This document shows, piece by piece, positions 1 to 64,000 of a stretch of DNA of 64,000 nucleotides; positions within the stretch are counted from its first letter, which is position 1, and every line of letters begins with the position of its first letter. A program made the position numbers and the translations under genes. Origin of the DNA: Saprospiraceae bacterium (lineage in GTDB: Bacteria > Bacteroidota > Bacteroidia > Chitinophagales > Saprospiraceae). The notes under the pieces were generated by a model. It ran no database searches. It had not been told where the DNA came from and saw only the letters and a program-made list of their open reading frames with translations. The stretch spans positions 1 through 64,000 of the forward strand of contig JAEUUU010000130.1 of assembly GCA_016787345.1 (NCBI GenBank), read 5' to 3'.

Positions 1-1049
1 CTATCAACGGTCTGATAACCGGCACGCTGGCGAGCATCCCCGGCAGCGGCGACCTGGGCAACGGCATCCAGTTCGATTTTTCCGTCGGCGATGCGGGCCT
101 GGCATTTCCCAACAACGACGGCATCCAGATCGCCGTAAAAGGCGGCGCCAGCTACCAGGGAACGGCCTACGACGCCCCGCCGCCGGCCCCGCTCCCGCTG
201 CCCGTTCCGCCGGGCGACGCCGACGATCACCATCTCTACCTGTATGTGTCGAGCTACGAGGTCGATGCGCTCGCCTGGGCTTTTTTCAAAGCTGGACAAC
301 TCGACCTCCTGGTTCAACCCGACCAAATTCCGAACCCGGAGGCCCTGAAAGTGAAAAGTTACGTGGGCATGGAGTCGGCACTCCAGCCTTACCAAGCCTT
401 CGTCATGTTTGCCCACATCGAGCAAAACACCGCCCCTGCCACCTCTTTCCAGACCGTTTACTACTTCGACGCGGCGGTGATGAACCAATTGAAAACCCAA
501 CTGCCCGCTTCGATCAACCAGTTGATCCAGGGTTTGCAGGGCAATGCCTATGTTTCACAAACCGATCTGGATAACTTCCTGCAATCGGCCACCGTGCCGG
601 CCAGTTATTTTTCGGTCATAGCGGATGCAGGCAAAATATCGGCGATGGTGCTGACGCAGGATCTGAATTTCACACTGCTGATCCAGAACGGGCAGACGGA
701 TGCCCCCAACATCAAATTCGAAGTAAAACGCGTGGACATCCTTACCGATCTGGCGCTGGGCATCAGCCCCAGCAAAACGCAGTCGATGCAATTCGGCTTT
801 GCCAACGCCACCAACGTCTGCACGTTTCAGAGCAGTTCGATTCCGGGTTTCAACGGCGATGTTTTCGCGCAAATCGTGTGGCCGGTGACCGCAGAGTACA
901 ACTACGCCGCCAACCTCGTCAAACTCGGTCAGGAAGGCGTGCCGCTGCCGATCATGAAAGGATTTCAATTCGATTTTGCCAATGCGCAACTGAGCCTGCA
1001 GGAAGGTTACGTCTCCATCCTGGCCAATGTTTTATATCTCAATTCCTGA
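1..1049 (+). CDS. BPI/LBP-like TULIP-fold protein, paralogue 1 (5'-truncated by window edge)
   Basis: The frame is open from base 3, so only the C-terminal 348 residues or so of a protein of about 560 are visible. An internal Met at 246 is not the start, because residues upstream of it (GVKGGASYQG-type block, proline-rich linker) align with the complete paralogues downstream. Visible blocks are the end of the first barrel, the linker, the SSYEVDALAWAFFKAGQLDL block that opens the second barrel, and the closing GVPLPIMKGFQFDF and YVSILANVLY blocks. These resemble the C-terminal barrel of mammalian BPI/LBP as I recall it. The stop lies 19 bp before the start of the next paralogue, so the gene looks co-transcribed with it. 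Ligand and location are unknown. Confidence 0.7.
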   Translation, partial: INGLITGTLASIPGSGDLGNGIQFDFSVGDAGLAFPNNDGIQIAVKGGASYQGTAYDAPPPAPLPLPVPPGDADDHHLYLYVSSYEVDALAWAFFKAGQLDLLVQPDQIPNPEALKVKSYVGMESALQPYQAFVMFAHIEQNTAPATSFQTVYYFDAAVMNQLKTQLPASINQLIQGLQGNAYVSQTDLDNFLQSATVPASYFSVIADAGKISAMVLTQDLNFTLLIQNGQTDAPNIKFEVKRVDILTDLALGISPSKTQSMQFGFANATNVCTFQSSSIPGFNGDVFAQIVWPVTAEYNYAANLVKLGQEGVPLPIMKGFQFDFANAQLSLQEGYVSILANVLYLNS

Positions 1050-1068
1050 ACCCGCTCATTTTTCTGCC

Positions 1069-2751
1069 ATGCAAGCCATTTCTGTCGCCATTGGGAAAGC
1101 CGGCATCCAGCTGTTTGCACAACATATCGTAGCCGCACACGTCATCGATCTGCTGAAAACCCTGCCGGCGCCGGACCGGTCCATTCCCGTGGGCGGACGC
1201 TGGGATATCCCCTGTAATCAATATGAGACACAATACGAGGTGAGGGATGGCACCTTCTCGATTGCACTGAATGGCGGCGTTGTACAAAACCTCGATGCGA
1301 AGTGTACGGCCGTCGAACAAGATCCGAACGACAATACGATATTTCAATGCACTTTCGTGGCAGGTGCATTTTCCGTCCAATACAACTGGACAGAAAATTA
1401 TGTGCGCGACACCTATTCGTATCTGCAAGGCATAGGTTGGGTACCAGACCGTGCAGACAACATTTCCAATCGCTTCAACTATGCGCCAGGTTTTAACGGG
1501 CTCACGCTGAAAGTCAAATTTCAATTCAAATACGACGCCGGCGCCGGCTGGGAGATGGTGGTGCAGGGCAAACCCGAAATCAGCACGACAGAGACTAGTG
1601 CCAACATTCCTGCGGGCAGTGCGGTGTTGTATTCCGGCAGCCAGTGCAACTTTGGAAACAGTGCCAGCGACGCAACGGTGCAGGCGCTTCAAAACATCGA
1701 TTTTAACGGCAAAGTCGGCGACGTGGTCAAGGGCGTCATTGCCAGCATTCCCACCAGCGGCGAGCTGGGCGACGGCATCCGGTATGATTTTTCCAGCGGC
1801 GACGACGGCCTGAAATTCCCCGCCGCAAACAGCATTCAGATGGGCGTAAAAGGCGGCGCCAGTTACAACGGCACGGCTTTCTCGGGCACTACGCCTCCCG
1901 CGCTCCCCTTGCCGGCGCCGCTCCCCGAAAACGACATCCACCACCTCGACATGTACGTCTCGAACTACGAGGTGGATGCGCTCAACTGGGCATTCTTCAA
2001 AGCCGGCCGACTCGACACTGTCGTGAATGCCGCCGACCTGCCCGATCCCGATGTATTGAAAGTAAAGACCTATGTGAGCATCCTGCCCGCCCTGAAACCC
2101 TTCGCGTCTTTCGCCATGCAGGCGCAGATTTCGCTGAATTCGGCGCCGACGACATCGTTCCAACTCGTGTACGAACTGACGACCGAGGTGCTGAATACCC
2201 TGAAACTGAAGGTTTCGCAGCAGGTTTATCAACTGTTGACGGGTTTGCAGGGCAACAACTACGTATCGAAGGTGGCACTCGAGACCGACCTGAGCGGCGC
2301 CGGCATCGACAGTTCCAATTTTTCAACGATCGAAATGGCCGCCCAAAGCATGGGAATGGTGGTCGGCCACGACATCCATTTTACCCTGGTTATACAGAAC
2401 TTCCAGTCCGAACAGCCGCAGATCGTCTTCAATGTCAAGCGCACCGATATCCTCGGCAACCTGGCGCTTGGCGTCGGCCCGAACAAGACCCAGACCATGC
2501 AATTCGGGTTTAAAAATGCTAACTGGACAGCCGGTTTTGTCAGTAGTACCATACCGAAGTTCGACGGATCGAGCCTGGCGATGGTGTGGGGCACTGCCGG
2601 CGAACCCCGCTACGACAACCTGCTCGCCGCACTGGGCGCTACGGGGGTGCCTATCCCGATCATGCAGGGGTTCAAATTTGATTTTACCAACGCGGAACTG
2701 AACATGGAAGAAAACTATGTCAGCATCAAGGCCTGCGTAGAATACTCATAA
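1069..2751 (+). CDS. BPI/LBP-like TULIP-fold protein, paralogue 2
   Basis: This is a 560-residue member of the tandem family. The frame is open from 1027, but the start at 1069 is chosen because MQAISVAIGKAGIQLFAQ matches the N-terminus of all the other complete copies. There is no signal peptide, lipobox or C-terminal sorting domain. The order is an N-terminal barrel (about 1-250), a GVKGGASYNG block, a proline-rich linker, then SNYEVDALNWAF opening the second barrel and GVPIPIMQGFKFDF near the end. In BPI the corresponding segments are the start of the C-terminal barrel and the terminal G-x-PLP segment. A single Cys in a SGSQCNFG context recurs in all copies. Role inferred: binding of an apolar ligand, as in TULIP proteins generally. 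Remote homology is judged by eye only. Confidence 0.72.
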   Translation: MQAISVAIGKAGIQLFAQHIVAAHVIDLLKTLPAPDRSIPVGGRWDIPCNQYETQYEVRDGTFSIALNGGVVQNLDAKCTAVEQDPNDNTIFQCTFVAGAFSVQYNWTENYVRDTYSYLQGIGWVPDRADNISNRFNYAPGFNGLTLKVKFQFKYDAGAGWEMVVQGKPEISTTETSANIPAGSAVLYSGSQCNFGNSASDATVQALQNIDFNGKVGDVVKGVIASIPTSGELGDGIRYDFSSGDDGLKFPAANSIQMGVKGGASYNGTAFSGTTPPALPLPAPLPENDIHHLDMYVSNYEVDALNWAFFKAGRLDTVVNAADLPDPDVLKVKTYVSILPALKPFASFAMQAQISLNSAPTTSFQLVYELTTEVLNTLKLKVSQQVYQLLTGLQGNNYVSKVALETDLSGAGIDSSNFSTIEMAAQSMGMVVGHDIHFTLVIQNFQSEQPQIVFNVKRTDILGNLALGVGPNKTQTMQFGFKNANWTAGFVSSTIPKFDGSSLAMVWGTAGEPRYDNLLAALGATGVPIPIMQGFKFDFTNAELNMEENYVSIKACVEYS

Positions 2752-2769
2752 TCACACAAAATTTTCATT

Positions 2770-4455
2770 ATGCAAGCACTCACTATTGCCATTGGCAAAA
2801 CCGGCATCCATTTTTTTGCCCAGCAATTTTTGACCAACCAGATTTTGACCCTCCTGAAAAGCCTGAACCCGCCCGGCCGTACCATCCCGGTTAATTCTTT
2901 CAGCTACGGCGACGGAAACGACACCTGGACGATCAATAACCTGAACATTCAACTGAACAACGGCAGCCTCGTCGGCTATTCCCCCTCGTATCAGGACGTA
3001 GTACAAGGGACCAGTAACAATGTGGCCATTTTTACGCTCAGTTTTCCTGCCGGTTCATTCGATGCCAGTTATGACTGGGTCGAGGCCTATGACTGGGTCG
3101 ATAGCGGTTCGGTCGACAACAACGGACACGATTATCCGTACCGGCATACCGGGAGCAAGACTAAAAACTGCGTTTATTCCCCCTCCTTTTCCGGCCTGAC
3201 CGTACAGGTCATCGTACAATTTGTCTTCAATACGCAAACCAATGCCTGGGAAGTGACCGTGCAAAATACCCAGGGAAATGCCACCTCGAAGGACCCCAAT
3301 ATTCCCAAAGACAGCATACTTCAAAAACAGTCGGGCGGTAATTGCAGTTTCGAAACACACGTCAGCGACGCCACCACGCAGGCCATCGACAACATCGATT
3401 TCGCTACGCCAATATCGGCCCTGATTTCCGGCATCCTGAAAACCATACCCGGCAGCGGCAACCTCGGCAACGGCATCGTGTACGACTTCTCGCTGGGCGA
3501 CGGCGGCATCCTTTTCCCCAACAACGACGGCATCCAGATGGGCGTAAAAGGCGGCGCCAGTTACAACGGTGCGACCTTTTCCGAGCCTTCACCCCCTTCC
3601 CTGCCCTTTCCACTGCCCCCGGCCGACAGCGACACTCACCACCTCTGCATGTTCGTCTCGAACTACGAAGTGGATGCGCTCAACTGGGCGTTTTACGAAG
3701 CCGGCAAACTGAACTGCGTGGTGAATCCTGACGACTTGCCCGACCCGAACGTATTGAAGGTAAAAACCTATGTCGCTCAGCTGCCCGCTCCGCAACCCTT
3801 TCAGCTCTTTTCGATGCAGGCGCACATCGAACTGAACTCGGCGCCGACGACGGCTTTCCAAATGGTATATGAAATCACGAAAGCCGTGCTGGCACAATTG
3901 CAAACCCAGATGCCAACCGATCAATACAACCTCCTGACCAATTTGCAGGGCAACAACTATACCTCGGTGAGCAGTCTGGAATCCGACATGAACGCGTTGG
4001 GTATCGATCAGACTTATTACCCAACCGTCGAGAACGCGGCAAAAAGTATGGGAATGGTTGTCAGCCACGACATCAATTTCACCCTGGTCATTCAGAACTT
4101 CCAGACCAGCGAGCCGAACATTGTCTTCAACGTAAAACGAACAGACATCCTGGCCAATCTGGCGCTCGGCATCGGGCCGGGCAATACCCAGACCATGCAG
4201 TTCAGTTTCAAAAACGTGACCTACGACGTCACTTTTCTCAACAGCAACATACCTAACCTGGACGGAACGCAACTGTCGATAACCTGGTCGACTGTCGGCG
4301 AGACCAACTACGACACGCTGCTCTCCAAACTCGGCGCCAGCGGCGTACCGGTGCCTATCATGCAGGGTTTGCAATTCGATTTTTCCAATGCCCAACTCAG
4401 CATCCAGGACAGCTACGTGAGCATTCTGGCCAATGTTACTTATCAAAACTCCTAA
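2770..4455 (+). CDS. BPI/LBP-like TULIP-fold protein, paralogue 3
   Basis: This 561-residue paralogue starts with MQALTIAIGKTGIHFFAQ, 18 bp after the previous stop. It has the same two-barrel layout: N-terminal barrel to about residue 255, GVKGGASYNG at about 258-267, proline-rich linker, SNYEVDALNWAF at about 297-308, and GVPVPIMQGLQFDF followed by YVSILANVTY at the C-terminus. No signal peptide is present. An 81-nt tract at 3421-3501 is identical to 5116-5196 in paralogue 4 although flanking sequence has diverged, which suggests gene conversion or recent exchange. The N-terminal half varies much more between paralogues than the C-terminal half. I infer different ligand specificities; the actual function is unknown. 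Confidence 0.73.
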   Translation: MQALTIAIGKTGIHFFAQQFLTNQILTLLKSLNPPGRTIPVNSFSYGDGNDTWTINNLNIQLNNGSLVGYSPSYQDVVQGTSNNVAIFTLSFPAGSFDASYDWVEAYDWVDSGSVDNNGHDYPYRHTGSKTKNCVYSPSFSGLTVQVIVQFVFNTQTNAWEVTVQNTQGNATSKDPNIPKDSILQKQSGGNCSFETHVSDATTQAIDNIDFATPISALISGILKTIPGSGNLGNGIVYDFSLGDGGILFPNNDGIQMGVKGGASYNGATFSEPSPPSLPFPLPPADSDTHHLCMFVSNYEVDALNWAFYEAGKLNCVVNPDDLPDPNVLKVKTYVAQLPAPQPFQLFSMQAHIELNSAPTTAFQMVYEITKAVLAQLQTQMPTDQYNLLTNLQGNNYTSVSSLESDMNALGIDQTYYPTVENAAKSMGMVVSHDINFTLVIQNFQTSEPNIVFNVKRTDILANLALGIGPGNTQTMQFSFKNVTYDVTFLNSNIPNLDGTQLSITWSTVGETNYDTLLSKLGASGVPVPIMQGLQFDFSNAQLSIQDSYVSILANVTYQNS

Positions 4456-4467
4456 ACGTGATTTGTC

Positions 4468-6162
4468 ATGCAAGCCATCACCATCGCCATCGGCAAATCC
4501 GGTATCCTGTTTTTTGCCAAACAATTCCTTTCCAATAAAATTGTGACCCTCCTGAAAACCTTGCAGGCGCCGAGCCGCAATATCACGGCGCCCTCGTTTA
4601 AATACAGCGAAGCCCCCTTGTCGACGACCACTGTCAGCAACTATTCCCTGGAGTTGTCGCAAGGGCAAATCCTCAATTTCGCTCCGGATTTCGCCGACCA
4701 GGTCGTACAGGGTCTGAACAATGGTATGACCGTGTTTACCCTTAATTTTAATGCCGGTCCTTTTCAGGCGGCCTACAACTGGGCCGAGACGTATCATTGG
4801 GACACGGTGGGCGTAACCGGCGGGCCGCGCCCGGTGCCGTATCATCAGTCTGGCGACAGCAATTTTTCAGACAACTATTCGCCCGAGTTCTCCGGTATGC
4901 TGGTCACGGTGGCGGTACAGTTTGCCTACGACACGCCATCCGGCTCCTGGCAAATCAGCGTTCAGAATACCAACGGCCAGTCTACCGCGCTCGATACCGG
5001 GCTGCCCTCCGGCAGTGTGCTCAGATTCCAGTCGGGCGGTTGCTCGGGTTATCATTTTGACCAGACCACTGCCCAGGCTATCGAAGACGTCAACTTCGGC
5101 CCGCCGATCAACGACCTGATTTCCGGCATCCTGAAAACCATACCCGGCAGCGGCAACCTCGGCAACGGCATCGTGTACGACTTCTCGCTGGGCGACAGCG
5201 GCATCCTCTTTCCCAACAACGACGGCATTCAGATGGGGGTAAAAGGCGGGGCCAGCTACAACGGCCAGGCTTACCCGGCCACGCCGCCGCCGCCGCTTGC
5301 CATGCCCCCGGTGCCGGCCGACAGCGATTCGCACGACCTCAACCTGTATGTGTCGGGCTTCGAAGTGGACGCCCTGAACTGGGCTTTTTTTCAGGCGGGC
5401 GAATTGAATCTTGTGGTGAATAAACAAGACCTCGCCCATCCGGACGAGCTGACGGTCAAACTGTATGTCGACGGGGGGGTCATGCCGGCGTTAAATCCCT
5501 ACGTACATTGGGATATACAGGCCCAGGTTGTGCTCAACGCGGCGCCGACGACCACTTTCCAAACCGTGTATGAATTTGATAAGACGGTGATGGACGCCTT
5601 GCAAAATCTGTATCCTGACCTGAGCCAGCAGTTGAGCGATTTGCAGGGCAACAACTACCTTGATCTGAACAGCCTGGAAAACATCCTGAACGGACTCGCG
5701 ATACCGCCGGCTTTTTATGCCACAATCGAAGCAACGAGCCGACGAACCGGTATGGTCGTCAGTCACGATATGAATTTGATCCTCGTGATCCAGGATAAAA
5801 ACCTGTCGCCGGCCGATTATCCCAATATTGTATTTCATGTGACCCGTACAGACATCCTGACCGACCTCTGTCTCGGCAACGGCCCCAACCAGGCACAGAC
5901 CTTGCAATTTCAGTTCAGCAATTATACCTACGACGGCCGTTTTGTCAGTACCACGGTGCCTGGTCTGGACGGCGGCCACTTTCCCTGCCTTTGGGGCGAG
6001 GTTTGTGAGCCGTTTTACGACCAGCATTTGCAAAGCATGGGTAAAAACGGTGTGCCGCTGCCCATCATGCAGGGTTTACAATTCGAATTTACCAATGCCA
6101 AATTGGACATTCAGGATGGTTATGTGAGCATCCTGGCCAACGTCGTATATCAAAACCCGTAA
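4468..6162 (+). CDS. BPI/LBP-like TULIP-fold protein, paralogue 4
   Basis: This 564-residue paralogue begins MQAITIAIGKSGILFFAK, 12 bp after the preceding stop. It carries the GVKGGASYNG block, the proline-rich linker (TPPPPLAMPPVP), the SGFEVDALNWAFFQAGELNL block and the C-terminal GVPLPIMQGLQFEF and YVSILANVVY blocks. It has small insertions relative to its neighbours in the second barrel (around YVDGGVMPALNPYVHW and DKNLSPADYPN). No secretion signal is visible. The spacing implies co-transcription with the other copies. Assignment to the TULIP superfamily is by pattern resemblance to BPI/LBP and would need a profile or structure comparison to confirm. Confidence 0.72.
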   Translation: MQAITIAIGKSGILFFAKQFLSNKIVTLLKTLQAPSRNITAPSFKYSEAPLSTTTVSNYSLELSQGQILNFAPDFADQVVQGLNNGMTVFTLNFNAGPFQAAYNWAETYHWDTVGVTGGPRPVPYHQSGDSNFSDNYSPEFSGMLVTVAVQFAYDTPSGSWQISVQNTNGQSTALDTGLPSGSVLRFQSGGCSGYHFDQTTAQAIEDVNFGPPINDLISGILKTIPGSGNLGNGIVYDFSLGDSGILFPNNDGIQMGVKGGASYNGQAYPATPPPPLAMPPVPADSDSHDLNLYVSGFEVDALNWAFFQAGELNLVVNKQDLAHPDELTVKLYVDGGVMPALNPYVHWDIQAQVVLNAAPTTTFQTVYEFDKTVMDALQNLYPDLSQQLSDLQGNNYLDLNSLENILNGLAIPPAFYATIEATSRRTGMVVSHDMNLILVIQDKNLSPADYPNIVFHVTRTDILTDLCLGNGPNQAQTLQFQFSNYTYDGRFVSTTVPGLDGGHFPCLWGEVCEPFYDQHLQSMGKNGVPLPIMQGLQFEFTNAKLDIQDGYVSILANVVYQNP

Positions 6163-6175
6163 ACATCTTCACATC

Positions 6176-7849
6176 ATGCAAGCCATCTCTATTGCCATCG
6201 GTAAAACCGGCATCAACTTCTTTGCCCAGCATTTTCTGAGCTCGCAACTGGAGCAGTTGCTGACCAAACTGAAGCCGGCCGACCGCAACATCAGTGTGCC
6301 GAATTTCAGTTCGCAGAACGGCGACGTAACCCTCGATGTCTCCAATTTGTCGATCGCCCTCAGCAACGGCTCCCTGGCCGGGTTTTCTCCTGCTTTTCAA
6401 AATCTGGTGCAGGGCCTCGTAGCCGGCGTGCCGGCTTTCACCCTGAGTTTTCAGGCGCCCGGCTTTTCAGCCAACTACAACTGGTACGAGGCGTATCACC
6501 TGGACACCATTACCTTCACGCCGCCCAATTCGGTCTCGGACGTTCCCAGCGACCCCAGAAGTAACTTCGCATACACGCCAGGATTCAGCGGCATGGCTGT
6601 TACGATCGTGATCCAGTTTGCCTTCAATTCAAGCGCAAATGCCTGGCAAATGACCGCCGGCAAAGGAAGCGCCAGTGCACAGGGCCCTGTGGCCAATATT
6701 CCCCGCAACAGTATACTGTGGACGCAAGACACCCGATGTTTTGTCGGGCACGTCGATGAAACCACCGAAGCCTCCATCACTTCCACCGACTTTACCAGCC
6801 TGGTCAACACCCTGATCAACGGCGTCGTCAGTTCCATCCAGGGCAGCGGCAATCTGGGCGACAACATCGTCTATGATTTTACGCCGGGCGACGACGGGCT
6901 GTTGTTTCCCAACAACGACGGCATCCAGATCGGCGTAAAAGGCGGCGCCAGCTACAACGGCACGGCTTTTTCGGGCATCACACCGCCTAAACTGCCCTTG
7001 CCGGCCCCGCTCGCCGACAGCGACACGCACCACCTCAATATGTACGTCTCGAACTACGAAGTGGATGCGCTGACCTGGGCGTTCACCCAGGCGGGAAAAT
7101 TGAACCTGGTACTCAATCCGACCGATGTGCCCGATCCCGATGTATTGAAAGTAAAAACTTACGTCGGTATTGCGAATGCATTGGAGCCTTATCAGTATTT
7201 CGCCATGCAGGCCCGGGTGACGCAGAACAGCGCGCCGGTGACAGCCTTCCAACTGGTGTACCAGTTTACCCAAACGGTCATGAATACCTTGCAAAATCAA
7301 TTACCTGCGTCGGTCTGGAACTTGCTGAACAACAATATAGCCGGTAATAATTATGCCTCACAATCCGATCTGGAAGCCAATCTGCAGGGCATCGGCATTG
7401 AAGCGACTTATTTCCCGAAGATCGAAGACGCGGCCAAAACCATGGGTATGGTAGTCCATCACAACATCAACTACACGCTCGTGATCCAGACTTCTGAATC
7501 GCCCCAGCCGACCATCGTATTCAACGTCACACGCGTGGATATTCTGAGCAACCTGCTATTGGGAATCAATGCCAACAAGGCCCAAACCCTGCAGTTCGTC
7601 TTTTCCAACGTGACCTGGAATTGCAGCTTTGTCAGCAGCAGTATCCCAAAGTTTGACGGCTCTGTGCTCGACTCGGTATGGGGACAGGCCGGCGAGTCGG
7701 GCTACGCGACGATTATGGCCGAACTGGGCAAAACCGGCGTACCGCTGCCCATCATGCAGGGTTTTCAATTTGATTTTGCCAATGCCGAATTGAGTATTCA
7801 GGACAGTTACCTGAGTATTCTCGCCAATGTTCAATACAACAACGCCTGA
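6176..7849 (+). CDS. BPI/LBP-like TULIP-fold protein, paralogue 5
   Basis: This is the last copy of the array, 557 residues, starting MQAISIAIGKTGINFFAQ, 13 bp after the previous stop. The N-terminal GKTGINFFAQHFLSSQLEQL segment recalls the first helix of mature BPI, which there follows a signal peptide; here the Met directly precedes it, so the protein appears cytoplasmic or exported by a non-Sec route. GVKGGASYNG, SNYEVDALTWAFTQAGKLNL, GVPLPIMQGFQFDF and YLSILANVQY are all present. The stop is 24 bp before a pentapeptide-repeat gene on the same strand, which therefore probably belongs to the same operon. Confidence 0.73.
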   Translation: MQAISIAIGKTGINFFAQHFLSSQLEQLLTKLKPADRNISVPNFSSQNGDVTLDVSNLSIALSNGSLAGFSPAFQNLVQGLVAGVPAFTLSFQAPGFSANYNWYEAYHLDTITFTPPNSVSDVPSDPRSNFAYTPGFSGMAVTIVIQFAFNSSANAWQMTAGKGSASAQGPVANIPRNSILWTQDTRCFVGHVDETTEASITSTDFTSLVNTLINGVVSSIQGSGNLGDNIVYDFTPGDDGLLFPNNDGIQIGVKGGASYNGTAFSGITPPKLPLPAPLADSDTHHLNMYVSNYEVDALTWAFTQAGKLNLVLNPTDVPDPDVLKVKTYVGIANALEPYQYFAMQARVTQNSAPVTAFQLVYQFTQTVMNTLQNQLPASVWNLLNNNIAGNNYASQSDLEANLQGIGIEATYFPKIEDAAKTMGMVVHHNINYTLVIQTSESPQPTIVFNVTRVDILSNLLLGINANKAQTLQFVFSNVTWNCSFVSSSIPKFDGSVLDSVWGQAGESGYATIMAELGKTGVPLPIMQGFQFDFANAELSIQDSYLSILANVQYNNA

Positions 7850-7873
7850 GGCTTAACATTCAATTTGTAAACT

Positions 7874-10123
7874 ATGGCCAGCACCTTTTCCGGCGTTTTT
7901 GCCGGCAAATTCACTTTTTATTCCACCCAGTCCGGCGGCCCGAATTATTACCTGACCACCTGCCGGGTGTCCGACGGCAACCACGGCTGGATTTATTACC
8001 CGGGCATGAACGGCGCCACTGTGGGTACAGTCGAAAAATTTCTGTTGTACAAATTTCCCGACGGCACGTTCAGGATTCAATCGGGCGACCTCCGCTGGCT
8101 GGCGTACCAGTCGTCTGGCAATTTTATCGAATACACCGACGACCCGACGCAGGCGGCGGCATTCAGCATCGGCGGCAACGACCTGGGCAGCACCACGCTC
8201 CAGTTCAACCAGCAACCCGTGTATTACCAGATCCTCAACAATTTGCAGGCGCCCAATCTGCTGACGCTGAACAAGGTGAACGATTCCCTTTCCATCTTTG
8301 CCAGGGTACAGATCACGCCTTCGATCGACGACATCAACTCGTCCAAATCAGCGGCAAACGGCGATTTTACCAACGCCATTTTGCTCGGACAAAGCCTGCA
8401 GGGGGTCAACTTCACGGGCGCCAATTTTACCGGCGCCCAACTGGCGGGGGCCAGTTTCAACGGCTCCACCCTCGACCAGGCCATCATGAGCCAGACCAAT
8501 CTGCAGGGCTTCAACTGGGGCACGCCCGCATCGGCCGTCGGCATCGACCTGACCGGCTCCAATGCAAGCGGTTGTGTATTCGGCGTTGCGTCCAGTGCCC
8601 AGCCCATCAACTGCTCCAATGCGAAGTTGACCGGCGCCAACCTGAGCGGCGCCAACCTCGTCAACCTCAACCTGCAAGGCGCGCAACTGGGCAATGCCAG
8701 TCTGGTCGGCGCAACGCTCGACTACGCCAACCTGACCAAAGCCAACCTGAACGGGGTCGTGGCGCTCGGCGCAAGTTTTCAACACGGCACGCTCAACAAT
8801 GTCAGCGCTCAGATGGGCAATTTTATCCAGGCCAATTTTAACGACGCCACACTGACGCAGGCCGCCATGGGCGCCAGCAGTTACCTGTTTTTGCTCAATG
8901 CCAGTTTTGAAAACGAACTGGAAACCTCAAAATACGTACAATCCGATCTGGTACAGGCTTTTAGCCAGGGCGGTGTATCGCTCGACCCCAACGCTGCCAT
9001 CGAGATCGTCATCAAAAACCAACTCTGGATGATTCTCGATCCCGCCGGGCCTTACAAACTCATGTCTGCCGACAGCGGTATTCTGGTATACAACAACAAC
9101 CCCAGCCTCAGTCCGGCCACTCTGGCGGGCGCATCCATGCAAAGAGCAGTGTTTTCCACGGCGAGTTTGTCGGGCGCCGACCTGCGGGGCGTGCAGGCCT
9201 CGTTCGGGGTATTCGACCATGCCGACATCGGCGACGCTTCGTTCAGCGGCGCCAGTCTGGTGCAGGCCAATTTTACACAAGCCAACCTGTCGGGCGCCGA
9301 TTTCAGCAATGCCGTGTTGTTACAAACCCTGTTTACGGGTTGCGTGGCGGGCCCGGGGGGCAATCGCAAAGCGATCTCGTTCGAATCCTCCCAATTGCAG
9401 GGCGCCGATTTCAGCAAAGCCACCTTCGCCGGCGCCATACTCGCCAACGGCGTGGTAGCCGACAACTACGGAGCCCCGCTGCTGCCGCTCGACCTGTCTT
9501 TTCAGACCGCGCTCAACAACGGCGACCTGTCGCAGATTACCCCGCTTTTCAAAAAGGCCGGCTACGACCTGGGGACCAACCCCGACGTTCAGTCCGCGCC
9601 ATTCTGGGTCATCGACAACAGCGCCTGCACGACCCCCAACGCCCCGAAACAGTACACAGCCGAACTGGTAGCCAACAGCATCCTCGTGTACGGCAATTCC
9701 AATACGCCGACACAAATGCCCGCGTCGTACAAACCTTTGTTCAATACTTCGACCGCTTCGCAAAACCTCGTTTCCATCTTCAGCCGGTACAATCTCGCGC
9801 TGGCGCTGAACGCCCCGATCACGCAAGGCAACGGATGGAACCTTTTGCCGGACACCGACGTGGCGTTTATTCGGAATTACCGCTTCCCGCAAATGAAGAT
9901 CATTCAGGAAACCAACTATTTGATGGCTTACGGCTATTCAATCGTGTTGCTTCAAACGCCCGGCGATACGCCCGAGACCTGGGCATTCGGCGCTACGATC
10001 AACCTGAACAACGCCCTGAATGCCGTCGCTATCGGCCCCTCCGGCGTTCCCTTCGGATGGATTCAGCAGGGCCTCGTCGATGGCGGTTTGTTCTATGTGC
10101 CCTTGCCGCCGCCGGCCTCCTGA
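7874..10123 (+). CDS. Pentapeptide-repeat protein, last gene of the TULIP operon
   Basis: This is a 749-residue protein. Residues 1-140 look beta-rich, with short repeated units resembling a beta-trefoil or fascin-like domain (tentative). Pentapeptide repeats of the A(N/D)LxG type run from about 160 to 330 and again from about 410 to 530, for example LTGANLSGANLVNL and LSGADLRGV. They are separated by a non-repeat insert (about 335-400) and followed by a 200-residue C-terminal domain I do not recognise. No signal peptide or sorting domain is seen. Pentapeptide repeats form a right-handed quadrilateral beta helix, often a binding scaffold. Its placement 24 bp after the last TULIP copy suggests a shared function. 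The last 31 bp overlap the 3' end of the convergent membrane-protein gene. Confidence 0.8.
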   Translation: MASTFSGVFAGKFTFYSTQSGGPNYYLTTCRVSDGNHGWIYYPGMNGATVGTVEKFLLYKFPDGTFRIQSGDLRWLAYQSSGNFIEYTDDPTQAAAFSIGGNDLGSTTLQFNQQPVYYQILNNLQAPNLLTLNKVNDSLSIFARVQITPSIDDINSSKSAANGDFTNAILLGQSLQGVNFTGANFTGAQLAGASFNGSTLDQAIMSQTNLQGFNWGTPASAVGIDLTGSNASGCVFGVASSAQPINCSNAKLTGANLSGANLVNLNLQGAQLGNASLVGATLDYANLTKANLNGVVALGASFQHGTLNNVSAQMGNFIQANFNDATLTQAAMGASSYLFLLNASFENELETSKYVQSDLVQAFSQGGVSLDPNAAIEIVIKNQLWMILDPAGPYKLMSADSGILVYNNNPSLSPATLAGASMQRAVFSTASLSGADLRGVQASFGVFDHADIGDASFSGASLVQANFTQANLSGADFSNAVLLQTLFTGCVAGPGGNRKAISFESSQLQGADFSKATFAGAILANGVVADNYGAPLLPLDLSFQTALNNGDLSQITPLFKKAGYDLGTNPDVQSAPFWVIDNSACTTPNAPKQYTAELVANSILVYGNSNTPTQMPASYKPLFNTSTASQNLVSIFSRYNLALALNAPITQGNGWNLLPDTDVAFIRNYRFPQMKIIQETNYLMAYGYSIVLLQTPGDTPETWAFGATINLNNALNAVAIGPSGVPFGWIQQGLVDGGLFYVPLPPPAS

Positions 10124-10734
10124 AAAAAGCGCCAGGTTCTGGCAAAAAACATATCAATCACAAATTTCACCCCGACCACCGCCGCGCCTACCAGTCGCGC
10201 TTCCTGCGCATCTCCCGTGCGGGGAATGAGGTGCTGTGTCAGCGCCATCAGGAGGGCCAGCAGTACAAGCAGTTGCGCGAAAGGCAGGCCCAACTCTTCC
10301 ATCGGGTCGGCTGTTTTGAAGCGGCCGTTTCCGAAATAATGCAGCAGCAAACCTGCTCCGTAACCCAGCATCAGCATCCGGCTTTGCCCGGCAACACCGC
10401 CCAGACCCGCCGCATAGTTGCCCTCCGAAAAACCTTTGAGTGTAAACGTGACCGTCAGCAGGATGAATGCGCAGCCCATCACCAGTCCGAATACCAAAAG
10501 CCCCGCCTTTCGCCACAACAAGTCGCCGAAGGGCCTGCCCTGCAGGGCAAAAAGCATCCGGATCAGTGCTGTGGCCACGATCAGTATCGCTTCCCACCAG
10601 AACAGATAAACCACCCCGGCAGGCGGCCATTGCAGGAAAAAAAGGCCGATCAGGGCGACTGCCAGGGTGTATATCGGCAGCCACCAGGGGCGGGGTGTCT
10701 GAAAAACGGGTTTTTCAAATATGTTTGCAGGCAT
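10093..10734 (-). CDS. Conserved polytopic membrane protein (DUF6498-like)
   Basis: The 213-residue product has about five to six hydrophobic segments (for example LPIYTLAVALIGLFFLQW, LLVFGLVMGCAFILLTVTF and LLVLLALLMALTQHLI) and a loop with FGNGRF. The pattern resembles the DUF6498 family of uncharacterised inner-membrane proteins; I am not certain of the family. Its 3' end overlaps the convergent pentapeptide-repeat gene by 31 bp. Upstream it is divergent from an exported DUF1349-like protein whose start is only 22 bp away, so the two promoters must overlap each other's coding sequence or be very compact. Confidence 0.7.
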   Translation of the reverse strand: MPANIFEKPVFQTPRPWWLPIYTLAVALIGLFFLQWPPAGVVYLFWWEAILIVATALIRMLFALQGRPFGDLLWRKAGLLVFGLVMGCAFILLTVTFTLKGFSEGNYAAGLGGVAGQSRMLMLGYGAGLLLHYFGNGRFKTADPMEELGLPFAQLLVLLALLMALTQHLIPRTGDAQEARLVGAAVVGVKFVIDMFFARTWRFFQEAGGGKGT

Positions 10735-10756
10735 GTTTCATGTTAAAGGAAAAACA

Positions 10757-11434
10757 ATGTATATGAAAAGCATCAGACTCTACGGCCTGCTGGCCTTGTC
10801 CTTCCTGACAAATGTAGTTGTTTCGGCACAGCCAACTGCCCCGCCGTTGATCGACGGCATCCCGCACCTGCTTTTCTGGGAGAATAAACCCGAAACGTTT
10901 TCTTATCAAAACGGCGTCCTCACGATTGTTGCCGGCGCCGAAACGGATATGTTTCGCGACCCGAACGTCACGTACAACACCGATAACGCACCCAAACTCC
11001 TGTTTCATCCCGACCGCGATTTTATTCTTTCCGCGCGTATCGAGCACGCTTTCGACAGCAAATGGGACGGCGGAGCGATTGTGCTGAAAAACGACAGCCT
11101 CAGCTGGATCAAATTCTGCTTCGAACGGGATTATACCGGGGCGCGACGGGTGGTCAGCGTGGTTACCAAAAACATCTCGGACGACAGCAATTCCATCGAA
11201 ATCAGGAAGGATTGGGTGTATTTCAAAATCGCCAAAGCCGGAAAAGTCATCACCCTCTATTGCTCCGAAAACGGCCGGCGCTGGCTGCTGGTGCGCCATT
11301 TTCAATTCGACGCCGCCCCCGACGTCAGCGTCGGTTTCCTGGCCCAGTCGCCCACCGGAAAACGTTGCACCGTCCGTTTTTCCGAGATCAAATACGAAGC
11401 AAGGGCCATCAAAGACCCCTATCTCGGCGATTGA
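10757..11434 (+). CDS. Exported DUF1349-like (concanavalin-fold) protein
   Basis: The product has a Sec signal peptide (SIRLYGLLALSFLTNVVVSA, then QPTAPP) followed by about 200 residues resembling the DUF1349 / LamG-like jelly-roll family: a WENKPETF start, WDGGAIVLKNDSLSWIKFCFE and VGFLAQSPTGKRCTVRFSEI. The reading frame is open from 10721, but AGGA at 10747-10750 lies 6 nt before the ATG at 10757, which I take as the start; 10763 is an alternative. Family members bind or process carbohydrates in some cases, but no catalytic role can be assigned here. Confidence 0.75.
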   Translation: MYMKSIRLYGLLALSFLTNVVVSAQPTAPPLIDGIPHLLFWENKPETFSYQNGVLTIVAGAETDMFRDPNVTYNTDNAPKLLFHPDRDFILSARIEHAFDSKWDGGAIVLKNDSLSWIKFCFERDYTGARRVVSVVTKNISDDSNSIEIRKDWVYFKIAKAGKVITLYCSENGRRWLLVRHFQFDAAPDVSVGFLAQSPTGKRCTVRFSEIKYEARAIKDPYLGD

Positions 11435-11465
11435 ATCCGCATGCAAACAATCCACATCCAATGCT

Positions 11466-11975
11466 ATGAAACAAACGTTTTTCCTCCTGCTGGCAGGGTT
11501 CCTCGCCCTGACCCAACCGGCCGCTGCGCAACACGCCGATCCGCAACTCGCCGCCACCATCCTCCACCTCGACAGCCTTTTCTGGTCGGCCTACAACCGC
11601 TGCGACGTGGACGAAATGATCCGCTTTTTCAGCGACGACGTGGAGTTTTATCACGACAAGGGCGGACTGACCGCCGGGCGCGCCAATTTTGAAAACGCCC
11701 TGCGCAACGGATTGTGCGGCAACCCCGATTTCCGCCTGCGCCGCGAAGCCGTCCCCGGTACCGTCCGGGTTTTTCCACTCGCCAATGCCAATGGCATCTA
11801 CGGCGCTATACTGTCGGGCGAACACGTCTTTTACATTCGCGAAAACAACCGCCCCGAATACCTCGACGGCCACGCCAGCTTTACGCACGTCTGGCTCCTC
11901 ACCGACGGCGTCTGGAAAATGGCGCGGGTGCTGAGCTACGACCACGGGCCGGCGCAAGCGATCCGGCGGGAATAA
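11466..11975 (+). CDS. Exported NTF2/SnoaL-like (DUF4440) protein
   Basis: This 169-residue protein has a clear signal peptide (MKQTFFLLLAGFLALTQPAA, cleavage near AAAQ). The mature part has the cone-shaped NTF2-like pattern: LDSLFWSAYNRCDVDEMIRF, FFSDDVEFYHDKGGLT, and the closing strand pair VWLLTDGVWKMARVLSYDH typical of DUF4440/SnoaL proteins. No catalytic residues can be assigned with confidence. It lies 31 bp after the DUF1349-like gene on the same strand. A repeat-rich convergent region follows. Confidence 0.75.
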   Translation: MKQTFFLLLAGFLALTQPAAAQHADPQLAATILHLDSLFWSAYNRCDVDEMIRFFSDDVEFYHDKGGLTAGRANFENALRNGLCGNPDFRLRREAVPGTVRVFPLANANGIYGAILSGEHVFYIRENNRPEYLDGHASFTHVWLLTDGVWKMARVLSYDHGPAQAIRRE

Positions 11976-11994
11976 GGGCCGGGTTTCATGGCGT

Positions 11995-12014
11995 CCCATG
12001 ACTGAAGTCATGGG
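11995..12014. repeat. REP-like hairpin, first copy
   Basis: A perfect 8-bp inverted repeat (CCCATGAC / GTCATGGG) encloses the tetraloop TGAA and is followed by CTGTTATGG. Its architecture matches the second hairpin at 12134-12153 in the opposite orientation, so the two make a BIME-like pair between convergent genes. Confidence 0.6.
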
Positions 12015-12080
12015 CTGTTATGGGCACGTTGGCATGGGCTGTTATGGGCACATTGTCATGGGCTGTTATAGGTACGTTGC
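12009..12080. repeat. Three tandem 24-bp repeats
   Basis: Three head-to-tail units begin at 12009, 12033 and 12057, each with core CATGGGCTGTTATGGGCAC. The first two are nearly identical and the third has four or so substitutions. The first unit overlaps the 3' arm of the REP-like hairpin, so the tandem array appears to have grown from that element's flank. Confidence 0.75.
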
Positions 12081-12133
12081 TGGAGGGGACAAATCCGATA
12101 CTCCTTTCGCCCCCAATCCAACATCGTTAACCG

Positions 12134-12153
12134 CCCGCGGCTTCAGCCGCGGG
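12134..12153. repeat. REP-like hairpin, second copy, inverted
   Basis: A perfect 8-bp inverted repeat (CCCGCGGC / GCCGCGGG) with loop TTCA lies just downstream of the nifJ stop codon at 12166. Read on the minus strand it is followed by CGGTTA, paralleling CTGTTA after the first hairpin. It may also act as a transcription stop for nifJ, although no clear T-run follows. Confidence 0.55.
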
Positions 12154-12165
12154 TTTCCGATAGGT

Positions 12166-15100
12166 TTATGCCACCGGCTGAAACGCTTCCGCTTTCCAGC
12201 CCGCCATGTTTTCGTAGTTCTGCCAGCGCAGATCCACGATTTCCTGGGCCAGTCGCATCAGGTATTCAGCCTCATCCGGATTGGCGCGCAGCAGGTCTTT
12301 GTAGCGCAGTTCGTTGTAGGCATATTCCGTGAGCGGAATGGTCGGGCGCGGCGAATCGAGCACGAACGGATTCTTATCGGCGCGGCGCAACATGGGGTTG
12401 TAGCGCACCAGCGGCCAGTAGCCCGAAGCCACAGCCAGGCTTTGTTGGTCGAGCCCTTTTTCCATGTCGATACCGTGGGCGATGCAATGGCTGTACGCCA
12501 GAATGAGCGATGGCCCCGGATAAGCCTCTGCCTCGCGCATGGCGAGCAGGGTTTGTTGCGGGTTGGCGCCCATGGCGATCTGCGCCACGTACACGTTGCC
12601 GTACGAAATAGCCTGCATGGCCAGGTCTTTTTTGCCCACGCGTTTGCCCGCGGCGGCAAATTTGGCCGTCGCCGCCGTCGGCGTCGCCTTCGACATCTGT
12701 CCGCCGGTGTTGGAGTACACCTCGGTGTCGAGCACGAGCACATTGATGTCTTTGCCGCTGGCCATTGCGTGATCGAGGCCCGAAGAACCGATATCGTAAG
12801 CCCAGCCGTCGCCGCCCACCAGCCACACGCTGCGGCGCACAAAATGCTCCGACATGGAGCGCAAATGCGCCGCATCGGGGTGCCCGGATTGTTCGAGCAG
12901 GGCGTTGAGCCGTTCGACCCGCAGGCGTTGCAGGGCAATGTCGGTCTCCGTTTTTTGCGGGGCGGCCAGAATATCGTCGATCAATGCGGGATCGATGTCG
13001 CCTTTCATGCGTTGCAACAGTTCGCGGGCCATTTCCAGGTGCTTGTCGACCGAGATGCGCATACCCAGGCCGAATTCGGCGTTGTCTTCAAACAGCGAGT
13101 TGGACCAGGCCGGACCGCGTCCCTGCGCGTTTTTGGTCCAGGGCGTGGTGGGCAGGTTGCCGCCGTAAATGGAGGAACAACCCGTCGCATTGGCCACGAT
13201 AAGGCGGTCGCCAAACAACTGCGACAAGACGCGCAGATAGGGCGTTTCGCCACAACCGGCACAGGCGCCGGAGAACTCGAAAAGGGGTTCGAGAAACTGC
13301 GCGCCGCGCACCAGCGAGAAGTCGATCTGCGCGCGGTCGTTCACGGGCAGCGCTTCAAAAAAGCGGATGTTCGTTTTGTTTTCTTCGAGCACAGGCGCTT
13401 TGGCGGCCAGATTGATTGCCTTGCGCGATGCGTCGGCCGGATCGAGGGCCGGACAGGCTTCTACGCACAATTTGCAACCGGTACAGTCTTCCTGATACAC
13501 CTGCAAGGTATAGCGCGTATCGGGGAAACCCCGGGCATTGATCGGCGCCGACTGGAAGCCCTGCGGGGCTTGTTCGAGGTAATCTTCGTGGTAAAATTTG
13601 GCCCGGATCACGCTGTGCGGGCACACAAAACTGCAATTGCCGCACTGGATACATACGTCCGGTTCCCAAATCGGCACGAGGTCGGAAATGTTGCGTTTTT
13701 CCCACTTCGTGGTGCCGCTGGGATAGGTGCCGTCGGGCGGAAGGGCGCTCACGGGCAGTTCGTCGCCGCGGCCCTCCATCATCATGGCCGTGACCTCCTG
13801 CACAAATGCCGGCGCTTCTTCGGGCACGACCGGCGGGAAATCCGTCTGGTGCGCGCCGGCGTCGCGGCGGCTTACTTCGTAAAGGTGTTCGAGCGTCGCA
13901 TCGACGGCCAGGAAGTTTTGTTTGACCACGTCTTCCCCTTTTTTGCCGTAGGTCTTTTTGATCGCTTTTTTGATCTCCCCAATTGCTTCTTCCCTCGGCA
14001 ACACGCCCGAAAGGGCGAAAAAGCAGACCTGCATGATCGTGTTAATGCGGTTGCCCATGCCCACCTCGGCGGCTACGCGGGTAGCGTCGATGACGTAAAA
14101 GCGCAGGTTTTTGTCGCGAATGGCGTTCTGGACCGGCAGCGGCAACTCGGCCCAGATCTCGTCGGGGCCGTAGGGACTGTTGAGCAGGAAAGTCGCGCCG
14201 GGTTTGGCGAAGCGGAGCATGTCCGTTTTTTGGACAAAATTGAATTTGTGGCACGCCACGAAATCCGCTTCCCGGATCAGGTAAGGCGCCTGGATCGGAT
14301 TTTTCCCGAAGCGCAGGTGCGACACCGTTTGTGAGCCCGATTTTTTGGAATCGTATACAAAATACCCCTGCGCATGCAAAGGCGTGTTTTCGCCGATGAT
14401 CTTGATGCTGTTTTTGTTGGCCCCCACCGTACCGTCGGCGCCCAGGGCAAAGAACAGGGCCTGGGTCATGGTCGCGTCTTCGAGGTCGAATTCGGTGTAA
14501 GGCAAGCTGGTGTTCGACACGTCGTCGTGAATACCCACGGTGAAGTGGTTTTTCGGGCGCTCGTTTTTCAGTTCGTCAAAAACGGCGCGGACCATGCCGG
14601 GCGTGAATTCTTTGCTCGACAAGCCGTAGCGGCCGCCCACGATCCGGGGTACCGCCGGCAAAATGCCCTGGCTGTGCGCTTCCACGAGTGCGGTCACCAC
14701 GTCCTGATACATGGGTTCGCCGGCGGCGCCGGGTTCCTTGCAGCGGTCGAGTACGGCGATGCTGCGCACGGTGGGCGGCAAAACGGCTGCCAGATGCGCC
14801 ACGGAGAAAGGCCGGAACAGGCGCACTTGCACCACGCCGATTTTTTCACCCTGTTGCTGCAGCGCGCGGCAGGTTTCGCGGGCCGTCTGGGCGCCGGAGC
14901 CCATGAGCACGATCACGCGCTCGGCGTCGGGCGCGCCGTCGTATTCAAACAGCCGGTACGCGCGGCCGGTCAGCGCGGCAAATCGGTCCATCGCCGCCTG
15001 CACTGTTTCGGGGGTGCGGGCGTAGTACGGATTGGCGGTTTCGCGCCCCTGGAAATACACGTCGGGGTTTTGCGCGGTGCCGCGCACCACGGGCCGTTCG

Positions 15101-15735
15101 GGACTCAGCGCCCGGAGCCGGTGAGCGATCACCAGTTGCTCGGGGACCATCGTCCGGATCGTCTCGTCGGGGATCAGATCGATTTTATTGACCTCGTGCG
15201 AGGTGCGAAAACCATCGAAAAAATGGATAAACGGAATACGGGCTTCCAGGGTCGCCGCCTGGGCGATCAGCGCGGAGTCGTGCGCTTCCTGCACCGATGC
15301 CGAGCACAACATGGCAAAACCCGTGGTGCGGGCCGCCATCACGTCGCTATGATCGCCGAAGATCGACAAGGCCTGGGCTGCCAGCGAACGCGCCGCCACG
15401 TGAAACACCGCGCTGGTGAGCTCTCCGGCGATCTTGTACATGTTGGGCAACATGAGCATGAGGCCCTGCGAGGCGGTAAACGTGGTCGTCAAAGCGCCCG
15501 TTTGCAAAGCCCCGTGCACCGCGCCGGCTGCGCCGCCTTCGCTCTGCATTTCTATCACCTCGGGCACGTGTCCCCAGATGTTCTTCACCTTTTCAGCCGA
15601 CCATTCATCGGCCAGCTCGGCCATGGCGGAAGAAGGCGTGATGGGGTAGATCGCACAGACCTCGTTGACCCGGTAAGCGACATGGGCGGTCGCTTCATTG
15701 CCGTCGATCGTCACTTTTATAGTTGATTTCGACAT
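12166..15735 (-). CDS. nifJ: Pyruvate:ferredoxin (flavodoxin) oxidoreductase
   Basis: This is a single-chain 1189-residue enzyme of usual NifJ length. It oxidises pyruvate and CoA to acetyl-CoA and CO2 and passes electrons to ferredoxin or flavodoxin. The N-terminal domain opens with the usual AHVAYRVNEVCAIYPITPSS. Two 4Fe-4S motifs, CIQCGNCSFVCP (about residue 693) and CTGCKLCVEACP (about 747), mark the ferredoxin domain. The TPP domain shows CAGCGETPYLR, ATGCSSIYGGNLPTTPW and GGDGWAYDIGSSGLDHAMA. The upstream gene on the same strand, 48 bp away, encodes a flavin and Fe-S oxidoreductase that could re-oxidise the reduced ferredoxin, so the pair is probably an operon. Confidence 0.95.
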   Translation of the reverse strand: MSKSTIKVTIDGNEATAHVAYRVNEVCAIYPITPSSAMAELADEWSAEKVKNIWGHVPEVIEMQSEGGAAGAVHGALQTGALTTTFTASQGLMLMLPNMYKIAGELTSAVFHVAARSLAAQALSIFGDHSDVMAARTTGFAMLCSASVQEAHDSALIAQAATLEARIPFIHFFDGFRTSHEVNKIDLIPDETIRTMVPEQLVIAHRLRALSPERPVVRGTAQNPDVYFQGRETANPYYARTPETVQAAMDRFAALTGRAYRLFEYDGAPDAERVIVLMGSGAQTARETCRALQQQGEKIGVVQVRLFRPFSVAHLAAVLPPTVRSIAVLDRCKEPGAAGEPMYQDVVTALVEAHSQGILPAVPRIVGGRYGLSSKEFTPGMVRAVFDELKNERPKNHFTVGIHDDVSNTSLPYTEFDLEDATMTQALFFALGADGTVGANKNSIKIIGENTPLHAQGYFVYDSKKSGSQTVSHLRFGKNPIQAPYLIREADFVACHKFNFVQKTDMLRFAKPGATFLLNSPYGPDEIWAELPLPVQNAIRDKNLRFYVIDATRVAAEVGMGNRINTIMQVCFFALSGVLPREEAIGEIKKAIKKTYGKKGEDVVKQNFLAVDATLEHLYEVSRRDAGAHQTDFPPVVPEEAPAFVQEVTAMMMEGRGDELPVSALPPDGTYPSGTTKWEKRNISDLVPIWEPDVCIQCGNCSFVCPHSVIRAKFYHEDYLEQAPQGFQSAPINARGFPDTRYTLQVYQEDCTGCKLCVEACPALDPADASRKAINLAAKAPVLEENKTNIRFFEALPVNDRAQIDFSLVRGAQFLEPLFEFSGACAGCGETPYLRVLSQLFGDRLIVANATGCSSIYGGNLPTTPWTKNAQGRGPAWSNSLFEDNAEFGLGMRISVDKHLEMARELLQRMKGDIDPALIDDILAAPQKTETDIALQRLRVERLNALLEQSGHPDAAHLRSMSEHFVRRSVWLVGGDGWAYDIGSSGLDHAMASGKDINVLVLDTEVYSNTGGQMSKATPTAATAKFAAAGKRVGKKDLAMQAISYGNVYVAQIAMGANPQQTLLAMREAEAYPGPSLILAYSHCIAHGIDMEKGLDQQSLAVASGYWPLVRYNPMLRRADKNPFVLDSPRPTIPLTEYAYNELRYKDLLRANPDEAEYLMRLAQEIVDLRWQNYENMAGWKAEAFQPVA

Positions 15736-15783
15736 AGTCGTAAGTATTGATCAAAGAAAAATGAATAAAAAACCTGCCTGCGG

Positions 15784-17409
15784 TCAATCCTTAACCATCT
15801 CGATGGCGTGGCAGGGACATTGCTCGTAACACACAGCGCAGCCGGTACAACGGTCGTAGTCGAATTGGTAGCGGTTGCCCTTGCCGAGTTTGATCACGGC
15901 ATCTTCGGGGCAGGCGCCGTAGCAGCCATCGCATTCGAAGCAGTTGCCGCAGGAAAGGCAGCGCTGGGCTTCGTAGCGGGCTTCTTTCTCCGTCAGGCCC
16001 GAGAGCACCTCGCGGAAATCCTGCACGCGTTCGGATTCGGCGGCTTGTGGCTGGAGTTGTTGCGGGGCATGGGTTTCGTACCAGATGTGCAGGCGTTCGA
16101 AGCCCACGACCGGGTGTTTATCCGCTTTTTGGTAAGGCCGGCCGCGCAGGTAGCCGTCGATGAAACGCGCGGCTTTTTTGCCGTGACCGACGGCCACCGT
16201 GACCGTGCGTTCGCTGGGCACCATATCGCCGCCGGCGAAGACGCCCTCGGCGCCGGTCATCATATCGGGGCCGACTTTTACGCGGCCTTCCTGGTCGAAT
16301 TCGAGACCAGGTATGTTTTGGAGAAACGCCGTATCGGTTTCCTGTCCGAGCGCCAGGATCAGGGCGTCGGCTTCGAGGGTTTCGAATTCGCCCGTGCCCT
16401 GGGGCCGCCCGTTTTCGTCGACGCGCATGATCTCGACGGTGATGGCCGTTTCGGTCATTTCCTTGATACTGCGCAGCCAGTTGATTTTTACGCCCTCGGC
16501 CAGGGCCTCGTCGGCCTCGAAGGCGTGTGCGGGCATGTGCTCGCGGTCGCGGCGGTAAATGATAAGCGGTTCGTAGCCCAGGCGTTTGGCCACGCGGGCC
16601 GCGTCCATGGCGGTGTTGCCGCCGCCATAGATAGCCACCCGTCGGCCCAGTTTGGGCGCCTTGCCGGTTTCGGTATCTTTCAGAAACGTCAGCGCGTCGA
16701 GGATTTGTCCGGCGTCGCGGGAGGGGATGTCGATCTTTTTGGAGATATGGGCGCCGATGGCGACGAACACGGCGTCGAAACCGCCGGCTGTTTTTTCCGC
16801 CATCACATCGCTCACCTTGTGGTGCAGCCGCACGCTTACCCCCATGTCGACGATGCGCTGGATTTCGGCGTCGAGTACGTTGCGGGGCAGTCGGTAGGGC
16901 GGAATGCCGAAGTGCATCATGCCCCCGAGCAGGGGGCCGGCCTCACGGATTTCCACCTCGTGGCCCATGCGGCGCAGATGGTACGCCGCCGAGATGCCGC
17001 TGGGGCCGCCGCCGATCACGAGCACTTTTTTGCCCGAAGCAGGGGCCTCGAAACGCACCGCCCAGCCTTCTTCAAGGGCTTTGTCGCCCAAAAAGCGCTC
17101 GACGGCGTGAATGCTCACCGGCGTATCGATAAAGGCGCGGTTGCAGCCGTCTTCGCAGGGGTGGTAGCATACCCGGCCGTGAACGGCCGGGAGCGGATTT
17201 TCCTCTACGAGCTTTTGCCAGGCCGCTTCGTACTGGCCCGCCTGGGCCAGCGACAGCCAGGCCTGGATGTTTTCACCGGCCGGACAGGCATTGTTGCAAG
17301 GCGGCAACAAATCCATGTAAACCGGTATCTGGGTGCGAAGCGCGCCGGTGCCTTCGCTATGGGCAGAGAGGTCGGAGGGGCGGGTCAGGTCTTGAAATGT
17401 ATGCGCCAT
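15784..17409 (-). CDS. GltD-like NAD(P)-dependent flavo-iron-sulfur oxidoreductase
   Basis: This protein of about 541 residues is of the glutamate synthase small-subunit / dihydropyrimidine dehydrogenase N-terminal type. It shows the N-terminal cluster-binding region (CNNACPAGENIQAW, CYHPCEDGCNRA), an FAD site (VLVIGGGPSGISAAYHL), an NAD(P) site (VAIYGGGNTAMDAARVAKRL), and a C-terminal ferredoxin-like region with CLSCGNCFECDGCYGACP and CTGCAVCYEQCPCHA. The frame is open to 17439, but the Met at 17409 (MAHTFQDL) is preferred. Because it lies directly upstream of nifJ, I infer that it shuttles electrons between NAD(P)H and the PFOR ferredoxin rather than serving glutamate synthase. No large GltB subunit is nearby. 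Confidence 0.85.
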   Translation of the reverse strand: MAHTFQDLTRPSDLSAHSEGTGALRTQIPVYMDLLPPCNNACPAGENIQAWLSLAQAGQYEAAWQKLVEENPLPAVHGRVCYHPCEDGCNRAFIDTPVSIHAVERFLGDKALEEGWAVRFEAPASGKKVLVIGGGPSGISAAYHLRRMGHEVEIREAGPLLGGMMHFGIPPYRLPRNVLDAEIQRIVDMGVSVRLHHKVSDVMAEKTAGGFDAVFVAIGAHISKKIDIPSRDAGQILDALTFLKDTETGKAPKLGRRVAIYGGGNTAMDAARVAKRLGYEPLIIYRRDREHMPAHAFEADEALAEGVKINWLRSIKEMTETAITVEIMRVDENGRPQGTGEFETLEADALILALGQETDTAFLQNIPGLEFDQEGRVKVGPDMMTGAEGVFAGGDMVPSERTVTVAVGHGKKAARFIDGYLRGRPYQKADKHPVVGFERLHIWYETHAPQQLQPQAAESERVQDFREVLSGLTEKEARYEAQRCLSCGNCFECDGCYGACPEDAVIKLGKGNRYQFDYDRCTGCAVCYEQCPCHAIEMVKD

Positions 17410-17733
17410 AAACGATTCGTATTCAGTCAAAAACAACACAATTTGCCGCTACAATGGCGGAAAAATCACGGTCGAAAGTCCCGGAAATACCCGCCTCGAC
17501 AGCTGACCGCGCTCATTTATCCTGTTGATCCTGCTCAACCGGGGCGAAAAGAGGCACAGGAAAAACATCCGGCACCCTACCTTCGGCGCTGCTGAAAAAG
17601 GGGTTGATGAAAAAGGGGTTGATGAGGTTGATGGGGTTTATAAGGTTTATAAAAAACCGGCATCCAGCAACCCCAACGACACGAGGTACAATTAGCACAT
17701 TAGCACATTCTCCAATTAGCACATTAAAAAATT
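17410..17733. repeat. Intergenic region with degenerate purine-rich and AATTAGCACATT repeats
   Basis: The 324-bp gap between divergent genes contains at least three imperfect GGTTGATGA/GGGGTTTATAA units around 17596-17660, similar to those at 53550-53600. It also has three ATTAGCACATT copies at about 17690-17726, immediately before the start codon of the antiporter gene. No gene is seen. Promoters for both flanking genes should lie here, but none stands out. Confidence 0.6.
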
Positions 17734-19371
17734 ATGCACTCCGGCAATTCCGAAGACGCCCTTTTTTACCTCTTTCTGGCCGCGGCCCTGGGCTCGCTGA
17801 TCGGCAATTTCAAATGGCGCGGCAACAGTCTCGGCGTAGCCGCCGTGTTGTTTGTCGGACTGGCCATTGGCGCCGCGCGGCCCGAGGTACGTATCCCCGA
17901 CGTGATCAAACTGCTCGGGCTGGCCATTTTCGTGTACAGCATCGGGCTGAGTTCCGGACCCGCGTTTTTCAAATCCTTCAAAAGCCGGGGCGCCACCAAC
18001 ATCATCCTGGCGGTGACAGTGCTCAGTCTGCTCTCCGCCATGATCGGGGGGCTGGCTTTTGCCTTCGGCTTCGACGCATCGGGCGCGGCCGGACTATTGG
18101 CCGGCATCACCACCAATACGCCTGCACTGGCCGGTTTGCTCGACGCCATACAGGCCCAGCAAGGCGCGGAGCACGACGCCATGTCGAACAGCGCCGTGGT
18201 AGGCTACTCCATCTCCTACCCCATGGGCGTGCTCGGGCTGATGATCGCCGTGGCCCTCATGCGCCGCTTGCTGCGCGTCGATTTTGCTGCCGAAGCCAAA
18301 GCCCTGGGCCGCGAATTCCCGTCGGGGCAGCCTATTATCAACCAGACGGTGGCCATCACCCTGCCGGAAATGATCGGCCCGACTCTGCGCACCCTGAAAC
18401 ACGAACACGATTTTCAGGTCATTTTCGGCCGCCTGCGCCGCCACGGCAACGACAGCCTGTGCCACTGGGAAACCATTTTTCACAAAAACGACCTGGTCGT
18501 CATCACCGGCGAAGCCGACGAAGTAGCCCGCACCTGCGCCCTGCTCGGCCACGAGGTCAAAACCGACCTGGCCGACGACCATTCAGTGTTCGCCATCCGC
18601 CGTATTTTCGTGTCGAACCCCAGGGTGGCCGGCAAAACCATCGCCTCGCTCAACCTCGCCGAACAATACCCCGTGGTGCTCACCCGCATCCGTCATGGCG
18701 ACGTCGACACCCTCGTGCGCCCCGACACCGTGCTCGAACTCGGCGACCGCATCCGGGTATTGGCCGGCGAGGAAGACATGAAAAAACTCACCCAGCTGTT
18801 CGGCGATTCGTACGAACAACTCAGCCACATCGACCTGCTTTCTTTCGGACTGGGCATGGGCCTCGGCATTCTGCTCGGCTCGGTCGAAATGACCCTGCCC
18901 GGCGGCATCCTGTTCAGCCTGGGCTTTGCCGGCGGGCCGCTGGTGGCCGGACTGGTGCTGTCGTTTATCCGCCGTTCGGGGCCGATCCTCTGGACGCTCC
19001 CCTACTCCGCCAATCTGACCATGCGCCAACTGGGCCTCATCCTGATGCTCGCCGCCATTGGCATCAATTCCGGTTCCACCTTCCTGAGCACCATGATGGG
19101 CCCTGTGGGTCCGCTGATGTTCCTGAGCGGCGCCATCGTGGCGATATTCGGCAGCATCCTGATCCTGTGGGTCGGGTACAAACTGCTGCGCATCCCGTAC
19201 ATTCTGCTCATCGGCATGATCAGTCACCACCCCGCCAACCTCGACTTCGCCAACGACCAGGCCGGCAACAAAATCCCGACCTATGGCTACGCCCTGGTGT
19301 ATCCGCTGCTGCTGATCGGAAAGATCGTGTTTGTGCAGATGTTGTGGCAGTTGTTGAAGGGGGTGTTGTAG
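17734..19371 (+). CDS. AspT/YidE-type putative antiporter with RCK_C domains
   Basis: The 545-residue polytopic membrane protein has two hydrophobic halves (roughly 1-185 and 370-545), each with about five segments. Between them is a cytoplasmic region carrying two TrkA_C/RCK_C-like domains (around VNQTVAITLPEMIGPTLRTL and RIFVSNPRVAGKTIASLNL, with DTVLELGDRIRVLAGEEDM). This is the layout of the aspartate:alanine exchanger family (TC 2.A.81), including AspT and E. coli YidE and YbjL. Substrate cannot be read from sequence; an exchanged carboxylate or amino acid is likely. It is divergent from the PFOR pair. Confidence 0.88.
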   Translation: MHSGNSEDALFYLFLAAALGSLIGNFKWRGNSLGVAAVLFVGLAIGAARPEVRIPDVIKLLGLAIFVYSIGLSSGPAFFKSFKSRGATNIILAVTVLSLLSAMIGGLAFAFGFDASGAAGLLAGITTNTPALAGLLDAIQAQQGAEHDAMSNSAVVGYSISYPMGVLGLMIAVALMRRLLRVDFAAEAKALGREFPSGQPIINQTVAITLPEMIGPTLRTLKHEHDFQVIFGRLRRHGNDSLCHWETIFHKNDLVVITGEADEVARTCALLGHEVKTDLADDHSVFAIRRIFVSNPRVAGKTIASLNLAEQYPVVLTRIRHGDVDTLVRPDTVLELGDRIRVLAGEEDMKKLTQLFGDSYEQLSHIDLLSFGLGMGLGILLGSVEMTLPGGILFSLGFAGGPLVAGLVLSFIRRSGPILWTLPYSANLTMRQLGLILMLAAIGINSGSTFLSTMMGPVGPLMFLSGAIVAIFGSILILWVGYKLLRIPYILLIGMISHHPANLDFANDQAGNKIPTYGYALVYPLLLIGKIVFVQMLWQLLKGVL

Positions 19372-19463
19372 GGTTTCAATTTAACATCACGCTCTACTGC
19401 CTGCCAATTCTTCAATACCTTTGCCATATTGCTGAGGCGTTCAATGCAGCAGCGTAAAGAAGC

Positions 19464-19772
19464 ATGAAAAAGCATCAACTGAAAATAGAGGAATTCAGTC
19501 CTTCGCTTTTTTGGGACGTGGACAAGACGACGCTGGATGTAGAACGGCACCAGCGTTTCATTATCGAGCGTACCCTCACGCATGGCACTTTGTCCGACTG
19601 GTTTTTGATAAAAAAATACTATGGCAAAACCGCCATCAAGGCAGCAAGTATGCAAGTTCGTTATTTGGATAAACAGACAAGTGCGTTTTGTGCCACCTAT
19701 TTTCACGAACCGTTACAGAATTTCAGATGCTATACATTCAAACAGTCGAACCCGTCACACTGGGACTACTGA
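19464..19772 (+). CDS. DUF6922-type antitoxin-like protein
   Basis: This complete 102-residue small protein (MKKHQLKIEEFSPSLFWDVD start, FRCYTFKQSNPSHWDY end) matches the pattern of the DUF6922 family, commonly encoded just upstream of an AbiEii/AbiGii nucleotidyltransferase in Bacteroidota and presumed to be its antitoxin. Its last 46 bp overlap the start of an AbiEii remnant in another frame, which preserves the usual gene order. With the partner destroyed, this gene is probably a solitary leftover. Confidence 0.7.
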   Translation: MKKHQLKIEEFSPSLFWDVDKTTLDVERHQRFIIERTLTHGTLSDWFLIKKYYGKTAIKAASMQVRYLDKQTSAFCATYFHEPLQNFRCYTFKQSNPSHWDY

Positions 19773-19864
19773 AACGCCAGACCTGGTTTGAGGATGCCGA
19801 CATGGACCGTATTCCTCCGTTTATGTTATTATGCCCAAGCACCTTCTCTTCGCCACTGCACTGA
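19727..19864 (+). pseudogene. AbiEii/AbiGii nucleotidyltransferase remnant with internal deletion
   Basis: A 45-codon frame starts with MLYIQTVEPVTLGLLKR, which resembles the N-terminus of AbiEii toxins. It continues directly into QTWFEDADMDRIPPFML, which resembles the conserved FEDAE-D-P-P-M segment near the C-terminus of the same family. The roughly 200 residues between them, including the nucleotidyltransferase catalytic motif, are missing. The frame then runs off into unrelated sequence overlapping the next gene's start. I infer an in-frame internal deletion of the toxin of a former two-gene system. Confidence 0.65.
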
Positions 19865-21645
19865 CCCTTATTGCCGGCGCCCTCGCCGGCCAAACCACCC
19901 TTGTCGATTACCTGCCCTCCGAAGCGGATTTCCCCAATCCCGAACGCGGGTTTTACCGCTATACAGCCACCTATTCAAGCAACTACCAGGCCCTCGATAG
20001 CGCTGAACTGGCCGCCTGGCGCCAGTTGCACCAACCGGACGGGGCGAACTACAGCATTTACAGCACACTGGTTTTCCGTTATTTTTTCCTCGAAGATTTC
20101 AAATCAGGCCCCATCGCGCAGCCCTACCTCGACGCCATGGCGCAAGACTTCGCCGCCGCACGGCAAGCCGCTGTAAAAGTGATCGTCCGTTTTGCCTACA
20201 CCGAAGACCCCGATGCCGGCGGCTGCACGTTTTGTCCGCCATACGGCGATGCGCCCAAAAACATCGTATTAGGGCATATCACGCAACTCAAACCCGTTTT
20301 GCAGGCCAATGCCGATGTGATTGCCGTCGTGCAAATGGGCTTTGTCGGCATCTGGGGCGAAGGCTACTACACCGACTATTTCGGCGATGCGTCGCAAGCG
20401 CCGTACGGCCTCAGCGCCCAAAACTGGCTCGACCGCAAGGAGTTGGCCGACAGTCTGCTCAGCGCGCTGCCACCGTCGCGCTGCATCCAGGTGCGATATG
20501 CCCAAATGAAACAAAAATTTGTGTACGGGGCCGATGCTCCGCTCTCCGCCGCCCCCACCACCGCGGCCGAAGCCGGACAAAACACCCCAAAGGCGCGCAT
20601 TGGGTTTCACAACGATTGTTTTCTGGCCAGTGCCGACGATTTCGGCACTTTCGCCGATTACGACATCGGCGGCGCCGGCTCCGATACCGCCACCCTCAAA
20701 CCCTATTGGGCCGCCGACGCGCAATTCGTCCCCGTTGGCGGAGAAACCTGCAACGACTGGAACCCTTATTCCAATTGCAGCGCGCAACCCGGCGGCGGGG
20801 CCGATACGGAAATGGAACGCCTGCACTATTCCTACCTCAATGCCGACTATAACCACGCCGTAAACAACGACTGGAGCGCCGGCGCTTGTATGACCGATAT
20901 TCGCAAACGGCTGGGTTACCGGCTCGTATTGAAACATGGCGAATACACCAGCGCGGCACAGCCCGGCCAATCGATTTCGGTGCGCATAGCGCTGCAAAAC
21001 ACCGGCTATGCGGCCCCCTTCAATCCGCGCGCCGTACGCCTGCTGCTCCGCCGCCCGACGGACGGCGCCGTGTATCACGCCGAGCTGCCCGACGACCCGC
21101 GCCGATGGCTGAGCGGAATGGATACCTGGACCCTCGAACACCAGATTTGCCTGCCCGCCAACCTGCCCCCGGGCTCATACGAACTCCTGCTCCACCTCGC
21201 CGACCCCTACCCCGCCCTGCGCGAACGCCCCGAATACGCGATTCGATTGGCCAACAGCGGCGACGTGTGGGAACCCGCCAGCGGCTACAACCGGCTGCTG
21301 CACATTCTCGACGTCAATACTACCGCCCCCGGAACTGCCTGCAACGGCGAACTGGCCTTCTCGGCCGAAGGCACAAGCGATGCCGGCATCCTGCATACCG
21401 GCTTATTGACGCTATTTCCCAACCCGACCCGCTCGCAGGTATGGCTCCGACTGCCCGTCCTGTCCGAAGCCCCGGCCCGGTACGTCTGGTTCGACGCCCT
21501 GGGCCGACTCGTCGGCGAGGGCCAACTGCAACCGCCGGGCGATGAGCAGTCTGTCGAAGTTCCACCCGGCCCGCCGGGCGTGCTTATGCTGATGGTGCAG
21601 CTGCGCGATGGCCAGGTATTCGGTGGCCGGGTGATGCGGGAGTAA
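19831..21645 (+). CDS. Secreted DUF4874/DUF4832 protein with T9SS type A sorting domain
   Basis: This is a 604-residue secreted protein with a signal peptide (MPKHLLFATALTLIAGALA, cleavage before GQTT). The N-terminal half has the DUF4874 pattern (PNPERGFYRYT, VIVRFAYTEDPDAGGCTFCP, VVQMGFVGIWGEGYYTD), a TIM-barrel-like domain; DUF4832 follows (about 270-500). The last 80 residues form a type IX secretion sorting domain (LTLFPNPTRSQVWLRL, ending in GGRVMRE). A carbohydrate-active role is likely for such proteins but is not demonstrated. Its ATG lies inside the tail of the AbiEii remnant, so the promoter may have been rearranged by that deletion. Confidence 0.85.
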   Translation: MPKHLLFATALTLIAGALAGQTTLVDYLPSEADFPNPERGFYRYTATYSSNYQALDSAELAAWRQLHQPDGANYSIYSTLVFRYFFLEDFKSGPIAQPYLDAMAQDFAAARQAAVKVIVRFAYTEDPDAGGCTFCPPYGDAPKNIVLGHITQLKPVLQANADVIAVVQMGFVGIWGEGYYTDYFGDASQAPYGLSAQNWLDRKELADSLLSALPPSRCIQVRYAQMKQKFVYGADAPLSAAPTTAAEAGQNTPKARIGFHNDCFLASADDFGTFADYDIGGAGSDTATLKPYWAADAQFVPVGGETCNDWNPYSNCSAQPGGGADTEMERLHYSYLNADYNHAVNNDWSAGACMTDIRKRLGYRLVLKHGEYTSAAQPGQSISVRIALQNTGYAAPFNPRAVRLLLRRPTDGAVYHAELPDDPRRWLSGMDTWTLEHQICLPANLPPGSYELLLHLADPYPALRERPEYAIRLANSGDVWEPASGYNRLLHILDVNTTAPGTACNGELAFSAEGTSDAGILHTGLLTLFPNPTRSQVWLRLPVLSEAPARYVWFDALGRLVGEGQLQPPGDEQSVEVPPGPPGVLMLMVQLRDGQVFGGRVMRE

Positions 21646-21675
21646 AAATCCGGCGCCTTGTTGGGTGTTTTTTTA

Positions 21676-22040
21676 TTAATTTTCCTTTGCCTCCACTCCA
21701 AAACGTTTGTTTATCCGCAACATTCTTAGTGTGTTCCATCTGCTTGGCTCGCCTGCTTTTTCCATGATAAAATGAACTTGCCCGGCATGCGCAGCTTGCA
21801 TATTCCATGTTCCGTCTTTGTTCTGCTTTTTATTCAAACAGGTCATTGCTTCTCTTGATAAAATCTGTCTCCCCAATGTCCATTGGGTTTTCTTTTGGAT
21901 AAAAATTGCTTCCCCCTACCTTCATTCGCAATTCTGTTTTGCAAATCTGTTTTGTCAGTTTCTAACAAATCACGGTGTACCTGGTATTGTATTGATACAT
22001 CACCTTTGAGTAACCATTCTGTGGGTTGTTTAGTGTCCAT
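21676..22040 (-). pseudogene. Prenyltransferase/squalene-cyclase-like protein remnant with internal deletion
   Basis: The minus-strand frame from 22040 (MDTKQPTEWLLKGDVSIQYQ to KPNGHWGDRFYQEKQ) resembles the N-terminus of squalene-cyclase-like proteins and stops at 21843. An overlapping frame then gives NKKQNKDGTWNMQAAHAGQV and EKAGEPSRWNTLRMLRINKR, which looks like the C-terminus of the same family. Both ends are kept but the middle and the reading frame are lost, so the gene is dead. It is AT-rich like the cassettes to its right. Its start codon is 4-5 nt past the attC-like core at 22044-22046, so it may be the content of a further cassette. Confidence 0.6.
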
Positions 22041-22129
22041 GATAACGGTTAGATGTGCGACGTGGCGGCGAGCGTTGGGTTGGCGATCTGGCTATTCGGC
22101 GGCATGGACAACATGCCAGGGTTAAGTGC
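22041..22129 (-). other. Putative attC-like site of the ADP-ribosylglycohydrolase cassette
   Basis: On the minus strand the site begins near GCACTTAAC (complement of 22121-22129), which matches 7 of 9 positions to the complement of the same cassette's start (GTTAGGTTC, complement of 22907-22915). It ends near CCGTTATC at 22041-22048. The two arms are only weakly complementary (about 15 of 27 positions), so this is the least certain of the three sites. It overlaps the gene's stop codon. Confidence 0.35.
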
Positions 22130-22892
22130 TGTATTTACTTTTGAACTCTTCAATTATTATTCTAAATTCTTTCGGTAAATATTCGTTCATTTTCTCTATG
22201 AATTCTTGGGGTATCGATTTATAATATGCTTCTGAAATTGCACCTGTCATAGACGCAATTGTATCACTATCTCCTCCAATCGAAATTGCCGTTCTAATTG
22301 CATCTTCAAAATTCTCAGACTCTAAAAAAGCAATTATAGATTCTGGCACACTTCCTTGACAACTAACATCAAATTCGTAAATAGATCTTATTTCATCTAT
22401 CGTTCTGTTCAAATCATAACAAAATTTATCTTCTATAAATTCTTTAATCTCTTGCTTTTCCCTTCCATTTTTAGCAAGAAATACAGATATTGCAATTGCT
22501 TGTGCCCCTTTAATGCCCTCCTCATGGTTGTGTGTTATTACGGCACTCTTTTGAGCCTCCTCCAAAACTTTTTCCATTTCATCAAATGCAAATCCTATTG
22601 GACTTACTCTCATAGCCGAGCCATTTCCCCAACTATTATACGGGCCACTGATTATTCCTGCTAACCATCTTTTAAAAGTTCCTCCGTAACCAGCAAATGG
22701 ATAGGTCCTTCCATATTTTTTTACCGTTTTTTCATATCCTTTGGAATTTAGGATGCAATCTGCTATCGCAATGGTTAATACAGTATCATCAGTATACTTT
22801 GATTGTTTTGTAAACAATTCAAAATCTTTGCTTTTTAGATTCTTCTTTTCAAATCTGGAACCTACTATGTCTCCAATTATTGCACCTATCAT
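22122..22892 (-). CDS. ADP-ribosylglycohydrolase (DraG/ARH family)
   Basis: The 256-residue protein has the metal-site motifs of the family: TDDT at 34-37 and GGDSDT at 206-211, with GNGSAMRVSPIG at 90-100. Such enzymes remove ADP-ribose from proteins or small molecules using two Mg ions. The length is typical. The gene is strikingly AT-rich compared with its surroundings and sits in a putative cassette bounded by attC-like sites, so it is probably horizontally acquired. A TIR-domain protein, potentially an NAD-consuming enzyme, lies two genes away in the same array. A link through ADP-ribose chemistry is speculative. Confidence 0.9.
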   Translation of the reverse strand: MIGAIIGDIVGSRFEKKNLKSKDFELFTKQSKYTDDTVLTIAIADCILNSKGYEKTVKKYGRTYPFAGYGGTFKRWLAGIISGPYNSWGNGSAMRVSPIGFAFDEMEKVLEEAQKSAVITHNHEEGIKGAQAIAISVFLAKNGREKQEIKEFIEDKFCYDLNRTIDEIRSIYEFDVSCQGSVPESIIAFLESENFEDAIRTAISIGGDSDTIASMTGAISEAYYKSIPQEFIEKMNEYLPKEFRIIIEEFKSKYST

Positions 22893-22908
22893 TCTGTTTG
22901 TTTTTAGA

Positions 22909-23043
22909 ACCTAACGTTCCCCGGCTTAGCGAAGTGCGGGCATTCGGGGCTGTGTCCGCCCGTTAAGGTACAAAAGCTAAATAGGATTATCAAAGCCGAG
23001 TTTTAGGGCTGTCCGCCCGCATTTTGCTAAACCGGCGTTGTGT
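22909..23043 (-). other. Putative attC-like recombination site
   Basis: Read on the minus strand the site runs from ACACAAC (complement of 23037-23043) to GTTAGGT (complement of 22909-22915), the latter fitting the integron core consensus GTTRRRY. Internal arms at 22921-22941 and 23015-23035 are complementary at 18 of 21 positions, leaving a long spacer. The left core complements the start of the lipoprotein cassette, as expected for a cassette's own site. The region lacks any gene. Confidence 0.5.
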
Positions 23044-23056
23044 GCAGTAAAGGTCA

Positions 23057-23656
23057 TTATTTTATTTTAACAGGTTCAAAAGTTGGTGGTAATTTTTCAA
23101 GTTTTGGCAAAGGTCCTGATTCAGCAATGTATAATTGTTTTAGTTGTTCTGAATAGTCTTTTAGGTTTATTGAGTCAGAAGCCTTTGTCGCTTGAAATAT
23201 CACATTGTCAAGTAGTGTAATGAGAGTTTTAATTTGTTGTGGGCTATTATTCGGTATAAATTGAATCTTTTTTCTATAATTATTGTCTGTTTTTTTATAG
23301 TTAATGCAATATGTGAAACCGTCATATAAAAAACCATCATTCACTTTCCAAGAATAGTCTGCATTAAAGTCTTCACTCCGAAATGTTGAGTCAATTAGTT
23401 TGAATAAGTTATCGTTTATGTCGCCTTCAAAATATTTTGGCGTGTCCATAAAACTGTCGTGTCGCATTAAAACAAAGTGTCCACTTTTATTAATGTCTAT
23501 ATGGTGAGCTAAGTAAAATTCAAAAGTGTCAACCTCTTGATTAATATGCCAAGAGTAAGCAGAATATTTAAAATTCTCTATCACCAAAGCTTTTGTAGGT
23601 CTTTGAGTACAGGAAAACAATGTCAAACTAAAAGTTATGAAAAGTAGGGACTTCAT
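23057..23656 (-). CDS. Putative lipoprotein of unknown function
   Basis: The start at 23656 is preferred to an in-frame Met 12 bp upstream, giving 199 residues with a lipoprotein signal peptide (MKSLLFITFSLTLFSC). The mature protein has no motif I recognise; it is polar and mixed alpha/beta in appearance (YSAYSWHINQEVDTFEFYLA, YDGFTYCINYKKTD). It is strongly AT-rich. It is flanked by near-identical 15-bp inverted repeats at 23036-23050 and 23658-23672 (14 of 15 positions), which fits one gene per mobile cassette. The second repeat ends 2 nt from the start codon. Confidence 0.65.
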   Translation of the reverse strand: MKSLLFITFSLTLFSCTQRPTKALVIENFKYSAYSWHINQEVDTFEFYLAHHIDINKSGHFVLMRHDSFMDTPKYFEGDINDNLFKLIDSTFRSEDFNADYSWKVNDGFLYDGFTYCINYKKTDNNYRKKIQFIPNNSPQQIKTLITLLDNVIFQATKASDSINLKDYSEQLKQLYIAESGPLPKLEKLPPTFEPVKIK

Positions 23657-23664
23657 TTTATTGC

Positions 23665-23799
23665 ACACAACGTTTTTGCGCTTGGCGTTCGTGAGGGATT
23701 TCAGAGCACAAAACTGTCAACCCAGCACTAAAGTTGATTTGAAAAACTGAACTTGAATTTAAGCACTTCACCCCGCATGACGCCAAACGCATGTTACCG
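23665..23799 (-). other. Putative attC-like recombination site
   Basis: On the minus strand this runs from CGGTAAC (complement of 23793-23799) to GTTGTGT (complement of 23665-23671). Inner arms near 23676-23697 and 23771-23792 (cores TTGCGCTTGGCG and CGCCAAACGCA) are largely complementary. The GTTACCGGTA core at its 23.8-kb end pairs with the start of the TIR cassette at 24610-24624 (14 of 15 positions), again the relation expected between a cassette's start and its own attC. Confidence 0.5.
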
Positions 23800-23815
23800 G
23801 TAGTTATTCTTTCTG

Positions 23816-24598
23816 TCATAAGATGTCGTTTGCGTCAACGGAAATACCAAGAGCTTTTAATTCTTTAACCAAGTCAAACTGCCATTTACCCGTCTTGTCA
23901 AAGGGAACGAACAATACGCCACTGTAGTCAGATGGAATTTCGAAGTCGTTTTCTAATTCGTGTAATGCTAAAACTCTTTCTCTTCCTAATTTTCCGATAA
24001 AATACCCTAATTCAAAAATAACATTTTGTCGAGCCCTGTATTTTGCCGTTTCGGGTTTCTCGTTTTTATTGTATGAAATGTCGTCAGCTGAAAGAAGTAC
24101 AACGGCAAAGGACACATCGGAATTCTCCGTGAATTTTTCAATTATAGTTTTCCCTTTGCTAGGTTGCTCGTGCAATATTATTGGATTTAGTTTCAATTTC
24201 TCAATTGTCCTCGCAGCAGCTAATTTCATTTCATCATTATGTCCGTGTACAATAAAAACATTGTTAGATGTCGGTGCTGACTTGTCTGGTTGTTTATTTG
24301 GCTCATTGATAACCGTGTCTAATTGAAGGTCTTCTGCTATTACGTTTAGGAGATTTAGCAATTGCTTTTTACCACTATTAAAACTACTTTCAAATACACT
24401 GTCAGGCGTTCCAGTCGTCCAAATGCTAGGTGAATATTTAATGTCTTTTAAAGACTTCAGATAATGTGTTTTATCTCCAAATATTTTTCGCAGCAACATT
24501 TCCGCTCTTTTCTCAACAGCATCAAGTTGTCCGTTTCGGTATGCAATCTGTTCGGCTTGTCTTATTAAGTCCTGTATAAGGTCTAAGTTTTTACTCAT
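23816..24598 (-). CDS. TIR-like (Cap12/Pycsar-type) nucleotide-binding effector protein
   Basis: This 260-residue protein has a helical N-terminal region (1-105) and a C-terminal TIR-like domain of the predicted nucleotide-binding family COG4271/PF10137 (about 112-235). Key segments are NNVFIVHGHNDEMKLAAAR, VVLLSADDISYNK and ARQNVIFELGYFIGKLGRER. Glu196 in the FELGYF motif is placed like the catalytic Glu of NAD-cleaving TIR domains. Members act as NADase effectors in CBASS and Pycsar phage defence, but no cyclase is seen next to it, and the N-terminal region is not an obvious cyclic-nucleotide sensor. It is AT-rich and lies in a putative integron-like cassette. Confidence 0.8.
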   Translation of the reverse strand: MSKNLDLIQDLIRQAEQIAYRNGQLDAVEKRAEMLLRKIFGDKTHYLKSLKDIKYSPSIWTTGTPDSVFESSFNSGKKQLLNLLNVIAEDLQLDTVINEPNKQPDKSAPTSNNVFIVHGHNDEMKLAAARTIEKLKLNPIILHEQPSKGKTIIEKFTENSDVSFAVVLLSADDISYNKNEKPETAKYRARQNVIFELGYFIGKLGRERVLALHELENDFEIPSDYSGVLFVPFDKTGKWQFDLVKELKALGISVDANDIL

Positions 24599-24660
24599 GT
24601 GTCGTCTTTATAATTACCGGTAACTCGTTAATATGCGCACTTTTTGAATTGCGCAATATA
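24599..24660 (-). other. Cassette boundary upstream of the TIR gene
   Basis: The core ATTACCGGTAAC at 24613-24624 marks the start of the TIR cassette. Beyond it, TATGCGCAC and TTGCGCAATA at 24633-24658 form further imperfect inverted segments, so this could be part of another attC-like site or of an attI. The next gene on that side is a truncated SSB. Confidence 0.35.
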
Positions 24661-24762
24661 AAGGTAAAAAGTCCTTTTAAGTTGTGCATGATTTAAGGAA
24701 ATATTTTTTAAAATTCAGTAAATCAATGTTTTATCAGAGTGAAGGGTAAGAGCGTTTTTTTA

Positions 24763-24826
24763 AAAACAATACAAAATGCGCGTTGCGTTCTTTTGTATTG
24801 TTTTACTCTCACAATACAAAATGCGC
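24763..24826. repeat. Inverted and direct repeats of ACAATACAAAATGCGC
   Basis: A perfect 14-bp inverted repeat (24763-24776 with 24791-24804, core AACAATACAAAA) surrounds a 14-nt loop. A direct copy of ACAATACAAAATGCGC follows at 24811-24826. The last residues of the SSB remnant are encoded by this repeat, so it marks where that gene was truncated. Confidence 0.6.
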
Positions 24827-25120
24827 AATGTGCCAGTCCTCTTTCTTATCCAAAAGTATCAGTTCTTCGCCTACTAATTCCGTCACGTATCGTTTAACGC
24901 CTTGTTTTTCCTCAAAAGAACGGGTAGGGTTTTTCCCTTCCAAGTGTATCATGCTCCCTTTTTTCAGGTGTTTCTCTGCCAATTCTGCCAAACCACGCCA
25001 CAATACAATGTTGTGCCATTCTGTTTGTGAATGGGTTTGTCCCTTATCGTCCTTGTAACTTTCAGTGGTAGCCAACGAGAATTTAGCCACTTTCACATTA
25101 CCTTCTAAGGTCTGTACCAA
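24809..25120 (-). pseudogene. ssb: Truncated single-stranded DNA-binding protein
   Basis: The frame encodes LEGNVKVAKFSLATTESYKD, TEWHNIVLWRGLAELAEKHL and RYVTELVGEELILLD, clearly an SSB OB-fold. The first 18 or so residues (the usual LNKVILIGNVG strand) are missing, there is no ATG, and a TGA lies two codons before the only possible (TTG) start. The C-terminus is replaced by residues encoded by a local repeat and lacks the acidic tail. It is probably a remnant left by rearrangement at the edge of the accessory block. Confidence 0.7.
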
Positions 25121-25189
25121 AACTCAGCCGATACCCGCCACAGCATGGCAGACATTTCGCCAATGGGCTTATAATTTTAAAGTACAAGT

Positions 25190-25348
25190 TTATCCCTTTT
25201 TTTCAAATAACACGCCCGCCAGCGGATTTTTTACTCGGTCAATTGTCTTGTTGTAGAAGCTGGTATAAAACTCGGCCAACCCACTGCTCTTATGGCCAGG
25301 GAAATCATGAATATACCGAATAGCAACTCGCTTTTCTACCGGATGGAT
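25190..25348 (-). pseudogene. Tyrosine recombinase/integrase C-terminal remnant
   Basis: The translated segment EKRVAIRYIHDFPGHKSSGL followed by YNKTIDRVKNPLAGV resembles the C-terminus of Bacteroidota tyrosine recombinases (usual form: DIRYIQELLGHKSSKTTEIY, then NPLD). The HxxR box and the remainder of the catalytic domain are not present upstream, and the YTHV segment that carries the nucleophilic Tyr reads FYTSF, so the fragment is inactive. It lies at the edge of the cassette block, where an integrase would be expected. Confidence 0.5.
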
Positions 25349-25425
25349 AAGCAAGATACCGGCCGGCCAGCTGCCAAAACCCGGTTTGCCCCTACCTTTA
25401 CCCCTCAAAAAACGCACCCAAGCAC

Positions 25426-27219
25426 ATGCCCACCTGTTCGCCGCTCCTCCCCACCCTCTTCATCGTCGCCCTCGCCGCCGCTGTCCGGGCGCAGCCCGTT
25501 CCCTGCCTTACGACGGGACCCAACCTCATCGTCAACGGCGATTTCGAACAGGGCTACTACGCATTCACCTCCGATTTCGGGCGCGGACTCAACAACGCCA
25601 CCTTGGGCAATTGCGATACCCAGGGCTGGATTCTGGTCACGCAGGTCGATCCGCACGTCAGCAACGCCGCCTGCAAGGTGTATCCGTTTTTTCTGTCGGG
25701 CCAATACGGCAGCCCCAACACCCCCACCAGTCCCGATCCCAACGATATCAGCAATACCTCGGTGATCAGCAGTATGGACTGCGAGTTCCCCCTGCCCGAC
25801 CACACCACCGGCAGCGGCTTTTTCCTGACCATCGACCCCGACGCCCTGCCGGGCCGGGCTTATTGGAAACAAACCATCGAGGTGTGTCCGCAAACCAATT
25901 ACGTGTTCTCGGTGTGGGTGCGCAACGTGTCGCCGGGCTGCGGCCTGCCGGCGCCGTTTTTTCACTTCGAAGTGGGCGGCGTGCCGATCAATACGCCCAC
26001 CAGCTACCCCGACTGCGCCTGGGTCAATACCTCGGCCAACTGGACCTCGGGCAACGTGAGCGGACAGGTGGAAATCCAGCTCGTCAACGACCAGCCGGGC
26101 TGCATCGCCAACGACGTGGCCATCGACGACGTGTTTTTCGGCATCTGCAACGGGGCCATCCTCAACAGCCAGCCGGTATTCGAGTTCTGCGGCGACAGCC
26201 TGGGCGCCGACGCCGTGTTGTCGGGCAGTTCGTATGGCTTCGTGAATCCGCAGTTTCAGTGGCAGCGCTTCAACCCGCAAACAGGCGCCTGGACCGACAT
26301 CGCCGGCGCAACCGACAGCCTGCTGGTGTTCCCCGACGCCACGGCCGCCGACGCGGGCACCTACCGCTTTATCTCCTGGCCGGGCGGCATCCCGCTGGCC
26401 GACGCCTGCTCCTTCGCCATCAGCCCGTACAGCCGCATCATCGCGCATCCGGAGTACGACCAGGCGCTTGCAATCAACATCTGCGAAGGCGACGCCTACG
26501 CGGGTTATACCGACAGCGGCTTCTACATCGATACGTTCCAGAGCATCTACGGCTGCGACAGCATCCGCCAACTCACGCTGAACGTACGGCAGCACTACAA
26601 CAACACGGCCGCACTCACGCTGTGCCCGGGCGCACAGTACAATTTCAACGGTACGATCCTGTCTGAATCGGGCATTTATTTCGATACGCTGTACACGGTG
26701 TACGGCTGCGACAGCTTGTTCTACCTCGACCTGGAAATTCCGCCGGCGGCCTTCCTCGGACCCGACACGACGCTCTGCACCGCCGATTCGTACCGCTTGC
26801 GCGGTCCCTCGCCGCAAACACGCTGGTCGGACGGCAGCACCGGTCCTGAATTGCTGATTACGGAAAGCGGCACGTACACGGCGAGTTTTACGGATACGAG
26901 CGGCTGCACGGTGCGCGACACCATCGGGGTGTTTTTCCGCCCCAAAGTGTACGTACCCAACGCATTCAGTCCCAACGACGACGGGCTGAACGACGACTTT
27001 TTACCCGGCTTTTCCGCTGTCGATCTGAGCGGCTACCGCCTGGAAATCTTCGACCGCTGGGGCAATGCCCTGTTTTTGTCGGGCGAGCCCGACCGGGGCT
27101 GGGATGGCACAAGCCGGGGGCGCGATTGTTTGCCCGCCGTATACCTCTACCTGATCGAAGCGATCACGGCCACCTGCGGAAAAACGGTGTGGTCGGGCGA
27201 TGTGTTGCTGGTGCGGTAG
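25426..27219 (+). CDS. Secreted protein with gliding-motility-type C-terminal domain (T9SS type B)
   Basis: This 597-residue protein has a signal peptide (PLLPTLFIVALAAAVRA, then QPVPC). The mature N-terminus looks like a carbohydrate-binding/jelly-roll module (NLIVNGDFEQGYYAFTSDFG, then VNTSANWTSGNVSGQVEI). An Ig-like region follows (QWQRFNPQTGAWTDIAGATD), then two repeats of the YGCDSLFYLDL kind, and a C-terminal CHU_C domain (VYVPNAFSPNDDGLNDDFLP, RWGNALFLSGEPDRGWDG). The CHU_C domain is the type B sorting signal for the type IX secretion system, so the protein is likely exported to the cell surface or released. Its specific ligand is unknown. Confidence 0.88.
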   Translation: MPTCSPLLPTLFIVALAAAVRAQPVPCLTTGPNLIVNGDFEQGYYAFTSDFGRGLNNATLGNCDTQGWILVTQVDPHVSNAACKVYPFFLSGQYGSPNTPTSPDPNDISNTSVISSMDCEFPLPDHTTGSGFFLTIDPDALPGRAYWKQTIEVCPQTNYVFSVWVRNVSPGCGLPAPFFHFEVGGVPINTPTSYPDCAWVNTSANWTSGNVSGQVEIQLVNDQPGCIANDVAIDDVFFGICNGAILNSQPVFEFCGDSLGADAVLSGSSYGFVNPQFQWQRFNPQTGAWTDIAGATDSLLVFPDATAADAGTYRFISWPGGIPLADACSFAISPYSRIIAHPEYDQALAINICEGDAYAGYTDSGFYIDTFQSIYGCDSIRQLTLNVRQHYNNTAALTLCPGAQYNFNGTILSESGIYFDTLYTVYGCDSLFYLDLEIPPAAFLGPDTTLCTADSYRLRGPSPQTRWSDGSTGPELLITESGTYTASFTDTSGCTVRDTIGVFFRPKVYVPNAFSPNDDGLNDDFLPGFSAVDLSGYRLEIFDRWGNALFLSGEPDRGWDGTSRGRDCLPAVYLYLIEAITATCGKTVWSGDVLLVR

Positions 27220-27226
27220 GTTATGC

Positions 27227-27620
27227 CCCAGGGCAAACGCAATAAAATCGTCATCGGCTTAGAAACGGAAAACACCGGAAGAGTTCGGCAAGGGGCCCTG
27301 TTGGCCATTTTTCTTGTGGAATAAGGAACAACCCTTTTGAAAATCCGCGCCAATCCGGGTCATCCGTGTCATCCGCGTTCCCATCCACACTTCCGAAACC
27401 CTCGAAAAAGAAATGAGGAAACACGAGGTATAAACAAGGATCACGGGAAATGGATAGCCACGCGGATGACACGGATGACCCGGATTGGCGCGGATTCTTT
27501 GCTTCGTACACCCGATTTTGCTCCCTTGTAACGGCCCGCCTGATTTCCAAAAAAATGTTTGGGGTAGTCACCTGCATTCGTACCGGCAGTCAGTTATTGT
27601 TTTAATGCGTTTGCCCTGGG
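27227..27620. repeat. 394-bp MITE-like element with imperfect terminal inverted repeats
   Basis: The ends carry 21-bp inverted repeats (27227-27247, CCCAGGGCAAACGCAATAAA core; 27600-27620) that match at 20 of 21 positions. The interior has no gene but holds a nested 37-bp perfect inverted repeat and an AACAACCCTTTTG motif also seen in other intergenic regions. It begins 7 bp after the stop of the T9SS type B protein. Confidence 0.5.
27342..27496. repeat. 37-bp perfect inverted repeat with 81-bp spacer
   Basis: Arms at 27342-27378 and 27460-27496 are exact reverse complements; the core is AATCCGGGTCATCCGTGT. Such CATCCGTGTCATCCGCG sequences are common as dispersed intergenic repeats in bacteria of this phylum (recollection). 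The structure could form a long hairpin in RNA. Confidence 0.8.
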
Positions 27621-27646
27621 TGGGGGGGGTAACCTGTTGCGCTTTT

Positions 27647-27866
27647 GGCCCCACCCCCAACCCCTCCCCCCGAGGGGAGGGGAGCCGATAGTAGATTGCA
27701 ATCGGTTCCATCCAATTGTCTGGTAAACAACATCTTGCGGTCGCCCCCTCACCTCAGAGGGAGGAAAGCCGATGGTAGATTGCAATCACTTCCATCCAAT
27801 TGTCTGGGACACAACATCTTGCGGTCGACTCCCCTCCCCTCGGGGGGAGGGGTTGGGGGTGGGGCC
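27647..27866. repeat. Composite repeat: 38-bp inverted arms enclosing two 61-bp direct repeats
   Basis: The G/C-rich outer arms at 27647-27684 and 27829-27866 are perfect reverse complements (core CCCCACCCCCAACCCC). Inside are two direct copies, 27683-27743 and 27767-27827, sharing GTAGATTGCAATC and CATCTTGCGGTCG and differing at a few positions. No gene is visible, and there are too few units and unequal spacers for a CRISPR. Confidence 0.8.
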
Positions 27867-27926
27867 TAACGATCGGAATTCACCAGATCAATCACCCCAC
27901 CGGAGAGGGTGTGGGGGCTAAGCCCC

Positions 27927-29123
27927 TCAAAAATCCGACGTAATCAACAAATCCAGGTTCGTTGTTTTGATCTGGAAGCGCTCGCCCAGGTAGGCGTTTG
28001 TCAGCGAGCCTTTGTAGGTATAGACGCCGTTGCGCAGTCCGGGGTGACTGGTAATCAGCGCATGAATGCCGCCGGCCTCGGCTTTGAGCAGCAGCGAGGT
28101 CAGGATATTGCTAATGGCGTCGGAGGCCGTGCGCGCCACGCGGGAGGGGATGTTGGGCACACAATAGTGGATCACGCCGTGTTTGACAAAAGTGGGTTCG
28201 TCGTGGTTACTCATCTCCGAGGTTTCGAAGCAGCCGCCCTGGTCGATGCTCACGTCGACGATCACCGAGCCCGGTTTCATGAGCCGCACGATGTCTTCCG
28301 AGACCACGATGGGCGTATTGGCCTGCGCCGAGTGCAGGGCGCCGATGGCCACGTCGGCGGTGATGAGTTGCTCGCGCAGGTGGATGGGGTTGATGACCGA
28401 GGTGTGAAGTTGCCGGCCCACGTGTTTTTGCAGGCGCATCAGTTTGTACACATTGTTGTCGAAAATGCGCACTTCGGCGCCCAGGCCGAGGGCTGTACGG
28501 GTGGCGAATTCGGCCACCACACCCGCGCCGAGAATGATCACTTTGGCCGGCGGCACGCCCGCGATACCGCCCAGCAGCACACCTTTGCCGCCCCGGGCCG
28601 TGGCCAGCAGGTCGGCCGCGATCAGGATGGCGCTGATGCCGGCAATCTCGCTCATGACGCGCACCAGCGGGAACACGCCCGTATCGTCGTCGCGGATGTA
28701 CTCCATGGCCAGGGCGATGACGCGTTTTTTCTGGAGTTTCTGGATGTACTCCGCGTTGAGCATGGGCAGGTGGATGGGCGAAATGACCACCTGGTTGGGC
28801 CGCATCAGGTCGATTTCGGCCAGGGTGGGCGGCGCGACCTTGACCAGCACGTCGGCTTTGTACACCTCTTCCGGGCTGCCGGCGATCTCGGCCCCGGCTT
28901 CGGAATATTCGTGGTCGCTGTATTTCGACTGCTCGCCGGCGCCGCTTTGCACCAACACCCGATGGCCGTGCGCCGTGAGCGTGGCGACGGAATGGGGCGC
29001 CAGGGCAACCCGGTGCTCCTGCATGATCGTTTCTTTGGGCACGCCGATAAACAAACGTTGCTGTTTGGGCAAAACGGCCAGCATTTCGGCCTGCGGCGTG
29101 ACGACATTTATGGTTTCCATCAT
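27927..29123 (-). CDS. ald: Alanine dehydrogenase
   Basis: This 398-residue protein belongs to the alanine dehydrogenase/PntA family, interconverting L-alanine and pyruvate plus ammonia with NAD. Visible are the N-terminal RLFIGVPKETIMQEHRVALA segment (substrate-contacting Arg and Lys), a Rossmann nucleotide site (VIILGAGVVAEFATRTALGL) and the IDQGGCFETS segment. A Met at 29120 is an equally possible start. It lies 6 bp downstream of tsaE on the same strand, so the two are probably co-transcribed. Confidence 0.93.
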   Translation of the reverse strand: MMETINVVTPQAEMLAVLPKQQRLFIGVPKETIMQEHRVALAPHSVATLTAHGHRVLVQSGAGEQSKYSDHEYSEAGAEIAGSPEEVYKADVLVKVAPPTLAEIDLMRPNQVVISPIHLPMLNAEYIQKLQKKRVIALAMEYIRDDDTGVFPLVRVMSEIAGISAILIAADLLATARGGKGVLLGGIAGVPPAKVIILGAGVVAEFATRTALGLGAEVRIFDNNVYKLMRLQKHVGRQLHTSVINPIHLREQLITADVAIGALHSAQANTPIVVSEDIVRLMKPGSVIVDVSIDQGGCFETSEMSNHDEPTFVKHGVIHYCVPNIPSRVARTASDAISNILTSLLLKAEAGGIHALITSHPGLRNGVYTYKGSLTNAYLGERFQIKTTNLDLLITSDF

Positions 29124-29129
29124 GACTAA

Positions 29130-29555
29130 TTACAAAATTACCACGCAACGGCGGGTTTCGCTCAACATTTGAATCTCAATTTTGGCCGCTTCGGCCGGCA
29201 AAAACGCCTCGATCAGTTGCGGCCACTCGATCAGGCAGTACGAATCGTCGTCGAGCATCTCCTCGATCCCGATGTCGAATGCTTCGCCGGTATTTTTCAG
29301 GCGGTAAAGATCGAGGTGGTGTATGAGGCCGCTCGTGCCGTCGCTGGCCGTAAAGGCATACACATTGACCAGGGAAAAAGTTGGACTGGCCACGGCATCC
29401 CGCACACCCAGGAATCGGCAAAAAGCGGCGGTAAAGGTCGTTTTCCCCGCCCCCATTTCGCCGTACAGGGCAATCTTGCGGCGCCCGGCCAGGGCTTCGA
29501 ACACTTGCGGCATAATGCCGGGCAGTTCTCCGGCGTTGTTGATCCTTATTTCCAC
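29130..29555 (-). CDS. tsaE: tRNA threonylcarbamoyladenosine biosynthesis ATPase TsaE
   Basis: The 141-residue P-loop protein (Walker A GEMGAGKTT at 33-41, SPTFSLVNVY, HHLDLYRL and IEWPQLIE motifs) is typical of TsaE. It acts with TsaB and TsaD in the t6A37 modification of tRNAs that read ANN codons. It is divergent from murF-alr and precedes alanine dehydrogenase. Length and motif order are normal. Confidence 0.95.
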   Translation of the reverse strand: MEIRINNAGELPGIMPQVFEALAGRRKIALYGEMGAGKTTFTAAFCRFLGVRDAVASPTFSLVNVYAFTASDGTSGLIHHLDLYRLKNTGEAFDIGIEEMLDDDSYCLIEWPQLIEAFLPAEAAKIEIQMLSETRRCVVIL

Positions 29556-29667
29556 CCAAACAATATTTTACGGGCAAAATTAACACGGCCGGAGTTGGCC
29601 GGCCGGGGTATTTTTCGCCCGGGTTTCGGCGCCCAGGTTTTGCGCTGCCGAAATACCGCCAAGGCTT

Positions 29668-32142
29668 ATGACCACCCTCTCCGATCTGCAACAACTGCTT
29701 TCGGCCCAATGGCTGAAAAAACATAACCCGGGGGCCGAAATTCAACACCTCGCGCTCGACAGCCGCCAGCACCCCGCCCCGGCCCATGCCCTGTTCTTTG
29801 CCCTGCCCGGCCAGCGGCATGACGGCCACCGCTACCTCGGCGAAGCCTGGCGCGCGGGCATCCGGCATTTCGTGGTCAGCCAGTACGAAGGGCTTCCCGA
29901 ACTGCCCGATTCCGACATTCTGCTCGTCGGCAACACCCTCGACGCCCTGCAACAGGTCGCGGCCGCCCACCGCCGCCGCTTTCGCTACCCGGTGATCGGC
30001 ATTACCGGCTCCAACGGCAAAACCATTGTAAAAGAATGGCTGTACCAGCTGCTGCGCGCCGATTACAACATCGTCCGAAGCCCCAAAAGTTACAATTCGC
30101 AGGTCGGCGTGCCGCTTTCCGTGTGGCCGATGAATGCCGGGCACGAGCTGGGTATTTTCGAAGCGGGCATTTCCCGGCCGGGTGAAATGGCGCGGCTCAC
30201 GGAAATCATCCGGCCCGACATCGGCATTTTCACTACCCTGGGCCCCGCGCACCGCGAAGGTTTTCAAAGCGACGAGGAGAAAGTGCGGGAAAAAATGCGC
30301 CTGTTCGACCATGCCCGTGTGCTGATCTATTGCGCCGACCACGACAAGATCGCGGCCGCCGCGCAACACTGGGCCGGCGACGGCCGGAAAACCTTCACCT
30401 GGTCGAAAACCGGCCGGCCGGCCGATCTCCGCATCACGGCGCAAAGCCCGGCGCCCGGCGGCGTCACCCGGCTCGAAGCCCTGCTGGGCGAGCAAAAAAC
30501 CAGTATCGTCATTCCCTTTGCCGACGCCGCTTCCATCGAAAACGCCATCCACTGCTGGGCGCTGTTGCTGCATTTGGGACTTCCGGAAACCCGGATTCGC
30601 GTGCGCATGCGCCGCCTCGAACCCGTGGAAATGCGCCTCGAACTCAAAGCCGGCATCAACCGCTGCACGCTGATCAACGACGCCTACAACGCCGACCTGG
30701 CTTCCTTGCAGCTGGCCCTGCAATTCGCGCGCCAGCAGGTGCGCGAAGGCCAGACCCTGACGCTGGTGTTGTCCGACATTCTCCAGAGCGGCGAACGCCC
30801 CGCAAGCCTGTATAAAAAAGTGGCCAAACTGCTGCACGAACACGGCGTGGAGCGGCTGATCGGCATCGGTCCGGCGATCACGGCCATACAAGCTAATTTG
30901 AAAGACGACCTGCGGAGCGATTTTTTCCCCGATTCGGAAGTTTTTTTACAAAAAATAGCCCAGCTCGATTTTCACGACGAACTCATCCTGCTGAAAGGCG
31001 CGCGACCCTTCGCTTTTGAACGCATCGCCCGCCGCCTCGAACAAAAGGCGCACAAAACCGTGCTGGAGGTCAATCTCGCGGCTCTCGTGCACAACCTCAA
31101 CGTGTACACCCGCCTCCTGCGACCGGGCGTCAAAACACTCGTGATGGTCAAGGCCGCGGCTTACGGCAGCGGCGGCGCCGAGGTGGCCAAACTGCTCGAA
31201 TTTCACAAGGTCGATTACCTCGGCGTGGCCTACGCCGACGAGGGCATCGAACTGCGCCAGGCGGGCGTGCAACTGCCCATTCTGGTGCTCAATCCGGAGG
31301 CCTCGGGCTTCGACGCCCTGTACCGCTACCGCCTCGAACCCGAGGTGTACAGCCTGGCGCAACTCGACGACCTGCTCCGCTACGCCGGCCGCGACCGTCC
31401 GCTGACCATCCACCTCAAACTCGACACGGGTATGCGCCGTCTGGGTTTTGAGGAGGCCGATTTGCCGGCCCTCTGCGCGCGTTTGCAGCAGCATCCCCAT
31501 TTGCGGGTGCAATCCGTGTTTTCACACCTGGCCGCCAGTGATGCCCCGGCCCACGACGGCTTCACCCGGCGGCAAGCGGAGTTGTTTTTAAAAAATTACG
31601 CCGTCATCGAAGCTGCCCTGGGCTACGCCCCGCTGCGCCACATCGTCAATACCGGCGGTATCGCGCGTTTTCCGGAATACCATTTCGACATGGTACGCCT
31701 CGGCATCGGGCTGTACGGCATCGATTCGAGCGGTTTGCAGGACCAGCTCCGGGTGGTCAACACCCTCAAAGCCACCATCAGCCAGGTCAAATCCGTGTCG
31801 GCGGGCGAAACCGTGGGTTACAACCGCAACGGAACCGTGCATCGCCCCAGTCGCATCGCCACCATCAGCGTCGGGTACGCCGACGGTTTCCTCCGGCTCG
31901 CCGGTGGCGGCCGCTACGCCGTGGGCATCCACAACCAGCTCGCCCCCACGGTGGGCAACGTGTGCATGGACATGAGCATGGTCGACGTGACCGACATCCC
32001 CGAAGCCCGCGAAGGCGACGAGGTGGTCGTGTTTGGAGAAACGCCGCCGGTGCAGGACCTGGCCGGGGCCTTGCAAACGATTCCTTACGAGGTGTTTACA
32101 AATATTTCGGAGCGGGTGAAAAGGGTGTATTGGCAGGAGTGA
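29668..32142 (+). CDS. murF-alr: Bifunctional UDP-MurNAc-tripeptide:D-Ala-D-Ala ligase / alanine racemase
   Basis: This 824-residue fusion makes both D-alanine and the final Mur-pathway intermediate. The MurF half (1-455) shows the ATP-binding GITGSNGKT at 111-119 and the NDAYNADLASLQLAL motif. The Alr half (about 465-824) starts LEVNLAALVHNLNVYTRLLR and has the PLP lysine in MVKAAAYGSGG, HLKLDTGMRRLGF, and the C-terminal VGYADGFLR and VCMDMSMVDVT motifs. This fusion is a known arrangement in Bacteroidota. The gene is divergent from tsaE and followed by the intron-split tRNA gene. Confidence 0.95.
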   Translation: MTTLSDLQQLLSAQWLKKHNPGAEIQHLALDSRQHPAPAHALFFALPGQRHDGHRYLGEAWRAGIRHFVVSQYEGLPELPDSDILLVGNTLDALQQVAAAHRRRFRYPVIGITGSNGKTIVKEWLYQLLRADYNIVRSPKSYNSQVGVPLSVWPMNAGHELGIFEAGISRPGEMARLTEIIRPDIGIFTTLGPAHREGFQSDEEKVREKMRLFDHARVLIYCADHDKIAAAAQHWAGDGRKTFTWSKTGRPADLRITAQSPAPGGVTRLEALLGEQKTSIVIPFADAASIENAIHCWALLLHLGLPETRIRVRMRRLEPVEMRLELKAGINRCTLINDAYNADLASLQLALQFARQQVREGQTLTLVLSDILQSGERPASLYKKVAKLLHEHGVERLIGIGPAITAIQANLKDDLRSDFFPDSEVFLQKIAQLDFHDELILLKGARPFAFERIARRLEQKAHKTVLEVNLAALVHNLNVYTRLLRPGVKTLVMVKAAAYGSGGAEVAKLLEFHKVDYLGVAYADEGIELRQAGVQLPILVLNPEASGFDALYRYRLEPEVYSLAQLDDLLRYAGRDRPLTIHLKLDTGMRRLGFEEADLPALCARLQQHPHLRVQSVFSHLAASDAPAHDGFTRRQAELFLKNYAVIEAALGYAPLRHIVNTGGIARFPEYHFDMVRLGIGLYGIDSSGLQDQLRVVNTLKATISQVKSVSAGETVGYNRNGTVHRPSRIATISVGYADGFLRLAGGGRYAVGIHNQLAPTVGNVCMDMSMVDVTDIPEAREGDEVVVFGETPPVQDLAGALQTIPYEVFTNISERVKRVYWQE

Positions 32143-32306
32143 GCGGGGGCTGCTTATTTTTCTGACGTATCCTGTTTGTTTTTACCCTGGACAAGCCCCC
32201 CGACAACCTCCTGCCGACACAGAGCGTACTGGTTTGGGGGAACCAAACCGACGCGTTGCCTGGGTTAACTCGCCGGGCTGCCGAGGTTTGCAAAATGAAT
32301 ATCCAT

Positions 32307-32338
32307 TTTGCCGGCCTCGTAATTATTGGTTACCTTTG
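32307..32338 (+). promoter_or_regulatory. Bacteroidota-type promoter for the tRNA gene
   Basis: TTTG at 32307-32310 and TACCTTTG at 32331-32338, 20 nt apart, match the -33 TTTG / -7 TAnnTTTG consensus of this phylum. The predicted start point near 32345 is about 15 nt before the tRNA. Confidence 0.65.
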
Positions 32339-32397
32339 CCGCTCATCGCAGCAATGCGACGGGCCCATAGCTCAGACGGTTAGAGCGGCTGACTCAT

Positions 32398-33079
32398 TAA
32401 AGGATGTTCTTTGAATTTTTGAAAGTGTTCAACCTATGAAACTCTGCGTAGTATGTCACAAGCCTTTGAGCGCGCAAAAACAAAAATTTTGCAGTAATTC
32501 ATGTAAGCAAAAAGAACATTACGATCGCCTGAAATTGCAAACCAATACTTATCATTCTCAAACAATACGATCATTGATAAGAAAAATCAAGTTGGTTGAA
32601 ATGTTAGGAGGTAAATGTTCAAGATGTGGCTACAATGCCAATTTATCTGCATTGCATTTTCATCACCGGGATCATTTAGAGAAATCCTTTAAGCTAGATG
32701 TTAGAGTACTCTCGAATAAAAGGTGGGAGTTTATTTTGACTGAGGCAAGAAAATGTGATTTGCTTTGCGCCAATTGTCATGCAGAAGTTCATAATCCTGA
32801 ACTCACTTTTGAAAATGTTCAAAAAATTATCCACGGTGCCTCCCACCGGAAACGGCGGGATGAGCAGGGGGTTAATTCAGGGAACTCTTAAACTTGCCAA
32901 AGCAGGAATGACAACCCTGAGCCAAGTCCGGCGAAAAGTCATTACAGTAACCGGGAAGGTGCAGAGACTAAAGGGTGAGGAGACTGACCAATAAGCCCTT
33001 CGCGAACGCCCCCCGCCTAAGTCCTTACAGGATATGGCGATGATATAGTCCTACCCCATCGCGAAAGCGTTGGAAGGTG
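32398..33079 (+). ncRNA. Group I self-splicing intron in tRNA(CAU)
   Basis: The 682-nt intron follows a T at the 5' splice site and ends in G at 33079, both group I hallmarks. Conserved core elements appear in order: P (TTAATTCAGGGAACTC, about 32871-32886), Q (AACCCTGAGCCAAGTCC, about 32913-32929), R (GTGCAGAGACTAAA, 32960-32973) and S (ATGATATAGTCC, about 33040-33051). The spacing from Q to R and R to S is normal. An HNH endonuclease gene occupies the 5' half and runs into the P element. Group I introns in tRNA anticodon loops are known in cyanobacteria and proteobacteria; one in this phylum with an HNH gene seems less usual. Confidence 0.88.
32436..32891 (+). CDS. HNH homing endonuclease encoded in the group I intron
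   Basis: This 151-residue protein has an N-terminal zinc-finger-like CxxC...CxxxC (C4, C7, C19, C23) and an HNH domain with C61/C64, H76-H77 and LLCANCHAEVH (C111, N113, C114, H115, H119). Such enzymes cut intron-less alleles and promote intron homing. The gene is AT-rich compared with the host. Its last 20 or so bases overlap the P element of the ribozyme core, so the C-terminal residues are constrained by RNA structure. No clear ribosome-binding site is seen. Confidence 0.82.
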   Translation: MKLCVVCHKPLSAQKQKFCSNSCKQKEHYDRLKLQTNTYHSQTIRSLIRKIKLVEMLGGKCSRCGYNANLSALHFHHRDHLEKSFKLDVRVLSNKRWEFILTEARKCDLLCANCHAEVHNPELTFENVQKIIHGASHRKRRDEQGVNSGNS

Positions 33080-33122
33080 AATCAGATGGTCGCGGGTTCA
33101 ATCCCTGCTGGGCCCACAAAAG

Positions 33123-33155
33123 AAAACCTCCGACGGCAGGCGCCGCGGAGGTTTT
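33123..33155. terminator. Intrinsic terminator after the tRNA gene, possibly bidirectional
   Basis: A perfect 10-bp stem AAAACCTCCG / CGGAGGTTTT (33123-33132 with 33146-33155) with a 13-nt loop ends in T's on both strands. It can stop the tRNA transcript and, in the other direction, that of the DUF3108 gene ending at 33186. Confidence 0.75.
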
Positions 33156-33185
33156 GCTTTTGGAGCGTAAAGGGGGGGATTGGCT

Positions 33186-34034
33186 TTATTTCACTTTTGC
33201 GGTGAAGTCGTATTTCAGGCCGCGATATTCCTTGATGACCATTTTTACCGAACCCACCGACACCGGCGACTCGATCAGGAGTGGGATGCGGTTCTGGTCG
33301 TCGGATACCCAGACGGTCATTTTGGTGTCTTCGTCAAACGTGTTGCCGGCGATGACGTCGGGCTGGAATTTGAGGGTGTTGTAACGGCCCATGCCGTACA
33401 CTTTTTTGCGCGCGTCTTTGCCCATGTAGCGCATTTTCAGGGGAAACTCCTCCTGATCCATAAAAATCCGGAACGGCACGGCCGTACCCGGCGCCTGGCT
33501 GGCAAAGTCGATGGTGCGCAGGTTGTACAGGCTTGAGAGCACGTCGTGCACGCAGTCGGTGACGCCGTGTTCGGTTTTTTTCTCGGCTTCTCCGCGTTTG
33601 GGCGAACGCCAGACGGTCATTTTTCGGCCGCTCTGGTTGAAGGCTATTTTTTCAAAAATATGGTAGTCGCCTTCGTTGACCTCGCGTTCGGAATAGTTGG
33701 GCAAAAGGGTGTTTTTATCCACCCAGGAATCGTAGCGGTCTTTAACGGTAAAAAACCATTCGTACGACTCGTAGGTTTTGCCGATTGCCTGGTAGTGGTA
33801 CTGGGCGCCTTCGTCCCATACTTTAAACGTCACCTCGCCGGCAGGCACCCACACGAAGTTGAGGTTGTAGTAAATTTTGTAGGTGAGTACCTCGCCGTTC
33901 TGGAAAGTGTTGTTGGTAGAGCGGCAGGGTTCGAAATTCTGAATGGTTGTTTCGACGGGTTGTTGCGCGTGCGGCTGCACGAATGCCATGCTGAACAGGC
34001 ACAGAACCGGGGCGAAAAATTTGAATGCCTTCAT
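33186..34034 (-). CDS. Exported DUF3108 domain protein
   Basis: The start at 34034 (MKAFKFFAPVLCLFSMAF) gives a 282-residue protein with a signal peptide, and its ATG overlaps the stop of the upstream flippase gene in an ATGA arrangement, implying translational coupling. The frame is open further upstream, but that part lies inside the flippase gene. The mature region matches the DUF3108 pattern (NGEVLTYKIYYNLNFVWVPA, EVTFKVWD, VTDCVHDVLSSLYNLRTID, MTVWVSDDQNRIPLLIES), a family of periplasmic beta-rich proteins of unknown function. Confidence 0.85.
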   Translation of the reverse strand: MKAFKFFAPVLCLFSMAFVQPHAQQPVETTIQNFEPCRSTNNTFQNGEVLTYKIYYNLNFVWVPAGEVTFKVWDEGAQYHYQAIGKTYESYEWFFTVKDRYDSWVDKNTLLPNYSEREVNEGDYHIFEKIAFNQSGRKMTVWRSPKRGEAEKKTEHGVTDCVHDVLSSLYNLRTIDFASQAPGTAVPFRIFMDQEEFPLKMRYMGKDARKKVYGMGRYNTLKFQPDVIAGNTFDEDTKMTVWVSDDQNRIPLLIESPVSVGSVKMVIKEYRGLKYDFTAKVK

Positions 34035-35038
34035 ACGGATGAGTCTTTGGCTTTTCTGACGTAAAAGAGAAAAAAGGTACCAAAAAACGCGGGTAAAATC
34101 AGGTTTATTATCCAAAGCCCGAAGGTCGCCGAGAGGCTTGCCGCGGCACTTGCCCCGAATTGCCCCCATAGCGCCACAGCCAGATTGCCGCGGGCAAGCA
34201 ACCCGCTGAGGGGTGGCAGCGGAAGCCCTGTTTGTAACAAAAACAGGAGGGAAATGCCTGCAAACCCGTCAAAAAAGCCGGGAGAAACGCCAAAACAACG
34301 GAGTAGCAAAAAATATTGAAGGCTGTACACCAGGTAGCGGCCGGTAGCCCAGGCTGCCTGCCACGCGAGGTCGGAACGGCTTACTTCGGGCCAGTGTTGC
34401 GTATCAACTTTAACGAGCCGTTTAAGACGTTTAACAATCCGGTATTGCCGCAACCGGACACGTGCACGCGGGAGGTTCAGGTATGCCAGCCAAAGCAATA
34501 TCAGTCCGCAGTAGGCCGGTAACACAGCATGATCAAGCCAGGCGGTGCCTGGCCAATCCAGCCGGTGGCTCAACCACAACAAACCGGCCGTACCGCCCGA
34601 AACCAGCACCAGCACTTGTGCAAAGTTGCCCAATACCGTGGCGCCCGCGGCAAACCAGCGGTTTTCAGGCTGCACAAACAACACGCGCCCGCCGTATTCG
34701 CCCACCCGGTTGGGGGTGAAAAGGGAAACTGCCACGCCGGCCATAACCGCCTGTCCGGCTCGGGGCAGACTCATAGCTTCGGTGCGCATAATCAGGCTCC
34801 GCCATTTACATACTTCGACCCACCAATTTAGCGGCATGAGCGCCAGCGCGCCAGACAGCAACCACCACGAACCGCCGGAGAAAGGCGCAATAGCGTACAA
34901 AAACGCTTCCCCCGGGGCCTGAGTCGCCAGTTCGTACAACAAGCCTGCTGCCAACAAGGCAGGCAGCAGGCGGTGGATCAGGAAAGCGCGGCCCGAATAT
35001 ATTTTCTTCCAGGCGGTGCCCGGCAGCGACACGTTCAT
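34031..35038 (-). CDS. Lysylphosphatidylglycerol synthase TM region/UPF0104-like flippase-fold membrane protein
   Basis: The start at 35038 (MNVSLPGTAWKKIYSGRAFL) is chosen over an open frame extending to 35242 that would overlap the OmpA gene. The 335-residue product has about eight hydrophobic segments and motifs of the LPG-synthase TM-region family (VCKWRSLI, SLFTPNRVGEYGGRVL, LGNFAQVLVLVSGG, QTGLPLPPLSGLLARGNLAV). Such domains move lipids or polyprenyl-linked substrates, but no soluble synthase domain is present, so the substrate is unknown. It overlaps the DUF3108 gene by 4 bp. Confidence 0.8.
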   Translation of the reverse strand: MNVSLPGTAWKKIYSGRAFLIHRLLPALLAAGLLYELATQAPGEAFLYAIAPFSGGSWWLLSGALALMPLNWWVEVCKWRSLIMRTEAMSLPRAGQAVMAGVAVSLFTPNRVGEYGGRVLFVQPENRWFAAGATVLGNFAQVLVLVSGGTAGLLWLSHRLDWPGTAWLDHAVLPAYCGLILLWLAYLNLPRARVRLRQYRIVKRLKRLVKVDTQHWPEVSRSDLAWQAAWATGRYLVYSLQYFLLLRCFGVSPGFFDGFAGISLLFLLQTGLPLPPLSGLLARGNLAVALWGQFGASAAASLSATFGLWIINLILPAFFGTFFLFYVRKAKDSSV

Positions 35039-35073
35039 GGCGCTAAAATACAGGCCGGCGCCTGCAATCCGCC

Positions 35074-35111
35074 TGAAGAAAAAATGGGCAACCCCGAAAC
35101 GGGATTGCCCA
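35074..35111 (-). terminator. Intrinsic terminator of the OmpA-family gene
   Basis: On the minus strand TGGGCAATCCCG / CGGGGTTGCCCA (35111-35100 with 35096-35085) forms a 12-bp stem with one wobble and a TTT loop, followed by a TTTTTTCTTC tract. It lies 31 bp after the OmpA stop. Confidence 0.85.
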
Positions 35112-35141
35112 CTGGCATGCAAGAGAATTGCCGGGCTGGAA

Positions 35142-36602
35142 TTAGTAGCCACCGGCGTTGTTGCCACCGAATTTGCCTTTGCCGGCTTCTTTACCTTCCG
35201 GGCGGGCTTGTTCGGTTTCGCTGCCGGCAACCTTGAACTCAACGCGACGGTTGGTGTAGTTTGCGCCTTTGGCAGCCACGATGTTGTTCATTTCGCCACC
35301 ATAGTTGAGGATCAGACGGTCGCGGGCGATGCCGTGCTGGCTGACCAGGTATTCGATAGCGGATTTTGCGCGGTTGTACGACAACACGTTGTTGTAGCCT
35401 TCGGAACCGGAAGCGTCGGTGTAACCCGTAGCCACCACTTTGATCGAAGGATTAGCTTTCATCACCTGGGCGATCTGGTACAGGCTGGTGTACTGGTCGC
35501 GCTTGATGGAGTAGCTGTTGTTGTCGAAGTTGACCATCGGGAAGAACCAGTTCATTTTCACTTCCGGCAGTTTGAAGTTGGCCAGTTTCGCGTCAACGAT
35601 ACGGTTCACGTCGGCTTCGGTGATGGGTTTGGGCACTTGGGCCACACCCATTTTGTCGACCGAGTAGCCCGGGGGCGAGTACGGTTCTTTGTCCTGGTAG
35701 TCGGGCACTTTGTCCATGTCGCTGTCGAGCGTCACGCCGCGGGTATCTACGCGGGCGTTGGCCGGGCTGTTGACTTCCTGGTCGATCGCGTCGATGATGC
35801 CGTCGCTGTCGGTGTCGGTCGGGTCGTACACGGGGCGTGCTTCGAGGGCAGCGAGTGCGTCGTTGGTCATCGCCATCGGGTTGGCCCAGTAGAGCGGTTC
35901 AGCTTTTTTAGCGCCGGTCTTCTTGTCTTTGCCGCCGAGGTTGAAGTTGAGGCTCAGGTGCGGGTAGTGCAGGAAGTCGCGGTAGGTCGTACCCGAGCTG
36001 CGGGCGTTGTCGTCGCCGTCGAGGAAGTCGGCGCGGGCGCCGAACGGCGAGTGTACGGTGTACTCGATACCGAGGTTCATTTTCGGGCTGAAGCGGAAAG
36101 CGAGGCCGGCGCCTACTTCGAAGTGGCCGGTGAGTTCGCCGTCGTAAGTACCGCTTTTCAACGAGCCGTCGGCCTGGAGGATGTTTTCGTAGTCGGTTTC
36201 AAACTGGTTGGCGCCGACGCCGATGATACCATTGACCAGGATTTTGCGATAGGGCTTGTTGAAACGGATGTTGTTCAACGCAACAACGAGTTGGCCGCTA
36301 CCGGAGATCCAGGAGGTCTCGGACGTGCGGCTGTCGTTTTCGCCTTCGTTTTTCATGCTGGCGTACAATGCGGAAACGCGTACGGAGAAGACCTGGTCGA
36401 GCGATTTGCGCACGTGCAGGCCACCGCCGAAGCCGGGGAATTTCGGATCAAGGTCGCCAATGATAAAAGGCGTACCAGCGTGAATGCCCAATTCCCACTG
36501 GTCAGCGGGTGTCAGCGAGCGGTATCCGCCGGCATCCTGGGCATTCAAACCGAGGGCAGCGCTGATAAAGAGGATAAAAAGTGCAATTTTTCTCACTGTC
36601 AT
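35142..36602 (-). CDS. OmpA-family outer membrane protein with thrombospondin type 3-like repeats
   Basis: This 486-residue protein has a signal peptide (MTVRKIALFILFISAALGLN, cleavage near AQDA). Residues 25-240 look like an eight-stranded outer-membrane barrel (ELGIHAGTPFIIGDLDPKFP, NLGIEYTVHSPFGARADFLD). Then come calcium-binding-type repeats (DPTDTDSDGIIDAIDQEV, DSDMDKVPDYQD) and a C-terminal OmpA domain (VVATGYTDASGSEGYNNVLS, NRAKSAIEYLVSQHGI, NRRVEFKVAG), which contacts peptidoglycan. It ends in a Gly/Asn-rich tail. It has its own promoter and terminator, so it is likely a monocistronic, well-expressed envelope protein. Confidence 0.92.
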   Translation of the reverse strand: MTVRKIALFILFISAALGLNAQDAGGYRSLTPADQWELGIHAGTPFIIGDLDPKFPGFGGGLHVRKSLDQVFSVRVSALYASMKNEGENDSRTSETSWISGSGQLVVALNNIRFNKPYRKILVNGIIGVGANQFETDYENILQADGSLKSGTYDGELTGHFEVGAGLAFRFSPKMNLGIEYTVHSPFGARADFLDGDDNARSSGTTYRDFLHYPHLSLNFNLGGKDKKTGAKKAEPLYWANPMAMTNDALAALEARPVYDPTDTDSDGIIDAIDQEVNSPANARVDTRGVTLDSDMDKVPDYQDKEPYSPPGYSVDKMGVAQVPKPITEADVNRIVDAKLANFKLPEVKMNWFFPMVNFDNNSYSIKRDQYTSLYQIAQVMKANPSIKVVATGYTDASGSEGYNNVLSYNRAKSAIEYLVSQHGIARDRLILNYGGEMNNIVAAKGANYTNRRVEFKVAGSETEQARPEGKEAGKGKFGGNNAGGY

Positions 36603-36686
36603 AGGGTCACGACTTTAGTGAAGAGATGTTGTTGTCTAGTGTTAATAAAACAGTTATGCTTTCGAATTAAAAGTTCAATTCAGCGG

Positions 36687-36694
36687 CAAAAATA
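36687..36694 (-). promoter_or_regulatory. Probable -7 element of the OmpA gene promoter
   Basis: TATTTTTG on the minus strand fits TAnnTTTG and lies about 85 nt before the start codon at 36602, leaving a normal-length leader. The -33 element is weak. Confidence 0.4.
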
Positions 36695-36831
36695 GCGTTC
36701 GGAAACGTGAAAGTGCAGCAGGAAGACCAATTTGTGTTAAAAATCATCATTCTTCCTGAGTACCAAACAGTTGGCTCGCTATTCGCCCGTTTGTTATGTC
36801 AGCCGATTGTCATAATTTTTATATACAAAAA

Positions 36832-38067
36832 TTAAGCCATCAACTTCTTTAACGCCAAATATAATGCATTATGTGAAATTTTATTTGGCAAATCACTGAT
36901 TCTTCTAATTTGTTCCAAAGCTTGCCGGATCGTATTGGACGTATCGGTAAAAATGGCGCGGTCGGTCATCTGTACATCGGGCTGCATGAGGTAGGCAAAT
37001 ACCCGTGCCATGCCGCAATTGGACACAAAATCGGGGATAACGGCCGTGTGCTCGTCGGCAAACCGGGCGGTGGGCCCGAAAAACACACCGTCGTCGACAA
37101 AAGGTACGTTGGCGCCGCAGGCGATGACTTCCACGCCGCCGGCGAGCAGGGCGTCGACCTGTGCGCGTGTGACGAGTTTGGATGCCGCGCCGGGGATAAA
37201 AATATCGGCGCCAAGGCTCCAGATGCGTTCGTTGACGGTGTTGAACGGCAACATGTTGGCCGCATTGAGGCGGTTGCCGTCTTTGTTGTTGAACAGCACC
37301 TTGATCTCGTCGAGCGAATACCCTTCGGGATTGATCAGGCCGCCGTCGCGGTCGATGATGCCGATAATCCGGGCGCCTTCCTTGGCCAGATAACAAGCCG
37401 CTGCCGAGGCCACGTTGCCCCAGCCCTGGATGATGGCGGTTTTGCCCATCACCGAGCTGTGCCGGAACAGGTCGTAATAATGCCGGACGGATTCGGCCAC
37501 GCCGTAGCCGGTAATGAGGTCGGCCACGGCATGCCGGGCGCTGCCGCCCTCGGGCACGAAAGCGGGATCTTCCACCGGTTTGGTGCAGCCGTAGCGCAAC
37601 TGCCCGATAATGTTGATCTTCTGGCCCTCGGTAGGTTTGAAATGCCCCACGACAATGCCCTCCTGCGGATGCCAGAGGCCGAGATCTTCGGTGATGGGCA
37701 CCACGTCTTTTAGTTCGTCGACATTGAGGTCGCCACCGGTGCCATAGTAGTTTTTGAGAATGGGCAACACGGCCTTGTACCAGCGGGTGAGCACTTCGAC
37801 GCGGCGCGGGTCGGCGGGGTCGAAATTGATCCCGCTTTTGGCGCCACCGATATCGGGACCGCATACGCTGAACTTGATTTCCATCACTTTGGCCAGCGAA
37901 ACGACCTCTTCGCGGGTCAGGCCCTTGCGCATACGGGTGCCGCCCCCGGCAGCGCCGTTGCGCAGCGAATTTATGACGATCCAGCCCTCTGCGCCGGTTT
38001 CGGCGTCGTGCCATTCAAAGACGACTTCGGGCTTTTTGTCTTTGTAGCGGGTAAGCAATTCTTCCAT
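36832..38067 (-). CDS. Glu/Leu/Phe/Val (GLFV) family dehydrogenase
   Basis: The start at 38067 (MEELLTRYKDKKPEVVFEWH) gives a 411-residue protein. The frame is open to 38466, but the extra residues are translated from an intergenic repeat. Visible are GGGTRMRKGLTREEV, the catalytic-domain GPDIGGAKSGINFDP with its conserved Lys, and a Rossmann site (TAIIQGWGNVASAAACYLAK). The enzyme reversibly deaminates an amino acid, with NAD(P). Which of Glu, Leu, Val or Phe is preferred cannot be read with certainty; the short N-terminus and ETGAEGWIVINS recall glutamate-type members in Bacteroidota. Confidence 0.88.
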   Translation of the reverse strand: MEELLTRYKDKKPEVVFEWHDAETGAEGWIVINSLRNGAAGGGTRMRKGLTREEVVSLAKVMEIKFSVCGPDIGGAKSGINFDPADPRRVEVLTRWYKAVLPILKNYYGTGGDLNVDELKDVVPITEDLGLWHPQEGIVVGHFKPTEGQKINIIGQLRYGCTKPVEDPAFVPEGGSARHAVADLITGYGVAESVRHYYDLFRHSSVMGKTAIIQGWGNVASAAACYLAKEGARIIGIIDRDGGLINPEGYSLDEIKVLFNNKDGNRLNAANMLPFNTVNERIWSLGADIFIPGAASKLVTRAQVDALLAGGVEVIACGANVPFVDDGVFFGPTARFADEHTAVIPDFVSNCGMARVFAYLMQPDVQMTDRAIFTDTSNTIRQALEQIRRISDLPNKISHNALYLALKKLMA

Positions 38068-38171
38068 GTTGTGGTGGTGTTGGTCAGGGCGTTTTTCCCC
38101 TTTTTCAAAAGCGGCGCAAAAGTAGACAAAAGCGGGCGGGATTGCGGGTGAGCAAAAGCTTTTACTTTTAC

Positions 38172-38399
38172 GTGTTTGATTGCACGCAGAGACGCAGAGG
38201 GACCGTATTGTTTTTTGTCTCACGCAAAGTCGCAAAGCGCGCAAAGAGGGAGTGCCGCTTCGCGGCGGTGTTTGATTGCACGCAGAGACGCAGAGGGACC
38301 GTATTGTTTTTTGTCTCACGCAAAGTCGCAAAGCGCGCAAAGGAAGAAACGGGATTTCTCTGCATCTCTGCGTGCAATCAAACACCGCCGCGAAGCGGC
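38172..38399. repeat. Two 75-bp direct repeats plus a 35-bp inverted repeat
   Basis: Copies at 38172-38246 and 38268-38342 are identical as read (96-bp period; cores CACGCAGAGACGCAGAGGG and CACGCAAAGTCGCAAAGCGC). A perfect 35-bp inverted repeat pairs 38254-38288 with 38365-38399. Related sequence recurs at 57377-57470. This gap of about 415 bp between divergent genes otherwise shows no gene. Confidence 0.85.
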
Positions 38400-38483
38400 T
38401 ACACATCTTTGCACCCTCCGCGTGACATAAAACCTCCGCCCCGCTGCGTGAAACCATAAATCGCATACTTAGTCACAGAAATC

Positions 38484-39584
38484 ATGTTGCAAAACTGGCT
38501 CAAACCCCTCACCGCCACCTTTTTCAAATCGGTCGAACAATTGCCCGCGCACAGCCTGGGCAAAAACCTGCTCGCTTTTCGCGACCAGCTGCCCGATCTC
38601 AAAAAAGTGCGCGCCGTACTGATCGGACTCGACGAAAAGGAAGCCAACGAAATCCGTCAGGCCCTGTACCGCACCGTCAATATTTTCCCGCCCGGCGCCA
38701 TTGCCGACCTGGGCAACCTGCGCAAAGCCGACGCCGCGCAACTCATTCCCGTCGTGTACGAGTTGCTCAGCGGCAAGGTCGCCCCCATCCTGATCGGCGG
38801 CCCCGGCAGTCTGGCCCCGGCGCAGTTTCTGGCGTATCAGGAAGCCAAGGCCCTGGCCAACCTGGCCGTGGTCGACGAACGCCCGCGCTTTACGCTCGAC
38901 AAGAAGAAGCCCGATGCCTACGACCCGCTCCTGCTGCCGCGCCACCCCTTGCTTTTTCACTTCGAGCTGATTGGTTATCAGGTGCATCAGACGCCGCCGG
39001 CCATCCTGGATTTTTTACAACAACAACATTTCGACGCCATTCGACTGGGCAAAACCCGCGCTGCCCTCGAAGAAACCGAACCCCTGATCCGCGACGCCGA
39101 CCTGATGTGTTTTCACCTCGGTGCGCTCAAACAAAGCGAAGCGCCGGGCGTCGAAAATGCCTCTCCCTCCGGCTATTTTCTCGAAGAAGCCTGCCAACTC
39201 TGCCGGTACGCGGGCATGAGCGACAAACTGACGTCTTTCGGGGTGTACGATTTTCGCCGCGAGCTCGACCGCGACGGCCAGACGGCCCAGGCGGCGGCAC
39301 AACTGGTCTGGTATTTCCTCGATGGTCTGTTTGGCCGCAAAGGCGATTTCCCGGCCTCGAAAGACGGCCTGACGGAATACATCGTCGATTCACGCAAGCA
39401 CCATTTTCAGCTCACTTTCTGGCGCAGCAACCGCACCGGTCGCTGGTGGATGCAGGTGCCCGTCAATGAAAAACGCAAATACCAGCGCCACCGGCTTATC
39501 CCCTGCTCTTACCTCGATTACCAGGCGGCCTGTCGGGAGGAACTGCCGGAGCGTTTGTTTTATGCGTTGAAACGGTTTGGATAA
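38484..39584 (+). CDS. Arginase/formimidoylglutamase-fold protein lacking metal ligands
   Basis: This 366-residue protein resembles the formimidoylglutamase/arginase-like proteins common in Bacteroidota (GVENASPSGYFLEEACQLCR, YAGMSDKLTSFGVYDFRREL, DRDGQTAQAAAQLVWYFLDG). In active ureohydrolases a GGxH motif and a DxHxD motif hold the two Mn ions. Here the equivalent places read GGPGS (105-109) and VVDERPRF (129-136), without those His and Asp ligands. I infer a pseudoenzyme with another function. The residues after 300 (LTFWRSNRTGRWWMQVPVNE, then KYQRHRLIPCSYLDYQAA) are an extra C-terminal segment of the family. Confidence 0.82.
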   Translation: MLQNWLKPLTATFFKSVEQLPAHSLGKNLLAFRDQLPDLKKVRAVLIGLDEKEANEIRQALYRTVNIFPPGAIADLGNLRKADAAQLIPVVYELLSGKVAPILIGGPGSLAPAQFLAYQEAKALANLAVVDERPRFTLDKKKPDAYDPLLLPRHPLLFHFELIGYQVHQTPPAILDFLQQQHFDAIRLGKTRAALEETEPLIRDADLMCFHLGALKQSEAPGVENASPSGYFLEEACQLCRYAGMSDKLTSFGVYDFRRELDRDGQTAQAAAQLVWYFLDGLFGRKGDFPASKDGLTEYIVDSRKHHFQLTFWRSNRTGRWWMQVPVNEKRKYQRHRLIPCSYLDYQAACREELPERLFYALKRFG

Positions 39585-39627
39585 ACGCCTGAGAAGGCTT
39601 CGACCCATTGCAGGTTCGGCTTTTTTT

Positions 39628-41802
39628 TCAAAAAATCTGCTGCACCACCCAGGCCCCCAGGTACGCCACCAGTCCCATACCCACAAACTGCAGAATGGCC
39701 CAGCGCCAGCGGCCGGTTTCGCGGCGAACAGCCGCCAGGGTGCTCATACATTGCATGGCCAGCGCATAAAACACCAGCAGAGAAAGCCCCGTGGCGCGGG
39801 TGTATACCGGCGTATCGGTATCGTCGAAGCGGTCGTCGAGCATGCGCTGCCGGAGTGAAATATAGCGCTCGAAGGGTTTTTGGTCGGCGGCGTCTTCTTC
39901 CTCCTGTTCGCCCACGCTTTCGAGACTGTAAATCACGTACATCGTGCTGTTGAACACTTCGCGGGCGGCAAAGGAGGAGATCAGGCCGATGCCGATCTTC
40001 CAGTCGTAGCCCAGCGGCCGGATTGCCGGTTCGATAAAGCTGCCGAAGCGCCCGGCCCAGGAGTCTTTCATCTGGTAGGCCGCGATCAGGTCGTTGGTGC
40101 GCAGGCTGTCGAGCCCCTGCAGGGCGGCGTCCTCACGGGCGGCGGATTCTGCGCGCAGCATGGCGTCGCCGGGGCCGGTGCTCGACAATATCCACAGCGA
40201 TACGGTGATGACGACGATGATTTTCCAGACGCCCGACACAAACGAGGTGGTTTTATCCCACACGGTCAGCCACACATTTTTCCAGTGCGGCATGCGGTAC
40301 ACCGGCATTTCGAGGGCCAGGTACGAGGGCTCGCGGGTGCGCAGCGTTTTTTTCAACAGCCATGCCGAGCCGAAGGCAGCGCCCATGCCCAGGAAATACA
40401 TAGCGGCAAAAACCAGGGCCCAGGTCCACCAGCCGGCGCCGGGCAGGGCCACCGGAATCAGCACCATATACACCGGAATGCGGGCGCTGCAACTGATAAA
40501 AGGCGTGACCATTACCGTGATAAGTCGCTCTTTCCAGTTGCTGATGGTCCGGGTACCCATGATGGCCGGCACCGCGCAGGCGCCCCCGCCGATGAGCGCC
40601 ACGATACTGCGGCCGTTCATGCCGTAGCGGCGCATGGTTTTGTCGAACATAAATACCACGCGGGCCAGATAACCGACTTCTTCCAGGATGGTGACCAGAA
40701 AAAACAACAGGGCGATCTGCGGTACGAACACGAGCACACCCTTGAACCCTTCGAGGATTCCTTTGGTGATCAGATTGGCGATCCATTCGCCGCCGAGGCG
40801 ATGCGCCAGACTGCCCATGCCGTCGATGACCCAGTTCATGCCCGCTTCCACCCAGCCGCCGGTGGTTTCGTAACCGTAAAAAATGACCATAAAAACCAGC
40901 AACATCACCCCGAAAAAGATCATCGGGCCCCACCAGCGGTGGGTGAGCACGTTGTCGAGCCGGTCGGTCGGCGTGCTGGGGTACACCGGCGGGCGCTGCA
41001 CGGCTTCCTGAATGAGCGGAGAAAAAGTGTCGTAACGATCCAGCGTTTCGTCGACCTGGGCGCGCAACGACTGAAATTGTTTGGTTTCGGTGATGGCGGC
41101 CAGGGTATCGCGCTCCTGTTTTTGCAGGAAAGGCAACCAGTCGGCGTGATGCGCCAGCAACAGGGCCCGGTAGGGGTTGTCGGCGCCCAGATTGAGCCGC
41201 ACGGCTTCTACTACCTGTTTTTCCGACTCGGTGAGCCGGTAAAACGGCGGATGTACCGACGGATTTTTTTCAGCCTGTAGCAGGAGTTTTTCCAGCTCGA
41301 CGATCAGTTTCTGAATATTCTCCCCTGTGCGGCCGCTGATAAAAACCACGGGCACGCCCAGGCTGTCGGACAATTTGGCGAGGTTGACTTTGATCCCCAT
41401 CTCGGCGGCGGTATCGGCCATGTTGAGCGCCAGCAGGACGGGCAGTCCCAGATCGATCAGCTGACTGAGCAGCAGCAGGTGTTTTTCCAGGTTAATGGCG
41501 TCGGCGACATAGATCACTGCCCGCGGGTAGTGCAGGTCGGCCGGATTGGTCATCACCGAGGCGACGATCTTTTCGTCGGAAGAAGTGGGGTAAAGGCTGT
41601 ACGTACCGGGAAAGTCGGTCAGCATCGCCTCGCGGCCGCTGGGCAGTTTGATCTTGCCCTCTTTGACGTCGACCGTGACACCGGGAAAGTTGCCGGTTTT
41701 TTGCCGCAGGCCGGTTAACTGGTTAAAAACTGTGGATTTGCCACTGTTGGGATTCCCCACCAAAGCGACTCTGATCGCTGCTTGTTCCGGCGCCTGGCTC
41801 AT
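39628..41802 (-). CDS. feoB: Ferrous iron transporter FeoB
   Basis: The start at 41802 (MSQAPEQAAIRVALVGNPNS) overlaps the feoA stop by 4 bp; the open frame further upstream lies inside feoA. The 724-residue protein has the N-terminal G domain (GNPNSGKST at 16-24, NFPGVTVD, DFPGTYSL, NMAD), a helical spacer, and a polytopic membrane domain with two Gate segments (VTPFISCSARIPVYMVLIPV near 505). It imports Fe(II) across the inner membrane. Together with feoA it forms a normal two-gene operon; no feoC is seen. Confidence 0.96.
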   Translation of the reverse strand: MSQAPEQAAIRVALVGNPNSGKSTVFNQLTGLRQKTGNFPGVTVDVKEGKIKLPSGREAMLTDFPGTYSLYPTSSDEKIVASVMTNPADLHYPRAVIYVADAINLEKHLLLLSQLIDLGLPVLLALNMADTAAEMGIKVNLAKLSDSLGVPVVFISGRTGENIQKLIVELEKLLLQAEKNPSVHPPFYRLTESEKQVVEAVRLNLGADNPYRALLLAHHADWLPFLQKQERDTLAAITETKQFQSLRAQVDETLDRYDTFSPLIQEAVQRPPVYPSTPTDRLDNVLTHRWWGPMIFFGVMLLVFMVIFYGYETTGGWVEAGMNWVIDGMGSLAHRLGGEWIANLITKGILEGFKGVLVFVPQIALLFFLVTILEEVGYLARVVFMFDKTMRRYGMNGRSIVALIGGGACAVPAIMGTRTISNWKERLITVMVTPFISCSARIPVYMVLIPVALPGAGWWTWALVFAAMYFLGMGAAFGSAWLLKKTLRTREPSYLALEMPVYRMPHWKNVWLTVWDKTTSFVSGVWKIIVVITVSLWILSSTGPGDAMLRAESAAREDAALQGLDSLRTNDLIAAYQMKDSWAGRFGSFIEPAIRPLGYDWKIGIGLISSFAAREVFNSTMYVIYSLESVGEQEEEDAADQKPFERYISLRQRMLDDRFDDTDTPVYTRATGLSLLVFYALAMQCMSTLAAVRRETGRWRWAILQFVGMGLVAYLGAWVVQQIF

Positions 41803-42032
41803 AGTTCGACGAGTATCGTGGCAGCTTCTTCCGTGCGCAAAGCCAGCCGCACGCCATCCACTTTGATATAATATGCTTTTCCAAACGGTGCGCAACGAAC
41901 CATTTCGATCAATGCGCCTGGCAATACACCCATCGCTGTCAATTTGCCCGCGAGGGTTGGGTCGTCGAAGGAAATCGCGCGGGCGCTCTCATTCTCTTTC
42001 AGATCGGATACAGTTCGGTAGCGGCGTTGCAT
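41799..42032 (-). CDS. feoA: Ferrous iron transport protein FeoA
   Basis: This 77-residue SH3-like protein (LTAMGVLPGALIEMVRCAPF and GVRLALRTEEAATILVEL motifs) is of usual FeoA length. It is a cytosolic partner of FeoB. Translation is probably coupled to feoB through the ATGA overlap. A TAnnTTTG promoter element lies about 40 nt upstream. Confidence 0.93.
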   Translation of the reverse strand: MQRRYRTVSDLKENESARAISFDDPTLAGKLTAMGVLPGALIEMVRCAPFGKAYYIKVDGVRLALRTEEAATILVEL

Positions 42033-42072
42033 GAGGGAGTTTTGTCACAATTTAGACAAATTCAACGGAAGG

Positions 42073-42105
42073 CAAAGGTAGATGCCGCCGGTCATTGCCG
42101 GGCAA
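42073..42105 (-). promoter_or_regulatory. Probable feoAB promoter
   Basis: TACCTTTG on the minus strand (42080-42073) fits the -7 consensus; TTG at 42105-42103 is a possible -33 element with 22-nt spacing. No Fur-box-like palindrome was recognised. Confidence 0.45.
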
Positions 42106-42137
42106 GGTTCGCCCGATTTTTTATCAATTCCATACAA

Positions 42138-43040
42138 TCAACGCTGAAAAATAGCGCGCAGCGCACTGGCGAGATCGGGGAATTGAAAAGAGAAACCTGC
42201 TTCGAGCAGTTTTTGGGCCGAAACGCGGTTGCTGAACAGGATGGTGTCGGCCATTTCGCCGAAAAGCAGGCGCAGGGCAAAAGCCGGTACGGGCAAGAAG
42301 ATGGCGGGGCGGCGCATGGCGCGGGCCGCTGTTTTGACCAATGCTTTTATCCGTTCGGGCTGTGGAGCTACCGCATTGTACACACCGGCCAGTGATTCGT
42401 TTTCGAGGGCAAAGATGAACGCACGGCACATATCGTCGCGGTGTATCCAGGAGTACCAGGCTTTGCCGTTGCCGAAATAGGCGCCCAGACAGAAATACAG
42501 GGGTTTGGCGATTTCTTTCAGCGCGCCGCCTTCTTTCCCCAACACTACTCCGATTCGGAACTTTACGGTTCGAATGCCCAACTGTGCCACAGTATCGGCT
42601 GCCTCTTCCCAGGTACGGCAAGTTTCGGCCAAAAAACCTCCCGTAACCGGCTGGTCGTTTTCGAGCATGAGGCGTTCGCCGGAATTACCATAAAACCCGA
42701 TGGCAGAAGCGGAAATATAAACGGCAGGCCTCGTATCGCTTTTGCGGATGGCCTCGCGCAACACGGCGGCGCTGTTGATCCGGCTGTCGAGCAGTGTTTT
42801 TTTCCGGCTGGCCGTCCAGCGCCCGTCGGCGATACCCGCTCCCGCGAGATTGATCACGGCATAAACGCCGGTCAGCGCCGCTTCGTCCAAACGGCCGCTT
42901 TCGGGGTCCCAGGCATACTGATTGGCGCCATTGGGCCGGCGCGTCAGCACCCGCACCGTGTAGCCTTTTTCCTGCAACATGGCCTGCAAACGATGGCCGA
43001 TAAAGCCGGTACCGCCGGCAAGTAGTATGGTTTTGCTCAT
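42138..43040 (-). CDS. TIGR01777-type NAD-dependent epimerase/dehydratase
   Basis: The start at 43040 (MSKTILLAGGTGFIGHRLQA) gives 300 residues; the upstream open frame is translated repeat DNA. A Rossmann GGTGFIG motif at 9-15, INLAGAGIADGRWTASRKK, YISASAIGFYG and WIHRDDMCRAFIFALEN match the SDR subfamily that includes E. coli YfcH and plant SulA homologues. The substrate is unknown. The C-terminal DUF1731 segment (FGEMADTILFSNRVSAQKLL) is present, so the protein is complete. Confidence 0.9.
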   Translation of the reverse strand: MSKTILLAGGTGFIGHRLQAMLQEKGYTVRVLTRRPNGANQYAWDPESGRLDEAALTGVYAVINLAGAGIADGRWTASRKKTLLDSRINSAAVLREAIRKSDTRPAVYISASAIGFYGNSGERLMLENDQPVTGGFLAETCRTWEEAADTVAQLGIRTVKFRIGVVLGKEGGALKEIAKPLYFCLGAYFGNGKAWYSWIHRDDMCRAFIFALENESLAGVYNAVAPQPERIKALVKTAARAMRRPAIFLPVPAFALRLLFGEMADTILFSNRVSAQKLLEAGFSFQFPDLASALRAIFQR

Positions 43041-43574
43041 GATTGCTGGTGGGTTAGGGGGGTTAGGTTTTGGGTTTTGGGTTTTGGCCAAAGGAGGGTG
43101 GTTGCTCCCGATAATGAGTCGATCCTGATTATTATCGGGGGAACGCGGAATGGGGGGCGGATGTTCAAAAAAGGTACGGTGTTGGGTGTTGGGTGTTAGG
43201 TGTTGGGTGTTGGGCAAAAGGGTTGTTTCTGCTCTCGGTAACTGTTTTTGTTGTCTTCCTTTTTCGCGCTGCTGCTGGCCTGCTGGCGCGGGGCTGCGCC
43301 AGCAGGCCAGCAGCGGGTCATTTTTTTCCTGAATCCGAAGCAACACCCGAGAGCAGAAACAACCCTTTTGCCCAATACCCAACGCCTAAAACCCAACGCC
43401 TGAAACACGCTGGCGGGAACCTCCGCACGGGGCAAAGCCCCGCGCCAGCAGGCCAGCAGCGGGTCATTTTTTTTCCTGAGTCCGAAGCAACACCCGAGAG
43501 CAGAAACAACCCTTTTGCCCAAAACCTAAAACCCAACGCCTAAAACCCAATACCCAACGCCTAAATCCCAACGG
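43041..43574. repeat. Repeat-filled intergenic region
   Basis: No gene is seen. Two 79-80-bp direct repeats, 43296-43374 and 43442-43521, differ by one substitution and one T. Each ends in CCCGAGAGCAGAAACAACCC. A third copy of that motif lies inverted at 43211-43240. Stretches of TTGGGTTTTGGG type and CCAGCAGGCCAGCAGCGGG with an adjacent inverted copy (43269-43283) fill the rest. Confidence 0.8.
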
Positions 43575-45080
43575 CTAGAATCCTTCTGTTTCCGGGCGCC
43601 GGTAGCGCAACCAGAATTTCTGTAAAGCTTTGATTTCGTAAGGGAATGCAAACCAGTTAAGACGGTAGCGGAGTGCGGAAAGTACGCGCATAGCCTGACG
43701 CTGGATGCGGCTCAACTTCAGGTCGGACACAGTGGGGTAGCGCGCATTGAGTACCGTTTCAAAATGCTGGATACGACGCACCATGGCAGGGCTGAGCCAG
43801 GGAGTGAGCGGATTGCGGCGCAGGTCGAACGATTCCCATTGTGGTGAAAGCCAGTCGTCGAGTGTGGCAGGGAAGCGGAAGCCGGCCCGGGTGATGCGCT
43901 CATACAAATCGGAACCCTCGGTGGGCACGGGCGAATAGACGTAGATGATAATTTCGGTATCCGGATTCACAGCCTTGACCTGCTTGATAAAAGCGATATC
44001 GGCTTCGATCTGTTGCCAAACCAACTCCGGCGTATCGGCAGGCAGGCCGAGCACGAAAGAATACTCCGGAATAATATCGAACTGCCGGAGCCGGGCGGCG
44101 AAGCGGAGAATTTGCTCGCCGGTTTGGCGGCCGCCTTTGTCCATTTGTTTGAGCAGGGCGTCGTTGCCCGTTTCGGCGCCGAAAAAAATCATCCGGCAAC
44201 CGGAGCGCCGCATAAGCGCGAGCGTATCGTCGGAAAACTGGTCCATCGTATCGATGCGCGCCTCGCCCCACCAGTTCATGTTTTCGTGCAGCATGAGTTC
44301 GGAAAACTCGCGCACCCTTTTTTCACTCACAAAGAAGTTGTTGTCGTGAAACTCAACGCTGTCGGCGCCCCATTTCTCCTTCACATAACGCACGTCGCGG
44401 TAAATGTTTTCTGCTGATTTTCCACGCCAGCGGGCTTCGTAAATAGGAACCACGGCGCAAAACGAACATTTGAACGGACAACCCATGCTGCTGTGGTAGC
44501 CCAGGGTGTGTCGGCCGAGAAAGGTCGGCACCAGGTAACGGGGAATGGGGTAAAACCCGTCGAGGAAATCATAAGGCAGGGGGGGCAAGGCATCCTGGTC
44601 GAGCAGGGCTTCTTTAGTATTTTTAATAACAACGCCCTCGGGGGTTTTCCAAACCAGGTTGGGGATAAACTCGTAGGCGGCGCCGTTTTCAAGGGCATCG
44701 AGCAGGGCGGGAAAAGCGCGGTCGCCGGGACCGTAAATGACAAAATCGACACAACCGCTTTCCATCACCACCTGGTACTGGTTGCTGGCGAAATAGCCGC
44801 CCCAGATGTTGATAATCTCCGGGAATTGCGCCTTGATGCGGCGCGTCACCGGAATGGCCTGTCGCAACTGGGGGCCGGGCATTACCGTGCAGCCGAAATA
44901 CCGGAATTCACCGCTGCCCAGATAACGCTCGATGACGGGCCAGGGGTCTTTTTCCAGATTTCCATCGACAAAAACAAATTCATATTTACCAAAAATAGAC
45001 GCCCCGACCTGAAGAATACTGTTGGGAATTCGATGCTTGGCCTGGGCGCTTCTTGGATTGAATAACAAGACTTTATGCAT
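43575..45080 (-). CDS. B12-binding-type radical SAM protein
   Basis: The start at 45080 (MHKVLLFNPRSAQAKHRIPN) gives 501 residues. An N-terminal cobalamin-binding-like Rossmann domain (about 1-140, with FGCTVMPGPQLRQAIPVTR) is followed by a radical SAM core with CPFKCSFC at 201-208 binding a 4Fe-4S cluster. VEFHDNNFFVSEKRVREF and MIFFGAETGNDALLKQMDKG are typical of the family. The B12 motif DxHxxG is not evident, so cobalamin binding is uncertain. The upstream 303 bp carry no gene, and downstream are repeats, so context gives no clue to the substrate. Confidence 0.88.
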   Translation of the reverse strand: MHKVLLFNPRSAQAKHRIPNSILQVGASIFGKYEFVFVDGNLEKDPWPVIERYLGSGEFRYFGCTVMPGPQLRQAIPVTRRIKAQFPEIINIWGGYFASNQYQVVMESGCVDFVIYGPGDRAFPALLDALENGAAYEFIPNLVWKTPEGVVIKNTKEALLDQDALPPLPYDFLDGFYPIPRYLVPTFLGRHTLGYHSSMGCPFKCSFCAVVPIYEARWRGKSAENIYRDVRYVKEKWGADSVEFHDNNFFVSEKRVREFSELMLHENMNWWGEARIDTMDQFSDDTLALMRRSGCRMIFFGAETGNDALLKQMDKGGRQTGEQILRFAARLRQFDIIPEYSFVLGLPADTPELVWQQIEADIAFIKQVKAVNPDTEIIIYVYSPVPTEGSDLYERITRAGFRFPATLDDWLSPQWESFDLRRNPLTPWLSPAMVRRIQHFETVLNARYPTVSDLKLSRIQRQAMRVLSALRYRLNWFAFPYEIKALQKFWLRYRRPETEGF

Positions 45081-45383
45081 GACAGAGCGACGAGGAGAAG
45101 CCATTGGAACAGCGCTTCATTTGCAAAGTTGAAGAAAATCTTGACTGAAACGGGAAAAGAAGTGGCTGAAACGGTTCCAGATATCGCGAATGTTAACGAC
45201 CTTTGTACCCGAAGTTAACGGCTGTCAAAGCCCTTTGCCTTGATGTTACTTTCGCGAACCTGCTCGTCATAAGTGTGTTTTTAAGACAGAACACCACAAG
45301 CGAGCATTCGCTGGAAGATAAAGATTGTTTTCATTTGGTTTTTTGGGGTTTAGCCGCCGGCGCGCAATGCGTCGGTGGCTTTT
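45081..45383. other. Non-coding gap between ligA and the radical SAM gene
   Basis: No gene or strong repeat is seen in these 303 bp. The promoter of the radical SAM gene is presumably here. GTTAACGACCTTTG and AAGTTAACGGCTGTCAAAG occur at about 45190-45228 but do not form a clear -33/-7 pair. Confidence 0.5.
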
Positions 45384-47537
45384 TTAATTTATACGTTCCA
45401 GAAACTCCGCTTCCGTCCAAATCTCCACGGTACCCAGTTCCGTTGCCTTTTTCAGTTTCGAGCCCGCTTTTTCTCCCACGACCAGAATGCTCAGGTGTTT
45501 GCTCACCCCGCTGACCAGGGTAGCCCCTGCTGCTGCCGCGCGTTTTTCAGCTTCGTCGCGCGTCATTTGCGAGAGTGTGCCGGTGAAAAGAATACTGCGG
45601 CCATACAGCGGGCCGTCGGTATTGGCCTCCGCTTTTTTGTCTTCGTCAGTTTGGCGCAGATTGACGCCGAGTTGCTCCATCGTTTGCAGTAGTTCGATGT
45701 TGTGTTCGTTTTGGAACCAGTTGAGCACATTACGCGCCAGCACAGGGCCGATGTCTTTGATTTGCTGGTATTTTTCGAGGTCCCAGTCGCGCAGGTCGAG
45801 CACGTGATTGATCTCGGCAGCCAGCAGTTTTCCGGCTTTTTGGCCGAGGTGAAGGATGCTGAGGCCATGGAGCAGGCGGTGGATCGGGTTGTTTTTGGCT
45901 TTTTCAACGGCTTGCCGCAGGTTGGCGGCCGATTTCGGGCCGAAGCCTTCTAGGTGTTCGATTTTTTCGTAATCGAGCCGGTAGAGATCGGCAATGGAAT
46001 GCAGCCAGCCGAGTTTGTAAAAACGCTCGATTGTGCTTTCGCCCAGTCCTTCTATGTCCATCGCGCTTTTGGAAGTATGAAAAATCATACGCTGGAGCAC
46101 CTGCGCTTCGCAATCGGCGTTTTCGCAGCGCCAGATGGCCTCGTCTTCGGGTTTGACCAGGGGCGAGCGACATACCGGGCAATGCGTAGGGTATTCGACC
46201 GGGCGTTCGGAGCCGTCGCGCAGTTCAGGCAATGATTTGACGATATACGGGATTACATCGCCGGCGCGCTCCACGAGCACCTGATCACCGATGCGGATGT
46301 CTTTGCTTTTGATAAATTCCTCGTTGTGCAGGCTGACATTGGAGATCGTGACGCCGGCCAGGGGCACCGGATCGAGCTTGGCGACCGGGGTGACGGCGCC
46401 TGTTTTGCCCACCTGAAATTCGACGTCGCGGAGGCGCGTGGTGGCCTGGCGGGCTTTGAATTTGAAGGCGATGGCCCAGCGCGGATGGTGGCTGGTGTAG
46501 CCGCAAAGCGCCTGTAAATCAAGTCGATTGACTTTGATCACCATACCGTCAAGTTCGTAGGGGTATTCGTCGCGGAAGTCTTGCCAGGCCAGGCAGTACT
46601 CGATGACGGCTTCGATGTCGGCACAGTTTTTTGTGGCGGCGAGGTGCTGATGGTTGTTGGTTTGGGCAAGCGGCGTTTTGAAGCCCAGTTTTTCGAGCAG
46701 ATGAATGCTTTCGCTGTGCGATTTGAACTGTTCGAGTACGTTGTTGCCGGCTTCGTCGCTGGCAAAACCGAGTTGATAAAGGAATGCTTCGAGGCCCCGG
46801 TCGGCGGCTTCGCGGGGATCTTTCATACGCAGTCCACCGGTAGCGGCATTGCGAGGGTTGGCAAACAGCGTTTCGCCGGCGGATTGGCGGCGGGCGTTTA
46901 TTTTTTCAAAAATATCTTTTCGGATGAGGGCTTCCCCGCGCAATTCGGCTTTGGCGATGCCGTATTGCGAGAACCCGGCTTGCAGGGGCACCGAGCGCAG
47001 GGTGCGGATATTGGCGGTGATTTCGTCGCCCACTTCGCCGTTGCCCCGGGTAGCGGCGCGAAGCAGGCGGTCGTTTTCGTATACGAGGGCGATGGTGCCG
47101 CCGTCGTATTTTGGCTCTACGCAGTATTCAATGGCTGAATCGGCGGGCAGTTTGCACAGTTTTTTGACCGCGGTATCGAAATCGCGAAGGTCTTCGGCGT
47201 TATAAGAGTTGTCGAGCGACAACATGGGCGTGAGGTGCGCTACCTGATTAAAACTGGCCGTCAGGTCTTTGCCCACCCGTTGGGTAGGCGAGTCGGGAGC
47301 GACGAGGCTCGGGTGTTCGGTTTCGAGGCGTTCGAGCAGTTTGTAGAGCTGATCGTATTCGTAATCGCTCACGACGGGGTCGTTTTGCACGTAGTAGCGC
47401 CATTCGTGGTAGAGGATCACGCGGCGCAGTTCGTCGGCGAGTTCGGCCGGGTTTTCGGCGAGCAGGGTTTCGGTCGGGGTTTGGAGCAGTTGTTTGGAGC
47501 GCTCGTAGAGGTAGCGTTGTTCGTCGGTGGCGTACAT
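45384..47537 (-). CDS. ligA: NAD-dependent DNA ligase
   Basis: The start at 47537 (MYATDEQRYLYERSKQLLQT) is preferred to an in-frame Met 24 bp upstream. The 717-residue protein has the Ia domain, the adenylation domain with the catalytic Lys in CVEPKYDGG, an OB fold, a four-Cys zinc finger (CPVCRSPLVKPEDEAIWRCE, then ADCEAQ), HhH repeats and a C-terminal BRCT domain (ILFTGTLSQMTRDEAEKRAA). It seals nicks in replication and repair. A strong hairpin lies 40 bp upstream of its start. Confidence 0.96.
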   Translation of the reverse strand: MYATDEQRYLYERSKQLLQTPTETLLAENPAELADELRRVILYHEWRYYVQNDPVVSDYEYDQLYKLLERLETEHPSLVAPDSPTQRVGKDLTASFNQVAHLTPMLSLDNSYNAEDLRDFDTAVKKLCKLPADSAIEYCVEPKYDGGTIALVYENDRLLRAATRGNGEVGDEITANIRTLRSVPLQAGFSQYGIAKAELRGEALIRKDIFEKINARRQSAGETLFANPRNAATGGLRMKDPREAADRGLEAFLYQLGFASDEAGNNVLEQFKSHSESIHLLEKLGFKTPLAQTNNHQHLAATKNCADIEAVIEYCLAWQDFRDEYPYELDGMVIKVNRLDLQALCGYTSHHPRWAIAFKFKARQATTRLRDVEFQVGKTGAVTPVAKLDPVPLAGVTISNVSLHNEEFIKSKDIRIGDQVLVERAGDVIPYIVKSLPELRDGSERPVEYPTHCPVCRSPLVKPEDEAIWRCENADCEAQVLQRMIFHTSKSAMDIEGLGESTIERFYKLGWLHSIADLYRLDYEKIEHLEGFGPKSAANLRQAVEKAKNNPIHRLLHGLSILHLGQKAGKLLAAEINHVLDLRDWDLEKYQQIKDIGPVLARNVLNWFQNEHNIELLQTMEQLGVNLRQTDEDKKAEANTDGPLYGRSILFTGTLSQMTRDEAEKRAAAAGATLVSGVSKHLSILVVGEKAGSKLKKATELGTVEIWTEAEFLERIN

Positions 47538-47576
47538 TTGGACAGGTGTGTTTACGAGCAAAAGTTACGAAACAAT

Positions 47577-47620
47577 AACGGCGCAAAGTTTTCCTTTTCG
47601 ACGGAAAACTTTGCGCCGTT
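47577..47620. terminator. 18-bp perfect hairpin between a lipoprotein gene and ligA
   Basis: AACGGCGCAAAGTTTTCC (47577-47594) pairs exactly with 47603-47620 around an 8-nt loop. It lies 31 bp after the stop of the upstream lipoprotein gene on the minus strand, where it ends in ATTGTTTCG. A terminator is likely, although the T-run is interrupted. Confidence 0.65.
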
Positions 47621-47651
47621 GGTCGTAATCGCGCGGATTTTTTACCCAGTG

Positions 47652-48242
47652 CTAGATTTTTTTCAAAATAAGGGCAGTCAGGGCTTTGGCTTTTTCGAGG
47701 TTGTCGTGCGGCTGGTCGGTCATATCGACGGTAATCTGGAAACACAGGTGGTTTTTCCAGACGAGCAGCGTGGTGGTTGAATTGCTCCACAGCGCGCCGT
47801 CGCCGAGGCCTTCGACGCGTTCGTTGTACACGTCGCCGCGGTTTTTGACGTAGTAGTCGTACTGTTGACGAGCCATTTCGGGCGTGCGGAAATCGAGCAC
47901 CTGGGTTGCGATGGAGTTGCGGGACGAAACCGCCTGCGAACCCTTCATGCTGGCGTTTTCACGGGCCGCCCAGTCGGGTTTGTTCCAGTAACGCAAACAA
48001 TAACCGCGTTCGGCCAGCGAGCGTTCGTTGTAGGCGTCGCGCTGAATGTCGATGGAAAACATCTCCACGATCTCTTTCTGGGTAACAAGTTGACAGCCCG
48101 CATCGAGCCAGGGGTTACCATGTATAGCTTGCTTCTGAGTGCTTGTGTCGGCGGACGTAGCCGAAGTTTGCGTGTTTTCAGATGCAGGGTTTTGCTGGCA
48201 GGCAGCCAACAGGAGCAGTAAAGCAAATAATGTAAGGCGCAT
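47652..48242 (-). CDS. Putative lipoprotein of unknown function
   Basis: This 196-residue protein has a lipoprotein signal peptide ending in LLAAC at residue 15. A Ser/Thr-rich linker (about 17-40) leads to a mature domain with DAGCQLVTQKEIVEMF, ERGYCLRYWNKPDW and VEGLGDGALWSNSTTTLLVW. The latter resembles the ligand-free lipoprotein and DUF3558-like pattern (GLGDxAxW, one Cys near the domain start), but the family is uncertain. It is divergent from the POT transporter across 290 bp. Confidence 0.78.
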   Translation of the reverse strand: MRLTLFALLLLLAACQQNPASENTQTSATSADTSTQKQAIHGNPWLDAGCQLVTQKEIVEMFSIDIQRDAYNERSLAERGYCLRYWNKPDWAARENASMKGSQAVSSRNSIATQVLDFRTPEMARQQYDYYVKNRGDVYNERVEGLGDGALWSNSTTTLLVWKNHLCFQITVDMTDQPHDNLEKAKALTALILKKI

Positions 48243-48532
48243 GGTTGGATAAGTCTTGAGTTTCGGGTTTCACACAGCAGCCAGAAGGGAGAATGACTCC
48301 GTTTTTGCCTTTGCAACTGCGCAAACCGCCGTTTTCCGGTGCAAAAATAAAGCCGATCTTGTCAATACAAATGGTGCTCACTTTCGCCGGTTTACTGCTC
48401 AAATGGTGAATTTGGCCTAAAAAAATTGCCCCTGCGGGTGGAGCGGGACTTTTATTCCGTTCTTTTGCCCCGTTAACAGCAATAATTTTCATTTCTGTAT
48501 TGAATTAAAAAACGACACAAGCACACCGAAAC

Positions 48533-50188
48533 ATGGCACAGCAGAACAATGAAATCTGGGGACACCCCCGCGGGTTATCCCTGCTCTTTTTCACCGAAAT
48601 GTGGGAGCGTTTCAGCTACTACGGCATGCGGGCAATTTTTACGCTCTACATGACCAACGCCCTGCTCATGACCAACAAACAAGCCTCCCAGATCTACGGC
48701 AGCTACACGGGTCTGGTGTACCTGACGCCCCTGCTCGGCGGTTATATTGCCGACAATTTCTGGGGCAACCGCCGCTCAATCGTGGTGGGTGGCCTGTTGA
48801 TGGCGCTCGGGCAATTTTTGATGTTCGGCAGCGCATCCATGTACACCAATGCCGGCCTGGCCGTGACCATGATGTGGGGCGGCTTGCTGTTTCTGATCGT
48901 GGGCAACGGTTTTTTTAAGCCCAATATCTCTTCCATGATCGGCCAGATGTATGCCGAAGGCGACCGCCGCCGCGATGCCGCTTATACGATCTTCTATATG
49001 GGTATCAATCTGGGCGCATTTATTGCTCCGCTGCTGTGCGGATACCTGGGCGACACCGGCAACGCAGCCGATTTCAAATGGGGCTTCCTGGCCGCCGGTA
49101 TCGGTATGATCCTGGGCACGGTGTTGTTCCAGACCCAGAAAGACAAATACGTAGTGACGCCCGAGGGTCAACCCATCGGCGCTACGCCCAACAGGGCGGT
49201 CAGCACGACCAATGAAGCCGGCTCCGGCGGCCTGGGCGGCAGCCAGATCGCGATGGGCGTCGGTATTTCTGTCGCGTTGTTTCTTGTTTTTTCCTTTTTG
49301 GTAAAATTCGACACCGTGGCTTCGCTGATTTATAGCGCCACGATCGGCATGGCCATCATGATCATCACCGACAAGTCGCTGACCAAAATCGAGCGCGATC
49401 GTATTCTTGTACTGTACGTTTCGGCGTTCTTCGTGGTGTTCTTCTGGTCGGCCTTCGAGCAAGCGGGCGCTTCGCTGACCTTCTTTGCCGACAAGCAGAC
49501 CGACCGGACTTTGTTCGGTTCCACCATCCCGGCCAGTTATTTCCAAAGCGTCAATGCCGTGGCCGTCGTGTTGCTGGCCCCGGTTATTGCAGCCATCTGG
49601 GTATGGCTGGCCAAGCGCAATTCCGAACCCAACTCCCTGCTCAAGCAATCGCTGGGTCTCATTATTCTGGCACTGGGTTACGTAGTGATCGCTTTCGGCG
49701 TAAAAGGCATGGGCCTGGGCGACAAATCCAGCATGTTCCTCCTGATTGCCCTGTACGTGATCCATACGATCGGCGAATTGTGCCTCTCCCCCATCGGCCT
49801 GTCGCTGGTATCCAAACTTTCGCCCATGCGCTTCGTATCGCTGCTCTTCGGCGTGTGGTTCCTGGCCAATGCCATTGCCAATAAGGCCGCCGGCCAGTTG
49901 AGCGAATTGTACCCGCCGGCCGGCCGCGAGTATTCTATCGCCGCTGAAAACGGCATCGATGCCGACACTTACAAGGGTCTGCTGGAAGGCACGACGCAGG
50001 TCACGCCCGATATCCAGGCCAAAGCCGCCGAGGCCAACCTGCCGCTCGAATACCCCACCTTCATGGGTAGCCCGGTCAAAGACCTGTATCAGTTCTTTAT
50101 GATCTTCGTGGGCATGGCCGGCATGGCTGGCCTGGTACTGTTCGGCCTGTCCTTCCCGCTCAAGCGAATGATGCACGGAGCGGACTAG
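48533..50188 (+). CDS. POT-family proton-dependent peptide transporter
   Basis: This 551-residue, multi-spanning MFS protein carries POT signatures: the E-x-x-E-R-F-type motif in FFTEMWERFSYYGMRA, GGYIADNFWGNRRSIVVGGL, GNGFFKPNISSMIGQMY and FFWSAFEQAGASLTFFAD. Such carriers import di- and tripeptides with protons. An extra segment of about 50 residues near the C-terminus (LYPPAGREYSIAAENGID to YPTFMGSPV) is longer than in E. coli DtpA. The gene stands alone, with a divergent lipoprotein gene upstream and repeats downstream. Confidence 0.92.
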   Translation: MAQQNNEIWGHPRGLSLLFFTEMWERFSYYGMRAIFTLYMTNALLMTNKQASQIYGSYTGLVYLTPLLGGYIADNFWGNRRSIVVGGLLMALGQFLMFGSASMYTNAGLAVTMMWGGLLFLIVGNGFFKPNISSMIGQMYAEGDRRRDAAYTIFYMGINLGAFIAPLLCGYLGDTGNAADFKWGFLAAGIGMILGTVLFQTQKDKYVVTPEGQPIGATPNRAVSTTNEAGSGGLGGSQIAMGVGISVALFLVFSFLVKFDTVASLIYSATIGMAIMIITDKSLTKIERDRILVLYVSAFFVVFFWSAFEQAGASLTFFADKQTDRTLFGSTIPASYFQSVNAVAVVLLAPVIAAIWVWLAKRNSEPNSLLKQSLGLIILALGYVVIAFGVKGMGLGDKSSMFLLIALYVIHTIGELCLSPIGLSLVSKLSPMRFVSLLFGVWFLANAIANKAAGQLSELYPPAGREYSIAAENGIDADTYKGLLEGTTQVTPDIQAKAAEANLPLEYPTFMGSPVKDLYQFFMIFVGMAGMAGLVLFGLSFPLKRMMHGAD

Positions 50189-50708
50189 GTTTTGGGGGTT
50201 GGTTTTTTGGTTTTGGCAAAAGGGTTACTGCTGCTCTCGAAGCGGGATTTGGGTTTTTGGTGTTGGGTTTTGGGTTTTGGCAAAAGGGTTGCTGCTGCTC
50301 TCGAAGCGGGATTTGGGTGTTGGGTGTTGGTTTTTAGGTTTTAGGCCAAAAGGGTTGCTGCTGCTCTCGGGTGGGGGTGCCGTTGCGCTCGATTTCCTCG
50401 GTGAAGTCACCCTCTTTTACACTCCGAAGTCCTGAAAACGGCGGCAAAACGTCTCTACAAATGCGGGATTTCTCCGAAATCCTGACAAGGGCCGTTTCCA
50501 TTCAGTTTTGGACAGTAATGGACTAGCCCCCTGATATACCCCGAGAGCAGCAGCAACCCTTTTGCCAAAACCCAATACCTAAAACCCAATACCCGCTTCG
50601 AGAGCAGCAGTAACCCTTTTGCCAAAACCTAAAACCCAATACCTAAAACCCAATACCTTCACCTATCTTTGGAAGTCTTTTTATGAAGGCTAAAAATCGC
50701 ATTCGCTC
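50189..50708. repeat. Repeat-filled intergenic region with inverted AAAAGGGTT..CTCTCG units
   Basis: Three forward units begin at about 50215, 50279 and 50344, sharing GCAAAAGGGTTGCTGCTGCT and then CTCGAAGCGGGATTTGGG in the first two. Two units in inverse orientation lie at about 50540-50566 and 50594-50622, enclosing 50380-50530. TTTTGGGTTTTGG / CCAAAACCTAAAACCC tracts join the units. No gene is seen. Confidence 0.8.
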
Positions 50709-53549
50709 ATGAAATTAAGATTACTCCGCCTGGCATCGATTGCCCTTTTTTCTTTGTTCCTCCGCCAGGCTTCGGCCCAGTGCGAATACCGCATTGAAAT
50801 GTTCGACTCCTTCGGAGACGGCTGGAACGGCGGTATCCTGACCATCACCAGCGGCACCTCCGTCATGCCCTTCAGCCTGCAGGGTTTCCCTTTTGGCAAC
50901 GGCCAGGACAGCACAGCGTATTTTACGGTTCAAACCGGCGAACCGCTCACCCTCAACTGGACGCCCGGTTTTTTTGTCGCAGAAGTCAGTTTTGCCATTT
51001 ACGATTATTCCGGCAACCTGGTATTTCAATCGGGTTTGCTGACGCCGGGGGAAATCTTTGAAACGACCGGCATATGTCCCGATTGTTTGAAACCGATCGA
51101 CGTCAAGGCGGAAAATATTTATGCCGACCGCGCCAAATACCGCTGGACGCCGGTGGGCGTAGGGCCATACGTCGGTTGGTACGTCATTTACGGACCCGCA
51201 GGATTCGTACCGGGCCCGGGTGTTGGCGATACGCTTTACGTAACGGTACCCAAAGTCACGATCAATGGCTTGCAGCAAAAAACCGCCTATGATTTTTACC
51301 TGCTGCAGGATTGCGGCGGAGCGGGATTTGCCGATCAGGCGGGTCCTTATTCTTTTGAAACGTATTGGGCCAACGATGTCGGCATCTCCGCCATCACCTC
51401 GCCGCAAAGCGGCTGCGACCTGGGTATCGAAACCATTAGTATCCAGTTGAGCAACTACGGCGCCAATCCGCAGTCGCTTATTCCGTTCAATTTCAGCGTC
51501 AACGGCGTGAGCGGCGGCGTTCCTCAACCGCAAGACGGGTTCTACACCGGCGTTTTGGGGAAAGACAGCACCGAACAACTGATTTTTGAAACGTTTTTCG
51601 ACTTTTCCGAACCCGGCGAATACCTCATTGCCGCCTGGTCGGAAATGACGGGCGACCAGCAAACCGACAACGATACCTTTTACTTGTATGTGGTCAACCG
51701 CCTGATCGCACCCTACACGCAGGATTTTGAAAACTGGAGCGGTGGCTGGTACGTCGATACGCTCGATAGCAACAACCCGAGTTGGGAGTTTGGTACGCCC
51801 GACAAACCCAGCATGCCTTCGGCTGCCAGCGGTGTAAATGCCTGGGTGACCAACCTCGACGGCGCCTATAATTCCAACGAACGCTCTTACATCAACTCCC
51901 CCTGTTTCGATTTCAGCGACCTGACCGAGGACCCCGCTATCGAGTTTTCGCTCAATTATTTCACAGAATTCTCCTACGACGGCGGCTTCCTCGAAATGTC
52001 GATCGACGGCGGTCAAAACTGGGACCGCGTCGGCGAAATCGGCGAGGGCTTCAACTGGTACACGTTCTTTAACGTCAATGCCGGACTGGGCGACGTGTGG
52101 GCCGGACAAACGCCGGGCTGGATCAAAGCGCGCCACAGCCTGACCGGCGCTGCCGGCGAAAGCGAGGTGCGCCTGCGCTTCGGCTTCGGGGCCGACCCTT
52201 CCGTCCAGTTCATTGGCGGTATGGCTGTTGACGACATCCGCATCTACGTGCCCGTAGCCGACGACCTCGCAGCCGTCAGCATCACGACAACAGGCGATGC
52301 CCTCGAGTGCGGTCTCGAAGACGACAAAGTGCTGTTCCAGTTTGCCAACTTTGGCACCCAGCCGCAAAACTTTTTCCAGGTAGCCTACTCCGTCAACGAC
52401 GGACCGGCTGTTGTCGAAAACGTCGGTGCAACCACCCTGAACCCCGACGAAATTTTCACCTACACCTTTACCCAACCCTTCGACAGCCGCGACCAAGTTT
52501 CCAATATCAAAGCCTGGACGCTGCTGCTTGATGAGCAAAACCTGATCAATGACACCGTTACATACTCGGTTGACCACCGCCCCAGAGCAGTGCCTTTTCA
52601 GGAAAACTTCGAAGGTATGCTGCTGCCGGACGGCTGGACGAGCAACGGCTTTATCACCAACACACACAATAACATCTCCTACGTACTGGCCCATAACCTG
52701 TGGGTGAGCAGCCCGAGCTTTACCCACGAACTGCCGCGTTACGGCGTACTGGGCGCCAACGATACCCTGCGCTTCGACTACCGGATCTCCAATTTCAGCG
52801 GCGCCGGCACCGTACCGACTACCCTCGGCCTCGGTAACAAAGTGGACGTTCAGGTTTCCGACAATTGCGGACAAACCTACACGACGGTGTACACCATCAA
52901 CGCCCTCAACCACGTACCCGACATCAACCTGACAACAATCAAAATCGGTCTGGGCAACTACGCCAACGAATCGATCCGTATCCGCTTCGTAGGCACCTGG
53001 GCTTCGGGCGACTACTATTTCGACCTCGACAACATCAACCTGTTGTCGTGCCCGGCCGATTTCGAACTTACTGCCGACGTGACCAACGCCAACCCGAACC
53101 TCAACAACGGCACGGCAACCGTGAATGTCGGTATCGGCAACCCGCCGTACCAGTACCTGTGGAGCAACGGCCAAACCTCCCAAACAGCAACCGACCTGCC
53201 CGTCGGCGACGCCAGCGTAACCGTTACCGACGCCCTGGGCTGCTCCGGCACCCTGAGCGTCAGCATCGGCGTTTCGTCAACGCAGGACATCGCGGGCCTG
53301 ACGCGCATTGCCCTGCAACCCAACCCAACCAATGGCTGGACGACTCTTTTCCTCGATTTCGATACGCCTACCGAGGTGCGCATCGAACTTTTCGACCTGC
53401 TGGGTAAAACCGTCTGGACCAGCAACCCGCAACGCGGCAGCTCCCTGGTCGAAAGCATCGACCTGAGCAATGTGCCCACCGGCCTTTACCTGCTTCGCGT
53501 CAGCGCCAACGGACAGGCGATGACGCGAAAGGTGGTTAAGGGAGATTGA
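50709..53549 (+). CDS. Large secreted multidomain protein with T9SS type A sorting domain
   Basis: This 946-residue protein has a signal peptide (MKLRLLRLASIALFSLFLRQ, cleavage near ASAQC). It starts with a small Cys-containing module (CEYRIEMFDSFGDGWNGGIL) seen in other T9SS proteins, then a fibronectin-like region (about 125-220), CARDB-like repeats (SAITSPQSGCDLGIETISI and VSITTTGDALECGLEDDKVL), two jelly-roll/MAM-like segments (YTQDFENWSGGWYVDTLDSN and FQENFEGMLLPDGWTSNGFI), a SprB-type repeat (NGTATVNVGIGNPPYQYLWS) and a final sorting domain (LQPNPTNGWTTLFLDF to KVVKGD). It is probably a surface adhesin; no catalytic motif is apparent. Confidence 0.88.
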   Translation: MKLRLLRLASIALFSLFLRQASAQCEYRIEMFDSFGDGWNGGILTITSGTSVMPFSLQGFPFGNGQDSTAYFTVQTGEPLTLNWTPGFFVAEVSFAIYDYSGNLVFQSGLLTPGEIFETTGICPDCLKPIDVKAENIYADRAKYRWTPVGVGPYVGWYVIYGPAGFVPGPGVGDTLYVTVPKVTINGLQQKTAYDFYLLQDCGGAGFADQAGPYSFETYWANDVGISAITSPQSGCDLGIETISIQLSNYGANPQSLIPFNFSVNGVSGGVPQPQDGFYTGVLGKDSTEQLIFETFFDFSEPGEYLIAAWSEMTGDQQTDNDTFYLYVVNRLIAPYTQDFENWSGGWYVDTLDSNNPSWEFGTPDKPSMPSAASGVNAWVTNLDGAYNSNERSYINSPCFDFSDLTEDPAIEFSLNYFTEFSYDGGFLEMSIDGGQNWDRVGEIGEGFNWYTFFNVNAGLGDVWAGQTPGWIKARHSLTGAAGESEVRLRFGFGADPSVQFIGGMAVDDIRIYVPVADDLAAVSITTTGDALECGLEDDKVLFQFANFGTQPQNFFQVAYSVNDGPAVVENVGATTLNPDEIFTYTFTQPFDSRDQVSNIKAWTLLLDEQNLINDTVTYSVDHRPRAVPFQENFEGMLLPDGWTSNGFITNTHNNISYVLAHNLWVSSPSFTHELPRYGVLGANDTLRFDYRISNFSGAGTVPTTLGLGNKVDVQVSDNCGQTYTTVYTINALNHVPDINLTTIKIGLGNYANESIRIRFVGTWASGDYYFDLDNINLLSCPADFELTADVTNANPNLNNGTATVNVGIGNPPYQYLWSNGQTSQTATDLPVGDASVTVTDALGCSGTLSVSIGVSSTQDIAGLTRIALQPNPTNGWTTLFLDFDTPTEVRIELFDLLGKTVWTSNPQRGSSLVESIDLSNVPTGLYLLRVSANGQAMTRKVVKGD

Positions 53550-53835
53550 TGGAAAAGGTTGATGAGGGTTGATGAGGGTTTATAAGGTTCATAAAAGGGT
53601 TTATTCTTCTCTCGAAGGGTAAACCCTTTTTCATAGCTGTAATCGAGATGTAAGGGTTCGTGACACAAGTGCTTTCCTTCCTGCAGGGCATTTTTATTTC
53701 CCTCAGATTTTTGCAGATGAATAGCAGATTCCGCAGCGGAAAACCATACTAAAAAGGGTTTACCCTTCGAGAGAAGAATAAACCCTTTTATAAACCTTAT
53801 CAACCTTTTCTATCAACCCATATCAACCTTTTTTT
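53550..53835. repeat. Inverted repeat pair between convergent genes
   Basis: AAAAGGGTTTATTCTTCTCT with CGAAGGGTAAACCC at about 53595-53632 is repeated in reverse orientation at about 53752-53789, and GGTTTATAAGGTT/GGTTGATGAGGG tracts flank both. Transcripts of either convergent gene could fold into a long hairpin here. No gene is seen. Confidence 0.75.
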
Positions 53836-56800
53836 TCATTGTTCCGCCTTGATATACTCTTCCACGAGGCCTTTGTAATAAGGTTTGAGTGCGGGTGACA
53901 CGGTGCGGTACATATCGACTTCTGCGCGGCGTTTTTTCAGGTATTCTTCAAGGGCCGGCGGGAGTTTGGCGGGTTGTTGCTGGGCGGTTTGAGCCTGGCG
54001 CTGTTCGTCCTGTTCGCGTTCGCGTTCGGCGCGTTCTTCTTCGAGCAGGCGGGTCATGATTTGTTCCTGGCGCTTGAGCATTTCATTGGTCAGGCGTTTG
54101 TTGACCAGATCGACCTCGTTTTTCTCCATTTCCTGCATGAGTTCGTCGAGGGCTTTGGAGCCTTTGCCTTCGGCCTGTTTTTGCTTTTGCAGTTCGCGCA
54201 GCGCGTTGCGCATGGCGGCTTGCTGGGCGGCCATTTGGGCAAAGTCCTTGCTCATAGTGCCCTGACCCTTGCCTTGTTCCATGCGTTGTTTGAGATCCTG
54301 CATCTGATCGCCGAGGCTTTTTTGGCCTTTGGTGATCTTGTCCATGGGCTTTTTGCCGCTTTTCCCTTCGCCTTCGCCGGGTTTTTGGCACGACTGGTTG
54401 CCCGGCATGTTGGCAGCCATTTCCTGCTGCATGTTGTTCATGATTTCCGAGAGGAGCAGGGCCAGGTCGTTCATGGCTTTCATGCTGCGCTGTTGTTGCT
54501 CGGTAGCGGTGCCGGTGCGGCGCTCTTCGAGTTCGGAGACGGCATCGCCGATGGCACTTTTGACTTCGGTAACTTTTTCAGTGACCACGCCTTCGAGTTT
54601 GAAATTGCGCTTGGCCAGTGCCTGGAGACTGTCTTCGACGATTTTGAAGTCGTCCTTGATCTTGTATTGTTGTTGGGTCAGTTCGACATAGCGCGGCGTA
54701 TTGATGGTCGTCGCGGCGATGTCTTTCATATTCTGCTCCTGAGCGAAAGACAGGCCGATGAGGTTCTCCAGCAATTGGCGCAGCATGGCAATATCTTCCT
54801 CCATTTGTTCCATCTCGCCGTCCGACTGGTTTTGCTTCATCTTGTTGGCGAGGTTTTTCATCTTGTTGGAGGCCGATTTCTGCTTTTTACCCGCTTTGTT
54901 CTTTTGTTTTTGCTCGAGTTGCTGGCCGGCGTCCTTCATGTCGTTTTTGATGTCCTGCATTTCCTTCTGGCTATCTTCTATCTTCTGCGGGCGTTTCAAC
55001 TCTTTGTTCTTCTGTTCGAGTTCCTGTTGTTTTTTCTGGAGATCGTCCATTTTTTTGTTCAGTTCCTCCTGTTGTTGCTGGAGTTCCTGATCTGATTTTT
55101 GGCCGTCTTTTTTCTCGTCCTGGTTTTGCTGGTCGCCCTTTTGCTCCTCGTTTTGCTGTTGTTGTTCCGTCTCTTTATTCAGTTCGTCCTGTTCTTTGGC
55201 CAGTTCTTCCAGTTTATCGATCTGTTGCTGGAGCATATTTTCCACTTCCAGTTGTTTGTAAAGTTCCTGGAGGCGGTCGAGTTCCTTGTTGAGTTCCTCG
55301 TTGTTGAGTTGCATCTGCTCCATTTTATCCAGCATCTCCTCCTTGTTCATTTCCTGGAGCAATTTTTCGATCTCTTCCATGAGTTGTTTTTGCTCGGGGG
55401 AGAGGGCTTCTTCCATCAGTTTTTCGAGTTGCTCTTCTTTTTTCTGAAGATCCTCGGTTTGCTGCTGGTTCATTTCCTGCTGTTGCTGGCGGTTTTCCTG
55501 GAAGTTCTGCTTGGCCTGTTCGAGCTGTTGCTGGATTTGCTTCTGGCGTTCGAGCAGGCGTTCGAGTTCTTTGCGCGACTGCCAGTCGAGGTTTTTCTGC
55601 TGCAGGATTTTGTCGCGCAGTTTTTTCATTTCCTCGTTGACCTTGGCACTTTCTTTCAGGGCTTTTTCGAGGTCTTTTTTGATCTGCTCCGAATTTTCGG
55701 CCTGTTGTTTTTCCACCTCTGCGAGGCTGGGCATACGCCATTGCATGAGGTTGGTGCGGGCGGTTTTGGAGCCGTTGACGGCGTCGTTGTCGCCCACTTC
55801 AAAGTAATAGGTGATCTCGTCGCCGGGAGCCAGGTCGATGTTGCGGAGGTCCCAGGTATGTTCGTACTGGATTTGTTTTCCGGCGGGTTTATTCAGTTTG
55901 AGGGTGCTGAGCGGCAGCTGGCCCCCCTTGGCTTTTTTCACCTGATAGTTGAAGGTCAGGTTGAGCAATCCGTAATCGTCGGCGGCATCGCCGGCGAAGA
56001 AGATCATCCGTTTGTTGGTACTGTCGCGGAATTCCTCGACCGAAATCTGCGGATGCTGGTCGGGGATAATCGTCACGGTGTAGGCTACGGAGTCGCCATT
56101 CGGCAGTAATTCGTTGGCGATGAATATTTTATACGGCTCGTCTTTGAGCGCGCGGCGGCTGAACGAGAAGAGTTCGTCGTCGAAGCGTTTGGCTTCGGCG
56201 GCGGCTTCGTTGCCGAAGCGCATGCTGAGGTGGTCGGTGTTTTGCACGTTGAACACCCAGCCGATATTGGTGCCTTGCGGGATGACGAGGTCGCCCACGT
56301 TGGAGAGTTCTTCGTTGGGGCGGCCGAGGTAGCTGGGGTAGTTGAGTTTGACGTTGAACGACAGGATATTCGGCTTGCGCAGCACGTTCAGCAAATACTC
56401 GCGGCTTTCGACGGCGCCGGAGAACAGGTTGAATTTGGTGTCCAGCTGGACGTTGGAGAATTTGTAGGAAAATTCGTTCGGCGCATCTTTGGTCAGGCGG
56501 TACTGCACCTTGCCGAGATTGATAAACACTTCATTGGGCAGGGCTTGTCCTTCTACTTTTACTTTTAAAACGTAGTCGGAAAACTGCACGGCCCGAAGGC
56601 TGTCGGTTTGCAGGATGAAGCGGAAGGGAGCGGGTTTTTCAAAAGCCTTGTTGCTGTTCCAGAGGCGGTAGGCGCCTTCGCGCAGGATATTGGGCGCGCC
56701 GAGGAAGAGAAACAAAAGCAACAAAACCGGCGGCAGGGCGTAGCGCAGGTATTTGCGGTTGCTGCGCAGGTCGATGGCCATTTTGAAGGGCACCAGTTTG

Positions 56801-57219
56801 ATCTCTTCGCTTTTTTGGTTGATCGAGGCGTTGATCAGGTCGGCGTAAATGGCGTTGCTGCTCTGCTGTTTGAGTTGAAGAATGTTGAGCAGTTTGTCTT
56901 TTACACCGGCGAAATGCTGCCCGATGATCTGGGCTGCCTGTTCGTGGCTGATGACTTTTCCCAGGTGGAAATAGTGCAGGAGCGGCAGGGCAATCCAGCG
57001 GTACAAAGCCGCGCCGCTGATGAGCAAAAAGCCCCAGAACATGCCGGTTCGCACCTTGGAATTGAAGTAAAAATAATACTCCAGTACGTTCAGCACAATG
57101 AACAGGCCGAGCACGAGCCCTACGGTATACAACGCGCCGCGCAGCAGCTGATTGACGTAGAATTTGCGGATAAATCCATCGAGCTTTTCGATGAGCAGGG
57201 AATAGTTGTCGCGCACCAT
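53836..57219 (-). CDS. DUF4175 family membrane-anchored coiled-coil protein
   Basis: This 1127-residue protein begins with two hydrophobic helices (LLRGALYTVGLVLGLFIVLN and MFWGFLLISGAALYRWIAL) and a third at about 155-175, followed by a periplasmic-looking beta-rich region (about 190-500). From about 505 to 870 it is an extremely Gln/Glu/Lys-rich coiled coil (for example QQQQNEEQKGDQQNQDEKKD). The remaining C-terminal part is again helical and Met/Gln-rich. The layout matches DUF4175, a family of unknown function typical of Bacteroidota. The base composition in the coiled coil is biased and generates long spurious membrane-like frames on the opposite strand. Confidence 0.88.
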   Translation of the reverse strand: MVRDNYSLLIEKLDGFIRKFYVNQLLRGALYTVGLVLGLFIVLNVLEYYFYFNSKVRTGMFWGFLLISGAALYRWIALPLLHYFHLGKVISHEQAAQIIGQHFAGVKDKLLNILQLKQQSSNAIYADLINASINQKSEEIKLVPFKMAIDLRSNRKYLRYALPPVLLLLFLFLGAPNILREGAYRLWNSNKAFEKPAPFRFILQTDSLRAVQFSDYVLKVKVEGQALPNEVFINLGKVQYRLTKDAPNEFSYKFSNVQLDTKFNLFSGAVESREYLLNVLRKPNILSFNVKLNYPSYLGRPNEELSNVGDLVIPQGTNIGWVFNVQNTDHLSMRFGNEAAAEAKRFDDELFSFSRRALKDEPYKIFIANELLPNGDSVAYTVTIIPDQHPQISVEEFRDSTNKRMIFFAGDAADDYGLLNLTFNYQVKKAKGGQLPLSTLKLNKPAGKQIQYEHTWDLRNIDLAPGDEITYYFEVGDNDAVNGSKTARTNLMQWRMPSLAEVEKQQAENSEQIKKDLEKALKESAKVNEEMKKLRDKILQQKNLDWQSRKELERLLERQKQIQQQLEQAKQNFQENRQQQQEMNQQQTEDLQKKEEQLEKLMEEALSPEQKQLMEEIEKLLQEMNKEEMLDKMEQMQLNNEELNKELDRLQELYKQLEVENMLQQQIDKLEELAKEQDELNKETEQQQQNEEQKGDQQNQDEKKDGQKSDQELQQQQEELNKKMDDLQKKQQELEQKNKELKRPQKIEDSQKEMQDIKNDMKDAGQQLEQKQKNKAGKKQKSASNKMKNLANKMKQNQSDGEMEQMEEDIAMLRQLLENLIGLSFAQEQNMKDIAATTINTPRYVELTQQQYKIKDDFKIVEDSLQALAKRNFKLEGVVTEKVTEVKSAIGDAVSELEERRTGTATEQQQRSMKAMNDLALLLSEIMNNMQQEMAANMPGNQSCQKPGEGEGKSGKKPMDKITKGQKSLGDQMQDLKQRMEQGKGQGTMSKDFAQMAAQQAAMRNALRELQKQKQAEGKGSKALDELMQEMEKNEVDLVNKRLTNEMLKRQEQIMTRLLEEERAEREREQDEQRQAQTAQQQPAKLPPALEEYLKKRRAEVDMYRTVSPALKPYYKGLVEEYIKAEQ

Positions 57220-57526
57220 AATCCAGGATAAATAGTTACCGGCTAAAGTTGCGGGAAAGCCGGGGTATTAAAACGAATTTTCCACCAAAAGGTTATAAAA
57301 CAGCCGTTTTTAACCGGTTTGAATGCTTGAATTTATACTGCACGCGGAGGGCTGTGCGGGTTTGTGGAAATTTGGGTCACGCAAAGTCGCAAAGCGCGCA
57401 AAGAGACTTCTCTGTGTCTCTGCGACTCTGTGTGCAACTTTTTTATTTCACGCAGAGACGCAGAGGCGCAGAGGGAATCATGTAGGTTTTATGCGCTTCT
57501 CTGTATCTCTGCGCGCAACAAAGATA
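57220..57526. repeat. Intergenic region with CACGCAAAGTCGC / CACGCAGAGACGC repeats
   Basis: Positions 57377-57405 are identical to 38220-38248 over 29 nt, and 57450-57467 shares CACGCAGAGACGCAGAGG with 38183-38200. Between them is CTCTGTGTCTCTGCGACTCTG, roughly complementary to the flanks, so the element can fold. No gene is present. Confidence 0.75.
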
Positions 57527-59035
57527 TCAGCCGCGGCTCCACGTCGCCCCGTCTTTCCCATCCTTCACCGTGATACCGGCAGCTGCCAGGGCGTCGCGGA
57601 TTTTGTCGCTGGTCGCCCAGTCTTTTTGAGCGCGGGCGCCGGCGCGGATGTCGAGAATGAGTTGCATGAGACCGTCGACCGTCTGGTTGTCGGCGCCCGC
57701 CCCGGCTTCATCCTGCAGCCCGAGAATATCGAACAGGAAGGTCTGGAAAGCCGTTTTGAGGCGTTCGATCACCCAGGGTGACAAGGCGCCGGCGGGCAAC
57801 TGGCCGTTGGCGTATTTATGCACGTAGCTGCCGAGTTCGCTGAGCGCCGCCAACACGATAGCCGTGTTGAAATCGTCGTCGAGGCCCTGGTAGGCGTCTT
57901 CGATGGCCGTCAAAACAGCGCGGTCGGTATCGCTTTCGGAGCCGTCGTAATCGGCAGGATCAACGCTCAGGCTTTGCAACAACTGGTTGGTATCCATCAG
58001 TTTGCGATAGCCTTTTTCGGCGGCCTGCAGCGCCTCGTCGGTGATGTCGAGCGTGCTGCGGTAGTGGGCCATGAGCATAAAAAAGCGCACCACCATCGGC
58101 GAATAGCCTTTGGTGACGTGCGGGCTGTCGCCGCTGAACAGTTCGTGGGGTGTGATCGTATTGCCGTCCGATTTCGACATTTTTTTGCCGTTGAGGAGCA
58201 GCATGTTGGCATGCATCCAGAAACGGGCGGGCGCACAGCCGCAAGCGCCGAAATTCTGCGCCACTTCGTTTTCGTGGTGCGGGAATTTCAGGTCGGAGCC
58301 GCCGCCGTGGATGTCGAAGGTTTGGCCCAGATACTTGGTGCTCATGGCGCTGCATTCGAGGTGCCAGCCGGGGAACCCGACCGACCAGGGGCTTTTCCAG
58401 ACCATGATGTCCTGCGGCCGGGCTTTCATCCAGATGGCGAAATCGGCAGGGTGGTCTTTTTCATCCTGGTTTTTGAGTTCGCGGGTTTCGGCAAAGAGGT
58501 CGTCTACCACGCGGCCGCTCACCGAGCCGTACACGCCCGGTTTGTTTTCGATGAATTTGCGCACGTTGAAATACACCGAGCCATTGCGTTCGTAGGCCAG
58601 GCCGTTATCGAGGATAGCTTGCACCATTTCGATCTGCTCGGGGATATGCCCCGTAGCGCGGGGTTCGATGCTGGGCGGAAGGGTATTGAAAATACGCATC
58701 ATGTCGTGGAAACCCAGCGTGTATTTCTGTGCCACTTCCATGGGTTCGAGTTGCGCAACGCGGGAGCCTTTAGCCATGCGGTCTTCGCCGTCGTCGGTCA
58801 GGTGACCTACGTCGGTGATGTTGCGTACGTAGCGCACCCGGTAGCCCAGGTGGCGAAAATAGCGGTGAATCACGTCGAAGCTGACATACGTGCGGCAGTT
58901 GCCCAGGTGGGCGTCGGAGTACACGGTCGGGCCGCACACGTACATGCCGATATGGCCGGGTTCGAGGGGCGAAAAGGGTTCTTTCTGACCACTGAGGGTG
59001 TTGTAGATCTTGAGCGGGCGTTGTTCGATAGTCAT
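57527..59035 (-). CDS. cysS: Cysteinyl-tRNA synthetase
   Basis: The start at 59035 (MTIEQRPLKIYNTLSGQKEP) gives 502 residues. The class I motifs are HLGN (the HIGH motif) at 43-46 and KMSKS at 285-289. Zn-binding Cys34 lies in MYVCGPTVY, and further ligands in GWHLECSAM and HHENEVAQ. The C-terminal anticodon-binding part (AQKDWATSDKIRDALAAAGI) is complete. It charges tRNA-Cys. A frame extension to 59089 is ignored because the TAnnTTTG element is immediately upstream of 59035. Confidence 0.96.
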   Translation of the reverse strand: MTIEQRPLKIYNTLSGQKEPFSPLEPGHIGMYVCGPTVYSDAHLGNCRTYVSFDVIHRYFRHLGYRVRYVRNITDVGHLTDDGEDRMAKGSRVAQLEPMEVAQKYTLGFHDMMRIFNTLPPSIEPRATGHIPEQIEMVQAILDNGLAYERNGSVYFNVRKFIENKPGVYGSVSGRVVDDLFAETRELKNQDEKDHPADFAIWMKARPQDIMVWKSPWSVGFPGWHLECSAMSTKYLGQTFDIHGGGSDLKFPHHENEVAQNFGACGCAPARFWMHANMLLLNGKKMSKSDGNTITPHELFSGDSPHVTKGYSPMVVRFFMLMAHYRSTLDITDEALQAAEKGYRKLMDTNQLLQSLSVDPADYDGSESDTDRAVLTAIEDAYQGLDDDFNTAIVLAALSELGSYVHKYANGQLPAGALSPWVIERLKTAFQTFLFDILGLQDEAGAGADNQTVDGLMQLILDIRAGARAQKDWATSDKIRDALAAAGITVKDGKDGATWSRG

Positions 59036-59039
59036 GGTG

Positions 59040-59047
59040 CAAAGGTA
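59040..59047 (-). promoter_or_regulatory. Possible cysS promoter -7 element, nearly leaderless
   Basis: TACCTTTG on the minus strand (59047-59040) lies only 4 nt before the ATG at 59035. If it is the -7 element, transcription would begin at or inside the start codon region, or the start codon is misplaced. Confidence 0.35.
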
Positions 59048-59153
59048 GGAAAGGAATTGCAGACAGAAAATTGCAACCAAGCGCACCAATGCCGGCGATT
59101 TGTCGCAACTTTCCCTCCCTCAAAACCAACATTTTTTTCAAAAAATTCCGTCC

Positions 59154-60065
59154 ATGCACCGCCGCAATTTTGTCAAAAGCACCCTGGCCCTCAGCGCCGC
59201 CCCTGCCGCCCTTTTTGCCGCCAACGATCAAACAACACCCGCCGCCGGACAGCCCTTCCGCCTTCGTTACGCGCCCCACGACGGCATGTTCCGCCAGTCG
59301 GCCGGACCCGACATCCTCGACCAGCTGCGTTTTATGGCCGACCAGGGCTTTACCGCCTTCGAAGACAACGGCATGAGCAGCCGCGAACCGGCCCTGCAGG
59401 AAAAAATGGGCGCCCTCATGAACCAGCTCGGCATCGCCATGGGCGTGTTCGTGGCCCATAAAATTTACTGGTCGGAGCCCAACCTCGCCTCCGGCAACAA
59501 AGACAAACGCGAAGAATTCCTGCGCGATATCCGCAACGCCGTTGAGGTCGCCAAACGCTGCAACGCCAAATGGATGACCGTCGTGCCCGGCCACGTCGAC
59601 CTCCGCCTCAACAAAGACTACCAAACCGCCCACGTGGTCGAATCGCTGCGCCGCGCCGCCGATATCCTCGAACCCCACGGCCTTGTAATGGTGCTCGAAC
59701 CGCTCAACTTCCGCGACCATCCTGGGCTGTTCCTCACCGACGTTCCCCAAACCTACCTGATCTGCCGGGCCGTCAACAGCCCTGCCTGCAAAATCCTCTA
59801 CGACCTTTACCACATCCAGATTCAGCACGGCAACCTGATCCCCAATATCGACGCGGCCTGGGACGAAATCGCCTACTTCCAGATCGGCGACAACCCCGGC
59901 CGCAAGGAACCGACCACCGGCGAAATCAACTACAAAAACGTGTTCAAACACATCCACAACAAAGGTTATACCGGCATTCTTGGGATGGAACACGGCAACT
60001 CGAAAGAAGGCAAGGACGGGGAAATGGCAGTGATCAAAGCCTACCGGGAAGTCGACAGTTATTAA
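59154..60065 (+). CDS. Exported TIM-barrel protein of the hydroxypyruvate isomerase type
   Basis: The start at 59154 gives 303 residues beginning MHRRNFVKSTLALSAAPAAL, a twin-arginine (Tat) signal, so the folded protein is probably exported. The rest is an AP-endonuclease-2-like/xylose-isomerase-like TIM barrel: MADQGFTAFEDNGM, AKWMTVVPGHVDLRLNKDYQ, GLVMVLEPLNFRDHPGLFLT, KILYDLYHIQIQHGNLI and GILGMEHGNSKEGKDG. Metal ligands Glu, Asp/His and Glu in the usual places (LEPLN, DLYHIQ, GMEHG) are kept. The exact sugar or keto-acid substrate is unknown. Confidence 0.88.
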   Translation: MHRRNFVKSTLALSAAPAALFAANDQTTPAAGQPFRLRYAPHDGMFRQSAGPDILDQLRFMADQGFTAFEDNGMSSREPALQEKMGALMNQLGIAMGVFVAHKIYWSEPNLASGNKDKREEFLRDIRNAVEVAKRCNAKWMTVVPGHVDLRLNKDYQTAHVVESLRRAADILEPHGLVMVLEPLNFRDHPGLFLTDVPQTYLICRAVNSPACKILYDLYHIQIQHGNLIPNIDAAWDEIAYFQIGDNPGRKEPTTGEINYKNVFKHIHNKGYTGILGMEHGNSKEGKDGEMAVIKAYREVDSY

Positions 60066-60179
60066 AAATTTGCCGTTGCGGGTCGCCAGCCGGTTCTCCG
60101 GCCCGCCTTTCCGCCCGATGGTCGAATCGGCCCGCCGGCAGCGCGGGCAGGCAGCCTATGTTTGTCCAAAATTTGGACT

Positions 60180-60632
60180 ATGAAAACAATGCTGCTCCCC
60201 GCGCTGCTGGCGCTCGGCCTGTTCGGCCTTTCTCCCACCCTTTCCGCCCAGAAAAAAACCGCCGACGAGGTGGCCGTAATGGAATGCCTGCTCGATTACA
60301 TGGACGGCGGCACCTATGGCGATACCACGCGCCTGATCCGGGCTTTTCACCCCTCCGCATCCATGAAATTTGTGGACAACAAAACCGGCGAATTCAAAGA
60401 CGTGCCCATCGCCGACTTCCTCAACCGCGCCAAAGCCGGCGCCGGCAAAACCCAGGACCGCCAGTGCCGCATCACCTATTACAAGGTCACCGGTTCGGCC
60501 GCCCAGGGCGCCGTGGTGTGCGAATACCCGAACTTCCGCTTTCTCGATTATTTCAGTTTGCTGAAAATCAATGGAGAATGGAAGATCGTAAGCAAGGTGT
60601 TCTACCGGGAGGAAAAGACGGGAAATAAATAG
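60180..60632 (+). CDS. Exported NTF2-like (lumazine-binding-like) protein
   Basis: The start at 60180 (MKTMLLPALLALGLFGLSPT) gives a 150-residue protein with signal peptide, cleaved near LSAQKK. The mature part resembles the Lumazine_bd_2 / NTF2-like family: VAVMECLLDYMDGGTYGDTT, IRAFHPSASMKFVDNKTGEF and FSLLKINGEWKIVSKVFYRE. Its biochemical role is unknown. It lies 114 bp after the TIM-barrel gene and is convergent with the CotH gene. Confidence 0.8.
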   Translation: MKTMLLPALLALGLFGLSPTLSAQKKTADEVAVMECLLDYMDGGTYGDTTRLIRAFHPSASMKFVDNKTGEFKDVPIADFLNRAKAGAGKTQDRQCRITYYKVTGSAAQGAVVCEYPNFRFLDYFSLLKINGEWKIVSKVFYREEKTGNK

Positions 60633-60638
60633 GGCCTT

Positions 60639-62177
60639 TTACATTTTTCTTTTTACCAACACCTGCTGCCGGCTTTGTCCTGCCGCCTCGATGTGCAAAA
60701 AATACACCCCCTCGGGCAGCTCGTGCAGCGGCACGACCAGGGGCGCTACGGGCGCATCCCAAACCCAGCTTTGACTGAACTGCCCGGTCGCGGCATACAG
60801 GCTGAGGCGCATGGGCGCGGGATAAAACACGGGCTGAAACCGGACGTACAGCCAGTCGGACGCCGGGTTGGGGTAAACCAGCACTTCGGGCAATGAAAGA
60901 CCCGGCTCCTCCGCCGCGCTCAGCAGGCCGGCGATCTGACTCAGCGTGCTGTCGCCCCGCAGGCCCAGGAATGGTTTTATGCCGTAGGGCGTATGGCTGT
61001 CGATAGTTTGGGTAAAGCCGTTGTGAAAATCGGCCACATCGTAGCCGTAATCGAGCGTGCGGTACACGTCGGCCACGGCGGCCGGGGTGATGAGTTGGTG
61101 CAGACTGTCGATGCGCGGAAAGATGGAGTCGGGCAGTACGATCAGCCGCGTGAGCGTATCGAGGTAGCGGATGTATTGTTCGCGGAAAGCCGGCACGGCC
61201 AGCAATTGCGTGGCCAGGGGGCGCGGCATGTCGGGGTGTTGCCATTCCAGGGCGTTCCGCCGTGCCCAGTCGATATTCAGCCAATCGACCCCGAAGGTAT
61301 TATCGGTGTCGTAGGTGATAAATTCGAAGCGGCCGGTGGCTGGATTATCGTAGAGGTAGTAATTATTCTGGAGGTAAAAATAGTCGTCCCAGTTGCCCGT
61401 CGCCACGTCGATGGCGTAGGCTTTGAGCACCTGATCGACGTTCAGTATCTGGCTGATTTCGGCGGGATAATCGGCGTCGACAGGCTGGTTGAGCACGGTG
61501 ATGAGGGTGACCAAACGGCTGTAATCGTCTTCTTCTTCGTTGGTTTTCAGGTCGTAGGCGCGTTCTTCGGGGTTGTTGAGGAGATTTTTGTAGGTCTGTT
61601 CGTTGGGGCCCAGGTAGGCGAGGTTGGCCGGCCAGGTGCATTTGTAGAGGTTGCCGTCGTTGTCGGGGTAGGTACGGCCCAGCCATTGTTTGTCGAGTTC
61701 TTCGATATTGGTGTACAGGCCCCGGTACTGCTGGTTGATGTAGAGCCGAACGAAAGCCGCGCGGCGTTCGGGCATGCCGGCTTTTTTCCAGACTTCGTAA
61801 AAAAGTTTTTCGCGCACCAGGGTCGGGTCGTTGTGCTGGGCGCGCAAGCTGAGTTTGCGCACGCCCTGGTATTCGCGGCCCGGCGCGTATTCGTTGAAGC
61901 TGATTTTGAATGATTTTTTGGCCGCGGCCAGCGAGGTGTTGCCGCGCAGGCGCAGGCCCGCGTCGTAGAGGGTGTCGCGGGTGGCGCCGTCGTCGAAGAT
62001 AAACCGGGCGCGGTAGTAGTGCTCGTTTTCCTGGGTGGCGATGAACTGCTGGAGCGAATCGGCGGGCAGTTCGAGGTAGATCGCCCCGACGATGCGGTCG
62101 TCGTAGAGGGCGCTGGACTGGGCAATCAGGATGCTCGATAGGCCGAGGAAGCATGCAAGTAATGCGTGGTTTTTCAT
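60639..62177 (-). CDS. Secreted CotH kinase family protein with T9SS type A sorting domain
   Basis: The start at 62177 (MKNHALLACFLGLSSILIAQ) gives 512 residues with a signal peptide; an upstream open frame overlaps the next gene and is ignored. The CotH-type atypical kinase domain shows LRLRGNTSLAAAKKSFKISF, GLYTNIEELDKQWLG, VATGNWDDYFYLQNNYYLYD and FITYDTDNTFG with the metal-binding DTD. The last 80 residues are a T9SS sorting domain (EVLVYPNPASDWLYVRFQPV to VLVKRKM). CotH proteins phosphorylate spore-coat proteins in Bacillus; secreted bacterial relatives have unknown substrates. Confidence 0.9.
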   Translation of the reverse strand: MKNHALLACFLGLSSILIAQSSALYDDRIVGAIYLELPADSLQQFIATQENEHYYRARFIFDDGATRDTLYDAGLRLRGNTSLAAAKKSFKISFNEYAPGREYQGVRKLSLRAQHNDPTLVREKLFYEVWKKAGMPERRAAFVRLYINQQYRGLYTNIEELDKQWLGRTYPDNDGNLYKCTWPANLAYLGPNEQTYKNLLNNPEERAYDLKTNEEEDDYSRLVTLITVLNQPVDADYPAEISQILNVDQVLKAYAIDVATGNWDDYFYLQNNYYLYDNPATGRFEFITYDTDNTFGVDWLNIDWARRNALEWQHPDMPRPLATQLLAVPAFREQYIRYLDTLTRLIVLPDSIFPRIDSLHQLITPAAVADVYRTLDYGYDVADFHNGFTQTIDSHTPYGIKPFLGLRGDSTLSQIAGLLSAAEEPGLSLPEVLVYPNPASDWLYVRFQPVFYPAPMRLSLYAATGQFSQSWVWDAPVAPLVVPLHELPEGVYFLHIEAAGQSRQQVLVKRKM

Positions 62178-62265
62178 GGCCGTGAAGTTATGCGACTGCT
62201 CCGGAATACTCCGCACAAGCAGAATATCGAATCGACAACTATGCTGTGCAGCAAGAGGTATAAAT

Positions 62266-62709
62266 TTATTTTTTCCCGTAAAAATCGTACAATGAAGAAG
62301 CCATGGAGAAAAACGCGAGATGGAAAGCCGCCGAGTCCTGATAAGGATAATGTACCAGAGACCAACCGCCGTGAGGATGCGCGTAACTCCAAACCGAGCT
62401 CGAATCATGTGTGGCTGCCAAAGCGATCCGCACGTTGGCATTCGGCGACTGAGGGCCGTAAATTCCGAATACCTGAATACTGTCGTTGGCAAGGGCTGTC
62501 ACCGTCAGGTCGGCTGGTGTGGAAGTTTCGTTGTCGGGGTTAAAGGTTTGATGAATCAGGATACCGTGATAGATGCCGGCAGCTTGCTCATTGGGAGGCA
62601 ATGCGGGAGGCGGGACAACCGGAGGATCAGGCTCGTTCGGGGTTTCATTTTTTTCGCATCCTGAGGCCAGGGCGCAAAGCAGCAGCAAGAAGGCAGAAAT
62701 TCTTAACAT
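62266..62709 (-). CDS. Small proline-rich lipoprotein of unknown function
   Basis: This 147-residue protein has a lipoprotein signal (MLRISAFLLLLCALASGC, Cys18), a Pro-rich linker (PNEPDPPVVPPPALPP) and a small beta-rich domain (AGIYHGILIHQTFNPDNETS, SIQVFGIYGP). Its end lies 88 bp before the CotH start on the same strand. I do not recognise the domain. A function in the envelope is inferred only from the lipobox. Confidence 0.72.
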   Translation of the reverse strand: MLRISAFLLLLCALASGCEKNETPNEPDPPVVPPPALPPNEQAAGIYHGILIHQTFNPDNETSTPADLTVTALANDSIQVFGIYGPQSPNANVRIALAATHDSSSVWSYAHPHGGWSLVHYPYQDSAAFHLAFFSMASSLYDFYGKK

Positions 62710-62859
62710 GGCGTTTCGTTTAATAAGATTAACGAGCGCCGCTTACGATTCGCCGCTGATAGATTATGCTCCGCCATGTCGGGGATTGGCGTAAGCGGAA
62801 AAAACGACAATGTGTTGGATTCCGAACAGACCAACCTTGCACTCCTTCTAATATTAAAC

Positions 62860-63261
62860 TCACCACTCAAACTCCACCACCTGCTCCACACCATCGCCCA
62901 GGCTCAGCGCCACGGGGCAGGTGCGGCCGGCGGTTTCGAGCAGCTGGCGGTCGCGTTCGGAGAAGTCGCGTTTGGGCATGATGAGCCGGATTTCCACACG
63001 GGCGATGCGGCGCGGATTGGCGGCCATGATCTTGGTCACTTCGGCGCGGGCGCCGGTGATGTCGAGTTCGCGGCTGCGGGCGCTGATGCCCATGATGGTC
63101 ATCATGCAGGAAGCCAGGGAGGTGGCGCAGAGGTCGGTGGGCGAAAAAGCTTCGCCGCGGCCCTGGTTGTCGAGCGGGGCGTCGGTGATGATCTCGATAC
63201 CGGATTGCAGGTGGGTGGCGCGGGTGCGCAGATCGCCGAGGTATTCTACTTTGGATGTCAT
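62860..63261 (-). CDS. OsmC family peroxiredoxin-like protein
   Basis: This 133-residue protein has the OsmC fold with the two conserved Cys, C52 in CATSLASCMM and C115 in RTCPVALSLG, and the SPTDLCATSLASCM helix. OsmC proteins reduce organic hydroperoxides. The length is typical of the YhfA-like subgroup. It is separated from phoH by 16 bp on the same strand, so the two are probably an operon. Confidence 0.9.
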   Translation of the reverse strand: MTSKVEYLGDLRTRATHLQSGIEIITDAPLDNQGRGEAFSPTDLCATSLASCMMTIMGISARSRELDITGARAEVTKIMAANPRRIARVEIRLIMPKRDFSERDRQLLETAGRTCPVALSLGDGVEQVVEFEW

Positions 63262-63277
63262 GCGGGACGGGTCGGTG

Positions 63278-64000
63278 TTATTTTTGTTCGCCGGCTTCGG
63301 GTTTGGCTTCTTCGAGCGGCTCGTTATCGGCGTTTTGCGCGGCTTTTTTGCGTTCGCGGCGGGCGCGCTCCTCTGTTTCGACGATGTCGTAGGCTTTGAT
63401 GATTTCCTTCACGAGGCGGTGGCGCACCACGTCTTCGGCGGTGAGGTTGACGATCGCGATACCGTCGATGCCGTTGAGGATGGCCATGGCCTGCACCAGT
63501 CCCGATTTCTGGTGGTGGGGCAGGTCGATCTGGGTCAGGTCGCCGGTGATGATACACTTGGCGTTGGGCCCGATACGGGTGAGGAACATCTTGAGTTGCA
63601 GGGGCGTGGCGTTCTGGGCCTCGTCGAGGATGATGTAGGCGTTGTCGAGCGTACGGCCGCGCATAAAAGCCAGGGGCGCGATCTCGATGACGCGGTTTTC
63701 CATGAAAAAGTTGAGCTTGTCCATGGGTAGCATGTCGTCGAGCGCGTCGTAGAGCGGGCGCAGGTAGGGGTCGACTTTTTCCTTGAGGTCGCCGGGCAAA
63801 AAGCCGAGGTTTTCGCCGGCTTCGACGGCCGGGCGGGTGAGCACGATCTTTTTTATCAGCTTGTTTTTGAGTGCGCGCACGGCCATGGCGACGGCCGTGT
63901 AGGTTTTGCCGGTGCCGGCCGGACCGATGGCGAACACGATGTCGTTGTTTTCGCAGGCTTCGACGAGGCGTTTCTGGTTGCGGGTTTTGGCCTTGATGGG
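63278..64000 (-). CDS. phoH: PhoH-like ATPase (5' end beyond window)
   Basis: The frame stays open to the window edge, so the N-terminal third is missing. The visible 240 residues include [20 protein letters not shown], Walker [32 protein letters not shown], Walker [21 protein letters not shown] and [10 protein letters not shown]. These define the PhoH superfamily I-like NTPase, likely RNA-related. A charged Lys/Glu/Arg-rich C-terminal tail follows. The next gene, 16 bp downstream, is an OsmC protein. Confidence 0.93.

Follow-up and report, generated by a model that had tools for sequence, protein, structure and literature searches.

A tRNA gene with the anticodon CAU is split at its U36/A37 junction by a 682-nt group I intron, which contains an open reading frame for an HNH endonuclease. 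The gene occupies positions 32361–33116 on the + strand of the window, the 64,000-nucleotide stretch of Saprospiraceae DNA that was analysed as a whole and that belongs to a 5.28-Mb genome of 191 contigs. Probably, a phage-derived HNH gene was gained by a resident group I intron in this gene, which is apparently the sole tRNA-Ile2(CAU) gene of the genome. Self-splicing and homing are proposed for the resulting element. Its parts are as follows; the names P, Q, R and S are those that we take to apply to the core elements.

32361–32397, + strand: 5' exon of the very probable tRNA-Ile2(CAU), last base U36
32398–33079, + strand: group I intron (RF00028), 682 nt, terminal base G
32436–32891, + strand: HNH endonuclease ORF, 151 aa, in the P1 loop between 5' exon and guide, reaching 57 nt into the ribozyme
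32835–32838, + strand: probable internal guide GGUG (GGTG invariant in 11 introns)
32841–32860, + strand: P2 hairpin with GAAA loop, 6 of 8 pairs changed on both sides
32867–32871 (5' strand) and 33009–33013 (3' strand), + strand: P3 of the core model
32874–32884, + strand: P element of the core
32877–32882 with 32915–32920, + strand: P4, inside the P and Q elements
32912–32926, + strand: Q element of the core
32959–32970, + strand: R element, containing the P7 5' strand (32966–32970)
33042–33051, + strand: S element, containing the P7 3' strand (33046–33050)
33056–33073, + strand: P9 hairpin with GAAA loop, 4 of 6 pairs changed on both sides
33080–33116, + strand: 3' exon of the very probable tRNA-Ile2(CAU), A37 to discriminator A73

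The intron boundaries are set by U36, the terminal G and a 7-nt anticodon loop, and they are the same in homologous introns. A preliminary description of this DNA had placed a group I intron with an HNH gene directly behind the anticodon of a CAU tRNA, with a T in front of the intron, a G at its end, all of P, Q, R and S present and a well-folded spliced product. Its coordinates are exact and the individual features were recovered. RF00028 matches positions 32779–33073 with 71.4 bits (E 3.8e-16, gathering score 50), U36 precedes the intron, G ends it and the four core elements were located as listed. The joined exons form a cloverleaf with the anticodon CAU in ARAGORN (a 3' CCA was added; the gene encodes CCA incompletely). 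One mismatch is present, G.A at 27:43. It also occurs in two intronless congeners and thus looks like a trait of the lineage rather than decay. Without introns ARAGORN finds no tRNA in the window; allowing introns, it detects the split gene but moves the boundary and labels the tRNA Gln(ctg).

A model of P2, P3, P4, P6, P7, P8 and P9 was compared with 500 shuffles using 11 homologous introns. In the model 97.8% of the cells are paired (shuffled mean 88.3), 14 pairs have changes on both sides (shuffled mean 7.0) and the covariation score is 0.345 (0.134 in shuffles). None of the 500 shuffles reaches any of these values. Further pair types number 30 versus 25.6 in shuffles, a value reached by 13 of 500. 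Sliding the partner strand lowers pairing to 54.1% or less. P7, four of the five P3 pairs and four of the six P4 pairs are invariant and therefore uninformative on covariation. Together, the RF00028 score and the covariation identify a group I core with P3, P4 and P6–P9 as well as P, Q, R and S. U36, the GGUG guide and the terminal G are found across the 11 homologous introns. The guide can pair with C34, A35, U36 (U.G) and the first intron base, which puts a U.G pair at the splice site. The GAAA loops on P2 and P9 presumably resemble those of the Azoarcus intron, which we take to lie at the same site after the anticodon; such a resemblance would be in keeping with subgroup IC3. Most likely the intron is self-splicing: it would excise itself by two transesterifications, with the guide pairing to CAU.

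The ORF inside the intron matches HNH families of PHROG (best PHROG 2255, 1.1e-20). Its score against Pfam HNH is under the cut-off (12.9 versus 21.4 bits), and the homologue of phage L097 scores above it. The cysteines, histidines and one asparagine expected at an HNH site are invariant in eight aligned proteins. The PHROG matches and these residues indicate an HNH motif with metal-binding cysteines. The predicted fold has a mean pLDDT of 70.1, residues 134–151 being among the least confident. With this model, Foldseek found no significant match in the PDB (best 4h9d, an HNH nickase, E 3.8).

Homologous HNH ORFs are present within the same intron in L056, L095 and L096. In total, two of the nine Ile2 introns of the family set carry the gene, and two more copies come from MAGs (one Saprospiraceae, one Bacteroidia). 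In all four copies the gene lies between the 5' exon and the guide and its reading frame is open. In the window, the overlap of ORF and ribozyme begins with the first base of the guide and ends with the stop codon at 32891, a length of 57 nt. The C-terminal residues of the protein are thus specified by the guide sequence together with strands of P2, P3 and P4. Three of the four copies extend beyond the first P4 strand and L096 ends in P2. The ribozyme-encoded tail is absent from the phage homologues. An excerpted report describes core creep, in which an ORF extends into the ribozyme through loss of its stop codon (PMC3073962). Judged from the sequence, the overlap in the window matches this process.

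The HNH ORF up to the guide has a GC content of 35.1%, compared with 54.3% for the ribozyme and 55.6% for the window. A GC content as low as this occurs in 17 of 1273 sliding segments of equal length; the 399-base stretches of lowest GC (down to 30.6%) lie at about 22100–24950. On the ribozyme tree, which is poorly resolved, presence and absence of the HNH gene do not cluster, so the gene may have been gained or lost more than once. Ahead of the ORF, the string GTTCTTTGAA is found at 32406–32415. It is also present, whole or nearly so, near tRNA-CAU in phages L097 and L099, and presumably resembles a boxA site.

A scan of viral contigs with a two-sequence HNH alignment yielded five loci. In all of them the HNH gene is free-standing and adjoins an intact tRNA-CAU gene. 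The set of relatives was enlarged by further scans and by 11 phage records chosen from 103 matching ones, with repeated contigs excluded. The count comprises 48 free-standing rows, near-copies included; the fragment L123 was dropped and L171–L177 stand outside it. A tRNA gene lies within 150 bp of the HNH gene in 40 of the 48 rows, the others being L115, L116, L117, L147, L148, L149, L153 and L158. Six of L171–L177 were scanned: five loci hold at least five tRNAs each and L174 holds one.

In a 16-row tree (midpoint root), the four intron HNH proteins group together (support 93/92) within a larger group (99/100) that includes seven free-standing phage proteins, although the inner branches of this CAU clade are weak. 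Five relatives beside other tRNAs fall apart from it. The support of the intron group is 96/92 in a 43-row tree. All seven phage genes of the CAU clade, among them the near-copies L099 and L100, have tRNA-CAU within 70 bp; of the remaining 41 free-standing rows, 2 have one within 150 bp. The pair C4-G69 is present in the neighbouring tRNA of L097, L099, L100, L101 and L107 and absent in L108; L122 was counted neither way. The seven loci yielded no group I intron. In phage L097 the gene order is tilS, HNH, tRNA-CAU. The tilS gene (2270–2992) is directly upstream of the HNH gene and was recognized by TIGR02432 with 120.7 bits (cut-off 93.6), so a single phage carries the HNH gene along with both the tRNA and the enzyme that modifies it.

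These neighbourhoods suggest that the ancestors of the intron's HNH gene were free-standing homing genes of phages, located next to tRNA-CAU and directed against it. A resident intron without an ORF would have taken up such a gene in its P1 loop, and the ORF would then have grown into the ribozyme. The opposite direction, in which the phage HNH genes originated within tRNA introns and came to lie next to tRNA genes after leaving them, is unlikely. Homing genes can leave introns, and the branching order inside the CAU group is mostly unresolved, which leaves room for such an escape. Against it, the wider HNH family is mostly free-standing by phage tRNAs (the 40 of 48 rows, near-copies included), the intron copies are one small group within this family and the phage proteins lack the ribozyme-encoded tail.

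The genome of the window contains three RF00028 introns, in tRNA-Ile2, tRNA-fMet and tRNA-Leu(UAA). The fMet intron (L002, 1044–1768) follows U33 and holds a PD-(D/E)XK ORF (PF11645, 164 bits). The Leu(UAA) intron (L003, 1407–1757) follows U34 and is ORF-less. A candidate for an intact fMet gene in the same genome, a single anticodon-arm match, looked by eye like part of a protein gene. For the PD-(D/E)XK relatives of the fMet-intron enzyme, no adjoining CAU tRNA was found in the three phages examined, out of 24 matching records.

Within the family, 39 of 199 genomes contain RF00028 introns. The hosts of the 57 introns are tRNA-fMet (22), tRNA-Leu(UAA) (20), tRNA-Ile2 (9), tmRNA (4, by eye) and tRNA-Arg(UCU) (2). 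These kinds were assigned from the exons because a boundary shift makes ARAGORN mislabel all nine Ile2 and 17 of the 22 fMet cases. ORFs of at least 100 residues are present in six fMet, two Ile2 and four Leu introns, an 84-residue ORF in L083 being left out; seven of the nine Ile2 introns are ORF-less. Intact Ile2 genes were searched with a 43-base pattern that reaches the anticodon stem and allows up to three mismatches. It matched in 142 of the 199 family genomes; the pattern is incomplete, since 57 genomes have no match at all. None of the nine genomes with an Ile2 intron has an intact match. In a tenth genome (G035) an interrupted Ile2 5' exon lies at a contig end. The genomes G040 and G141, of the same genus as the window, have intronless Ile2 genes. 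Likewise, G155 is intronless at Ile2 and is a congener of the HNH-bearing G062. The neighbour of tRNA-Ile2 in G141 matches the neighbour in the window with 54.7% identity, the tRNA being in opposite orientation. A search of 395 phylum genomes with the Ile2 3'-junction pattern gave L092 and L093 besides the window; these were rejected as chance matches, as no intron is present there.

We propose that the HNH protein is a homing endonuclease that would cut intronless tRNA-Ile2 genes, upon which intron and ORF would be copied in. It is improbable that the intron is instead old and immobile and the HNH ORF a passing insert without a homing role or a splicing helper. The ORF-less state of seven of the nine Ile2 introns in the family set and the low Pfam HNH score of the window protein would fit such an insert, but the invariant C, H and N of the HNH site in the eight aligned proteins, the open frame in all four intron copies and the differing presence of the intron between congeners argue against this reading.

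A second HNH family shows the same pattern at another tRNA. Its members are encoded in L071 and L079, two long tRNA-Leu(UAA) introns, and their similarity to the window protein is confined to the catalytic domain (BLASTP aligns 12 residues; profiles align 58 columns with 63% probability). The best 80 viral homologues among the matches listed, chosen by protein only, form 54 clusters at 90% identity. Since the phages are related, the 54 representatives are not 54 independent cases. Among these representatives of the best 80 matches listed, 50 are tied to tRNA-Leu(UAA): 26 lie beside an intact gene, eight beside a copy interrupted by an intron that spans about 200 nt and lacks an ORF, and 16 inside an intron of the gene (five on the opposite strand). 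One of the others is beside another tRNA and three have no tRNA. In the same set, all 26 intact tRNA-Leu(UAA) genes are within 150 bp of the HNH gene, compared with 19 of 141 other tRNA genes. The exon ends served to identify the anticodon UAA, because ARAGORN misnames three of the ORF-less cases.

The R and S motifs are present in order in all 24 predicted viral introns among the best 80 matches listed. As controls, the boundary filter accepted 0 of 80 shuffled loci and 1 of 24 other phage loci (L122). For the eight ORF-less viral introns of this set, RF00028 matches seven at E 0.01 (not L191), six of them above the gathering score. The 16 HNH-containing viral introns respond less clearly: one (L217) exceeds the gathering score within its predicted span, two are weak (L194, 28.0 bits; L237, 23.6 bits) and 13 gave no RF00028 match. 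A Leu intron profile built from 17 ORF-less introns (8 phage, 9 bacterial) matches all 16 in the predicted span and strand, with best E-values per locus from 1.5e-38 to 5.1e-9, and none of 16 block-shuffled loci.

According to this profile, the HNH gene is ahead of the whole core or most of it in L182, L195, L200, L207, L214, L217, L235 and L256. It is in mid-core on the same strand in L192 and L259 and in mid-core on the opposite strand in L194, L213, L237, L255 and L260; L189 was assigned neither way. The varied points of entry and the two orientations favour repeated capture. In pairs that differ in the intron, for example L246/L250 and L220/L203, the DNA of the HNH region is 81% and 88% identical, respectively. 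The labels for tRNA adjacency do not cluster on the Leu-HNH tree (17 changes, shuffled mean 18.9), and most of the 'none' labels in that test were later explained as interrupted tRNAs. A third HNH type (L061/L085) has its nearest viral relative in L262, 3 bp from tRNA-Leu(UAA), whereas the locus of the other relative, L263, contains no tRNA.

The states seen side by side at Leu(UAA), together with the free-standing gene, the ORF-less intron and the composite at Ile2, make the gain of a phage-derived HNH gene by a resident ribozyme the most likely course. In collaborative homing, as described in part of a published account, an ORF-less intron becomes mobile once it is joined by a free-standing endonuclease that has adapted to an intron site (PMC2988022). 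Both tRNA patterns fit this published route. The likeness lies in a free-standing endonuclease and an ORF-less intron that would join at the same site. The cases in the excerpted account are phage protein-coding genes, whereas the partners of the two HNH families are tRNA genes of phages and bacteria. There is an even chance, in our estimate, that phage tRNA clusters are the place where mobile tRNA introns arise. HNH families specific to one tRNA (Ile2 or Leu(UAA)) would be free-standing there, join ORF-less introns at the same site, enter repeatedly at different places and pass to bacterial tRNA genes. One pattern recurs at two tRNA genes in two families that share only the catalytic domain, and at one of these genes the proposed intermediates can be seen. 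Collaborative homing is thus testable with purified proteins and short DNA targets.

The identification of the host as tRNA-Ile2 is very probable. It is based on the pairs C4-G69 and C5-G68, which we take to be marks of tRNA-Ile2 meaningful to TilS, on a genome-encoded TilS (173.5 bits, cut-off 93.6) and on separate genes for the other two CAU tRNAs. The genome search gave 32 tRNA matches, 31 of them above the cut-off, and ARAGORN was run on 30. The one intact CAU tRNA among these 30 loci is an elongator-type Met with G4-C69 (L011), and fMet (L002) is interrupted by its own intron. The preliminary description had likewise named tRNA-Ile2 and had suggested a search for further CAU tRNAs; that search leaves its assignment standing. 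It is highly improbable that the split gene encodes elongator tRNA-Met, since ARAGORN, which calls the spliced product Met(cat), names by anticodon only, and C4-G69 with C5-G68, the separate Met and fMet genes and the presence of TilS all stand against it.

No second, intact Ile2 gene was found in this 94.27%-complete assembly, in which the 43-base pattern matches the interrupted gene only. Because of this completeness and because several other tRNAs are missing, the status as sole copy is likely but unproven. The spliced tRNA would be modified by TilS to read AUA, which accounts for 11 of 164 Ile codons in six genes of the window. The cell therefore likely depends on splicing of this intron to read AUA. 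In this one bacterium, intron splicing appears to be required for three tRNAs: the initiator, the one that reads AUA and one for leucine.

The preliminary description had also pointed to introns in the same tRNA elsewhere. Such cases are published for Acidovorax and Burkholderia in the tRNAscan-SE 2.0 paper (PMC8450103), and the Azoarcus pre-tRNA-Ile carries a group I intron as well (PMC3984707). These introns share with the window intron the tRNA and presumably a small core with GAAA loops on P2 and P9. The window intron differs in its occurrence in Bacteroidota, in the HNH ORF in P1 and in the two further tRNA introns of its genome. The tRNA-fMet intron of Synechocystis PCC 6803 has an endonuclease ORF in P1 that overlaps the ribozyme by 61 nt, compared with 57 nt in the window (PMC3073962). 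According to the same partial text, the tRNA (fMet) and the nuclease (PD-(D/E)XK) are different from those of the window intron. The Synechocystis-like type is instead carried by the fMet intron of the window genome. SegB of phage T4 is also a free-standing homing endonuclease within a phage tRNA cluster (PMC2988022, PMC13096335). It is a GIY-YIG enzyme for which the excerpts of these sources mention no tRNA intron, whereas each HNH family is tied to one tRNA kind.

A literature search covering mainly freely accessible papers turned up no description of an HNH ORF in a tRNA-Ile2 intron, nor of a phage tRNA intron that has an HNH gene as its partner nearby; this is weak evidence that the HNH gene and its phage relatives at the same tRNA kind are the new part. 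The phage HNH genes beside the same tRNA kind suggest how mobile tRNA introns are built. As far as the available part of a 2014 review goes, all phage introns known by then were in protein-coding genes (PMC3984707). The viral contigs analysed here show group I introns in phage tRNA genes.

Several further observations concern related loci. Phage tRNA-Leu(UAA) genes that contain group I introns occur in the viral contigs L203, L219, L230, L241, L250, L253 and others. The introns in tRNA-Arg(UCU) (L078, L087) are ORF-less, and a phage HNH clade (e.g. L133–L144) adjoins tRNA-Arg(UCU); this may be a third pair of HNH gene and tRNA. At one tmRNA subsite, group I introns are reported only from Saprospiraceae in the accessible part of a recent paper (PMC11915505). 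Near the tRNA-Leu HNH locus of L192, positions 542–1026 match GOLLD RNA with 81.3 bits (gathering score 150). A second predicted group I intron in L255 (714–982; RF00028 59.5 bits at 762–964) is separate from the intron that holds the HNH gene.
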